Assembly (NCBI GenBank): GCA_026397505.1
Contig: JAPLUR010000041.1
Coordinates: forward strand, 1 to 38,962
DNA length: 38,962 nt
Direction of reading: 5' to 3'
Source of the DNA: Candidatus Zixiibacteriota bacterium
Lineage (GTDB): Bacteria; Zixibacteria; MSB-5A5; GN15; PGXB01
Below the pieces are notes generated by a model, which saw only the letters and a list, made by a program, of their open reading frames with translations, was not told where the DNA came from and did not search any database. Of the stretch, positions 1 through 38,962 are shown one piece after another (position 1 is the stretch's first letter; each line of letters opens with the position of its first letter). The position numbers and the translations under genes were made by a program.

Positions 1-2
1 GT

Positions 3-389
3 TCGGCAAAATCGCTGGCTTTAATATGTGATGATCCCGACGCCCCGGCCGGAACCTGGGTGCACTGGGTGCTTTATGATATCCCCCCTTATGCGCGAGG
101 ACTTTCCGAGAAAATCATGGAGGCAGTCAATCCGGTGGTCAGGGTTGAGGGCCGGGTTCAGACATTTTCGCAGGGGAAAAATGATTTCGGCAAGTACGGT
201 TATGGCGGTCCCTGCCCTCCCAAAGGAAAACCGCACCGTTACTTTTTCAAGCTGTATGCGCTCGATATCGAGTTGAAGATCGACAAAGAAACCGTTGTGA
301 GGGGTGTCACTAAGGAAGTTTTACTGGAAAGGATGAAGGGACATATTGTCGCGGAAGCATCTCTGATGGGGAAATATCAGAGAAAATAA
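3..389 (+). CDS. YbhB/YbcL-type (PEBP, Raf-kinase-inhibitor-like) protein, 5' end missing
   Basis: The reading frame is open from the left edge, so the start codon lies outside the window. The visible part opens with the PEBP ligand-pocket motif DDPDAPAGTWVHWVLYD and continues with the second conserved block, GPCPPKGKPHRY. Both are hallmarks of the YbhB/YbcL branch of phosphatidylethanolamine-binding proteins. About 128 residues are visible, against roughly 150-180 for the complete family, so only the N-terminal part is lost. Bacterial members are small soluble or periplasmic proteins whose ligand is mostly unknown, so no precise role can be given. The frame ends at a TAA three bases before the end of the opposing EIIA gene, giving a tail-to-tail arrangement without room for a separate terminator. 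Confidence 0.9.
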   Translation, partial: SAKSLALICDDPDAPAGTWVHWVLYDIPPYARGLSEKIMEAVNPVVRVEGRVQTFSQGKNDFGKYGYGGPCPPKGKPHRYFFKLYALDIELKIDKETVVRGVTKEVLLERMKGHIVAEASLMGKYQRK

Positions 390-392
390 AGC

Positions 393-893
393 CTATTCAA
401 TATTTTTGAAAGCGCGGATTATATCGTACGGTTCCGAAGCGGTTATCAATTCCTGTCGGAATGATTCATATCGCAATGCCGTGGCCAGGGATTGGAAAAC
501 CTTGAGATAAAAGCTGTCATCATAAGGGGGGGCGGCCATGACAAAGAAAAGTTGCACCGGAAGCCCATCGGGAGCGTCAAATTCGTAACCCCCGTTTACG
601 CGGGCAAAGGCCATAATGAATTCTTTGGCCTGCATCGACCGGATATGTGGAACGGCAATTCCGTGACCGATGGCGGTCGAGGCCTTCCGCTCCCGGTTGA
701 TGAAGTCGGTCAGGAGCTTGCAGTTGTTGCCGGTTCGTCCGGAGAGGTCAAGGATATTGACCAGATCGGCCAGAATTCGTTCTTTGTTTCTTTCTTTCCA
801 GCGGTGCGAAAGGGGATCCTCGGGCGGAGTTTCCTGCTCGACCTGAAAATCCAGGACAATCATTTCTTCTTTTAGAAATCGCGAAATATTCAT
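393..893 (-). CDS. ptsN: PTS EIIA-2 domain protein (PtsN / EIIA-Ntr-like)
   Basis: This 166-residue single-domain protein matches the fructose/mannitol-type EIIA fold. The phosphorylatable histidine is His83 in the motif GIAVPHIR, which corresponds to GIAIPH in EIIA-Ntr. No EIIB, EIIC or HPr gene is visible beside it, which fits a regulatory PtsN-type protein better than a sugar-specific transport component. The first 20 or so residues are variable, as is common in the family. It stands alone on the minus strand, divergent from aspS, and has its own good promoter (937-964). The symbol ptsN is by analogy: a carbohydrate EIIA encoded away from its transporter cannot be excluded. Confidence 0.85.
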   Translation of the reverse strand: MNISRFLKEEMIVLDFQVEQETPPEDPLSHRWKERNKERILADLVNILDLSGRTGNNCKLLTDFINRERKASTAIGHGIAVPHIRSMQAKEFIMAFARVNGGYEFDAPDGLPVQLFFVMAAPPYDDSFYLKVFQSLATALRYESFRQELITASEPYDIIRAFKNIE

Positions 894-936
894 ACTTAAT
901 CTATTCTATCGACGGCAAGCCTATAAAAATGAAGAA

Positions 937-964
937 TTTATAGTGCCTGCTATCGAAATGTCAA
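937..964 (-). promoter_or_regulatory. Sigma-70-type promoter for the ptsN-like gene
   Basis: Read on the minus strand there is a perfect -35 TTGACA (959-964), a 16-base spacer and a -10 TATAAA (937-942). The predicted start of transcription is near 930, about 37 bases upstream of the ATG at 893. The match is close to the sigma-70 consensus, but assignment is by inspection only. Confidence 0.6.
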
Positions 965-1022
965 GCCGTAAGTTAGGCATAATCTAGAAAATGATAACAG
1001 GTTTTGTCCAGTATTGTTCCTA

Positions 1023-1051
1023 TTGACATTCTATTGCAGTTTAGTTACTTT
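1023..1051 (+). promoter_or_regulatory. Sigma-70-type promoter for the aspS operon
   Basis: A perfect -35 TTGACA (1023-1028) is followed after 17 bases by TACTTT (1046-1051), which keeps the three most important -10 positions. It would start transcription near 1058, leaving a leader of about 80 bases before aspS. The rest of the 894-1140 gap holds the divergent ptsN promoter and no other structure that I recognise; in particular I see no T-box. Confidence 0.5.
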
Positions 1052-1140
1052 CGGGCGCTGAGGAGAGCCTGAAAATGGTTAAAAAGACTCTTTATATGCC
1101 GAACTAAATATATAAACGATATAAAGTTATTGGAGACTCA

Positions 1141-2979
1141 TTGCCACCTTTTGAAAAACTGAAGCGAACACATACTTGCGGCGAATTAAACTCGGGGAAT
1201 ATTGGAGAATCGGTAATCCTTAATGGCTGGGTGCAGTCATACCGTAATCTGGGAGGCCTTCTCTTTATAGATATTCGGGATCGCTATGGAGTGACTCAGG
1301 TAATGCTTAATCCCACCAAGGTTGAGGGGGATGTTTTTGCCATTGCCGCCAAAGCCCGCAACGAATTTGTGGTCGCGGTTGAGGGGAAAGTGCAGAAGCG
1401 GCCGGAAGGGACCGAGAATAAGAATCTTCCCAGTGGTGAAATTGAGGTGGCGGTAGATAAATTCCATATTCTGGCGGAATCAAAGACCCCCCCATTCGAA
1501 ATAGAAGATGACACCAATGCCAGCGAGGTTCTCCGGCTGGAATACCGCTATCTTGACCTGCGGCGCCGACCGCTGCAGGATAAAATCCGGGTGCGGCACC
1601 ATTGCACGATGGCGATAAGAGAATATCTTTCGAACCAGGGATTTCTGGAGATTGAAACGCCGCTCCTGATGCGCTCGACGCCGGAAGGGGCGCGCGATTA
1701 TGTTGTCCCCAGTCGCAACCAGAAAGGGAAATTTTACGCCCTGCCGCAATCGCCGCAGCTTCTAAAGCAGATACTGATGATTTCCGGGTTTGACCGTTAT
1801 TTCCAATTGGCCCGCTGTCTTCGCGATGAGGACCTTCGCGCGGATCGTCAGCCCGAGCATACCCAGATTGACCTGGAAATGTCCTTTGTTACCAAAGAGG
1901 ATGTCTTTGCGGTGGCTGAGGGAATGATGGCGCACCTGTTCAAGAAGGTACTGAATGCTGAAATTGAAACGCCATTCCCGCAGTTTGAATACGCCGAGGT
2001 GATGAACCGCTGGGGTATCGACAAGCCGGATATCCGTTTTGCGATGGAAATCGTCGACCTCACGGAATTAGCCAGGAATTGCGGGTTCAGGGTCTTTACC
2101 GATTCCATACAAAATGGCGGCGTTGTCAAGGGTATCTGTCTTAAAGGAGGAGCCGATTATTCCCGCAAGCAGATAGATGATCTTACAGCATTCGCAAAAA
2201 ACCTGGGCGCCGGCGGACTGGCCTATATATTGAAGCATAAGGACGGCGACCGGTCGCCGATTACCAAATTCATCGGCGAGGAATTGAAAGACCTAATCTG
2301 CGCCGAAGCCGAGGTCGCGGCCGGTGATGCCCTTTTCATAATTTCCGATAAGAGATTAAAGGCGGAATCGATTCTGGGACAGATAAGACTGCACCTGGGG
2401 AAAGCGCACAATCTGATAGATGCCAAGAGCTGGAAATTTCTCTGGGTGACACGATTCCCGCTTTTTGAATACAATGAAGAGGAAAAACGCCTGGATGCCA
2501 TGCATAATATAGTCTCCAATCCGGTCGAGGAGGATCTGCCTTTTCTGGATGAAGCCGATCGCACCACACTGCCTCCGGGTCACCCGGATCATCCACTGCG
2601 GAGAATTCGGGCGGAGCAATATGATCTGGTGCTCAACGGCACGGAGCTGGCATCGGGCAGCATAAGAATCAATCGGCGCGAGCTGCAACAGAAGGTGCTG
2701 AATATTCTTGGAATATCGAACGAGCGGGCCGAAAGGATGTTCGGTTTTCTTCTGCGGGCTCTTGAATACGGCGCCCCGCCGCATGGAGGTGTTGCCGCCG
2801 GGCTGGACAGGATTGTGGCGCTCATGACCGGCGCCGAGAGTATCCGCGAGGTGATCGCCTTTCCCAAGACCGCCTCGGCCGCCTCATTGATGGATGGCGC
2901 ACCCTCGGACATCGACCCGGAGCAGTTGCGTGAACTGGGACTGCGCCTGGATGATTCCATAATATCGCAGGGCAAATGA
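1141..2979 (+). CDS. aspS: Aspartate--tRNA ligase
   Basis: This class II synthetase charges tRNA-Asp (or both tRNA-Asp and tRNA-Asn) with aspartate. At 612 residues it has the full bacterial-type length: an N-terminal OB anticodon-binding domain (about 1-115), the catalytic core interrupted by the GAD insertion, motif 2 near 225-245 (LRDEDLRADRQPEHTQID) and motif 3 near 554 (GLDRIVALMTG). The start is a TTG with GGAG six bases upstream. In the OB domain the position that carries His in the well-studied non-discriminating Pseudomonas enzyme appears to be Leu (RNLGGLLF), which leans toward a discriminating enzyme; this is a soft inference. It heads an operon and overlaps phoH through ATGA. Confidence 0.98.
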   Translation: MPPFEKLKRTHTCGELNSGNIGESVILNGWVQSYRNLGGLLFIDIRDRYGVTQVMLNPTKVEGDVFAIAAKARNEFVVAVEGKVQKRPEGTENKNLPSGEIEVAVDKFHILAESKTPPFEIEDDTNASEVLRLEYRYLDLRRRPLQDKIRVRHHCTMAIREYLSNQGFLEIETPLLMRSTPEGARDYVVPSRNQKGKFYALPQSPQLLKQILMISGFDRYFQLARCLRDEDLRADRQPEHTQIDLEMSFVTKEDVFAVAEGMMAHLFKKVLNAEIETPFPQFEYAEVMNRWGIDKPDIRFAMEIVDLTELARNCGFRVFTDSIQNGGVVKGICLKGGADYSRKQIDDLTAFAKNLGAGGLAYILKHKDGDRSPITKFIGEELKDLICAEAEVAAGDALFIISDKRLKAESILGQIRLHLGKAHNLIDAKSWKFLWVTRFPLFEYNEEEKRLDAMHNIVSNPVEEDLPFLDEADRTTLPPGHPDHPLRRIRAEQYDLVLNGTELASGSIRINRRELQQKVLNILGISNERAERMFGFLLRALEYGAPPHGGVAAGLDRIVALMTGAESIREVIAFPKTASAASLMDGAPSDIDPEQLRELGLRLDDSIISQGK

Positions 2980-3959
2980 GTACGGAAACAGAACAGAAAA
3001 TATCCAAAACTGTCTATCTTGAAGGCCTCGACCCGAGGTTGCTGTTCGGGCAGAACGATATTTTCCTTCGGGCCATTGAAAAGGGTTTCACCGCTTCCAT
3101 TGTCGCCCGCGGCGACAGAATCGCAATCGAGGGAAAACCGGAGGAGGTGGAGCAGGTGGTCAGTCTCTTTAAAGACCTGATGGCTCGCCTGGAACAGGGA
3201 GCTTTCATAACGGAGCAATATCTCAATTATTCCATGGAAATGGTTAAAGAAGCCGGCGGCGGCCCGGCGGAATTAATTGCCGCCAATCAAATGGCCAATG
3301 CCGCGCTCAAGAAGACGGTGCGGCCGAAGACGGTTGGGCAGAAGGTTTATCTGGATACTATCGCCGAGAATGATATTGTCTTTTCCATCGGTCCGGCGGG
3401 AACAGGCAAGACTTACCTGGCCGTTGCGGTCGCGGTGGCGGCCCTGAAGAACCATGAGGTCAGCAGGATCGTCCTCGTTCGTCCCGCTGTTGAAGCCGGG
3501 GAGTCGCTCGGTTTTCTGCCGGGAGATATCCGCGCCAAGGTCGATCCGTATCTGCGACCCGTCTATGATGCCCTGCATGAGATGATGGCCGCCGAAAAAA
3601 TCAAGAAATTGATCGAACTCGGTATTATCGAGATTCTTCCTCTTGCTTTCATGCGCGGAAGGACACTGAACAATACTTTTGTCATCCTCGATGAGGCCCA
3701 GAATACCACCCCGGCCCAAATGAAGATGTTTTTGACCCGGCTGGGTGAGGGGGCCAGAGCAATTATTACCGGCGATGTAACCCAGATTGATCTGGAAGAT
3801 AAAAAGAATTCCGGGTTGATTGTAATTCAGAAGATATTGACCGGAATCGAAGGGATAAAGTTCGTTTATTTGTCGGACAAGGATGTCGTCCGTCACCCTC
3901 TCGTTCAGAAAATCATCCGTGCCTATGAACGATATGAGAAGGGCCGTCGAAAGGAGTAG
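2976..3959 (+). CDS. phoH: PhoH-family ATPase (PhoH-like/YbeZ)
   Basis: This is a 327-residue PhoH-like protein. It has an N-terminal region of about 110 residues with a KH-like character, then the P-loop NTPase domain with Walker A GPAGTGKT (about 139-146) and Walker B FVILDEAQN (about 236-242). PhoH-like proteins (YbeZ in E. coli) are linked to RNA metabolism and often sit next to ybeY, as here with one gene between. The start overlaps the aspS stop (ATGA). Near its stop codon the gene contains the AAGGAG that probably serves the next gene. The exact biochemical role of the family is still debated. Confidence 0.95.
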   Translation: MSTETEQKISKTVYLEGLDPRLLFGQNDIFLRAIEKGFTASIVARGDRIAIEGKPEEVEQVVSLFKDLMARLEQGAFITEQYLNYSMEMVKEAGGGPAELIAANQMANAALKKTVRPKTVGQKVYLDTIAENDIVFSIGPAGTGKTYLAVAVAVAALKNHEVSRIVLVRPAVEAGESLGFLPGDIRAKVDPYLRPVYDALHEMMAAEKIKKLIELGIIEILPLAFMRGRTLNNTFVILDEAQNTTPAQMKMFLTRLGEGARAIITGDVTQIDLEDKKNSGLIVIQKILTGIEGIKFVYLSDKDVVRHPLVQKIIRAYERYEKGRRKE

Positions 3960-3979
3960 GGGAGAGCCGTCTCTCCGAT
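3951..3979 (+). promoter_or_regulatory. Ribosome binding site with a perfect hairpin in its spacer
   Basis: A full AAGGAG (3951-3956) overlaps the end of phoH but lies 23 bases from the ATG at 3980. Between them is a perfect 6-bp stem with a 4-base loop, GGAGAG-CCGT-CTCTCC (3961-3976). If the 16-base hairpin forms, the effective distance from AAGGAG to the start becomes 7 bases, which is ideal. A second possible SD (GGAG at 3961) is buried in the stem. The site therefore may use a structured spacer to position the ribosome. Confidence 0.5.
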
Positions 3980-6250
3980 ATGTATCGAATCCTTTTAAAA
4001 CTCAAAAGGTTTTTCAAGAAAGTTCTCAAGGTCAAGGCGGAGACGCGTCAGTCACCTGCCACGGGCGCACGCAGCCGGATTGAAAAATTCATTCTGCTCA
4101 TCACGGCCGCATTACTTATTGCCCTCCTTTATCCGGGCGAGAATCTCTTTTTCCCTCTCGATTTTCCCAGGAGGGGGGAGATTGCCTTTGATGACATTAT
4201 CGCTCCTTTTCAGATTACGGTCGCTAAATCGCCGCAGGAAATGCAGGAAGAAAGGAAAGCGGCCGTTGAAGCCGTTCCGATACTTCTCAAATACGACAGC
4301 CGCGTGGTGGATTCCGTCCTGTCCCGCCTGAGCCAATTTATGAACAGCGTCGATTCCGCGGTCAAAATCATAAGAGCCAAACCGAAAAGTGCCCGCATGC
4401 AAATTAATGCCGACAGTTTGATTGCCTTCATGAGCAACGATATCAACCTCCGGTTTCCTTTTCTTGACGGCGGCGTGATTACGAAACTTCTTCGTGGGGG
4501 AAATATCTTCCACGTAAGGACGGTCATTCAGGAAATATTGAAAGACGACATCTATTTTTCCGGCGTGCTGCCGAGCATGGAGTCATTGCCTGAACCGAGA
4601 ATTCGCCCGGTAATCGTAAGTATTGATAAGAGAGAGGTTTTTCTGGTGCGGGACAAGCTCCTGGATGTTCCGCGTGCCTATGTGAATTTTCTCGCGGCGC
4701 TCAACAATCGATTAATCAGCGATTCCATCGATGTCGACATTTATTATGAATTAGGGCGGCACTTCATCATTCCCAACCTGGCGGTGGATATTCATGAGAT
4801 GCAGTCACGCCAGGAGGCGGCCAGAGCCGAGATTTCACCCGTGAGTGAAGTGGTTATGCAGGGGGAGATCATTACCCGGGCGGGAAGTCGTATCAGCGAT
4901 CGCCAGGAAAAAATAATGGAATCGATGTACCGTCAGATGGAGACCTCGGCCAGAGGCGAGGGTTGGTATGCGCCTTATCTGCCGGTCCTGGCCAGATTCC
5001 TGCTGATTCTGATTTCTTTCTTGATGCTCTATCTGTATCTGTACTATTTCCATCGCCGGATTTACCTCTCCAATCCGAAAATCCTTTCATTATTTCTGAT
5101 TTATGGTCTGGAGTTGGTTCTCATCTACCTGATCGGTATCAGGCTCGATCTCTCGATCTATCTCTTTCCCATAGCGATATTTTCTCTTCTGGTAACGGTT
5201 TTATTCGATGCTCAGATCGGCACGTTCAATACCTTCATTCTGGCCCTATTGCTGGGCGTCCTGCACCGATTCAATTTCTCCCTGGTTCTGATTACCATTA
5301 TCGTTGGGACCGTGGCTTGCTATTCCACGCAGAGAGTCAGGAATCGCGCCGAATTTTTCCGCTCTATTGCCTACTTATCGATTACCTATATAGCGTTGAT
5401 ATATCTCCTGGAGTCGTTCAAAGTATCGCCGCCGGGGCAGCTGTTGAATTTGTTTGGTTTTGGGTTGGCCAACAGCATCATTACACCGCTTCTGTCAATC
5501 GGGATAATGCCGGTGTTTGAATCGCTGTTCGGTTTCACAACCGACATCACGCTCCTTGAGCTCTCGGATCTCAACCGCCCGCTGCTCAAAAGACTCTCTC
5601 TGGAAGCGCCGGGAACATATCACCACTCCATTCTGGTCGGCAATCTGGCCGAAGCGGCCGCTAAGGCGATTGACGCCAACTCGCTTTTGGCCCGGGTCGG
5701 CGCCTACTATCATGATATCGGGAAAATTGAAATTCCGGAGTACTTCGTAGAAAATCAACTCGGAATCAAATCAAAGCATGATGGTCTGGCTCCCTCAATG
5801 TCGGCCATTATCCTGGCCTCGCATGTCAAGAAAGGTCGCTGGCTCGGTGAGGAAGCCGATCTCCCTGATGAAGTGCTCAATTTTATCGAGGAGCATCATG
5901 GCACCATGACCATGAACTATTTCCTGAACAAGGCCAAAGAGGCGGGGATCGCAGATCCCTCGGTCGATGATTATCGCTATCCCGGCCCGCGACCGCAAAC
6001 CAGAGAAACCGCCATCGTCATGCTGGCGGATACGGTCGAGGCGGCCAGTCGTACTCTTTCCGAGCCGAAGCCGGCCCGTATCAGAAACCTGGTGCAGCGC
6101 ATCATAAGCGAACGTATCCAGTCGGGCGAGCTGCAGGATTGCCCACTCACGCTCAGAGATTTGGCCGATATCACCGAATCGTTTACACAAATTCTGACCG
6201 GCGTTTTTCATTCACGAATAGAATATCCAAAGAAAGAGGAGAAGGAATGA
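3980..6250 (+). CDS. 7TM-HD family phosphohydrolase (PgpH/YqfF-like, putative c-di-AMP phosphodiesterase)
   Basis: The 756-residue protein has one N-terminal membrane segment (about 33-50), a long extracytoplasmic 7TMR-HDED-type domain (about 60-315), seven closely spaced membrane segments (about 330-510) and a C-terminal cytoplasmic HD domain. The HD motif HDIGK lies near 577-581, with the further metal ligands in YHHS, SHVKKG and EEHHGT. In Listeria and related bacteria this architecture (PgpH) hydrolyses cyclic di-AMP, and the gene lies between phoH and ybeY as it does in many genomes. The substrate here is inferred from architecture, and no di-adenylate cyclase gene is in the window. The start is fixed by the hydrophilic basic N-terminus and the structured RBS just upstream. 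Confidence 0.93.
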   Translation: MYRILLKLKRFFKKVLKVKAETRQSPATGARSRIEKFILLITAALLIALLYPGENLFFPLDFPRRGEIAFDDIIAPFQITVAKSPQEMQEERKAAVEAVPILLKYDSRVVDSVLSRLSQFMNSVDSAVKIIRAKPKSARMQINADSLIAFMSNDINLRFPFLDGGVITKLLRGGNIFHVRTVIQEILKDDIYFSGVLPSMESLPEPRIRPVIVSIDKREVFLVRDKLLDVPRAYVNFLAALNNRLISDSIDVDIYYELGRHFIIPNLAVDIHEMQSRQEAARAEISPVSEVVMQGEIITRAGSRISDRQEKIMESMYRQMETSARGEGWYAPYLPVLARFLLILISFLMLYLYLYYFHRRIYLSNPKILSLFLIYGLELVLIYLIGIRLDLSIYLFPIAIFSLLVTVLFDAQIGTFNTFILALLLGVLHRFNFSLVLITIIVGTVACYSTQRVRNRAEFFRSIAYLSITYIALIYLLESFKVSPPGQLLNLFGFGLANSIITPLLSIGIMPVFESLFGFTTDITLLELSDLNRPLLKRLSLEAPGTYHHSILVGNLAEAAAKAIDANSLLARVGAYYHDIGKIEIPEYFVENQLGIKSKHDGLAPSMSAIILASHVKKGRWLGEEADLPDEVLNFIEEHHGTMTMNYFLNKAKEAGIADPSVDDYRYPGPRPQTRETAIVMLADTVEAASRTLSEPKPARIRNLVQRIISERIQSGELQDCPLTLRDLADITESFTQILTGVFHSRIEYPKKEEKE

Positions 6251-6669
6251 TTCGAGGCAATATCATTGCCGCCGCCGCAGGCAGAATTCCCCGCAAGAAA
6301 ATTGCCGCCCTGCTGGCGGCCATTTCCAATGGGGAAAAGGTCAGGTCAACCACGGTCAATATTATTTTCCTTGACGATAGGGGAATAAAGAAGCTTAACA
6401 GAAAATACCGCCGCCTTAATCAAGCAACCGATGTTCTATCTTTCAATATTAATGATGTATCAGTCAAGGATTCCATGCTCGGCGAAATCTATATATCGAT
6501 TGAAACGGCGGGTAAGTATGCCGGAAAAGATGGCCTCAGCCTGACCGCCGAAATTCTGCAGCTCTGTTGTCATGGGGCGTTGCACCTTCTTGGTTATGAC
6601 CATATCAGGGATAGTGATCGGTCTGTTATGGAGGCCCGGGAACGACATTATCTGGGAAGGATCAAATAA
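6247..6669 (+). CDS. ybeY: Endoribonuclease YbeY (rRNA maturation)
   Basis: This is a 140-residue UPF0054 metalloprotein that processes the 3' end of 16S rRNA and supports ribosome quality control. The zinc-binding signature H-x3-H-x5-H is intact: His109, His113 and His119 in HGALHLLGYDH. The start is the ATG that overlaps the previous stop (ATGA) and is preceded by AAGAGGAGAAGG. A longer frame upstream exists but would be unusual for the family. The ATG of the next gene overlaps its TAA. Confidence 0.96.
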   Translation: MIRGNIIAAAAGRIPRKKIAALLAAISNGEKVRSTTVNIIFLDDRGIKKLNRKYRRLNQATDVLSFNINDVSVKDSMLGEIYISIETAGKYAGKDGLSLTAEILQLCCHGALHLLGYDHIRDSDRSVMEARERHYLGRIK

Positions 6670-7946
6670 TGCAATTGCTGCTTTACCCGGCCCTGATTAT
6701 TTTTATATACTATCTCGGCTATGTTTTTTCACTTCATTCGCTGGCGGCTTATCTCGCCCAGGATGAGTTGGCGACCATTTCGGCCAGGATGTCCTCGTTC
6801 AGCAGGCGGTATCTTTCCGAGGCGGTGGCCAACCCGCGGATATCGCTGCAGATTACGGTCATAATCAAGTCCTTCGTTATGGTGCTGACCTCTTTTCTGG
6901 CAATCCTATTCGCACAAGTGCTTATCGAGAAGTATCAGTATAATTCCACCATTACCTTCATGGCCGTCCTTCTGGCCGTCTGGACTTTATATCTGATTTT
7001 CATGGAGTACTTTCCTCGAAAGCGGGCACTGCATCATGTCAATCGTACGGTTCTGAAATATATTCCCCTGTTTGCCCTTCTATATCGTCTGTTCCGTCCC
7101 TTTATCCGTCTTTATGAAAAGACATTACGTCCCTATCCCGAGAATGTGACCGAGGAACAGAAAGAGGATATTGTGGAGCGGGCCATTGAATCGCTGGCGG
7201 AGCAGGCCGGTGTGGGCCAGCCGATTGTCGAGGAAAACGAGAAAGAGATGATCGGACAGATATTTCAACTCGATGTCACCGAGGTGCGCGAAGTGATGGT
7301 GCCGCGAATTGATATGAAAGGACTGAATAAGAATATCAGTCTGCAGGATGTACGAAACCTCACCAGGGAATTCGGTTTCTCTCGTTTCCCGGTTTATGAT
7401 GAAAACCTCGATAGGATTATCGGGATTCTCTATATCAAGGACCTCTTCACGCGCCTTCCGCTTCCGGTCGATGAGACCTCTTTTGATATCACCCAATATA
7501 TGCACCCTGTACATTTTGTCCCGGAGTCAAAAAAAATCAGCGACCTGCTGGCCGAGTTCAAGGCCAGCCGGGTGCATGTGGCGATTGTTGTTGATGAGTA
7601 CGGCGGGACCTCGGGATTAGTGACCATGGAAGATATTCTGGAAGAGATTTTTGGGGACATTCAGGATGAGCATGATCATGAATCGGCGGAGATGGTGAAG
7701 TTGCCGGATGATTCATTGTTGGTTGACGCCGGGATTTCGCTTGAGGAATTAGTCGAGGAATTGAAACTTGACTATGATGCCGGGGAATTCGAAACGGTCG
7801 GCGGGCTTATTTATGATCTGGTCGGATCGGTGCCGGCGGTCGGCACGAAATTGAAATGGAAAGATATTCAAATCGAAGTGGATAAAGTCAGGGGGCAAAG
7901 GATAATCTCGGTCAAGGTCCGGGTGAATAAGGAGCCCGAGGCTTAA
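6669..7946 (+). CDS. CorC/HlyC-family (CNNM-type) membrane protein with CBS pair
   Basis: The 425-residue protein follows the CNNM/CorC plan: an N-terminal DUF21 region with about three to four hydrophobic segments (1-150), a linker, two CBS domains (about 205-330; note MVPRIDMKGL and TSGLVTMEDILEEIFGDI) and a C-terminal CorC/HlyC domain (about 345-420). Bacterial members are linked to Mg2+/Co2+ efflux; the old name hemolysin is misleading. It is translationally coupled to ybeY through TAATG and has AAGGA seven bases upstream. The ybeY-corC pairing is widely conserved. No terminator is apparent immediately after it. Confidence 0.92.
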   Translation: MQLLLYPALIIFIYYLGYVFSLHSLAAYLAQDELATISARMSSFSRRYLSEAVANPRISLQITVIIKSFVMVLTSFLAILFAQVLIEKYQYNSTITFMAVLLAVWTLYLIFMEYFPRKRALHHVNRTVLKYIPLFALLYRLFRPFIRLYEKTLRPYPENVTEEQKEDIVERAIESLAEQAGVGQPIVEENEKEMIGQIFQLDVTEVREVMVPRIDMKGLNKNISLQDVRNLTREFGFSRFPVYDENLDRIIGILYIKDLFTRLPLPVDETSFDITQYMHPVHFVPESKKISDLLAEFKASRVHVAIVVDEYGGTSGLVTMEDILEEIFGDIQDEHDHESAEMVKLPDDSLLVDAGISLEELVEELKLDYDAGEFETVGGLIYDLVGSVPAVGTKLKWKDIQIEVDKVRGQRIISVKVRVNKEPEA

Positions 7947-7947
7947 C

Positions 7948-8342
7948 TTAGCTATCTAATATTTCTAGTAATTCTCGCTTAGCCTCATCTTCAAATATGA
8001 CTTTAAATTCAAACTTACGATTGCTAAATTCGAGATTGAGTTCACCCCACGATTTCTGTTGGCCCAATTTAGTGCAGAAATCGAAGACATTTTCATCAGT
8101 GTAAAATCCTCCCTCTGCGGATATATCCACTCCTCGCCCCGGGAAATTGCTTCAAATATCGAATTCCCTTGCTTTTTCCAACAGAAGGCAGAAAGACCTC
8201 TGCCATCTACTTCATCTTCCCGCCCACCCCCTCCTGATATATCAATCAAATTTCCCGCTGCGCCGTAAAGGGTGTCACAACCAATTTTGGGCCTTAATTT
8301 TGATTTGATTTGAAAAATAAAAAGCATAAATTTAGTTTTCAT
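7948..8342 (-). pseudogene. Small unknown protein gene, apparently split by a frameshift
   Basis: Read on the minus strand, two frames join into one plausible protein. The first opens at the ATG at 8342 and gives a sensible sequence to about 8135 (LYGAAGNLIDISGGGG, then FCWKKQGNSIFEAISRGE). From about 8150 the other frame becomes the sensible one and runs to the TAG at 7948 (VDISAEGGFYTDENVFDF, ending KRELLEILDS). The join lies near 8125-8145. Together they give roughly 130 residues. I do not recognise the family. The stretch is clearly more AT-rich than its neighbours. It is either a decayed accessory gene, a gene with a sequencing or assembly indel, or a coincidence; no Shine-Dalgarno is seen before 8342. 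Confidence 0.35.
8305..8332 (+). promoter_or_regulatory. Possible glnA promoter
   Basis: TTGATT (8305-8310), a 16-base AT-rich spacer and TAAATT (8327-8332) form a moderate sigma-70 match. Transcription would begin near 8339, about 26 bases before the glnA start. No sigma-54 element (GG-N10-GC type) is visible. Confidence 0.35.
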
Positions 8343-8364
8343 TCTCAGGTTGGAGGAAAAGACG

Positions 8365-9690
8365 GTGACGAAAACAAAGGAAGATGTTTTAAGATTAATC
8401 GACGATGCCGGAGTCAGGTATATCCGGCTTAACTTTACCGACATTCTGGGGCGGTTGAAAGGAATGTCGATCACCCGTTCCGAAATCGAGACGGTTCTGG
8501 AGCGGGGGCAGGGATTCGACGGCTCCTCAATCGAGGGGTTTGTCCGTATCGAGGAATCGGACTTGATGGCTATCCCGGATTTGCGGACTTTCCGCATCAT
8601 CCCCTGGGATATCGGCGGCGAGCGAACGGCTATGATGTTCTGCGATATCCAGAACCATGACGGCACCCCCTATGCCGGCGACCCCCGTTGGGCTCTCAAA
8701 AGAATGCTGGAAAAGCTGGCCAAGAAGGGATTGAGCGCCTATATGGGGCCGGAATTGGAGTTTTTCTATTTCAAGGATGAACTGACACCTCAGATTCTCG
8801 ACCGGGGGGGGTATTTCGACTATGGCTCGTTTGACCTGGGGACACAGGTGGTCAAGAAGACCACGACCGCCCTGGAGCTGCTGGGGATTCCGGTGGAATG
8901 CTCACACCATGAGGTTGCTCCCAGCCAGCAGGAGATCGATTTGAAGTACCAGGAGGCGCTGGTGATGGCCGATTTCGCCCAGATATATAAGTTTGTCGTT
9001 AAAGAGGTCGCCGCTGAGAATGAAATTTACGCCTCCTTTATGCCCAAGCCGCTCCACGCCGAAAATGGCTCGGGGATGCACAACCATATGTCGATTTTCA
9101 AGGGGGACACCAACCTGTTCTATGCCAAGGACGATCCCTATCATCTTTCCGAAATGGCCAAGCAATTCATAGCCGGAATTCTGACTCATGTCAAGGAAAT
9201 CACCCTGGTTTTGAATCAATGGGTGAACTCCTACAAGCGACTGGTGGTAGGTTTTGAGGCGCCGGTTTATATCTCGTGGGGGTGCCGCAATCGTTCCAGC
9301 CTGGTGCGGGTGCCGATGTTCAAAACCGGGCATGAAAAATCAACCAGGGTCGAACTTCGCTCTCCCGATCCGGCCTGTAACCCGTACCTGGCGTTCGCCG
9401 TTATGCTGGCCGCCGGGTTGACCGGTATCGAAAAGAAATATGCGCTGCCGGATCCGGTGGAGGAGAATATCTTTGCTATGACGGCCGAGGAACGCGCCAA
9501 GAAAAAGATAGATGCTCTTCCGGATTCGCTGGAAAACGCCATCAGGGAAACCGAAAAATCAAAACTGGTGCGCGAAGCGCTCGGTGACCACATCTTTGAG
9601 CAGTTGATCGCCAACAAGAAAGTGGAGTGGGACGAATATCGCATCAATGTCACCGACTATGAAATAAGCAAATATCTGCCTTTCCTGTGA
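8365..9690 (+). CDS. glnA: Glutamine synthetase, type I (GSI-alpha-like)
   Basis: This enzyme makes glutamine from glutamate, ammonia and ATP, and forms a dodecamer in the family. I start it at GTG 8365, which has GGAGG eight bases upstream; a TTG at 8350 in the same frame would place the SD inside the gene. The resulting 441 residues match the short GSI-alpha class (Bacillus/Thermotoga type) rather than the about 470-residue adenylylated GSI-beta class, and I find no adenylylation-loop tyrosine motif. Conserved blocks are DGSSIEGFVRIEESDL, GPELEFF, NGSGMHNHMS, NQWVNSYKRL and the final helices. Its glutamine product is the amide donor for GatA/GatB encoded next; gatA overlaps its stop. Confidence 0.97.
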   Translation: MTKTKEDVLRLIDDAGVRYIRLNFTDILGRLKGMSITRSEIETVLERGQGFDGSSIEGFVRIEESDLMAIPDLRTFRIIPWDIGGERTAMMFCDIQNHDGTPYAGDPRWALKRMLEKLAKKGLSAYMGPELEFFYFKDELTPQILDRGGYFDYGSFDLGTQVVKKTTTALELLGIPVECSHHEVAPSQQEIDLKYQEALVMADFAQIYKFVVKEVAAENEIYASFMPKPLHAENGSGMHNHMSIFKGDTNLFYAKDDPYHLSEMAKQFIAGILTHVKEITLVLNQWVNSYKRLVVGFEAPVYISWGCRNRSSLVRVPMFKTGHEKSTRVELRSPDPACNPYLAFAVMLAAGLTGIEKKYALPDPVEENIFAMTAEERAKKKIDALPDSLENAIRETEKSKLVREALGDHIFEQLIANKKVEWDEYRINVTDYEISKYLPFL

Positions 9691-11123
9691 TAGCCGACAA
9701 CCATAATCTGCCGGCCAGCGAAATAATCGACGGCCTGAAAAAGAAAAGGTTCAGTGCGGTCGAAATCTGCTCCGAGGCGCTGGCTGCGGCTGAAAGCACC
9801 GGCCGCGGTCTGAATGCGTTTATTACCCTGACCGGGGAGAAGGCCATGAAGCAGGCGGAGGCGGTTGATCGCAAGATCGCCGCCGGCGAGAAAATCGGCC
9901 CCCTGGCCGGAGTCCCGATTGCACTCAAAGATAATATCTGCCTGACCGATTATCCCACCACCTGTGCTTCGCATATCCTTGACGGTTTTATCCCTCCTTA
10001 TGATGCCACCTGTGCGCGAAGATTGATTGAAGCCGATGCCATCATCATCGGCAAGACCAACATGGATGAATTCGCCATGGGTTCCTCGAATGAGAACTCG
10101 TATTATGGGCCGGTGAAGAATCCGGTCGGGGAGGGGTTGGTTCCCGGCGGCTCCTCCGGCGGCTCGGCGGCGGCAGTCGCCTCGGGCATCGTGCCGATTG
10201 CCTTTGGGTCGGAGACGGGCGGTTCGGTGCGTCAGCCGGCCGCATTCTGCGGGGTGTACGGACTTAAACCGTCGTACGGTGCCATTTCCCGTTATGGTCT
10301 GGTGGCCTTTGCCTCATCGATGGATCAGATCGGCCCGCTGGCGAGAAATTGCTATGATATTGCTCTGGCCTTCAGTGTCGTCTCGGGCCGGGATGAAAAC
10401 GATTCCACCTCGGTGGCATTCAATCATCCCGATTATCCATCGCTCGTTGAAAGCGAGCGGAAGTTTAAATTTGGAATCCCGCTGGAATTTTTCCGGGAAG
10501 GGTTGGATGCTGATGTAGCAGAGAATATTGAAAGCGCAATAAAGCTGTTTGAGAAGAACGGTCATCAGGTGAGGGAGATTTCGCTTCCCCACAGCCCCCT
10601 GGCGATTGCCATCTATTATATCATCGCCGATGCGGAGGCCTCCTCCAATCTGGCCCGATATGACGGTATTCGATATGGCCTTCGTGAAAAGGATGATGAG
10701 CTGATCGCCATGTATAATAAAACTCGCCGGGCCGGTTTTGGGGTGGAAGTGAAACGAAGAATTCTTCTTGGTACCTATGTCCTCTCCGCCGGTTATTATG
10801 AGGCCTATTATTTTAAGGCCCAGCAGGTGAGAGAGTTGCTCCGCATCGATTTCGAAAAGGCTTTTGAGGAAGTAGATCTGCTGATCACGCCGACCTCACC
10901 CACGGCGGCTTTCCGGATGGGGGAAAGGCTGACCGACCCGCTGGCGATGTACCTATCTGATATCTACACCGCACCGGCCAATCTGGCCGGAATTCCGGCA
11001 ATATCTGTACCCTGCGGCACCGTTGCCGATGGCCGTCCGGTCGGAATCCAATTCATGGCGCGGGCCTTCGATGAGCTGTCACTCTTTCAGGCGGCATCGC
11101 GTTTGGAGAAACTGAGAGCATAG
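9687..11123 (+). CDS. gatA: Asp-tRNA(Asn)/Glu-tRNA(Gln) amidotransferase subunit A
   Basis: GatA is the glutaminase subunit of the GatCAB complex that converts Glu-tRNA(Gln) and/or Asp-tRNA(Asn) to the amidated form. The 478-residue protein carries the amidase-signature Ser-cisSer-Lys triad: Lys81 in ALKDN, the cis-Ser in GGSSGGSAAA (about 156-157) and the nucleophile in GSETGGSVRQP (about 181). The GTG start overlaps the glnA stop as GTGA, so the two genes are translationally coupled. The gene is separated from gatB by a hydrolase gene, and no gatC lies in the window. Confidence 0.97.
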   Translation: MIADNHNLPASEIIDGLKKKRFSAVEICSEALAAAESTGRGLNAFITLTGEKAMKQAEAVDRKIAAGEKIGPLAGVPIALKDNICLTDYPTTCASHILDGFIPPYDATCARRLIEADAIIIGKTNMDEFAMGSSNENSYYGPVKNPVGEGLVPGGSSGGSAAAVASGIVPIAFGSETGGSVRQPAAFCGVYGLKPSYGAISRYGLVAFASSMDQIGPLARNCYDIALAFSVVSGRDENDSTSVAFNHPDYPSLVESERKFKFGIPLEFFREGLDADVAENIESAIKLFEKNGHQVREISLPHSPLAIAIYYIIADAEASSNLARYDGIRYGLREKDDELIAMYNKTRRAGFGVEVKRRILLGTYVLSAGYYEAYYFKAQQVRELLRIDFEKAFEEVDLLITPTSPTAAFRMGERLTDPLAMYLSDIYTAPANLAGIPAISVPCGTVADGRPVGIQFMARAFDELSLFQAASRLEKLRA

Positions 11124-11126
11124 ATT

Positions 11127-11912
11127 ATGCCTTTTATCATTTCGGGCAAGGTAAGAATATATTATGAAGAGAGCGGCGACGGTACACCGCTGGTTTTTCT
11201 TCATGGCTTCACACTTGATCATCGGATGTGGGAAAAACAAGTGGAATACTTTTCCAGGAAATACCGCGTAATTGTCTTTGATGCCCGCGGCCACGGCCGT
11301 TCCGACGGCCCTGAAACCGGTTACGCTCGCGAGGATCGGGCTGATGATATCTTGAATCTGAGTGAACATCTGGAATTTCATCGTTTTCATCTGGTCGGCC
11401 TTTCGATGGGGGGAGGCGACGCCTTGAGTTTCGCCATTGACCATCAGGACCGGCTTTTGTCGCTGACTCTGGCCGATACGGTGGCTTCCGGATATATGCC
11501 GGCAACCAAATTTCGCGATTTCAGCGAGACACTGAAAACCGCGGGGGTGGAAGCGGCGAAAACTGAATTCATTGAATCGACGCTATCATATTATGTCAGG
11601 AAGGATATTGAAATCAGAGATAAACTGGCGATTATGATGAATGATTTCAGCGGCAGGCCCTGGCTCGACCCGATGAGAGGGAATTATCCCAATCGGGATG
11701 ATGTGCGGCTCTAGGCCAGCGTCAGAATCCCAACTCTAATCATAGTCGTGAAGAAAGATATGGCCTGGGCACCCCTGGCGAAGATATTAAATGAAACGAT
11801 GCTTGATTCACAGCTCGAAATTCTGCCGGGCGTCGGGCATATGTCCAATATGGAAGCGCCGGATAAATTCAATGCCATCCTTGATGCCTTTCTTTTGAAA
11901 GTAGTTAACTGA
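11127..11912 (+). pseudogene. Alpha/beta-hydrolase gene interrupted by an in-frame TAG
   Basis: The frame encodes a typical alpha/beta hydrolase: the oxyanion block LVFLHGFTLDHRMW, DARGHGRSD and the nucleophile elbow GLSMGG with Ser93. At codon 196 (11712-11714) there is a TAG, yet the same frame continues without any shift to a TGA at 11910-11912. The continuation supplies exactly the missing family parts: the strand PTLIIVVKKD with the acid Asp211 and the motif PGVGHMSNMEAPDKF with the catalytic His238. The full product would have 261 codons, normal for the family. Termination at TAG would remove two of three triad residues. Possible explanations are a nonsense mutation, a sequence error, or amber suppression. 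It sits between gatA and gatB in the same operon. Confidence 0.85.
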
Positions 11913-11932
11913 TTGAGAGTATTTGACAGGAT

Positions 11933-13402
11933 ATGGTGGACAAATATCAGATAGATGGATATGAGCCGGTGATAGGGCTGGAAGTACATGCCCAGCTGAC
12001 GACCGAGAGTAAGATCTTCTGCGGCTGTCGGGCGGAATATGGCGCCCCACCCAATTCGTTGACCTGCCCGGTCTGTCTGGGTTTGCCGGGAGCTCTTCCG
12101 GTGCTCAACAAAAGAGCGGTGGAGTATGCTATGCGGATGATTCTGGCCGTCGGCGGCACGGTTCGCCTGCGTTCGATCTTTGCCCGCAAGAACTATTTCT
12201 ATCCGGATCTTCCCAAAGGATATCAGATTTCGCAGTACGACCAGCCGATAGGGGAAGGTGGGGAATTGGCCTTCCGCCTTCATCCCGGTGAAAAAGAAAA
12301 TATTGTTCGCCTTAAAAGGATCCATCTCGAGGAGGATGCCGGCAAATCCCTTCACCCCGAATTGGGTGAAGATTATACAAGAATAGATCTCAACCGCTGC
12401 GGCATACCTCTGCTCGAAATAGTCACGGAACCGGAGATCTTTTCTCCGCAGGAAGCTTACGGCTATCTGGTCAGATTGAAACAGGTGTTGCAGTACCTGC
12501 GGATATGTACCGCGGATATGGAAAAAGGGCATCTGCGTTGTGATGCCAATGTTTCGGTTCGTTTGGCCGGTTCGGAAAGACTGGGAGTAAAGACCGAAGT
12601 CAAGAACATGAATTCTTTCAAGGGGGTGGAACGGGCACTGACTTTTGAAATTGAGCGGCAGGTTGGGGTGCTCAAATCGGGCGGTACCGTTGAACAGATG
12701 ACACTTCTCTGGGATGAGAAACATCAGGAGGCCGAACCGATGCGCACCAAAGAGGAATCGCATGACTACCGTTATTTTCCCGAACCGGATCTGGTGAATC
12801 TGGTGATTGACAGGGAGTGGCTGGAATCGGTTCGGCGCAGTCTGCCGGAGTTGCCCGACGCACGGGCGAGGCGCTTTATGCAGCAGTATGAAATACCCGA
12901 ATATGATGCCGCCGTTCTTACCGAGTCGCGCGGGCTGGCGGATTATTTTGAAGAGGTGATGACCGAATTTGGCGATGGAAAGGCGGCCTCGAATTGGATC
13001 ATGACGGAAGTGCTCAAAGTGGTCAATGAAGCGAGGGTTGAAATTACCGATTTTCGAATCAAGCCGCCGATGATTGCCGAGCTTCTCAATTGTATTCAAA
13101 CCGGGCAGATATCGGGGAAGATGGCCAAAGAAATTTTTGAAGAGATGCTGGCCTCATCGAAATCGGCCGGAGAAATAATTAGAGCCAAGGGGATTGTCCA
13201 GATAAGTGATGATGCGGTTATCGGTGAAATCGTTGCGAAAGTTCTTTCGGAGAATCAGCAGAACGTGAAAAAATATCTATCCGGCAAAACGCAATTATTC
13301 GGCTTCTTTATCGGGCAGGTGATGAAAGAAACGAAAGGGACGGCCAATCCCGGTTTGGTCAATAAAATTCTGCAGGAGAAATTGGATGAACTTGCCGGCT
13401 AA
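11933..13402 (+). CDS. gatB: Asp-tRNA(Asn)/Glu-tRNA(Gln) amidotransferase subunit B
   Basis: GatB is the tRNA-binding kinase subunit that activates the aminoacyl group with ATP and receives ammonia from GatA. The 489 residues include the N-terminal GatB/GatE catalytic domain (YEPVIGLEVHAQL, CGCRAEYGAPPNS, CPVCLGLPGALPVLN with zinc-type cysteines, then RIHLEEDAGK and EIVTEPE) and the C-terminal YqeY-like tail domain (about 340-489). The start is the ATG at 11933; a weak ACAGGAT precedes it. Its last 17 bases overlap purN, so purine genes are coupled to it. Confidence 0.97.
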   Translation: MVDKYQIDGYEPVIGLEVHAQLTTESKIFCGCRAEYGAPPNSLTCPVCLGLPGALPVLNKRAVEYAMRMILAVGGTVRLRSIFARKNYFYPDLPKGYQISQYDQPIGEGGELAFRLHPGEKENIVRLKRIHLEEDAGKSLHPELGEDYTRIDLNRCGIPLLEIVTEPEIFSPQEAYGYLVRLKQVLQYLRICTADMEKGHLRCDANVSVRLAGSERLGVKTEVKNMNSFKGVERALTFEIERQVGVLKSGGTVEQMTLLWDEKHQEAEPMRTKEESHDYRYFPEPDLVNLVIDREWLESVRRSLPELPDARARRFMQQYEIPEYDAAVLTESRGLADYFEEVMTEFGDGKAASNWIMTEVLKVVNEARVEITDFRIKPPMIAELLNCIQTGQISGKMAKEIFEEMLASSKSAGEIIRAKGIVQISDDAVIGEIVAKVLSENQQNVKKYLSGKTQLFGFFIGQVMKETKGTANPGLVNKILQEKLDELAG

Positions 13403-13982
13403 ACTCGCAGTATTTATCTCGGGAGGGGGAACCAACCTTCAGTCGCTGATCGATGCCATCAAGGCAGGGCGGCTGTCGGCGCGGATTGCCCTGGTTGTTT
13501 CCAGCCGGAGCGACGCCTATGGCCTGGTGCGGGCCGAGAATGAGAAGATTGAGACCTTTATTTATAAGGTGAAGGATTTTACCTCCTCGGATGAGGCCGA
13601 AAATCATCTTCTGGCTGTTCTGGAAAAATATGAAATTGATTATATTGCCCTGGCCGGATTCCTCAAGATGGTCCCGGCCTCGATTATAAGGAGATATAAA
13701 GACAGAATAACAAACATTCATCCGGCGCTTTTGCCCAAATACGGCGGCAAAGGGATGTACGGTCATTATGTCCATGAAGCGGTGCTGGCGGCGGGTGATA
13801 AAGAATCAGGCGCCACGGTGCATATTGTTGATGAAATATATGATCATGGCCGTATCCTGAAACAGGGGAGAGTCCCGGTTCTTCCCGGCGATACCCCCGA
13901 AATACTGGCCGAGAGAGTATTGCAGATGGAGCATCAGATTTATCCGGAAGCGCTGGAAAATCTTATCAGAGGAAATAAATAG
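13386..13982 (+). CDS. purN: Phosphoribosylglycinamide formyltransferase (GAR transformylase)
   Basis: PurN transfers a formyl group from 10-formyltetrahydrofolate to GAR in de novo purine synthesis. The 198-residue protein has the ribose-phosphate loop near the N-terminus (ISGGGTNLQSLIDA), the catalytic Asn110 and His112 in NIHPALLP, and the catalytic Asp149 in HIVDEIYDHG. The ATG lies inside the end of gatB (17-base overlap), with GGAG just upstream at 13376-13379. It starts a purN-purC-purH run. Confidence 0.96.
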   Translation: MNLPAKLAVFISGGGTNLQSLIDAIKAGRLSARIALVVSSRSDAYGLVRAENEKIETFIYKVKDFTSSDEAENHLLAVLEKYEIDYIALAGFLKMVPASIIRRYKDRITNIHPALLPKYGGKGMYGHYVHEAVLAAGDKESGATVHIVDEIYDHGRILKQGRVPVLPGDTPEILAERVLQMEHQIYPEALENLIRGNK

Positions 13983-13984
13983 CT

Positions 13985-14881
13985 ATGGAAAATGTTGTTC
14001 TTGAAACCAATATCAAGGAATATCCTTTCTTTTCGAAAGGAAAAGTGCGCGATGTTTATGACCTGGGGGACAAGCTGCTGATTGTGGCTACCGACCGGGT
14101 CTCGGCTTTTGACTGTGTTCTGCCGAACGGCATTCCCGACAAGGGGAAAGTCCTTACCGCTATGTCGCTTTTCTGGTTCGACTATCTAAAGGATGTCATC
14201 CCTTCCCACCTTATCACCGCGCGGGTCGAAGACTACCCAAAGAATCTTCTCAAGTATCAAGATATTCTTGAAGGGCGCTCAATGCTGGTCGTCAAGGCGG
14301 GCCGGGTAGATATCGAATGTGTCGTGCGCGGGTATATATCCGGCTCCCTCTGGAAAGAACTGGTCGAAGCCAGAAAACAGGGGGCCAATGAAGTACATGG
14401 ATTCAGTTTTCCCTCTCATTTGAGGGAATCGGATAAACTCCCCGAGCCGATTTTTACTCCGGCCACCAAATCGGATGACGGCCATGACGAGAATATCTCA
14501 TTTGAGAGAATGGTCGGTGTTGTCGGAGCGGAAATCGCCGAAGCCTGCCGCGCCAAATCAATTGCCATGTATCTTAAGGCCTCGGAATACGCCCACGGCC
14601 GGGGGATAATAATAGCCGATACCAAGTTTGAATTCGGATTTTATAAAGATAGGCTGATTGTTATCGATGAGGTTCTTTCGCCCGATTCATCCCGTTTCTG
14701 GCCGCTCGACAAGTACGCTCCGGGCAAGGGACAACCATCATTTGACAAGCAGTTTATCAGAGATTATCTTTCCTGCCTTGATTGGGACAAAAATCCCCCG
14801 GCGCCGCAGCTGCCGGAGGAGATCATTATAAAATCGGCCGCCAAGTATAGAGAGGCGGAAAAACTGTTGACGGGAAGGTAA
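13985..14881 (+). CDS. purC: Phosphoribosylaminoimidazole-succinocarboxamide synthase (SAICAR synthetase)
   Basis: PurC joins CAIR and aspartate using ATP. The 298-residue length corresponds to the longer form of the family. Family blocks are GKVRDVYDLGDKLLIVATDR, SAFDCVLPNGIPDKG, VVRGYISGSLWKE and the nucleotide-binding KFEFG followed by IDEVLSPDSSRFW. It starts two bases after the purN stop and ends two bases before purH, so the three genes are surely co-transcribed. GAGG lies about 11 bases before the start. Confidence 0.97.
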   Translation: MENVVLETNIKEYPFFSKGKVRDVYDLGDKLLIVATDRVSAFDCVLPNGIPDKGKVLTAMSLFWFDYLKDVIPSHLITARVEDYPKNLLKYQDILEGRSMLVVKAGRVDIECVVRGYISGSLWKELVEARKQGANEVHGFSFPSHLRESDKLPEPIFTPATKSDDGHDENISFERMVGVVGAEIAEACRAKSIAMYLKASEYAHGRGIIIADTKFEFGFYKDRLIVIDEVLSPDSSRFWPLDKYAPGKGQPSFDKQFIRDYLSCLDWDKNPPAPQLPEEIIIKSAAKYREAEKLLTGR

Positions 14882-14883
14882 CT

Positions 14884-16455
14884 ATGGGTGATATGATAAA
14901 GATCAGGCGGGCGCTCATTTCGGTCTCGGACAAGACGGGGTTGCTGGAATTTGCCAAAGCGCTTTCTGAATACGCTGTGGAAATAATCTCCACCGGTGGA
15001 ACCCTGGCGACTCTGAAAAAGGGGGGAATACACGCGGTATCGGTTTCTACCTTCACCGGCGCCCCCGAAATTCTGGGCGGCCGGGTAAAAACCCTGCATC
15101 CGAAAATCCACGCCGGCATATTATATCGCCGTGACAATGATGAAGACCTGGCCGAACTCACCCACCACGAATACAAACCGATCGATATGGTTGTGGTTAA
15201 TCTTTACCCCTTCGAAAAAACGGTGCAAAATCCGAAAGCGACCGAAGAGGAAATAATCGAAAATATCGATATCGGCGGTACAACTATGGTCAGGGCGGGA
15301 GCAAAAAATTTCGAGGGAGTAGCGGTGGTTACCGACTGCAACGATTATAACTTGATTATAGAGGAGATGAAGAAAAATGAAGGGGCGTTGGGCCTTCAAT
15401 ACCGCCGCCATCTGGCCGGTAAGGCTTTTGACTTAACCAATCGTTATGACCGTGCCGTCTCCGCTTTTTTCCGTTCCGGTGTTCCGGCCGCGGAGGGAGA
15501 ATTCCCTGCCCGATTGGATTATTCTTTTGCGCTCAAATCATCTCTTCGCTACGGCGAGAATCCGCACCAAAAAGGTGCCTTCTACCAGGATGAGAAATTT
15601 ACCGGACCGACCCTGACCAGAGCGGAGATTCTCTCTGGGAAGGAACTCTCATATAATAATATTGCCGATATGGATGCCTGTCTTGATATGATTCTGGATT
15701 TCAAGGAGCCATTTGCCTGTATTCTCAAACATGCCAATCCCTGCGGAGCAGCGGTCGGGGCAACCCTTTCCGATGCCTACCGCGATGCGCTCGCCTCGGA
15801 TCCCCTTTCGGCGTTCGGTTCCATTATTGGCCTTAATAAAAAGGTTGATATGACAACGGCTAAGTTATTGTATGATACGGAATTTATTGAGTGCATTCTT
15901 GCTCCGGGATATGAACCGGACGTGCTGGAATTCCTGAAGAAAAAGAAGACCCGCCGTATTCTGGCTTTGCCTGAAATATTGAGTGGTCGGCCTGGGGGCG
16001 AAATGGTTTTCAAATATATCCGCGGCGGCACTCTATACCAAATGGCCGACGAGCATGAGCTTGACCCAGCTGCTCTTAATACAGTTACCAAAAGGAAACC
16101 AACGGCGGCGGAATTGAAATCGCTTCTTTTTGCCTGGAAAATAGTCAAGCATACAAAATCAAACGCCGTTGTTATCGTCAAGGATCTGGCCACGGTTGGG
16201 ATAGGGATGGGGCAGACCTCGCGCGTCGATGCCTCCGCTCTGGCGGTGAAGCGGGCGAGGGAAAGAGCCAAAGGTGCAGTGTTGGCCTCCGATGCTTTTT
16301 TCCCGATGCCCGACGGTGTTGAAGTGGCTTTGGATGCGGGAGTTACGGCTATAATTCAACCCGGCGGTTCAAAAGGCGACCCGCAGGCGATTGAAGCAGC
16401 CGACAAGGCCGGCGCCGCGATGGTTTTTACCGGCATAAGGCATTTCAAACACTGA
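14884..16455 (+). CDS. purH: Bifunctional AICAR formyltransferase/IMP cyclohydrolase
   Basis: PurH catalyses the last two steps to IMP. The 523-residue protein has the N-terminal MGS-like cyclohydrolase domain (about 1-200; SVSDKTGLLEFAKAL, STGGTLATL, GGRVKTLHPKIHAG) and the C-terminal AICAR transformylase domain (SLRYGENPHQKGAFY, then KHANPCGAAVG with the catalytic Lys-His pair). GAAGG lies five to six bases upstream of the ATG. It closes the operon that began at glnA; a new promoter follows before the next gene, but no hairpin terminator is evident. Confidence 0.97.
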   Translation: MGDMIKIRRALISVSDKTGLLEFAKALSEYAVEIISTGGTLATLKKGGIHAVSVSTFTGAPEILGGRVKTLHPKIHAGILYRRDNDEDLAELTHHEYKPIDMVVVNLYPFEKTVQNPKATEEEIIENIDIGGTTMVRAGAKNFEGVAVVTDCNDYNLIIEEMKKNEGALGLQYRRHLAGKAFDLTNRYDRAVSAFFRSGVPAAEGEFPARLDYSFALKSSLRYGENPHQKGAFYQDEKFTGPTLTRAEILSGKELSYNNIADMDACLDMILDFKEPFACILKHANPCGAAVGATLSDAYRDALASDPLSAFGSIIGLNKKVDMTTAKLLYDTEFIECILAPGYEPDVLEFLKKKKTRRILALPEILSGRPGGEMVFKYIRGGTLYQMADEHELDPAALNTVTKRKPTAAELKSLLFAWKIVKHTKSNAVVIVKDLATVGIGMGQTSRVDASALAVKRARERAKGAVLASDAFFPMPDGVEVALDAGVTAIIQPGGSKGDPQAIEAADKAGAAMVFTGIRHFKH

Positions 16456-16481
16456 AGTTAGCTGATTCTGCAAGATAATCC

Positions 16482-16510
16482 TTGCATACCTTTCGAGGCG
16501 TGCGTAAATT
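16482..16510 (+). promoter_or_regulatory. Sigma-70-type promoter for the smg-coaBC operon
   Basis: TTGCAT (16482-16487), a 17-base spacer and TAAATT (16505-16510) make a good match in the only real gap between purH and the next gene. Transcription would start near 16517. Confidence 0.5.
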
Positions 16511-16547
16511 ACTCTTTGAGTAACGATGCTTGCGAAAGGGTTTGCTT

Positions 16548-17021
16548 GTGGGTGAAAAGGTCCTCGAGATTGTCGTCCTTTTGATGTCTCACATCAAAGA
16601 AAATCAGGGGCAACTGGAAAATCTGGAAGAGATTTCGGACAGTCTCAAGAGCCAGGGATTTACCGAGAATGAGATTAGCTCGGCCTATTCCTGGGTTCTC
16701 GACCAGATGCAGACTGACTCGCAATTCCTTTACAATTTCTCCCGTCCCACCGGTTCCTTCCGGGTCATGAGCGATGTCGAGCGGCAGCATTTTGCGACCG
16801 ACGCCGTTGGTTATCTTTTGCAGCTCAAGCATCTGGGGCTTCTCAGCGACGGCCAGCTGGAGATGATTTTGGAACGGGGCACTATGATCGGCCCGCCGCC
16901 GATCAATCTTGACCAGATTAAGATTGTCATCGGGACGGTTCTCTTCCGCGAGCCGGGTCACCCCGAATTGATTCGTCAGCCGGCCTACTTTTACCTGGAA
17001 GACGAGGGTCTGGTAAACTAG
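16548..17021 (+). CDS. smg: Smg/DUF494 family protein
   Basis: The product (157 residues from this start) resembles the Smg/DUF494 family: an N-terminal helical segment (KVLEIVVLLMSHIKEN), a winged-helix-like part with LKSQGFTENEISSAYSWVLDQM, and a C-terminal half with GYLLQLKHLGLLSDGQLEMILER. The E. coli protein begins at the equivalent of EKVLEI, so I choose GTG 16548, which has AAGGG seven bases upstream; TTG codons at 16530 and 16542 are less likely. The molecular role of the family is unknown. In E. coli smg sits beside the dprA region, whereas here it precedes coaBC. Confidence 0.85.
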   Translation: MGEKVLEIVVLLMSHIKENQGQLENLEEISDSLKSQGFTENEISSAYSWVLDQMQTDSQFLYNFSRPTGSFRVMSDVERQHFATDAVGYLLQLKHLGLLSDGQLEMILERGTMIGPPPINLDQIKIVIGTVLFREPGHPELIRQPAYFYLEDEGLVN

Positions 17022-17047
17022 CCTTTAATCAACTTATATAGACTTAA

Positions 17048-18238
17048 ATGTCCATAAAGGATAAAAAGATAATTGTCGGGTTGACCGGCGGTATCGCCGC
17101 CTACAAGACCCCCGGCCTGATAAGGCTTCTCAAAAAGGACTCGGCTGATGTCCGCGCCATAATGACCGAAGGAGCGGCCAAATTTATTACCCCGCTGACG
17201 ATTGAAACCGTTTCTCAGAATCCGGTGGCGCTCGAGATGTTTCCCGAGAACCGATTCGCCGGAACTCACCATATTGATCTGGCGGAATGGCCCGACCTTT
17301 TCGTGATTGCCCCGGCGACCGCCAATTTTATCGGTAAGGTCGCCTCAGGGATCTGCGATGAACTTCTGACAACTGTGATTTGCGCCACCAGCAAGCCGGT
17401 TATGATTGCCCCGGCCATGAATACCAATATGTATCTTAACCCGATAACTCAAAAGAATATTGATTATCTGAAATCGCTTGGATATCACTTCATCAATCCC
17501 GGCGAGGGGGAGCTGGCCTGCAATACTGTCGGTTGGGGGCGGATGGCCGAGCCGGAAGAGATTCATCAACTTATTCTGAGCTTCTTTCAAAAAAAAAAAT
17601 CCCTGAATAGGAAAAAGGTGCTGGTGACTGCCGGTCCCTGCCGGGAGGCGATTGACCCGGTACGGTTTATTTCCAACCGCTCATCGGGGAAAATGGGGTA
17701 TGCCGTGGCCCGGGCCGCTTTCGAGGCCGGTGCTACGGTTACGCTTGTCTCCGGCCCGACCGATATTGCCCCGGAGCCGGGCATCGATCTGGTGAAAGTG
17801 GAATCGACCGAAGAGATGTATCTGGCCGTCAATGCGCGTTTTGCCGACTGCGACATTCTGATAATGGCAGCCGCCCCAGCTGATTTTAAGGCCGAAAAAA
17901 GAGCGGAACATAAAATAAAGAAGGGGGAAACTCTTTCATTGAAACTGACTCCAACAATTGATATATTAAGTTCGCTTAAAAAAGTGCGCAGGAAGAATCA
18001 GACAATAATCGGTTTCGCTCTGGAAACGCAAAATGGCATTGCGAACGCCCAGGCCAAGCTGAAAGAGAAGGGGTTGGATTTGATTGTCCTGAACTCTCTG
18101 GAAAACGCCACCCCTTTTGAAAGTGACAGCAATAAGGTAACATTGATAAATAAAACCGGGCAGGTTGAATCCCTGCCAGTAATGAGCAAATTGGAATTGG
18201 CCCGACAGTTGATAGAAAAAATCGCCGGGATAAAATAA
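17048..18238 (+). CDS. coaBC: Bifunctional phosphopantothenoylcysteine decarboxylase / phosphopantothenate--cysteine ligase
   Basis: CoaBC carries out two successive steps of coenzyme A synthesis. The 396-residue protein has the FMN-dependent CoaC domain at the N-terminus (GLTGGIAAYKTPGLI, APAMNTNMY, and the catalytic Cys in GELACNTVGWGRMAEPEEI) and the CoaB ligase domain after about 190 (VLVTAGPCREAIDPVRFISN, then RSSGKMGYAVA, AAAPADFK). The usual Gly after the catalytic Cys is Asn here, a small deviation. No Shine-Dalgarno is visible; TATATA ends seven bases before the ATG, so a leaderless internal transcript is conceivable. It is otherwise part of the smg-tgt run. Confidence 0.96.
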   Translation: MSIKDKKIIVGLTGGIAAYKTPGLIRLLKKDSADVRAIMTEGAAKFITPLTIETVSQNPVALEMFPENRFAGTHHIDLAEWPDLFVIAPATANFIGKVASGICDELLTTVICATSKPVMIAPAMNTNMYLNPITQKNIDYLKSLGYHFINPGEGELACNTVGWGRMAEPEEIHQLILSFFQKKKSLNRKKVLVTAGPCREAIDPVRFISNRSSGKMGYAVARAAFEAGATVTLVSGPTDIAPEPGIDLVKVESTEEMYLAVNARFADCDILIMAAAPADFKAEKRAEHKIKKGETLSLKLTPTIDILSSLKKVRRKNQTIIGFALETQNGIANAQAKLKEKGLDLIVLNSLENATPFESDSNKVTLINKTGQVESLPVMSKLELARQLIEKIAGIK

Positions 18239-18239
18239 T

Positions 18240-18974
18240 ATGACTGATTGGCGCAAGAAGATTGACCCGAAGACTTCCGCGTTGCTGAAAAAAGCGGCAC
18301 GCTGTCAGATGGAATTGGGAACAAAAGAGGTCGTCCTCAGTCGCACCGGCGTAAAACGAAGACGTAAGGAACTTACTCCCAAGTCGTCTCAAGCCGCGGC
18401 CCCCACGCAATATGCGTCGCTCGAAGAGCATAATAAGTCTATTAATTCCTGCCGGAAATGTCCGCTGGGGGAGACGCGCACCAAATTTGTCTATGGCGTG
18501 GGAAATCCTCAGGCCGGTGTCCTTTTTATCGGCGAAGCGCCCGGGCGCGATGAAGATTTGCAGGGGGAGCCGTTTGTCGGAAGAGCCGGCCAGTTGCTCG
18601 ACAAGATCCTCGCCTCAATCAAATTCAGCCGCCAGGATGTCTATATCGCCAATATGCTGAAGTGCCGTCCGCCGAACAATCGTGACCCGCAACCGGATGA
18701 GATGGCGATTTGTTTGCCCTATTTGATGGAACAGGTTCGTCTGATTAAGCCGAATATAATTTGCGCCCTGGGGAGAATTTCGGCGCAGGCGCTTCTCCAG
18801 ACTACCACGCCTATCGGCAAATTGCGCAAGATATGGCATGAGTTCGATGGTATCCCGTTGATCGTTACCTATCACCCCGCCGCGCTGCTCCGATTTGAAT
18901 CGTATAAGAAAGATGTCTGGGATGATGTGCGGATGCTGCGGGCCAAATACGATGAATTGACATCAGGAATTTAA
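18240..18974 (+). CDS. Family 4 uracil-DNA glycosylase (4Fe-4S)
   Basis: This enzyme removes uracil from DNA. The 244-residue protein has the family-4 motifs GEAPGRDED (98-106) and HPAALLR (212-218). Four cysteines are placed to hold the iron-sulphur cluster: Cys71 and Cys74 (CRKC), Cys142 (KCRPPNNRDP) and Cys158. About 65 residues precede the first cluster cysteine; this basic, low-conservation extension is longer than in the minimal thermophile enzymes. The gene begins one base after the coaBC stop and ends one base before dnaB. Confidence 0.93.
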   Translation: MTDWRKKIDPKTSALLKKAARCQMELGTKEVVLSRTGVKRRRKELTPKSSQAAAPTQYASLEEHNKSINSCRKCPLGETRTKFVYGVGNPQAGVLFIGEAPGRDEDLQGEPFVGRAGQLLDKILASIKFSRQDVYIANMLKCRPPNNRDPQPDEMAICLPYLMEQVRLIKPNIICALGRISAQALLQTTTPIGKLRKIWHEFDGIPLIVTYHPAALLRFESYKKDVWDDVRMLRAKYDELTSGI

Positions 18975-18975
18975 A

Positions 18976-20400
18976 ATGGCAATAAAAGCTGACAAAAATG
19001 CCGGGCTGGCCGGTCTTGAACCGCCGCAGTCGGTTGATGCCGAGCAGCAAGTGCTTGGCTCGATCCTGAAGGACCCCAACGCCATCAGTATTGTCTTAGA
19101 GACTCTTAACTCCGAAGAACATTTCTATATTCCCAGACATAGATTAATTTTTCGGGCGACTATCAACCTTTTCGAAAAAGGGAATCCCTGCGATATTACA
19201 ACGGTCGCCGATGAGTTGGAAAAAATGGGGCAGTTGGAAAAAATCGGGGGAAGATATTATCTGATTGAGCTGGTTGACGGGGTCGTCTCGACCGGACATA
19301 TTACCGCCCATGCCAATATCATTCTCGAGAAATCGGTTCTGAGAAGGCTGATCAATGCCTCCAACGACATTGTCAAGGAATGCTATGACCAGGAAGATGA
19401 TGCCACCGATATTCTGGATAAAGCGGAGCAGAGCATTTTCTCCAGTTCCGAAAGCCGTCTTAGAAAAGGTTTCACGCCGTTGTCGCAGCTTCTCCCCAGA
19501 AGTTTCGAACAGATTGAAAATTTCCAGGATTCCCGGGGCGGACTGGTTGGAGTTCAGACCGGTTTTACCGGGCTGGATGCACTGACGGCAGGACTTCACG
19601 GCGGCGATTTTATTGTTGTCGCCGGACGACCGTCGATGGGGAAAACGGCTCTGGCTCTCAACATCGCCGAATATGTCGCGGTGGAACAGAAAGTACCGGT
19701 GGGCATATTCTCCATAGAAATGTCAGAAAGCCAGGTGGCTTTAAGATTTCTTTGCGGCCGCGCCAAGGTGAGTCAGCATCAGCTTCGCACCGGCCGTCTG
19801 CGCGATGCCGAATGGAAACAGCTCTCTTATGCCAGCGGGCCGCTTTCGGAAGCGCAGATATTCATCGATGACTCGGCGACCCTTTCAACTCTCGAAATGA
19901 GAGCCAAAGCGCGGCGCCTGAAAGCACAGTACAATATTGGCTTATTGATAGTCGATTATATCCAGATGATTCACGGCACTGCCCGCGCGGAAAATCGTCA
20001 GCAGGAAATGGCCATGATTTCGCGCTCGCTCAAGAGCCTGGCCAAAGAATTGAGTATTCCGGTCGTGGTCTGCAGTCAGCTCTCCCGTATGGTGGAGTTG
20101 CGCGGCGGCGACAAGCGGCCGCAGCTTTCGGACCTGCGCGAATCGGGCGCCATCGAGCAGGATGCCGATGTCGTCATGTTTGTCTACCGCCCGGAATTCT
20201 ATCTGTCGCACCTTGATGACAACGATCCCGAGCGGATTCGTGTGGCCGGGAAGGCGGAAATCATCGTGGCCAAGCAACGTAACGGCCCGACCGGATTGGT
20301 GACTCTGACTTTCCTGAAAAACTTTGTCCGCTTTGAGAATGCGGAATTTCGTCCCAATGAGCCATCCGGCGGGTATTCCGGTGGGGACACGCCTTTTTAA
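18976..20400 (+). CDS. dnaB: Replicative DNA helicase DnaB
   Basis: This is the hexameric fork helicase. The 474-residue protein shows the N-terminal DnaB domain (PQSVDAEQQVLGSIL near the start, to about 120), a linker, and the RecA-like C-terminal domain with Walker A GRPSMGKTALA (about 216-226) and the Walker B region LLIVDYIQMI. SQLSRMVELRGGDKRPQLSD and DLRESGAIEQDADVVMFVYR are typical. There is no intein. AGGA sits seven bases before the ATG. Its place behind a uracil-DNA glycosylase gene suggests a DNA-maintenance segment within the operon. Confidence 0.98.
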   Translation: MAIKADKNAGLAGLEPPQSVDAEQQVLGSILKDPNAISIVLETLNSEEHFYIPRHRLIFRATINLFEKGNPCDITTVADELEKMGQLEKIGGRYYLIELVDGVVSTGHITAHANIILEKSVLRRLINASNDIVKECYDQEDDATDILDKAEQSIFSSSESRLRKGFTPLSQLLPRSFEQIENFQDSRGGLVGVQTGFTGLDALTAGLHGGDFIVVAGRPSMGKTALALNIAEYVAVEQKVPVGIFSIEMSESQVALRFLCGRAKVSQHQLRTGRLRDAEWKQLSYASGPLSEAQIFIDDSATLSTLEMRAKARRLKAQYNIGLLIVDYIQMIHGTARAENRQQEMAMISRSLKSLAKELSIPVVVCSQLSRMVELRGGDKRPQLSDLRESGAIEQDADVVMFVYRPEFYLSHLDDNDPERIRVAGKAEIIVAKQRNGPTGLVTLTFLKNFVRFENAEFRPNEPSGGYSGGDTPF

Positions 20401-20403
20401 TCG

Positions 20404-21183
20404 ATGGATAACGGATTTCTCTTAGTCGGCCGCCGCGCCATCAATTTCATCTCGCGCCTTGGCAGTACCTTCATCCTGCTGGTCAAGTCGATTTATCATT
20501 TCAAAAGCATCCCCCGCTCGCTCGGCGTTATCACCGAACAGTGTTTCATGATCGGCAATAAATCGCTGCCGCTGGTGGTGACCATCTCCATTTTTATCGG
20601 TGCCGTTTCCGCCTGGCAGGCCGCCTATCAGTTTAAATTCATCGGTGCCCCGCTTCGCTATCTGGGAGCCGCGGTAGGGAAAGCGATTGTTATCGAGCTG
20701 GCTCCGGTACTGACGGCTCTGGTAATTGCCGGACGGGTCGGCGCCGGTATCGCCGCCGAACTGGGAACAATGCGGGTGACCGAGCAGATTGATGCGCTCG
20801 AATCAATGGCCATCAGTCCGGTGCGCTATCTGGTCATGCCCCGCTTCTTATCAAGCACTCTGATGATACCGCTTCTGACCATTTTCGCCAACTTCGTGGC
20901 TATCTTCGGCGCCCTGGCCGTCTCAGTCCTTTTCGTGGATATATCATATGAAACTTTCCTGACCGGCGTGAAAAATTCCTTCCAATTTTCGGATTTGATT
21001 TCGGGATTGATCAAGTCGGCGGTATTCGGCGCCATCATCGGCATTGTGGGATGCCACGAGGGTTACCATGCCGAGGGCGGCGCACGGGGTGTGGGCAAGG
21101 CAACCACCGAGGCCGTGGTTATTTCGGCCGTAATGATTCTGGTGGCCGATTATATCATCGCCACAATCCTGTTCCGGGTCTAA
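20404..21183 (+). CDS. mlaE: MlaE/YrbE-family ABC transporter permease
   Basis: The 259-residue membrane protein is the permease of an MCE-type lipid transporter. It has five to six hydrophobic segments and the conserved Mla stretch IELAPVLTALVIAGRVGAG followed by AAELGTMRVTEQIDALESM. In E. coli MlaE works with MlaF, MlaD and MlaB to move phospholipids between inner and outer membranes. Here it is followed four bases later by the ATPase gene, but no MCE-domain (mlaD) gene follows. The symbol is by family; direction and substrate of transport are not shown by the sequence. Confidence 0.92.
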   Translation: MDNGFLLVGRRAINFISRLGSTFILLVKSIYHFKSIPRSLGVITEQCFMIGNKSLPLVVTISIFIGAVSAWQAAYQFKFIGAPLRYLGAAVGKAIVIELAPVLTALVIAGRVGAGIAAELGTMRVTEQIDALESMAISPVRYLVMPRFLSSTLMIPLLTIFANFVAIFGALAVSVLFVDISYETFLTGVKNSFQFSDLISGLIKSAVFGAIIGIVGCHEGYHAEGGARGVGKATTEAVVISAVMILVADYIIATILFRV

Positions 21184-21187
21184 GAGT

Positions 21188-21943
21188 ATGGAAACGGTGA
21201 TACGAATTGAGAATCTGGTAAAATCCTTCGGAAGGAAGAAAGTCCTTAACGGCGTTTCTCTTGAGGTCGGCAAAGGAGAATCGCTCGTGATAATAGGGCA
21301 GTCGGGCTGCGGCAAATCGGTGCTCCTGAAACACCTCAACCGGCTTCTCCGCCCCGACCTGGGAGCAGTCTACATACACGATAAAAATATTGACGTGATG
21401 AATTCCAACGAACTATTTGAGATGCGCAAAGGAATCGGGATGGTTTTTCAGTCGGCGGCGCTCCTCGATTCGCTGACAGTTGCCGAAAATGTCGGACTGG
21501 GATTGCGTGAAGGCTGGAAATACTCGGAGCAGGAAATTAAAAATATAGTTCAAGAGAAATTGGAAATGGTGGGGCTTGCCGGGACCGGGCGCCAGTACCC
21601 CTCTGACCTTTCGGGAGGAATGCGCAAGCGGGTCGGCCTGGCGCGGGCGATTGCCACCAATCCGGAAATACTGCTCTATGACGAGCCGACCACCGGCCTT
21701 GACCCGATCACTTCCGACATCATCAATAATATGATGATTGACATGCGCAAGAAACTTGACGTTACTTCGGTTGCCGTGACGCACGATATGACGTCAGCCT
21801 ATAAGATCGCCGATCGGATCGCCATGCTCTATGACGGCCGGGTTGAGTATGCGGGCACGCCGGAGCAGATTAAAGCCTCCGGGAACGAAATTGTGGAGCA
21901 ATTCATTAACGGCCGGGCGGTTGGTCCGATACCGGTGCAATAG
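21188..21943 (+). CDS. mlaF: MlaF-type ABC transporter ATP-binding protein
   Basis: The 251-residue ATPase has Walker A GQSGCGKSVLLKHL, the Q-loop in VFQSAALLDSLTV, the ABC signature LSGGMRKRVGLARAI, Walker B ILLYDEPTTGLDP and the switch His in VAVTHDM. The SGGMRKR signature and the DSLTVAENVG region are typical of MlaF-like proteins. It is the partner of the permease encoded directly upstream. Its stop is six bases before radA. Confidence 0.93.
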   Translation: METVIRIENLVKSFGRKKVLNGVSLEVGKGESLVIIGQSGCGKSVLLKHLNRLLRPDLGAVYIHDKNIDVMNSNELFEMRKGIGMVFQSAALLDSLTVAENVGLGLREGWKYSEQEIKNIVQEKLEMVGLAGTGRQYPSDLSGGMRKRVGLARAIATNPEILLYDEPTTGLDPITSDIINNMMIDMRKKLDVTSVAVTHDMTSAYKIADRIAMLYDGRVEYAGTPEQIKASGNEIVEQFINGRAVGPIPVQ

Positions 21944-21949
21944 AATTTT

Positions 21950-23305
21950 ATGGAACAGAAGTTCAAAACCGCTTTTGTCTGCACACAGTGCGGCACTATT
22001 CACCCCAAATGGCAGGGACAGTGCAAAGGATGCGGCCAATGGAATTGTCTGGCCGAGGAACGGATCGTCAGAAGCGCTGCCAAACATAAGAAAAGCGACG
22101 TGGATAAACCCCGCCGGCTCGAGGAAATCGGTAATGAGTCGATGACCGGACACCGGTGCGGTCTGGTCGAATTCGACCGGGTGTTGGGTGGGGGACTGCT
22201 GCCCGGAAGCACTATCCTTCTTGCCGGCGAGCCGGGAATCGGCAAATCGACTCTTATCCTGCAGGCCGCCGACGCTTATTCCGAAATGGGTTTGAATGTC
22301 CTCTATGTAACCGGCGAGGAATCGCTGGGACAAATAAAAAAACGTTCGGAAAGACTGCTGATAAAGGGAAAGAAAATATCTTTCATCAACCTGACCAATC
22401 TGGAAGAGATCATCGCCGCCATTGAAGAAAATGAAAGTCATATTGTCATTGTCGATTCGATTCAAACTGTCTCCAGCGATGTCTTTGAATCGCCGCCGGG
22501 AACGGTCGGCCAGATAAGAGAGTCGGCCGGGCGGTTGATCGAAAAGGCCAAGAAGGACAACTTTTCACTTTTCCTTGTGGGGCATGTGACTAAAGAAGGG
22601 CTGGTGGCCGGACCCAAGGTACTTGAGCATATGGTGGATGCGGTGCTGTACTTTGAGGGTGACAGTCAGCATTTATATCGTCTGCTGCGCCCGATGAAAA
22701 ACCGCTTTGGTTCCACTTTTGAATTGGGCGTTTTCGAGATGGGGCCGAATGGATTGCGGGAAGTTGAAAATCCATCCTCGTTGTTTCTTTCCGACTTCGG
22801 CAATATTCGCCGCTCCGGTGCCGTGGTGGCCGCCTCCTGCGAGGGAAATCGCCCGATACTGGTGGAAATACAAGCGCTCGTGGCCGGCGCATCATACGGG
22901 ACTCCTCAGCGGGTGGCCGGCGGCATCGACACCAAGCGGCTGGCACTCCTTTTGGCTATTCTGGAAAAACGAATCGGCATACCCATGGGGAGTAATGATG
23001 TTTTTGTATCAATCGCCGGAGGATTGAAATTGGCGGAACCGGCCATTGATTTGGCCGTCATCTTATCGATTGTCTCGTCCCTGCGCGATATCCCTATCGA
23101 CGGCAAAACAGTTGTGACCGGTGAAGTGGGTCTTTCCGGAGAGGTGCGGCCGATCGGCATGATCGAACAGAGAGTGGCTGAGGCGGCCAAACTCGGATTC
23201 CAAAAGATCATTCTCCCGGAACAGAATTTGAAAGGAATCGCGGCCAAGAATATTGAAATCACCGGCGTATCAACTTTGGAGAGAGCGCTGGAGGAGATCT
23301 TTTAA
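21950..23305 (+). CDS. radA: DNA repair protein RadA/Sms
   Basis: RadA is a RecA-like ATPase that helps branch migration and recombination repair. The 451-residue protein has the N-terminal C4 zinc finger (Cys11, Cys14, Cys25, Cys28), Walker A GEPGIGKST (about 94-102), the RadA-specific KNRFG motif in RPMKNRFGSTFELG, and a C-terminal Lon-like domain (VFVSIAGGLKLAEPAIDLAV, GEVGLSGEVRPI). All expected domains are present and the length is normal. Confidence 0.97.
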   Translation: MEQKFKTAFVCTQCGTIHPKWQGQCKGCGQWNCLAEERIVRSAAKHKKSDVDKPRRLEEIGNESMTGHRCGLVEFDRVLGGGLLPGSTILLAGEPGIGKSTLILQAADAYSEMGLNVLYVTGEESLGQIKKRSERLLIKGKKISFINLTNLEEIIAAIEENESHIVIVDSIQTVSSDVFESPPGTVGQIRESAGRLIEKAKKDNFSLFLVGHVTKEGLVAGPKVLEHMVDAVLYFEGDSQHLYRLLRPMKNRFGSTFELGVFEMGPNGLREVENPSSLFLSDFGNIRRSGAVVAASCEGNRPILVEIQALVAGASYGTPQRVAGGIDTKRLALLLAILEKRIGIPMGSNDVFVSIAGGLKLAEPAIDLAVILSIVSSLRDIPIDGKTVVTGEVGLSGEVRPIGMIEQRVAEAAKLGFQKIILPEQNLKGIAAKNIEITGVSTLERALEEIF

Positions 23306-23319
23306 TTCATTGAGGACAA

Positions 23320-23889
23320 ATGAGCAAAGTGCAATTAACCCCGCAAACCCTTCTCATCCCCCTGCCGGCGGTGATGGTATCCTGTCAGGCCGAGGGTTAC
23401 AAACCGAATATCATTACCATCAGCTGGATCGGCATTGTCAACTCCGAACCGCCGATGCTTTCGATTTCGATACAACCGAAGAGATATTCTTATGAAATTA
23501 TCAAGAAATCAGGCCAGTTCGTAGTCAATCTCACCTCCGAGCATAATCTTCACGCGGCCGATTTCTGCGGCAACCGCTCCGGGCGGGATTATGACAAATT
23601 CAAGGAATTAAAGCTGACCCCGATCAAGGCCAAAATGGTCTCGGCCCCCCTTATAAAGGAATGCCCGATCAATCTCGAATGTATCACCCGGCAATCCCTT
23701 CTGCTCGGCACGCACGAGATGTTTGTCGCCGAAATAGTAGCGGTGCATATCAACGGTGAACTGGTGGATGAAAATGAGCGGCCCAATATTGACATGCTGA
23801 AACCTCTGGTGTACTGTACCGGTGCCCGGGAATACCGCGGCGGGCTGATCAAATTGCTGGGACGCTACGGTCAGGCGGCCGGGAAATAA
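23320..23889 (+). CDS. Flavin reductase-like / flavoredoxin family protein
   Basis: The 189-residue protein fits the FMN-binding split-barrel (flavin reductase-like) family: an N-terminal PLPAVMVSCQ, the segment NIITISWIGIVNSEPPMLSI, SYEIIKKSGQFVVNL and the region HAADFCGNRSGRDYDKF, then GTHEMFVAEIVAVHING. Such proteins bind FMN and reduce flavins or pass electrons; the partner cannot be read from the sequence. GAGGA lies five bases before the ATG. It stands between radA and tgt in the same run. Confidence 0.9.
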   Translation: MSKVQLTPQTLLIPLPAVMVSCQAEGYKPNIITISWIGIVNSEPPMLSISIQPKRYSYEIIKKSGQFVVNLTSEHNLHAADFCGNRSGRDYDKFKELKLTPIKAKMVSAPLIKECPINLECITRQSLLLGTHEMFVAEIVAVHINGELVDENERPNIDMLKPLVYCTGAREYRGGLIKLLGRYGQAAGK

Positions 23890-23903
23890 GAAAAACCTTC
23901 CTG

Positions 23904-25067
23904 ATGGTCACGCCCGGTTTCTCTTTCGCTCTCCAGAAGTCCTGCCATAATGCGCGCCGGGGTTTGGCTGTGACCCCGCATGGCCAATTCAATACGCCTG
24001 CTTTTATGCCGGTCGGAACAACCGGTGCGGTCAAAGCGATGACCGCCGGAGATCTGGAGGAATGCGGCGCGGAGATTATGCTGGGCAACACCTATCATTT
24101 ATATTTGCGGCCAGGAGAGAAGTTGATAAAGGAGAAGGGAGGGCTGGCCCGGTTTTCCGGCTGGAATAAACCAACTCTGACCGACTCCGGCGGCTTCCAG
24201 GTCTTCTCTATGGATGATCTCTCCAGAGTTGATGATGAGGGCGTGACTTTCAGATCGCATCACGACGGCTCCTTGCATCGCCTCAATGCGAAAAAGGTAA
24301 TCGAAATCGAGCGGGATATCGGCGCCGATATTATCATGTCCTTTGACCAGTGTGTGGCCTATCCGGCGGAGCCAAAAACGGCCGAGGATGGTGTCCGGCG
24401 GACATTTGATTGGGCGCAGAAGGGGCTGGAGCATTTTCGAAAGCTGGAAGAGACGGGGGGCGGCGGGATCGCCCTGTTCGGTATCATTCAGGGATCAACT
24501 TACAGGCATTTGCGGGAACTCTCCGCCAGACAGATTACCGGGCTGGATTTCCATGGTTACGCCATTGGTGGGCTGGCGGTTGGCGAATCAAAGGCGGAAA
24601 TGGAGGATATGCTTGGCTTTACCATTCAGTTTCTCCCGGCCGACAAACCGCGATACCTGATGGGCGTCGGTTATCCGGAAGATATCCTTATGGCCGTCTC
24701 ATATGGAGTCGATATGTTCGATTGCGTTCTGCCCACCCGCAATGCCCGCACCGGCATGGTTTTTACTTCCGAAGGGCCGCTGGTCTTCCGTAACGCCGAT
24801 TGTACCCATGACGACCGTCCTCTGGATCCCAATTGCTCCTGCAAAGTCTGCCGCCGTTACAGTCGGGCCTATATCCGCCATCTCTATAATCAAAGGGAAA
24901 TCACCGCCCTGGTGTTGGCCACTTATCACTCAACCTACTTTTACCAATCGCTGATGCAGGGAATTCGCCGCTCGATCGAGGAAGGAGGTTTTGAATCTTT
25001 TCGAAAAGAATTTCTCGAGAAATACTCAAAAAGGGATAAGATACCCGACTGTGAGGCGGAGCGTTGA
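23904..25067 (+). CDS. tgt: Queuine tRNA-ribosyltransferase
   Basis: TGT exchanges guanine 34 of tRNAs with GUN anticodons for preQ1 on the way to queuosine. The 387-residue protein has the general acid/base Asp in LTDSGGFQVFS, the recognition loops GIIQGSTYRHLRE and GGLAVGESKAEM, the nucleophile Asp in DMFDCVLPTRNARTG and the zinc site CSCKVC followed by the downstream His. The start at 23904 has no convincing Shine-Dalgarno, but it lies only 14 bases after the previous stop. Its last 42 bases overlap the 3' end of the minus-strand beta-barrel gene. Confidence 0.97.
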   Translation: MVTPGFSFALQKSCHNARRGLAVTPHGQFNTPAFMPVGTTGAVKAMTAGDLEECGAEIMLGNTYHLYLRPGEKLIKEKGGLARFSGWNKPTLTDSGGFQVFSMDDLSRVDDEGVTFRSHHDGSLHRLNAKKVIEIERDIGADIIMSFDQCVAYPAEPKTAEDGVRRTFDWAQKGLEHFRKLEETGGGGIALFGIIQGSTYRHLRELSARQITGLDFHGYAIGGLAVGESKAEMEDMLGFTIQFLPADKPRYLMGVGYPEDILMAVSYGVDMFDCVLPTRNARTGMVFTSEGPLVFRNADCTHDDRPLDPNCSCKVCRRYSRAYIRHLYNQREITALVLATYHSTYFYQSLMQGIRRSIEEGGFESFRKEFLEKYSKRDKIPDCEAER

Positions 25068-25634
25068 GAGATCGCTCTTCTTGTAGAGATAATTATACCC
25101 GTCCCCCATCCCATTGATCTTGAAGGAAAAATCGGGCCGGGTTTCCTGAAAACCTATTTCCACTGACCAGTGTTCCCGGTAGCGGAATCCCAGAATTATG
25201 CGATAGCCGATTCTGTTCTCAATGTCGGTTTTGACCACCTCGAGGCTATCCAGAAGCGGGTCGGCCAACTGGCGATCCAGGTGGAAACCATTAACGGAAT
25301 AGACCGCCCCCACCCCGATAAAACTGGTGAATCGTTTTCGGCCGCGATAAATAAGTGCTTCCACAGCCAGATCCGCAGAACGCCTTTGACCGGAAGGAAA
25401 ACGCGGATTTTTTACTTTGGCCATATTCAGGTCGGCGGAAGCGCGGATTATAATCGGATGCAGGACCAGGTACTCAATCCGGACGCCGACCTCCGGACTC
25501 AGATTGACCATATTGGTCCCCGGGCGAAAGCCGACGACAAAATGAATGTTGGCATCGGCAACCGTATCCTGAGCCACCGGGTTTTTGGGGACTATCGGCG
25601 CGAGAAGAAAGAGTGTTAGTATCAGTTCCTGCAT
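25026..25634 (-). CDS. Predicted outer-membrane beta-barrel protein, unknown function
   Basis: The 202-residue product starts with a hydrophobic segment (LILTLFLLAPIVPKNPVAQ) that looks like a signal peptide with cleavage near residue 20-22. The rest alternates hydrophobic and polar residues in strand-like blocks (VGVRIEYLVLHPIIIRASADL, ADLAVEALIYRG, TSFIGVGAVYSV, GYRIILGFRYREHWSVEIGF) and ends in LRLTVGYLIPF. The terminal Phe preceded by alternating hydrophobics is the outer-membrane assembly signal. I do not recognise a specific family; a small 8-strand barrel is likely. The gene overlaps tgt tail-to-tail by 42 bases and has its own promoter. Confidence 0.75.
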   Translation of the reverse strand: MQELILTLFLLAPIVPKNPVAQDTVADANIHFVVGFRPGTNMVNLSPEVGVRIEYLVLHPIIIRASADLNMAKVKNPRFPSGQRRSADLAVEALIYRGRKRFTSFIGVGAVYSVNGFHLDRQLADPLLDSLEVVKTDIENRIGYRIILGFRYREHWSVEIGFQETRPDFSFKINGMGDGYNYLYKKSDLSTLRLTVGYLIPF

Positions 25635-25659
25635 TCAAACCGCTGTCTGTCTTTTTGTC

Positions 25660-25688
25660 AATTTATCATCCGGGACGATCTTCTGCAA
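25660..25688 (-). promoter_or_regulatory. Promoter for the beta-barrel protein gene
   Basis: On the minus strand TTGCAG (25683-25688), a 17-base spacer and TAAATT (25660-25665) form a good sigma-70 match about 26 bases upstream of the ATG at 25634. The nearby minus-strand TTGACA at about 25656-25661 has no matching -10 before the gene. Confidence 0.45.
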
Positions 25689-25812
25689 TAAAATACGGCC
25701 GCAGAAACAATCATTTCCTTAAGAATCTATACGAGAAAATCATTAAGAGGTTCGAATGTCTTTCAATAATTAGAGGTCATATCGTATCAATCTCCGAAAG
25801 CCGTCCAATTTC

Positions 25813-25841
25813 TTGGTAATTAGTTTCCTTTTGCCTACAAT
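25813..25841 (+). promoter_or_regulatory. Promoter for the secreted-protein/uppS operon
   Basis: TTGGTA (25813-25818), a 17-base spacer and TACAAT (25836-25841) give a good match. Transcription would start near 25848, about 56 bases upstream of the ATG at 25904. The remainder of 25689-25812 shows nothing I can assign. Confidence 0.5.
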
Positions 25842-25903
25842 TTTGCTATTTTGGGTAAGGTTGGCAGTTGGCCGCTCGACCGTCAATGTCCGGAGTAATA
25901 GGA

Positions 25904-26575
25904 ATGATAAAGAGATTTCAGATCAATCTCATTTTGTCGATTAACATCCTGCTTTTATGCAGTGCGGCGGCATCAGCCGCGAAAGGTGAGGATGCGGTCA
26001 TCGAGTTCTATCTTAAAAAGGCCGATTCCGTGATGGCTGTCTCTTATATTTTCAATTCCTCGTTGCATTACACTTTTACGACTAAGGCCATTTATTTCAT
26101 CACGGATTACAGGGGAACCATCAAGAAAGTGGATACCGCCGTTTTTTTGGTTGAATATAAAGAGCGCCGTGCGGTATCTGTTATGGTTATTGATTCGGCG
26201 CGAATTCAGGAGAATACTTTGCCGAAAGAATTTACCCCTGCTCCACTCTGGGATCAACACCTTGCATATTATTTCTTCCCCAATGATACCGGAGCGGGCC
26301 AGTTGGCGATAGGTTTCGATCCGGCGGCCTCTTGCGGCGATAAACTTCCTTCCGGATTTCTATCCCTGGACAGAGATACCTACTATCTCCGCAACTTGAA
26401 TATTAATTATCCCCGAAAAGAGGGATTTATTAAGTTTTCCGAAACATACTATTTTGAACCGCTGGAGGGAATTTTGGTGCCCAATAGGCTGGAAATTCAT
26501 GGCGCCTGGAATACCTTTATGTCACAGACTTACTTCCGGCAGAATTTGGAGTTCTATGATTTCCGGATTCAGTAA
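25904..26575 (+). CDS. Secreted protein of unknown function
   Basis: I start this at ATG 25904, which has GGAG eight bases upstream and gives a clean signal peptide (MIKRFQINLILSINILLLC, then an Ala-rich cleavage region near residue 24-26). The mature part of about 200 residues has no membrane segment, is rich in aromatic residues and beta-strand-like blocks, and has a single Cys at the middle. The late segment FSETYYFEPLEGILVPNRLEIH resembles the strand pattern of LolA-like or lipoprotein-sorting domains, but I cannot assign a family. It directly precedes uppS (44 bases) and is probably co-transcribed with the envelope-lipid genes, which suggests an envelope role. Confidence 0.75.
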   Translation: MIKRFQINLILSINILLLCSAAASAAKGEDAVIEFYLKKADSVMAVSYIFNSSLHYTFTTKAIYFITDYRGTIKKVDTAVFLVEYKERRAVSVMVIDSARIQENTLPKEFTPAPLWDQHLAYYFFPNDTGAGQLAIGFDPAASCGDKLPSGFLSLDRDTYYLRNLNINYPRKEGFIKFSETYYFEPLEGILVPNRLEIHGAWNTFMSQTYFRQNLEFYDFRIQ

Positions 26576-26619
26576 TCTCATTTCCCTTGCTCCGAATTCG
26601 GCGGCATTCTATACTGGAC

Positions 26620-27366
26620 ATGAATATGAAGGAAAATGAAGAGGCCCTGCTGGCCGCCATCGATCGTCAGCGTTTGCCGGAGCATATTGCCATAATTATG
26701 GATGGCAACGGCCGTTGGGCCAAAAAGAGGAATCTTCCCCGGACAGCCGGCCATGAAGCCGGGGTCGAGGCGGTTCGTAAAGTTGTGAGGGCGGCGGCCG
26801 AGTTGGGTATTAAATATCTGACACTCTATACATTCTCAGTTGAGAACTGGAAACGTCCCCGGGAAGAGGTGGTAGCCCTGATGCGGCTTCTATCTCGCAC
26901 GACCCGCCGCGAAATGGATGAATTGAACCGCAATAACGTGCGACTTATTACTACCGGCCGGATAGACGGCCTTTCTCTAACGCGGCGGCAGGCTCTTGCC
27001 TTTGCCATGGAAAAAACCAAGAAAAATACCGGATTGGTCCTCAACCTGGCCCTGAACTACGGCGGGCGGACAGAGATTATCGATGCCGTGAAGAGTATTG
27101 CCAAGGCGGTCCGGGCCGGGAAGATGAAACCGGATGATATCAATGAAGAGCTCTTCTCCCGGTATTTGTACACGGCCGGTCTGCCCGACCCGGACTTGCT
27201 GCTGCGGACATCAGGCGAGATGCGTATTTCCAATTTCCTTCTCTGGCAAACCAGCTATACCGAGCTATATGTCACCGATATTCTCTGGCCTGATTTCGGG
27301 CGCAGGGAATTATTGGAGGCAATAATTGTATATCAGAACAGGGAACGTCGTTTCGGAAAGGTTTAA
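26620..27366 (+). CDS. uppS: Isoprenyl transferase (undecaprenyl diphosphate synthase)
   Basis: This cis-prenyltransferase elongates farnesyl diphosphate to the C55 lipid carrier for peptidoglycan and other glycans. Starting at ATG 26620 gives 248 residues, the usual length. The diphosphate-binding Asp28 is in IMDGNGRWA, followed by HEAGVEAVRKVVRAA, TLYTFSVENWKRP and the late RTSGEMRISNFLLWQ block that binds Mg2+ and substrate. A second ATG at 26626 is possible; an upstream TTG at 26587 would add a non-conserved stretch. cdsA follows at five bases. Confidence 0.96.
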   Translation: MNMKENEEALLAAIDRQRLPEHIAIIMDGNGRWAKKRNLPRTAGHEAGVEAVRKVVRAAAELGIKYLTLYTFSVENWKRPREEVVALMRLLSRTTRREMDELNRNNVRLITTGRIDGLSLTRRQALAFAMEKTKKNTGLVLNLALNYGGRTEIIDAVKSIAKAVRAGKMKPDDINEELFSRYLYTAGLPDPDLLLRTSGEMRISNFLLWQTSYTELYVTDILWPDFGRRELLEAIIVYQNRERRFGKV

Positions 27367-27371
27367 TTTAT

Positions 27372-28187
27372 TTGAGCCGCAATCTTATAATTCGAACAAT
27401 CGTGGCGGTCATTTTTGGACCGCTGATCATTCTCATTTCTTATCTGGGTGGTAACTGGTTGGCCGGGATGATTCTATTGCTGGCCGCTCTGGGGATTATT
27501 GAATTCATGCTGGATATCAAGATTTCGGCCGGCTCGCCATCATTCTGGGTCACTCTCCTTTTCACTCTGGGAATCATCGTCGCCGGTATTTATCTTGAGC
27601 CAGAATGGAGTTTACGGCTCTTTGTGGGATATTTCCTCTGTATTGGCGTAATCACCGCCGCGCGAGGGGCCGAACCGACGGAGCTTTATAAGCAGAATTC
27701 GGCTCTGGTATGGGGCGTCACCTATCTGGCTCTGCTGTACCCTTTTCTCTATTACATCCGCGAGCTGGTCCCCGGGCATGGGGGGGACTGGCTTCTGTTT
27801 CTCTGGGGCACGCTGTGGCTTTCCGATACTCTGGCCATGGCGGTCGGAAAGGGGATCGGCCGGAAGAAGCTGGTGCCGAAGATTTCGCCCAATAAGACCG
27901 TCGCGGGATTTTTCGGCGGCTTATTCGGCGGGCTGGTGATAGCGCTCATTCTGGGATATTGGCTTCTGTCGGATGTTATGCTAATCCTCTTACTCGGCGC
28001 CGGTCTGGCCGTGTCACTGGTCGGGCAGATGGGTGATCTGGTGGAGTCGGTCTGGAAAAGAGCGCTGGGCATTAAGGACTCATCGGCCATTATCCCCGGT
28101 CATGGCGGAATTCTCGACCGTTTTGATTCTCTTCTTTTTGCAGCGCCGGTGCTTTTCTGGTATCTGAAATATATCGTTTACGTTTAA
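27372..28187 (+). CDS. cdsA: Phosphatidate cytidylyltransferase (CDP-diglyceride synthetase)
   Basis: CdsA makes CDP-diacylglycerol for phospholipid synthesis in the inner membrane. The 271-residue protein has about eight hydrophobic segments and the CDS signature near the C-terminus: GQMGDLVESVWKRALGIKDS followed by IIPGHGGILDRFDSL, which contains the metal and nucleotide ligands. The start is a TTG with AAAGG about ten bases upstream, directly behind uppS, an order (uppS-cdsA) conserved in very many bacteria. Confidence 0.95.
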   Translation: MSRNLIIRTIVAVIFGPLIILISYLGGNWLAGMILLLAALGIIEFMLDIKISAGSPSFWVTLLFTLGIIVAGIYLEPEWSLRLFVGYFLCIGVITAARGAEPTELYKQNSALVWGVTYLALLYPFLYYIRELVPGHGGDWLLFLWGTLWLSDTLAMAVGKGIGRKKLVPKISPNKTVAGFFGGLFGGLVIALILGYWLLSDVMLILLLGAGLAVSLVGQMGDLVESVWKRALGIKDSSAIIPGHGGILDRFDSLLFAAPVLFWYLKYIVYV

Positions 28188-28200
28188 ATGCGGAGGGACG

Positions 28201-29100
28201 GTGAAAGTCATCGACTTTCTATTCGCCGCACGCCCGATGCTCTTTCTGCCGATCTGGTCGATTTTTCTGATTTCTTATCGCTTTCTCAATCATCCACGGT
28301 CGTTTTCCATTAATGCTTTTCTGGTATTGGTCGGAGCCAGCCTGATGACGGCCGGTGTCTATTATATCAATCAAATCTGTGATTATGAATCTGATTTGAT
28401 AAATCGGAAACTCGGATTCTTGCAGAAAGGTTTTATCGGAAAACGAGAAATGGCCTCCGCCTATCCGGCGGTGTCTATCATCTCGTTGGTGATTGGATAT
28501 CTGGCCGGAATGTTAGTCTTCCTGCTCCTGCTGGTTGTATTTCTGATTGGTTTTTTCTATTCGGTTCCGCCGCTGAAGCTCAAGGACCGTCCCCTGTGGG
28601 GGCTTCTGGCCAACGGTATCGGCTATGGTGTAATGCTGCCGATGATCGTGCCGGGATTTTTCGGCGGAGAGAAGACTCTCTCGCTGTTGCTGGTTGCCTA
28701 CTTCCTGTTTACCGTCTCGGCTGCATATCTGCTGACCACAATTCAGGATCGCGAGGGGGATATCGCGACCGGCAAGAATACCATGGCGGCAAGATTTTCA
28801 AACCGGGCGTTAATGTTATCTGGCATAGTCCTGCTTATCTTATCGTTGGCGGCCTCTATATTGATGAAACAGTACTATCTTTTCGCTGTGAGCGCCATAT
28901 CACTGCTCCTTTTCCGTTATGCCTTGCTGCGCAATCGCGAGAGCGCTATCCTTTTCGCCTGCAAGTTTCCTATTTTGCTGATGTCACTTCTGGCCGGATA
29001 TTATTACCCGCCATACCTTGTTTTTATTGTTGTTCTAATTGCGGCAACACGTCTATATTATCGAAAACGATTTGATGTTATATATCCGAGGCTTGGTTAG
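28201..29100 (+). CDS. UbiA-family membrane prenyltransferase
   Basis: The 299-residue polytopic protein has about eight to nine membrane segments and both Asp-rich motifs of the UbiA superfamily: Asn57-x3-Asp61-x3-Asp65 (NQICDYESD) and Asp183-x3-Asp187 (QDREGD). These bind the prenyl diphosphate through Mg2+. The acceptor is unknown. Candidates are a quinone ring, or geranylgeranylglyceryl phosphate as in archaeal-type ether lipid synthesis reported from FCB-group genomes. The start is GTG 28201 with GGAGGG about five bases upstream. It lies 13 bases after cdsA and ends immediately before the lipoprotein gene. Confidence 0.9.
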   Translation: MKVIDFLFAARPMLFLPIWSIFLISYRFLNHPRSFSINAFLVLVGASLMTAGVYYINQICDYESDLINRKLGFLQKGFIGKREMASAYPAVSIISLVIGYLAGMLVFLLLLVVFLIGFFYSVPPLKLKDRPLWGLLANGIGYGVMLPMIVPGFFGGEKTLSLLLVAYFLFTVSAAYLLTTIQDREGDIATGKNTMAARFSNRALMLSGIVLLILSLAASILMKQYYLFAVSAISLLLFRYALLRNRESAILFACKFPILLMSLLAGYYYPPYLVFIVVLIAATRLYYRKRFDVIYPRLG

Positions 29101-29640
29101 TTGAGAAGCTTGCTGATCATATTCTTTGCTCTGACATTTTTGGCCGGTTGTGTTCCCGCTCCCCGGTATCGGACGGGTGAGGCCACGCCGCCCAAAAGAG
29201 GAGATACCGAAAGAGAAAGGCCGTATCGACCGTCCAATCAGGCGGACAAATTCGAGAAGGTTTCTACCAGTCGGCTGCTCGATCTGGGAGCCATAATTCA
29301 AAGCTATCTGGGACGGCCCTATTCGGGGACATCCCGCTATGATGATGGTTTGGATTGCAGCCGGTTTACTTCGGAGGTTTTTCGGAAGTTCGATGGTATC
29401 GAACTTCCCCGAACCGTGGAACAGCAATATGAAATTGGCGCCCCGGTCAGCCGGGAAAGACTTCGCTACGGCGACCTGGTCTTTTTCCGCACGCAGGGGA
29501 GAGTGGTCTCTCATGTCGGGATTTATGTCGGATATAATGAATTTGTTCATTCTTCGTCTTCGACCGGCGTGATCATAAGCAGTACGGATGACAGTTATTG
29601 GAAAAAGAGGTTTATGGGAGCCCGGCGGCTTTTACAATAG
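29101..29640 (+). CDS. NlpC/P60 family lipoprotein (putative peptidoglycan endopeptidase)
   Basis: The 179-residue protein has a lipoprotein signal with lipobox LAGC (Cys17), a short linker rich in Pro, Arg and Glu, and a C-terminal NlpC/P60 domain from about 60. The catalytic triad is visible as Cys86 (LDCSRF), His138 (VSHVGIYVG) and His150 (NEFVHSS). Family members cut peptide stems of peptidoglycan. The TTG start follows directly on the TAG of the UbiA gene, so translation is probably coupled. It closes the envelope cluster. Confidence 0.93.
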   Translation: MRSLLIIFFALTFLAGCVPAPRYRTGEATPPKRGDTERERPYRPSNQADKFEKVSTSRLLDLGAIIQSYLGRPYSGTSRYDDGLDCSRFTSEVFRKFDGIELPRTVEQQYEIGAPVSRERLRYGDLVFFRTQGRVVSHVGIYVGYNEFVHSSSSTGVIISSTDDSYWKKRFMGARRLLQ

Positions 29641-29706
29641 TGCAGATATTATTGCAAAGGTCCTGGTTCCTGTCGGATACGCCATCAAGCCACTTAATAT
29701 TCTCAA

Positions 29707-29735
29707 TTGACCTGACCTCCCTGAGTTTATTTTAT
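29707..29735 (+). promoter_or_regulatory. Possible uvrC promoter
   Basis: TTGACC (29707-29712), a 17-base spacer and TTTTAT (29730-29735) are a moderate match in the 121-base gap before uvrC. A second -10-like TAAATA (29751-29756) ends five bases before the ATG and would give a nearly leaderless transcript. No clear Shine-Dalgarno precedes uvrC. Confidence 0.35.
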
Positions 29736-29761
29736 TTCACTGAAATTTCGTAAATAACTGT

Positions 29762-31591
29762 ATGCCGAACGAAAAACTGGAAATGAAAATCAGGAATCTT
29801 CCCAATGCCCCGGGCGTTTACCTGTTCAGGAACAAAGAGGGGAAGATTATCTATATCGGCAAAGCCAAAAGCCTGAAGAACCGTGTCCGCACTTATTTCC
29901 AGTCAAATGGGAATCACGACCTCAAAACCTCCCGCTTGGTGACGTTGGTGGCCGACTTTGATCTGATGGTAACCGATTCCGAAATTGAGGCGCTGATTCT
30001 TGAGGCCAATCTGGTCAAGGAACATAAGCCCCGCTACAATATCAATCTCAAGGACGATAAGCATTTTCCTTATGTAAAAGTGATTATCAACGAACCCTTT
30101 CCTCGTGTGTTGGTCGTCCGGCGGCTGGAACGAGACGGCGCCCGCTATTTCGGCCCTTATACGAATTCCAAAGGGATGCGGAGAACGCTCGGCTTTCTTT
30201 GCAGTTTATTCAAAATCCGCACCTGCAATCTGACCATTCCGCACCCGAGCGGAAAAATCCAGAAGGTTTGCCTCGATTATCATATCGGCCGCTGCGGCGG
30301 CCCTTGTGAAGGATTTCAATCGGAAAAGGATTATCGCGAGCTGGTCGATTCGGTGATTCTTTTTCTGGCCGGAAAGAGCGAGACGTTGATAGAGAAACTC
30401 AAGAAACGGATGGCAGTGCTGTCTACCCGGATGAAATTCGAGGAAGCGGCCAGAGTCCGCGACCAGGTGACGGCGCTGGAATCGGTGCGTCAGAAACAGA
30501 AAGTTGATGCCGGCAAAGTTGTCAACCGTGATATTCTTGCCTATGCCCGCGAGGGTCGGGATACGGTGGTGGTGGTTCTGCAGTTGCGGGAAGGGATTCT
30601 TATCGGACGTCAGGACTTCCAGCTTCAGGCGGAACCGGAGGTAATCGACGAAGAAGTGCTATCCGAATTTGTCGAGCAGTATTATAATCATCAGCCGAAT
30701 CTGCCGGAGGAACTGTACTTGCCGCTCGCTTTTCCCGAGGAGGCGCTTATCAGCCGATGGCTTTCCAGGATGAGGGGGAAGAAGGTTACTATTTTCACGC
30801 CGCAGAAAGGGGAGAAACTGAAATTGGTCGATATGGCCACCGCCAATGCCCGGCTTCTGCTTGGTGAAATGCTGATTCAGAAGAAGGGTTACAAAGAGCG
30901 GGTGGGGAAATCGGTTCAGGCACTGAAAGATGATTTGCACCTTGACATTTCACCGCGTACCATCGCCTGTGTCGATATTTCCAACACCGGCGAAAATGAT
31001 GCGGTCGGATCGCTGGTCTATTTTGACAACGGCAAGCCGAAAAAATCAGAGTACCGTCATTTCAAAATCAAAGAGGTCAGGGGACAGAATGATTTTGCCA
31101 TGATGCGTGAAGTGGTCGGGCGCTATTTCTTTCGTCTCCGGGAGGAAAAGCGCACTGCACCGGATCTTCTGGTGGTCGATGGCGGCAAAGGGCAGCTTTC
31201 ATCGGTGCAGGCCGAGATCAAATCACTCGGCTTCGATAAACTGAACATGATCGGGCTGGCCAAGAAATTCGAGGAGATATATCTTCCCGCGCACAAAGAG
31301 CCGCTGACCATACCCAAAGCATCGCCGGGGCTGCGACTGCTTAAACAGATTCGTGACGAAGCGCACCGTTTTGCTGTCGAATACAATCGCAAGGTTCGCA
31401 CCAAAAGGACCATTCTCTCCTCTCTTGACAGTCTGGCGGGAGTCGGTCCCAAAAGGCGGGATATTTTGCTCAGGCATTTCGGCTCGGTCAAGAGAATCAA
31501 AGCGGCGACTATCGAGGAATTGAACGCCGTGAAAGGGATCCCCAAAAATATCGCCCAGACGATTTATGACAGCCACCATCAGCGTTTATAA
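29762..31591 (+). CDS. uvrC: Excinuclease ABC subunit C
   Basis: UvrC makes both incisions in nucleotide excision repair. The 609-residue protein has the N-terminal GIY-YIG nuclease domain (GVYLFRNKEGKIIYIGKAKS, about 18-37), the Cys-rich region (CLDYHIGRCGGPCEG), a UVR motif near 205-235 that contacts UvrB, the RNase H-like endonuclease domain (CVDISNTGENDAVGSLVYF, then LLVVDGGKGQLSSVQAE) and C-terminal helix-hairpin-helix motifs (SLAGVGPKRRDILLRHF). No defect is visible. uvrA and uvrB are not in the window. Confidence 0.97.
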   Translation: MPNEKLEMKIRNLPNAPGVYLFRNKEGKIIYIGKAKSLKNRVRTYFQSNGNHDLKTSRLVTLVADFDLMVTDSEIEALILEANLVKEHKPRYNINLKDDKHFPYVKVIINEPFPRVLVVRRLERDGARYFGPYTNSKGMRRTLGFLCSLFKIRTCNLTIPHPSGKIQKVCLDYHIGRCGGPCEGFQSEKDYRELVDSVILFLAGKSETLIEKLKKRMAVLSTRMKFEEAARVRDQVTALESVRQKQKVDAGKVVNRDILAYAREGRDTVVVVLQLREGILIGRQDFQLQAEPEVIDEEVLSEFVEQYYNHQPNLPEELYLPLAFPEEALISRWLSRMRGKKVTIFTPQKGEKLKLVDMATANARLLLGEMLIQKKGYKERVGKSVQALKDDLHLDISPRTIACVDISNTGENDAVGSLVYFDNGKPKKSEYRHFKIKEVRGQNDFAMMREVVGRYFFRLREEKRTAPDLLVVDGGKGQLSSVQAEIKSLGFDKLNMIGLAKKFEEIYLPAHKEPLTIPKASPGLRLLKQIRDEAHRFAVEYNRKVRTKRTILSSLDSLAGVGPKRRDILLRHFGSVKRIKAATIEELNAVKGIPKNIAQTIYDSHHQRL

Positions 31592-31621
31592 ATACTTCTC
31601 GAAAAATCGACTAATTTGCGA

Positions 31622-31650
31622 TTGCCATTAACCAATTTTGGTAGTATCCA
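31622..31650 (+). promoter_or_regulatory. Possible xseA promoter (leaderless type)
   Basis: TTGCCA (31622-31627), 17 bases, and TATCCA (31645-31650) end six bases before the xseA ATG at 31657; an alternative -10 is TAGTAT at 31642-31647. Either would give a 5' leader of zero to three bases, consistent with the absence of a Shine-Dalgarno. Confidence 0.3.
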
Positions 31651-31656
31651 TATCCC

Positions 31657-32877
31657 ATGCAGACACCCGAGGAAAAAATTTACACCGTAACGGCCATCAC
31701 CCGGCTGGTTAAATACACTCTGGAGGAATCGTTTCCCTCAATTTGGGTGGAGGGGGAGGTCTCCAATTATATTCATCATTCCTCGGGACACCGTTATCTA
31801 TCTCTGAAGGATGATAATGCCACTATAAAATTGACCATCTGGAGATCGGCCGGGCAGTACCTGCGGTTCGAACCTGAAGATGGGATGAAGATTCGCGCTT
31901 TCGGCGATATTACGGTCTATGAAAAGGGGGGCAACTATCAACTCAATGCCCGGAAATTGATCCCGGTCGGGATAGGCGAGCTGGAAATAGCGTTCCGGCA
32001 GCTTTATGAAAAACTTTCCCGGGAAGGGCTTTTCGATGAATCCCGCAAGAAGCCGCTGCCGGAGTATCCGCTTAAAATCGGCCTGGTTACTTCACCGACC
32101 GGCGCCGCGATCCGTGATATTATGAGCATTGCGCAGAGAAGAAATAATTCCATTCAATTAATACTGTATCCGGCTCAGGTGCAGGGAGATGGGGCCGAAA
32201 GAAGCCTGATTTCAGGCATCCGTTACTTTGATCGGCGGGATGATATTGATGTCATTATAACCGGTCGCGGAGGAGGCTCGATCGAAGATTTATGGGTTTT
32301 CAACAATGAAGCGTTGGTGCGGGCTATTGCCTCGGCAAGAAAGCCAATAGTGACCGGTATCGGGCATGAAATTGACACCACTCTGGCCGATCTGGCCGCC
32401 GACCTGCGGGCGCCAACTCCTTCGGCGGCAGCCGAGTTGGTTATCTGGGATAAAGGCGCCTTTCTGGAAAGCATTGGCGACTTTCTCTCCCGGATCGATT
32501 TTGCCTGTTCCGCTGCCATCGACTGGCCGAAAGAACGGTTGAATCAGTTACGAGGACGCCCCGTCTTTCTGCGGCCGGAATCGCTTGTCCGGGAAAGAGA
32601 ACAATTTCTGGACAATCTCTTAAGGCACCTTTCCACCACGGGAAAATTTATATTGGAAAAACAGAAAAACGCATTATCTTTGGCATTGGCCCGGTTGGAG
32701 TCGCTTTCGCCTTTGGCCATTCTTAACCGGGGTTATTCTGTGCTGCGAACCTATCCCCTGGCCTTTCCTGTGAAATCGGTTGCGGAGCTGAAAAGGGATG
32801 ATACAGTAGAGGCCATTCTGAAAGATGGCTCGGTGATTGCTGCGGTAACAGAGATTAAAACTAAACGGGAAAAATGA
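31657..32877 (+). CDS. xseA: Exodeoxyribonuclease VII large subunit
   Basis: XseA is the catalytic subunit of exonuclease VII, which degrades single-stranded DNA. The 406-residue protein has an N-terminal OB fold (IWVEGEVSNYIHHSSGHRYL) and the catalytic domain with VTSPTGAAIRDI, ITGRGGGSIEDLWVFNNE and GHEIDTTLADLAADLRAPTP. A coiled-coil region follows, and the tail ends with the usual LNRGYSVLR and IEDGS-like KDGSVIA strand. The last four bases overlap the xseB start (ATGA). Confidence 0.96.
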   Translation: MQTPEEKIYTVTAITRLVKYTLEESFPSIWVEGEVSNYIHHSSGHRYLSLKDDNATIKLTIWRSAGQYLRFEPEDGMKIRAFGDITVYEKGGNYQLNARKLIPVGIGELEIAFRQLYEKLSREGLFDESRKKPLPEYPLKIGLVTSPTGAAIRDIMSIAQRRNNSIQLILYPAQVQGDGAERSLISGIRYFDRRDDIDVIITGRGGGSIEDLWVFNNEALVRAIASARKPIVTGIGHEIDTTLADLAADLRAPTPSAAAELVIWDKGAFLESIGDFLSRIDFACSAAIDWPKERLNQLRGRPVFLRPESLVREREQFLDNLLRHLSTTGKFILEKQKNALSLALARLESLSPLAILNRGYSVLRTYPLAFPVKSVAELKRDDTVEAILKDGSVIAAVTEIKTKREK

Positions 32878-33131
32878 CGGCCAAGAAGAAATACAAGGAT
32901 TTCGAGTCTGCTTTGACGCGCCTTGAAGAAATAACTGAAAGGCTGGAATCGGGGGAAGCGCCTCTGGAGGAATCGCTGGCTCTATATTCCGAAGGGGTGG
33001 AGATCGCCGGTTTTTGCACCGGCAAGCTGGCCGAGGCCGAAAAGAAAATTACCATCCTCAAAGAACAGGGAACAAAACTGGTGGAAGTGCCTCTTGTTGA
33101 TGAGGAAGAGGAAAAAGAGGATGAGGCCTGA
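32874..33131 (+). CDS. xseB: Exodeoxyribonuclease VII small subunit
   Basis: This 85-residue helical protein binds many copies to XseA. The signature FESALTRLEEITERLESGEA followed by PLEESLALYSEGVEI is complete. The C-terminal tail (after about residue 70) is strongly acidic with a run of Glu and Asp, which is longer and more charged than the core family needs. It overlaps xseA by ATGA, and its own end carries the GAGG used by the next gene. Confidence 0.95.
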   Translation: MTAKKKYKDFESALTRLEEITERLESGEAPLEESLALYSEGVEIAGFCTGKLAEAEKKITILKEQGTKLVEVPLVDEEEEKEDEA

Positions 33132-33132
33132 T

Positions 33133-34005
33133 ATGGAGACCGAAAGTATCTCATATCTTGAGAAGATGCGGCAGGAAATCGACCTGCTTCTTGATCAATA
33201 TCTCCCCGGCGAAAATCTTTATCCTCAGGTTCTGCATAAGGCGATGCGCTACTCGGTGCTGGCCGGGGGAAAACGACTGCGGCCGATCCTGGCCAAGACT
33301 TCATATATATCTTTCGGTGGACAGAACGAGAAAATCATTAATCCGGCCGCCTGCGCTCTTGAATTTGTGCACACCTATTCATTGATACATGATGACCTTC
33401 CCTGCATGGATGATGATGATCTCCGGCGGGGAATTCCCACGCTTCACAAGAAATTCGACGAGGCCACCGCCGTTCTGGCCGGCGACGCTTTGCATGATCT
33501 GGCCTTTCACCTTCTGGCCGGCTCCGGCTCGGCCCGGGCCGTCATGGAATTGGCGCTGGCTATCGGCACTTTCGGGATGCTGGGGGGGCAGATGGCCGAT
33601 GTGGAAGCAGAGGGGAAAGATGTCAATCTGGAGCAAATACGTTTTATCCATGCCCATAAGACCGGGGCGCTCATTAGGGCTTCGGTGCGGATTGGCGCTA
33701 TCCTGGCCGGGACCAATGAGGCAAACCTCGAAAAACTGACTATCTATGGTGAGAAAATCGGGCTGGCTTTTCAGATTATCGATGATATTCTCGATGTCGA
33801 AGGAGACCAGAAAAAATTGGGCAAGAAAGTCGGGTCTGATTGTAAGAATAGAAAAGCAACCTATCCCGGAACCGTCGGCCTGGAAAATGCCCACAGGGAT
33901 GCCAATCTCCTTATTGACGAGGCAATAGCCATCAGCGAGGAATTCGGGCTGAAAGACAACTATTTCCGATCGATTGCCCGTTATATTGGGCAGAGAGAAA
34001 GCTGA
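33133..34005 (+). CDS. ispA: Polyprenyl (farnesyl/geranylgeranyl) diphosphate synthase
   Basis: This trans-prenyltransferase condenses isopentenyl diphosphate with allylic diphosphates. I choose ATG 33133, with GAGG six bases upstream inside the xseB end; ATG 33121 and an earlier ATG at 33094 are in frame but less well placed. The 290 residues carry the first Asp-rich motif DDLPCMDDDDLRRG (Asp87-Asp88 and Asp93 onward, the bacterial form with two extra residues) and the second, DDILD (217-221), plus GGKRLRP and KTGALI. Chain length cannot be read with certainty: a C15 or C20 product is likely. dxs follows at four bases. Confidence 0.93.
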   Translation: METESISYLEKMRQEIDLLLDQYLPGENLYPQVLHKAMRYSVLAGGKRLRPILAKTSYISFGGQNEKIINPAACALEFVHTYSLIHDDLPCMDDDDLRRGIPTLHKKFDEATAVLAGDALHDLAFHLLAGSGSARAVMELALAIGTFGMLGGQMADVEAEGKDVNLEQIRFIHAHKTGALIRASVRIGAILAGTNEANLEKLTIYGEKIGLAFQIIDDILDVEGDQKKLGKKVGSDCKNRKATYPGTVGLENAHRDANLLIDEAIAISEEFGLKDNYFRSIARYIGQRES

Positions 34006-34009
34006 ATAG

Positions 34010-35986
34010 ATGAACCATCTGGATAAAATAGACAATTCCTGCGACCTCAAGAAGCTCGATGAAACGCAGTTGACAGAATTGGCCGAGGAGATTCGTCAGG
34101 AAATAATTTCGATCGTAGCCGAAACGGGAGGGCATCTCTCATCAAACCTCGGGGCGGTTGAACTGACTCTGGCGTTACACTATTGCTTTGACATCCCGAA
34201 TGATAAGATTGTCTGGGATGTCGGGCATCAGTGCTATATCCATAAGATGCTGACCGGCCGTCGGGAACAGATGAAAATGCTGCGTCAATATGATGGCCCG
34301 GCCGGATTCCCCAAGAGAGAGGAATCGCCGGCCGATCCCTTTGGCTCGGGACATGCCTCGACCTCCATTTCGGCGGCGCTCGGGCTGGCCGCGGCGCGGG
34401 ATAATCTGGGATTGCACCATAAGGTTGTGGCTGTCGTTGGGGACGGCGCTCTGACCGGGGGCCTCTCTTATGAGGGGCTCAATAATGCCGGGGCCGCGAA
34501 GAAGGACCTTCTGGTCATTTTGAACGACAACAAAATGTCAATTTCAAGTAACGTTGGCGCCATTTCCAAATATCTGACCAATATCATGGCTGACCAGCGA
34601 TTCAATAAACTGAGAAATCAAATTTGGGAATTGACCGGAAGATTCAAACGCCGGGATAAGATCAGGGCGGTCGTTTCGGACATCGAGGACTCGGTGAAAG
34701 GTCTCTTTGTTCCCGGTTTCCTCTTTGATAAGCTGGGATTCCGATATTTCGGCCCGATCGATGGTCATAATTTGCCGCTTCTGATCAAGACGGTCAATCA
34801 TATTAAGGACCTTCCCGGGCCGATTATGCTTCATGTTGTCACGGTCAAGGGGAAAGGTTATCCGCCGGCTGAGGCCGATGCCACCAAGTTTCATGGGGTC
34901 GGCTCTTTTGACAAAATAACGGGCAAGACACGCCCCTCGCAGGGACTTCCGCCATATACAAATATTTTTGGTGAGACGATGCTGGAACTGGCGCAGAATA
35001 ATCCGCGGATCATTGCTATCACAGCCGCCATGACCGCCGGCACGGGATTGAGCAAGTTTGCCGAGAAATATCCCGACCGGTTCTATGATGTCGGCATTGC
35101 CGAGGCGCATGCCTCCTGCTTTGCGGCCGGACTGGCTGCCGGCGGCGCCCGACCGTTTGTCGCTATTTATTCCACTTTTCTCCAGCGGGCCTATGACCAG
35201 ATTATCCATGATATCGCCCTTCAGAAACTGCCCGTGGTCTTCTGTGTTGATCGGGCCGGACTGGTAGGGGAGGATGGCCCCACGCATCATGGCTGCTTTG
35301 ACCTCTCTTTCCTTTCGGCTGTCCCCAATCTCACTATCATGGCGCCGAAGGATGGTGATGAACTCCGCTCCATGCTTCACCTTCTGGCCGAAAGTGAGCT
35401 TGATGGCCCCTGTGTTGTCCGTTACCCTCGCGCCGCTATTCCCTCGCCAATGACCAATGCTCTCGAACCGATAGAATGGGGTAAATGGGAACTGCTGCAC
35501 GGTGAAGGGGAGACGGCGGTTATTGCCGTTGGTACGATGGTGGAAACGGCTCTGAAAGCTCACGAGGTTCTTAAAGGCGAAAAGGAGTTCGCCATTGTAA
35601 ACGCCCGCTTTATCAAGCCGCTGGATATTGATTTTCTGAATTATTGCATGGATACATATAAGAGCATCATTACAATCGAAGAAAACAGCGCTGTCGGCGG
35701 TTTGGGGCAGATGGTCGGGAGTTACCTTGAAGCCAACGGTTTTAAGGGAAGATTTCTGTCGTTTGCCATTCCCGATAATTTTATTCATCACGGGCACCGC
35801 AATAAGCTTCTGGCTGAAATTGGTCTTGATACCGACACCCTGGTCGAGGCGCTCAGAAAAATCGACAGCGTCAAACGGACTTTTCTTCAAAAAATAACTT
35901 TTCGCAAAATAGATTATCGCAAGTCGCAGGCTTTAACCGGAGAGCCTGCGGCCAATGGTACCTCCGGCAAACATTATATTAAATGA
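34010..35986 (+). CDS. dxs: 1-deoxy-D-xylulose-5-phosphate synthase
   Basis: DXS condenses pyruvate and glyceraldehyde 3-phosphate, the first step of the MEP isoprenoid pathway, using thiamine diphosphate. The 658-residue protein has ThDP-binding GDGALTGGLSYEGLNNAG (about 144-161) and NDNKMSIS, the early SNLGAVELTLALHY and WDVGHQCYIHKMLTGR, the middle transketolase domain (FYDVGIAEAHA, DRAGLVGEDGPTHHG) and the C-terminal domain. The final 30 or so residues extend past the usual end of the family. It directly follows the prenyl synthase gene, so precursor supply and chain synthesis are co-transcribed. Confidence 0.97.
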   Translation: MNHLDKIDNSCDLKKLDETQLTELAEEIRQEIISIVAETGGHLSSNLGAVELTLALHYCFDIPNDKIVWDVGHQCYIHKMLTGRREQMKMLRQYDGPAGFPKREESPADPFGSGHASTSISAALGLAAARDNLGLHHKVVAVVGDGALTGGLSYEGLNNAGAAKKDLLVILNDNKMSISSNVGAISKYLTNIMADQRFNKLRNQIWELTGRFKRRDKIRAVVSDIEDSVKGLFVPGFLFDKLGFRYFGPIDGHNLPLLIKTVNHIKDLPGPIMLHVVTVKGKGYPPAEADATKFHGVGSFDKITGKTRPSQGLPPYTNIFGETMLELAQNNPRIIAITAAMTAGTGLSKFAEKYPDRFYDVGIAEAHASCFAAGLAAGGARPFVAIYSTFLQRAYDQIIHDIALQKLPVVFCVDRAGLVGEDGPTHHGCFDLSFLSAVPNLTIMAPKDGDELRSMLHLLAESELDGPCVVRYPRAAIPSPMTNALEPIEWGKWELLHGEGETAVIAVGTMVETALKAHEVLKGEKEFAIVNARFIKPLDIDFLNYCMDTYKSIITIEENSAVGGLGQMVGSYLEANGFKGRFLSFAIPDNFIHHGHRNKLLAEIGLDTDTLVEALRKIDSVKRTFLQKITFRKIDYRKSQALTGEPAANGTSGKHYIK

Positions 35987-35987
35987 T

Positions 35988-36875
35988 ATGCGCTTTGGAA
36001 TATTAGCCAATTTTCAGCGTCCCGACGCCGCCGATGCCGTGATTTCCGCGGTTCGCTGGTGTCATGCCCACGAACATCAGGTCTATCTCTGCAACGATAT
36101 CAAATCCTTTGTTAATCTTGAAGCTTCCTACTGCGAGCTGGATAATATGTGGGAGCATATTGATGTATTGGTCTCGATGGGGGGCGATGGCACCATGCTG
36201 GCCTCGGTGCGCGCCCTGGGAGGACATTCGATACCGATTCTTGGCGTCAATCTCGGGTCGCTCGGGTTCCTGACCCAATTGACCGGCGACCAGTTGGAAT
36301 ATGCCCTGGATAGAGTGGAACAGAAAGATTACCGCATTGAAGAGCGGTTGGTGCTTAAGACCGAGGTGTTCAACGGCGCTGAACTGGTGTACCCGTACGC
36401 TCTCAATGATGTTGTCATTGATAAGGGAAATGTCAGCCGGGTGATTAATCTCAGCCTTTACGCCAACAACGAATATATCTGCTCCTATACCGCCGACGGT
36501 TTGATCGTTTCAACCCCGACCGGCTCGACCGCCTATTCGCTGGCGGTGGGGGGGCCGATACTGAATCCGATCATGGAGGCGATTATTGTCTCGCCGATAT
36601 CACCATTCTCGCTCACCAGCCGGCCGTTGATATTCCCGCCGAGCAGTACCCTGGAAATTCGTCTCCGCTCGGAGCATGGCAGCGCCATGCTGACCATTGA
36701 CGGACAGGTGGCAACCGAATCGAGCCCGACCGGCAAGATCAATATTTCGCGTGCCGAACATACGGTGAAACTGATAAAGTTCCCTGAGAATTCGTTTTAT
36801 ACGATACTGAGGAACAAATTGCACTGGGGCAAACTCCCCGTAGTCGATTTCAAAAAGGCGGAATTTAAGGAATAG
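35988..36875 (+). CDS. nadK: NAD kinase
   Basis: NadK phosphorylates NAD to NADP. The 295-residue protein has the phosphate-donor loop SMGGDGTM (Asp67), NLGSLGFLT, the NAD-binding NDVVIDKGNVSRVI, and TPTGSTAYSLAVGGPI. I place the start at ATG 35988, one base after the dxs stop, because the family begins at this beta strand (MRFGILAN). There is no clear Shine-Dalgarno; an in-frame ATG at 35955 lies inside dxs with GGAG about 12 bases upstream and cannot be ruled out. It ends the isoprenoid operon. Confidence 0.95.
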   Translation: MRFGILANFQRPDAADAVISAVRWCHAHEHQVYLCNDIKSFVNLEASYCELDNMWEHIDVLVSMGGDGTMLASVRALGGHSIPILGVNLGSLGFLTQLTGDQLEYALDRVEQKDYRIEERLVLKTEVFNGAELVYPYALNDVVIDKGNVSRVINLSLYANNEYICSYTADGLIVSTPTGSTAYSLAVGGPILNPIMEAIIVSPISPFSLTSRPLIFPPSSTLEIRLRSEHGSAMLTIDGQVATESSPTGKINISRAEHTVKLIKFPENSFYTILRNKLHWGKLPVVDFKKAEFKE

Positions 36876-36952
36876 ATATTTTATTGCGCAGCAGGCTGAC
36901 TCTTCGGCTTTGTATCCAGATTAAAGTGCGAATTCCCGTCCAATCAATCCAG

Positions 36953-37846
36953 TCAATTCTTTAGAAGCCAATACAGCAATTCAATTTCGCTTGGTTTATT
37001 AGAAATATTGATTCTATTTGCAATTGGTATTCGCGCAACTTGCGTCAAGTAAGAACCTCTGTCGGCCGTATAAATAGACCATCTGCCATTTATATATTTC
37101 ATTTCATAAGTTTTGGTAAGAGCGAACTTTTCATCTGAAACGGAAATATCCTGCCATCTATAATACGCGGTTAATTGAAATTGGATAATGCTAAGTGTGT
37201 CTATAATAAGGTCTATGACCTGTACTTCTAATGCCCCCGGCGTTAAGAACCATTCAAGAGGCAGTCTATGCTCTTCCATATATTTGGTACGCCATATATA
37301 ACCCCAAAATGCTGAGTCGATGACGGCAGTACTTTTCCCCACATTTTTTAGAGACAGAAAGATATTGTATGCGTCCGCAGGACAAATGCGATGCAAAACC
37401 GCAGACATGCTATCCTGCCTTTTGAGATCACTTTGCGCAACAGGGAGAATCGTGAGTTCTGGCCTTAATGCAAATCGCTGGAGTGAGTTATCTTTTTGGA
37501 CGGTGCTTGGGGGGAACTCAACATCATTTGCTGAGGTCACCGTGGCAGCAGTGATGAGAGACGGCAAGGCCCTTTGATTCATGGTCAAGACATTGACGGA
37601 ATCTTGGAGCGCAGCATATTTATCTTGAATTGTAGTCATAATTGTATCATAATGCGCTTGGATTCTATTATTGATGATGTCGCCTTGTCTCTTGTTGTTT
37701 TGAAAAACAATTATAGTAAAGATACCACCTGCTATTATGAGGCCGCGTATTAACAATGCGCGGTTGCCCTTGTATGTTCCACCGAATGTAGCCCAATAAA
37801 CTGCAACAACCAAGGCGATCTCAACAATCAGAAGGATGGTGTTCAT
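36953..37846 (-). CDS. Unknown membrane-anchored protein, AT-rich
   Basis: The frame gives 297 residues from ATG 37846 (or 309 from TTG 37882). It begins with two hydrophobic segments (TILLIVEIALVVAVYWATFG and, after a short basic loop, ALLIRGLIIAGGIFTIIVF), followed by a helical, possibly coiled-coil region (QAHYDTIMTTIQDKYAALQDSV) and a soluble C-terminal domain of about 180 residues with strand-like pattern. I recognise no family. Base composition is visibly more AT-rich than in the surrounding genes, and the gene is alone on the minus strand next to a tRNA, which suggests an accessory, possibly acquired gene. No Shine-Dalgarno is seen. Confidence 0.65.
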   Translation of the reverse strand: MNTILLIVEIALVVAVYWATFGGTYKGNRALLIRGLIIAGGIFTIIVFQNNKRQGDIINNRIQAHYDTIMTTIQDKYAALQDSVNVLTMNQRALPSLITAATVTSANDVEFPPSTVQKDNSLQRFALRPELTILPVAQSDLKRQDSMSAVLHRICPADAYNIFLSLKNVGKSTAVIDSAFWGYIWRTKYMEEHRLPLEWFLTPGALEVQVIDLIIDTLSIIQFQLTAYYRWQDISVSDEKFALTKTYEMKYINGRWSIYTADRGSYLTQVARIPIANRINISNKPSEIELLYWLLKN

Positions 37847-37853
37847 ATTATTA

Positions 37854-37882
37854 ATTCTAGCATCAAACAATTTGTAGTGCAA
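37854..37882 (-). promoter_or_regulatory. Possible promoter of the AT-rich membrane-protein gene
   Basis: On the minus strand TTGCAC (37877-37882), 17 bases and TAGAAT (37854-37859) form a good match. The -10 ends seven bases before ATG 37846, so the transcript would be leaderless or nearly so. Confidence 0.35.
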
Positions 37883-38079
37883 TCACTTTTTTCTGTCGTC
37901 GGATTTGATTAATATGTAGTGGGGCTCAACCTCTTGCCGCATAACAGGATGGCAGGGGTGGGCCGTTTGGCTTTGATATCTCTTTCCGCAGCGTGACGTT
38001 CTAAAACCTGTAATTAGAGTCAAGTGGTGAGCCGTGTCTCAGGTCTGCGCATTTTCTGCTTGCGTATCCCCACATTATA

Positions 38080-38085
38080 TATAAT
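38080..38085 (+). promoter_or_regulatory. -10 element upstream of tRNA-Gly
   Basis: A perfect TATAAT lies 12 bases before the first base of tRNA-Gly, inside an alternating AT run. The -35 is poor (TGCTTG at 38057-38062 with a 17-base spacer). Transcription would start almost at the mature 5' end. Confidence 0.35.
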
Positions 38086-38097
38086 ATTCTGCCAGCC

Positions 38098-38171
38098 GCG
38101 GGAGTAACTCAGTTGGCTAGAGTCACAGCCTTCCAAGCTGTTGGTCGCGGGTTCGAGCCCCGTCTCCCGCT
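38098..38171 (+). tRNA. tRNA-Gly (anticodon UCC)
   Basis: The 74-base cloverleaf is complete: 7-bp acceptor GCGGGAG/CTCCCGC, D stem ACTC/GAGT, anticodon stem ACAGC/GCTGT with loop CTTCCAA (anticodon TCC), 5-base variable region and T arm GCGGG-TTCGAGC-CCCGT with one G-U pair. The discriminator base is T. The 3' CCA is not encoded, so a CCA-adding enzyme is required. A run of six T follows one base later and may help termination. In E. coli the glycine tRNA with this anticodon also stands upstream of tRNA-Thr and tufB. Confidence 0.97.
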
Positions 38172-38276
38172 CTTTTTTATGCCGGTCAATCATTTTCAGG
38201 AGTTTTTTAAGAAAAAATGAAAGATTTTTGAAAAAATTGCATAATTTTCTGCCAAGCGGGTTAAGATGGGACTTAT

Positions 38277-38295
38277 CCTGCTGATATATAGCAGG
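38277..38295 (+). other. Hairpin in the spacer between tRNA-Gly and tRNA-Thr
   Basis: CCTGCT (38277-38282) and AGCAGG (38290-38295) form a perfect 6-bp stem with a 7-base AT loop. Outside it, TTATCC (38274-38279 region) and GGGATAA (38316-38322) could form an alternative or outer pairing. There is no T run directly after it, so it is not a classical terminator. The whole spacer 38172-38464 has no open reading frame I can support and no recognisable riboswitch. Confidence 0.35.
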
Positions 38296-38378
38296 TTAGG
38301 CGAGCCGGAGGTATGGGATAAATAGCCTATCTAAACATCTAAATCATATAAATTTAAAGGGTTTGGCATAAATATTTC

Positions 38379-38408
38379 TTGACAGGTTATTCCTTTATGC
38401 TTTATACT
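38379..38408 (+). promoter_or_regulatory. Strong promoter for tRNA-Thr-tuf
   Basis: A perfect -35 TTGACA (38379-38384) is followed after 18 bases by TATACT (38403-38408), one mismatch from the -10 consensus. The upstream 40 bases are AT-rich, as in an UP element. Transcription would begin near 38415, at the base of a small stem-loop, CTCGC/GCGAG (38414-38430). The strength fits a tRNA and EF-Tu transcript. Confidence 0.65.
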
Positions 38409-38464
38409 TAAGGCTCGCTTTAATGGCGAGTTATGTCTTTTTTTGAGACTTGAAAATGAATCTG

Positions 38465-38537
38465 GCCCAAGTAGCTCAGTTGGTAGAGCACATCCTTGGT
38501 AAGGATGAGGTCACCAGTTCAATCCTGGTCTTGGGCT
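38465..38537 (+). tRNA. tRNA-Thr (anticodon GGU)
   Basis: The 73-base cloverleaf is complete: acceptor GCCCAAG/CTTGGGC, D stem GCTC/GAGC, anticodon stem CATCC/GGATG with loop TTGGTAA (anticodon GGT), variable AGGTC and T arm ACCAG-TTCAATC-CTGGT. The discriminator is T and CCA is not encoded. It lies 30 bases upstream of tuf, and both are probably on one transcript, as in the thrT-tufB unit of E. coli. Confidence 0.97.
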
Positions 38538-38567
38538 CTTAAAATAGTAGCCGGGGAGTTCGCAGTT

Positions 38568-38962
38568 ATGGCGAAGGAGAAATTTGTTCGGACGAAGCTG
38601 CACGTTAATGTGGGGACGATCGGTCATGTCGATCATGGAAAGACGACCTTGACGGCGGCGATCACGATGATATTGAACCGTCGGGGTCTGTCGTCGGTTC
38701 GGACCTTTGATTCGATTGACAATGCGCCCGAGGAGCGGGAGCGCGGGATAACGATAGCGACGGCGCATGTGGAGTATGAGACGGAGAAGCGCCACTATGC
38801 TCATGTTGACTGTCCGGGTCACGCCGACTATGTGAAGAACATGATTACGGGTGCGGCGCAGATGGATGGAGCGGTATTGGTGGTGAGTGCGGCGGATGGT
38901 CCGATGCCTCAGACGCGGGAGCATATCCTTCTGGCTCGTCAGGTTGGGGTTCCGTATATCAT
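38568..38962 (+). CDS. tuf: Elongation factor Tu, 3' end beyond the window
   Basis: EF-Tu brings aminoacyl-tRNA to the ribosome as a GTP complex. The 131 visible residues start [19 protein letters not shown], followed by the P loop GHVDHGKTT, the switch I part EERERGITI and switch [23 protein letters not shown] lies nine bases before the ATG. The codon use is strikingly uniform, as expected for a very highly expressed gene. The frame is open to the right edge. The leading tRNA-Thr marks this as the tufB-type copy; whether another tuf copy exists cannot be seen. Confidence 0.98.

What the first reader, a model, noticed from the sequence alone, without database searches (positions are those of the whole stretch)
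11700..11912. In-frame amber codon splits the catalytic triad of an operon-borne alpha/beta hydrolase
The frame carries the nucleophile Ser93 before TAG (11712-11714) and, without any shift, the acid (Asp211) and histidine (His238) after it, up to a TGA at 11910. The continuation is clean protein with family motifs, so decay is recent, or the TAG is read. It lies between gatA and gatB, so a nonsense mutation could also reduce gatB expression by polarity. Options are sequencing error, recent nonsense mutation in this strain, or amber suppression.
Basis: partly seen in the sequence, partly recalled or inferred. Interest (0 to 1): 0.55.

Follow-up and report, generated by a model that had tools for sequence, protein, structure and literature searches.

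The report
Recent amber stop in ordinary hydrolase
A single stop codon interrupts an otherwise well-preserved bacterial esterase-like gene, most likely a recent loss-of-function mutation (or a consensus error) in a gene that some related species lack; nothing found points to a new genetic code.

Summary
TAG 11712-11714 interrupts one frame (ATG 11127 to TGA 11910-11912) of an alpha/beta hydrolase between gatA and gatB. Ser93 lies before the stop, Asp211 and His238 after it; all three are invariant in 30 of 30 aligned sequences, and the 29 orthologs aligned all have a sense codon at the TAG position.

Recoding is not supported. No CUA tRNA was called among 44 tRNA matches (one anticodon uncalled), no PylS was found, RF1 is present. 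TAG ends 79 of 319 sampled ORFs (this one counted), including gatA, which sense-TAG would fuse to the hydrolase.

The gene looks dispensable: four related genomes have gatA beside gatB with no hydrolase between, and another carries an internal TGA. The frame beyond TAG is still conserved (47 of 65 residues identical to the nearest ortholog), so inactivation was recent: about 5% neutral change per site at most in a rough simulation.

Best reading: a recent nonsense allele of a dispensable esterase-like gene. A consensus error cannot be excluded without reads. Low-level readthrough is unlikely but not excluded. Polarity on gatB is untested. Interest low.

The parts
11127..11714 (+). 5' part of the interrupted alpha/beta hydrolase gene (195 codons and TAG); holds the nucleophile Ser93 in GLSMGG
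11712..11714 (+). in-frame amber codon (residue 196); sense codon in the 29 orthologs aligned; falls in the helix just before the strand that leads to the catalytic Asp (model of an ortholog)
11715..11912 (+). conserved continuation (65 codons and TGA) with Asp211 and His238; 47 of 65 residues identical to the nearest ortholog
11748..11750 (+). GTG (Val208) where the 29 aligned orthologs have the Gly that precedes the catalytic Asp by three residues; possible sign of relaxed constraint, weak on its own
9687..11123 (+). gatA, itself ended by TAG (11121-11123) and in frame with the hydrolase start: a natural check on whether TAG is sense
11933..13402 (+). gatB, intact, starts 218 nt after the amber codon

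Best explanation
A recent nonsense mutation has inactivated a dispensable esterase-like alpha/beta hydrolase. Shown: an in-frame amber codon at residue 196, a sense codon at that place in the 29 orthologs aligned, a conserved frame on both sides, TAG in ordinary use as a stop in this genome, and the gene missing between gatA and gatB in four related genomes. Inferred: ribosomes stop at 11712 and release a 195-residue fragment without the last two core strands, Asp211 and His238, so it cannot be an active hydrolase; gatB is still made from its own start; the remnant will decay, ending as the gatA-gatB junction seen in those relatives.
For: 29 of 29 aligned orthologs have a sense codon at the TAG column, and among 56 genomes with a match no other has an internal TAG (the TAG in G020 is its natural end, and one partial copy, G048, does not reach residue 196). 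Four genomes have gatA next to gatB with no hydrolase between (L073, L077, L078, L079) and no ortholog elsewhere at E 1e-30 (two of the four are 77% and 86% complete). G057 has an internal TGA at an otherwise invariant Trp. No decay beyond TAG: identity to the nearest ortholog is 131/195 before and 47/65 after it, and distances to an outgroup are no larger than those of intact genes. A rough neutral simulation puts change since inactivation at about 0.05 per site or less (P 0.056 at 0.05, 0.005 at 0.08) against 47 of 80 four-fold sites differing from the nearest relative. RF1 over cut-off, no PylS, no CUA called among 44 tRNA matches. TAG ends 79 of 319 sampled ORFs, this one counted. In a predicted model of an ortholog (mean pLDDT 94.7) residue 196 lies in the helix before the strand leading to Asp211.
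Against: The conserved continuation is equally what a consensus error or an effective bypass would give. The one departure from an invariant column (Gly208 to Val) is not unusual: 9 of the 29 other sequences show at least one such departure, one of those being an artefact of where the sequence was started. The nearest ortholog is only about 67% identical, so the age rests on a rough simulation. No reads and no second genome of the genus were available.
Confidence: 0.62

Rival explanations
1. Consensus or assembly error: the population carries a sense codon at 11712-11714 and the gene is intact.
For: The assembly is in 147 contigs, the break is a single in-frame codon, and there is no other stop or frameshift in the 260 remaining codons. 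A true gene and a wrong base call predict exactly the conserved continuation seen.
Against: No homopolymer at the site. The gene also departs from a 29-of-29 invariant Gly nearby, which is weak evidence for a real inactive allele. In the nine other readthrough frames that had a Pfam match, no best-scoring stretch crosses the stop, so other single-codon breaks were not seen in the sample; six more frames had no match and say nothing.
Confidence: 0.28
2. The amber codon is real but partly bypassed by near-cognate readthrough, so that a little full-length hydrolase is made and the downstream half stays under selection.
For: The downstream half is as conserved as the upstream half. Belinky et al. 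2021 (PMC7918605; abstract and 12 passages seen) argue that many in-frame stops in bacterial genes keep dN/dS below 1.
Against: No relative shares the stop (0 of 29 aligned orthologs), RF1 is present, and the stop context folds no better than shuffles (z -0.51). Recent mutation explains the conservation without bypass. The same paper assumes that the vast majority of its events have no functional recoding and that many are short-lived.
Confidence: 0.08
3. Dedicated amber recoding: pyrrolysine, a suppressor tRNA, or genome-wide TAG reassignment.
For: Only the open continuation itself.
Against: PylS absent; no CUA anticodon called among 44 tRNA matches, one anticodon not called; RF1 present; TAG ends 79 of 319 sampled ORFs and gatA, which would be fused to the hydrolase; in the three other TAG frames with a Pfam match no best stretch crosses the TAG, three further TAG frames had no match.
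Confidence: 0.01
4. A split hydrolase: the downstream piece is started separately (GTG 11748 or ATG 11760) and joins the upstream piece.
For: In-frame start codons follow the TAG at codons 11 and 15.
Against: By eye no ribosome-binding site precedes them; a start at GTG 11748 would omit the strand before Asp211 and one at ATG 11760 would omit Asp211 itself. None of the 29 aligned orthologs is split this way.
Confidence: 0.01

Closest known systems
Bacterial genes with one in-frame nonsense codon (Belinky et al. 2021, PMC7918605; abstract and 12 passages seen)
   Same: One in-frame stop inside an otherwise conserved gene; the sequence beyond it keeps the signature of a protein.
   Different: In the passages seen the large-scale part of the paper focuses on stops shared by two or more species; here the stop is in one genome and no aligned ortholog shares it.
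PcaD / aryl-esterase-like alpha/beta hydrolases (TIGR02427; P. fluorescens esterase 1va4; Burkholderia enol-lactonase 2xua; Thermogutta esterase 4uhc)
   Same: Fold, Ser-Asp-His triad and length; among the best solved-structure matches of the ortholog family by sequence and by predicted fold.
   Different: The readthrough product scores far below the curated cut-off (TIGR02427 110.7 against 255.85 bits), so no substrate can be named; in this genome the gene is cut after residue 195.
Pyrrolysine / amber-suppression systems
   Same: In-frame TAG with a conserved continuation.
   Different: No PylS, no CUA tRNA called, and TAG is a common terminator.

Membership tests
Nonsense-mutated gene (recent pseudogene) | in-frame stop where orthologs have sense codons | tested here: met
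   0 of 29 aligned orthologs have a stop there; 29 aligned of 41 ortholog-like rows
Nonsense-mutated gene (recent pseudogene) | the break removes residues needed for activity | tested here: met
   Asp211 and His238, 30 of 30 conserved, and the last two strands of an ortholog's model lie beyond the stop
Nonsense-mutated gene (recent pseudogene) | relaxed constraint after inactivation | tested here: inconclusive
   no acceleration; one departure from an invariant column, as 9 of the 29 others also show
Nonsense-mutated gene (recent pseudogene) | stop present in the reads and the organism | not testable with these tools
   no reads and no second genome of the genus
Pyrrolysine-encoding organism | PylS | tested here: not met
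   no match at E 0.001 in the own genome; 13 of 14 control genomes ring, one of them over the cut-off (the answer does not say which)
Pyrrolysine or amber-suppressor organism | tRNA with CUA anticodon | tested here: not met
   44 tRNA matches run through ARAGORN; one anticodon not called, TTCC in an 8-nt loop by eye
TAG-reassigned genetic code | TAG rare or absent as terminator, RF1 lost | tested here: not met
   79 of 319 sampled ORFs end in TAG; RF1 513.9 bits over a cut-off of 423.25
PcaD 3-oxoadipate enol-lactonase (TIGR02427) | score over the curated cut-off | tested here: not met
   110.7 against 255.85 bits
Alpha/beta hydrolase superfamily (Pfam Abhydrolase_1 / Abhydrolase_6) | score over the curated cut-off and Ser-Asp-His triad | tested here: met
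   91.8 and 82.5 bits for the read-through frame, triad conserved 30 of 30

The most novel reading that the evidence does not exclude
The amber codon is a leaky switch: the cell makes a small amount of full-length hydrolase by near-cognate readthrough, enough to keep the downstream half under selection and to set a low dose of the enzyme beside gatB.
Probability: 0.05. Interest if true: 0.4.

Novelty: new member of a known kind. Interest (0 to 1): 0.1.

Why it matters
Mostly it matters for annotation: the gene should be marked as interrupted rather than called as a 195-residue enzyme, and this genome should not be listed as an amber-recoding organism. The comparison also shows that this hydrolase sits in a glnA-(gatA)-hydrolase-(gatB)-purN neighbourhood in several families of the order, staying where gatA and gatB are not found beside it and missing from some genomes that keep them.

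Tried and rejected
Genome-wide recoding was tested by PylS, RF1, tRNA anticodons and stop usage and rejected. Readthrough extensions in a 439-kb sample (the window plus 20 stretches of 20 kb): 46 stops have a coding-like extension of at least 25 codons, 17 of them TAG. I put 16 of the 46 through Pfam (7 TAG frames including this one, 9 TAA or TGA frames). Six of the 16 had no Pfam match and say nothing (three TAG, three TAA); in the nine others with a match the best-scoring stretches lie on one side of the stop; only the hydrolase has a domain crossing it. The other 30 (10 of them TAG, gatA included) were not checked beyond the table, where the first ATG mostly follows the stop closely.

Relaxed constraint beyond the TAG was looked for by residues unseen in the aligned relatives (6 of 64 after, 11 of 195 before), departures from invariant columns and relative distances; none is out of the ordinary. 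A structured stop context was not found. A split gene with restart was considered and rejected. Terminator-like sites within 11000-12100: none; four weak promoter-like matches against 1.1 expected, not interpreted.

Literature: (recoding terms) listed 2 papers, neither opened; (27 papers, 8 listed) gave PMC7918605; (this gene neighbourhood) held no paper. The viral fold library, pdb_via and the plasmid, phage and E. coli searches were not used.

Full report
What is there. The window is contig C41 of a 3.4-Mb, 147-contig genome. Between gatA (9687-11123) and gatB (11933-13402) lies an alpha/beta hydrolase frame that opens with ATG at 11127, meets TAG at 11712-11714 and continues without a shift for 65 codons to TGA at 11910-11912. 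The read-through frame matches Pfam Abhydrolase_6 over residues 22-250, across the stop. Ser93, Asp211 and His238 are each conserved in 30 of 30 aligned sequences, the window's included.

Comparison with relatives. Three of them (L026, L027, L030) were aligned from an internal residue, because the match began there. At the TAG column all 29 have a sense codon: Ala, Ser, Val, Cys, Ile or Leu. Identity to the nearest ortholog is 131/195 before and 47/65 after the stop. Against the outgroup L010 the downstream part of the window gene scores 44/65, the two intact neighbours 43/68 and 47/65, so there is no acceleration. One residue departs from a column invariant in the 29 (Gly208 to Val, three residues before the Asp); but 9 of the 29 others, one by an artefact of its start, show at least one departure of that kind, so this is weak.

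How old. A rough simulation of neutral change over the 260 sense codons asked how often one would see no second stop and at most one change among 31 invariant positions: 0.71 of runs at 0.01 changes per site, 0.056 at 0.05 and 0.005 at 0.08. The nearest relative differs at 47 of 80 four-fold sites. If the gene is dead, it died recently. The simulation assumes that the whole frame became neutral at once and starts from the present sequence.

Is TAG read here? PylS gave no match in the own genome (13 of 14 control genomes ring, one of them over the cut-off). RF1 is present over its cut-off, as is RF2. RF00005 gave 44 tRNA matches; all were run through ARAGORN (30, 14) and none was called CUA. 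One, on contig C16, has an anticodon that ARAGORN does not call; by eye it is TTCC in an 8-nt loop, and an odd tRNA-like stretch beside it looks like TTG. In a 439-kb sample 79 of 319 ORFs selected as genes by a simple codon score end in TAG, this one counted, and 10 of 33 in the window. gatA itself ends in TAG and lies in frame with the hydrolase, three bases apart, so a cell that read TAG as sense would fuse the two. Of 46 stops with a coding-like extension (17 TAG) I put 16 through Pfam: six had no match, nine had their best stretches on one side of the stop, and only the hydrolase has a domain crossing it.

The gene looks dispensable in this group. Of the 30 loci, 19 show gatA, hydrolase and gatB in that order, one (L016) is cut upstream but has gatB downstream, eight (L005, L008, L009, L011, L013, L014, L022, L030) show glnA-hydrolase-purN with no gatA or full gatB in the fetched stretch (L014 has a weak partial GatB-like match), and two (L025, L029) show only purN downstream. 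Conversely, of seven genomes with a full gatB match (20 genomes given, picked mostly because they lacked a full ortholog), four have gatA beside gatB with no hydrolase between them (L073, L077, L078, L079) and no ortholog elsewhere at E 1e-30; two of these, G008 and G049, are only 77% and 86% complete. Of 80 genomes of the order 56 have a match. Four rows bear a stop; two of these stops are the natural ends (G020, G035), one is the window's TAG and one, in G057, is an internal TGA at an otherwise invariant Trp, the ninth codon from a contig end. Copies in G004, G048 and G057 are cut by contig ends.

What is lost. A model of the intact ortholog L003 (mean pLDDT 94.7; 17-sequence alignment) places residue 196 in the helix 192-198, before the strand 203-208 that leads to the Asp; the strand 229-233 and the His follow. 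Its best solved-structure matches are aryl esterases, with the PcaD enol-lactonase close behind (by sequence). The readthrough product is far below the NCBIfam cut-off for PcaD, so I name no substrate.

Verdict. The most economical account is a recent nonsense mutation in a dispensable esterase-like gene (0.62). A consensus error (0.28) predicts the same conserved continuation and cannot be separated without reads. Low-level readthrough (0.08) is allowed but has nothing particular in its favour; Belinky et al. 2021 (PMC7918605; abstract and 12 passages seen) argue that such events are frequent in bacteria, while assuming that the vast majority have no functional recoding. Dedicated recoding is contradicted. 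Whether the stop lowers gatB expression was not testable.

Noticed in passing
L133 (G000:C16) 2405-2551: Two odd tRNA-like genes in tandem; the second has an 8-nt anticodon loop by eye (TTCC) and no anticodon called by ARAGORN, the first scores only weakly, as tmRNA (15.3 bits, gathering 47). They lie upstream of an ORF (2888-3448) that recalls Panacea/SocA-type proteins (recalled, not searched). An 8-nt loop could mean a frameshift-suppressor tRNA or a decayed gene.
   Followed up: partly
L005, L008, L009, L011, L013, L014, L022, L030; window 8350-13982: The hydrolase stays between glnA and purN in genomes where gatA and gatB are not found in the fetched stretch, so its most constant neighbours seem to be glnA and purN rather than the amidotransferase genes.
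   Followed up: partly
L109 (G057:C34), near the contig end: Another copy of the hydrolase has an in-frame TGA at an otherwise invariant Trp position, the ninth codon from the contig end: a second nonsense allele or an end-of-contig error.
   Followed up: partly
window 11748-11750: The codon that replaces the invariant Gly is GTG, a possible start codon, 33 nt after the amber codon; no ribosome-binding site seen by eye.
   Followed up: partly
window 11711-13099, minus strand: 462-codon open frame antisense to gatB and the end of the hydrolase; probably a shadow ORF.
   Followed up: no
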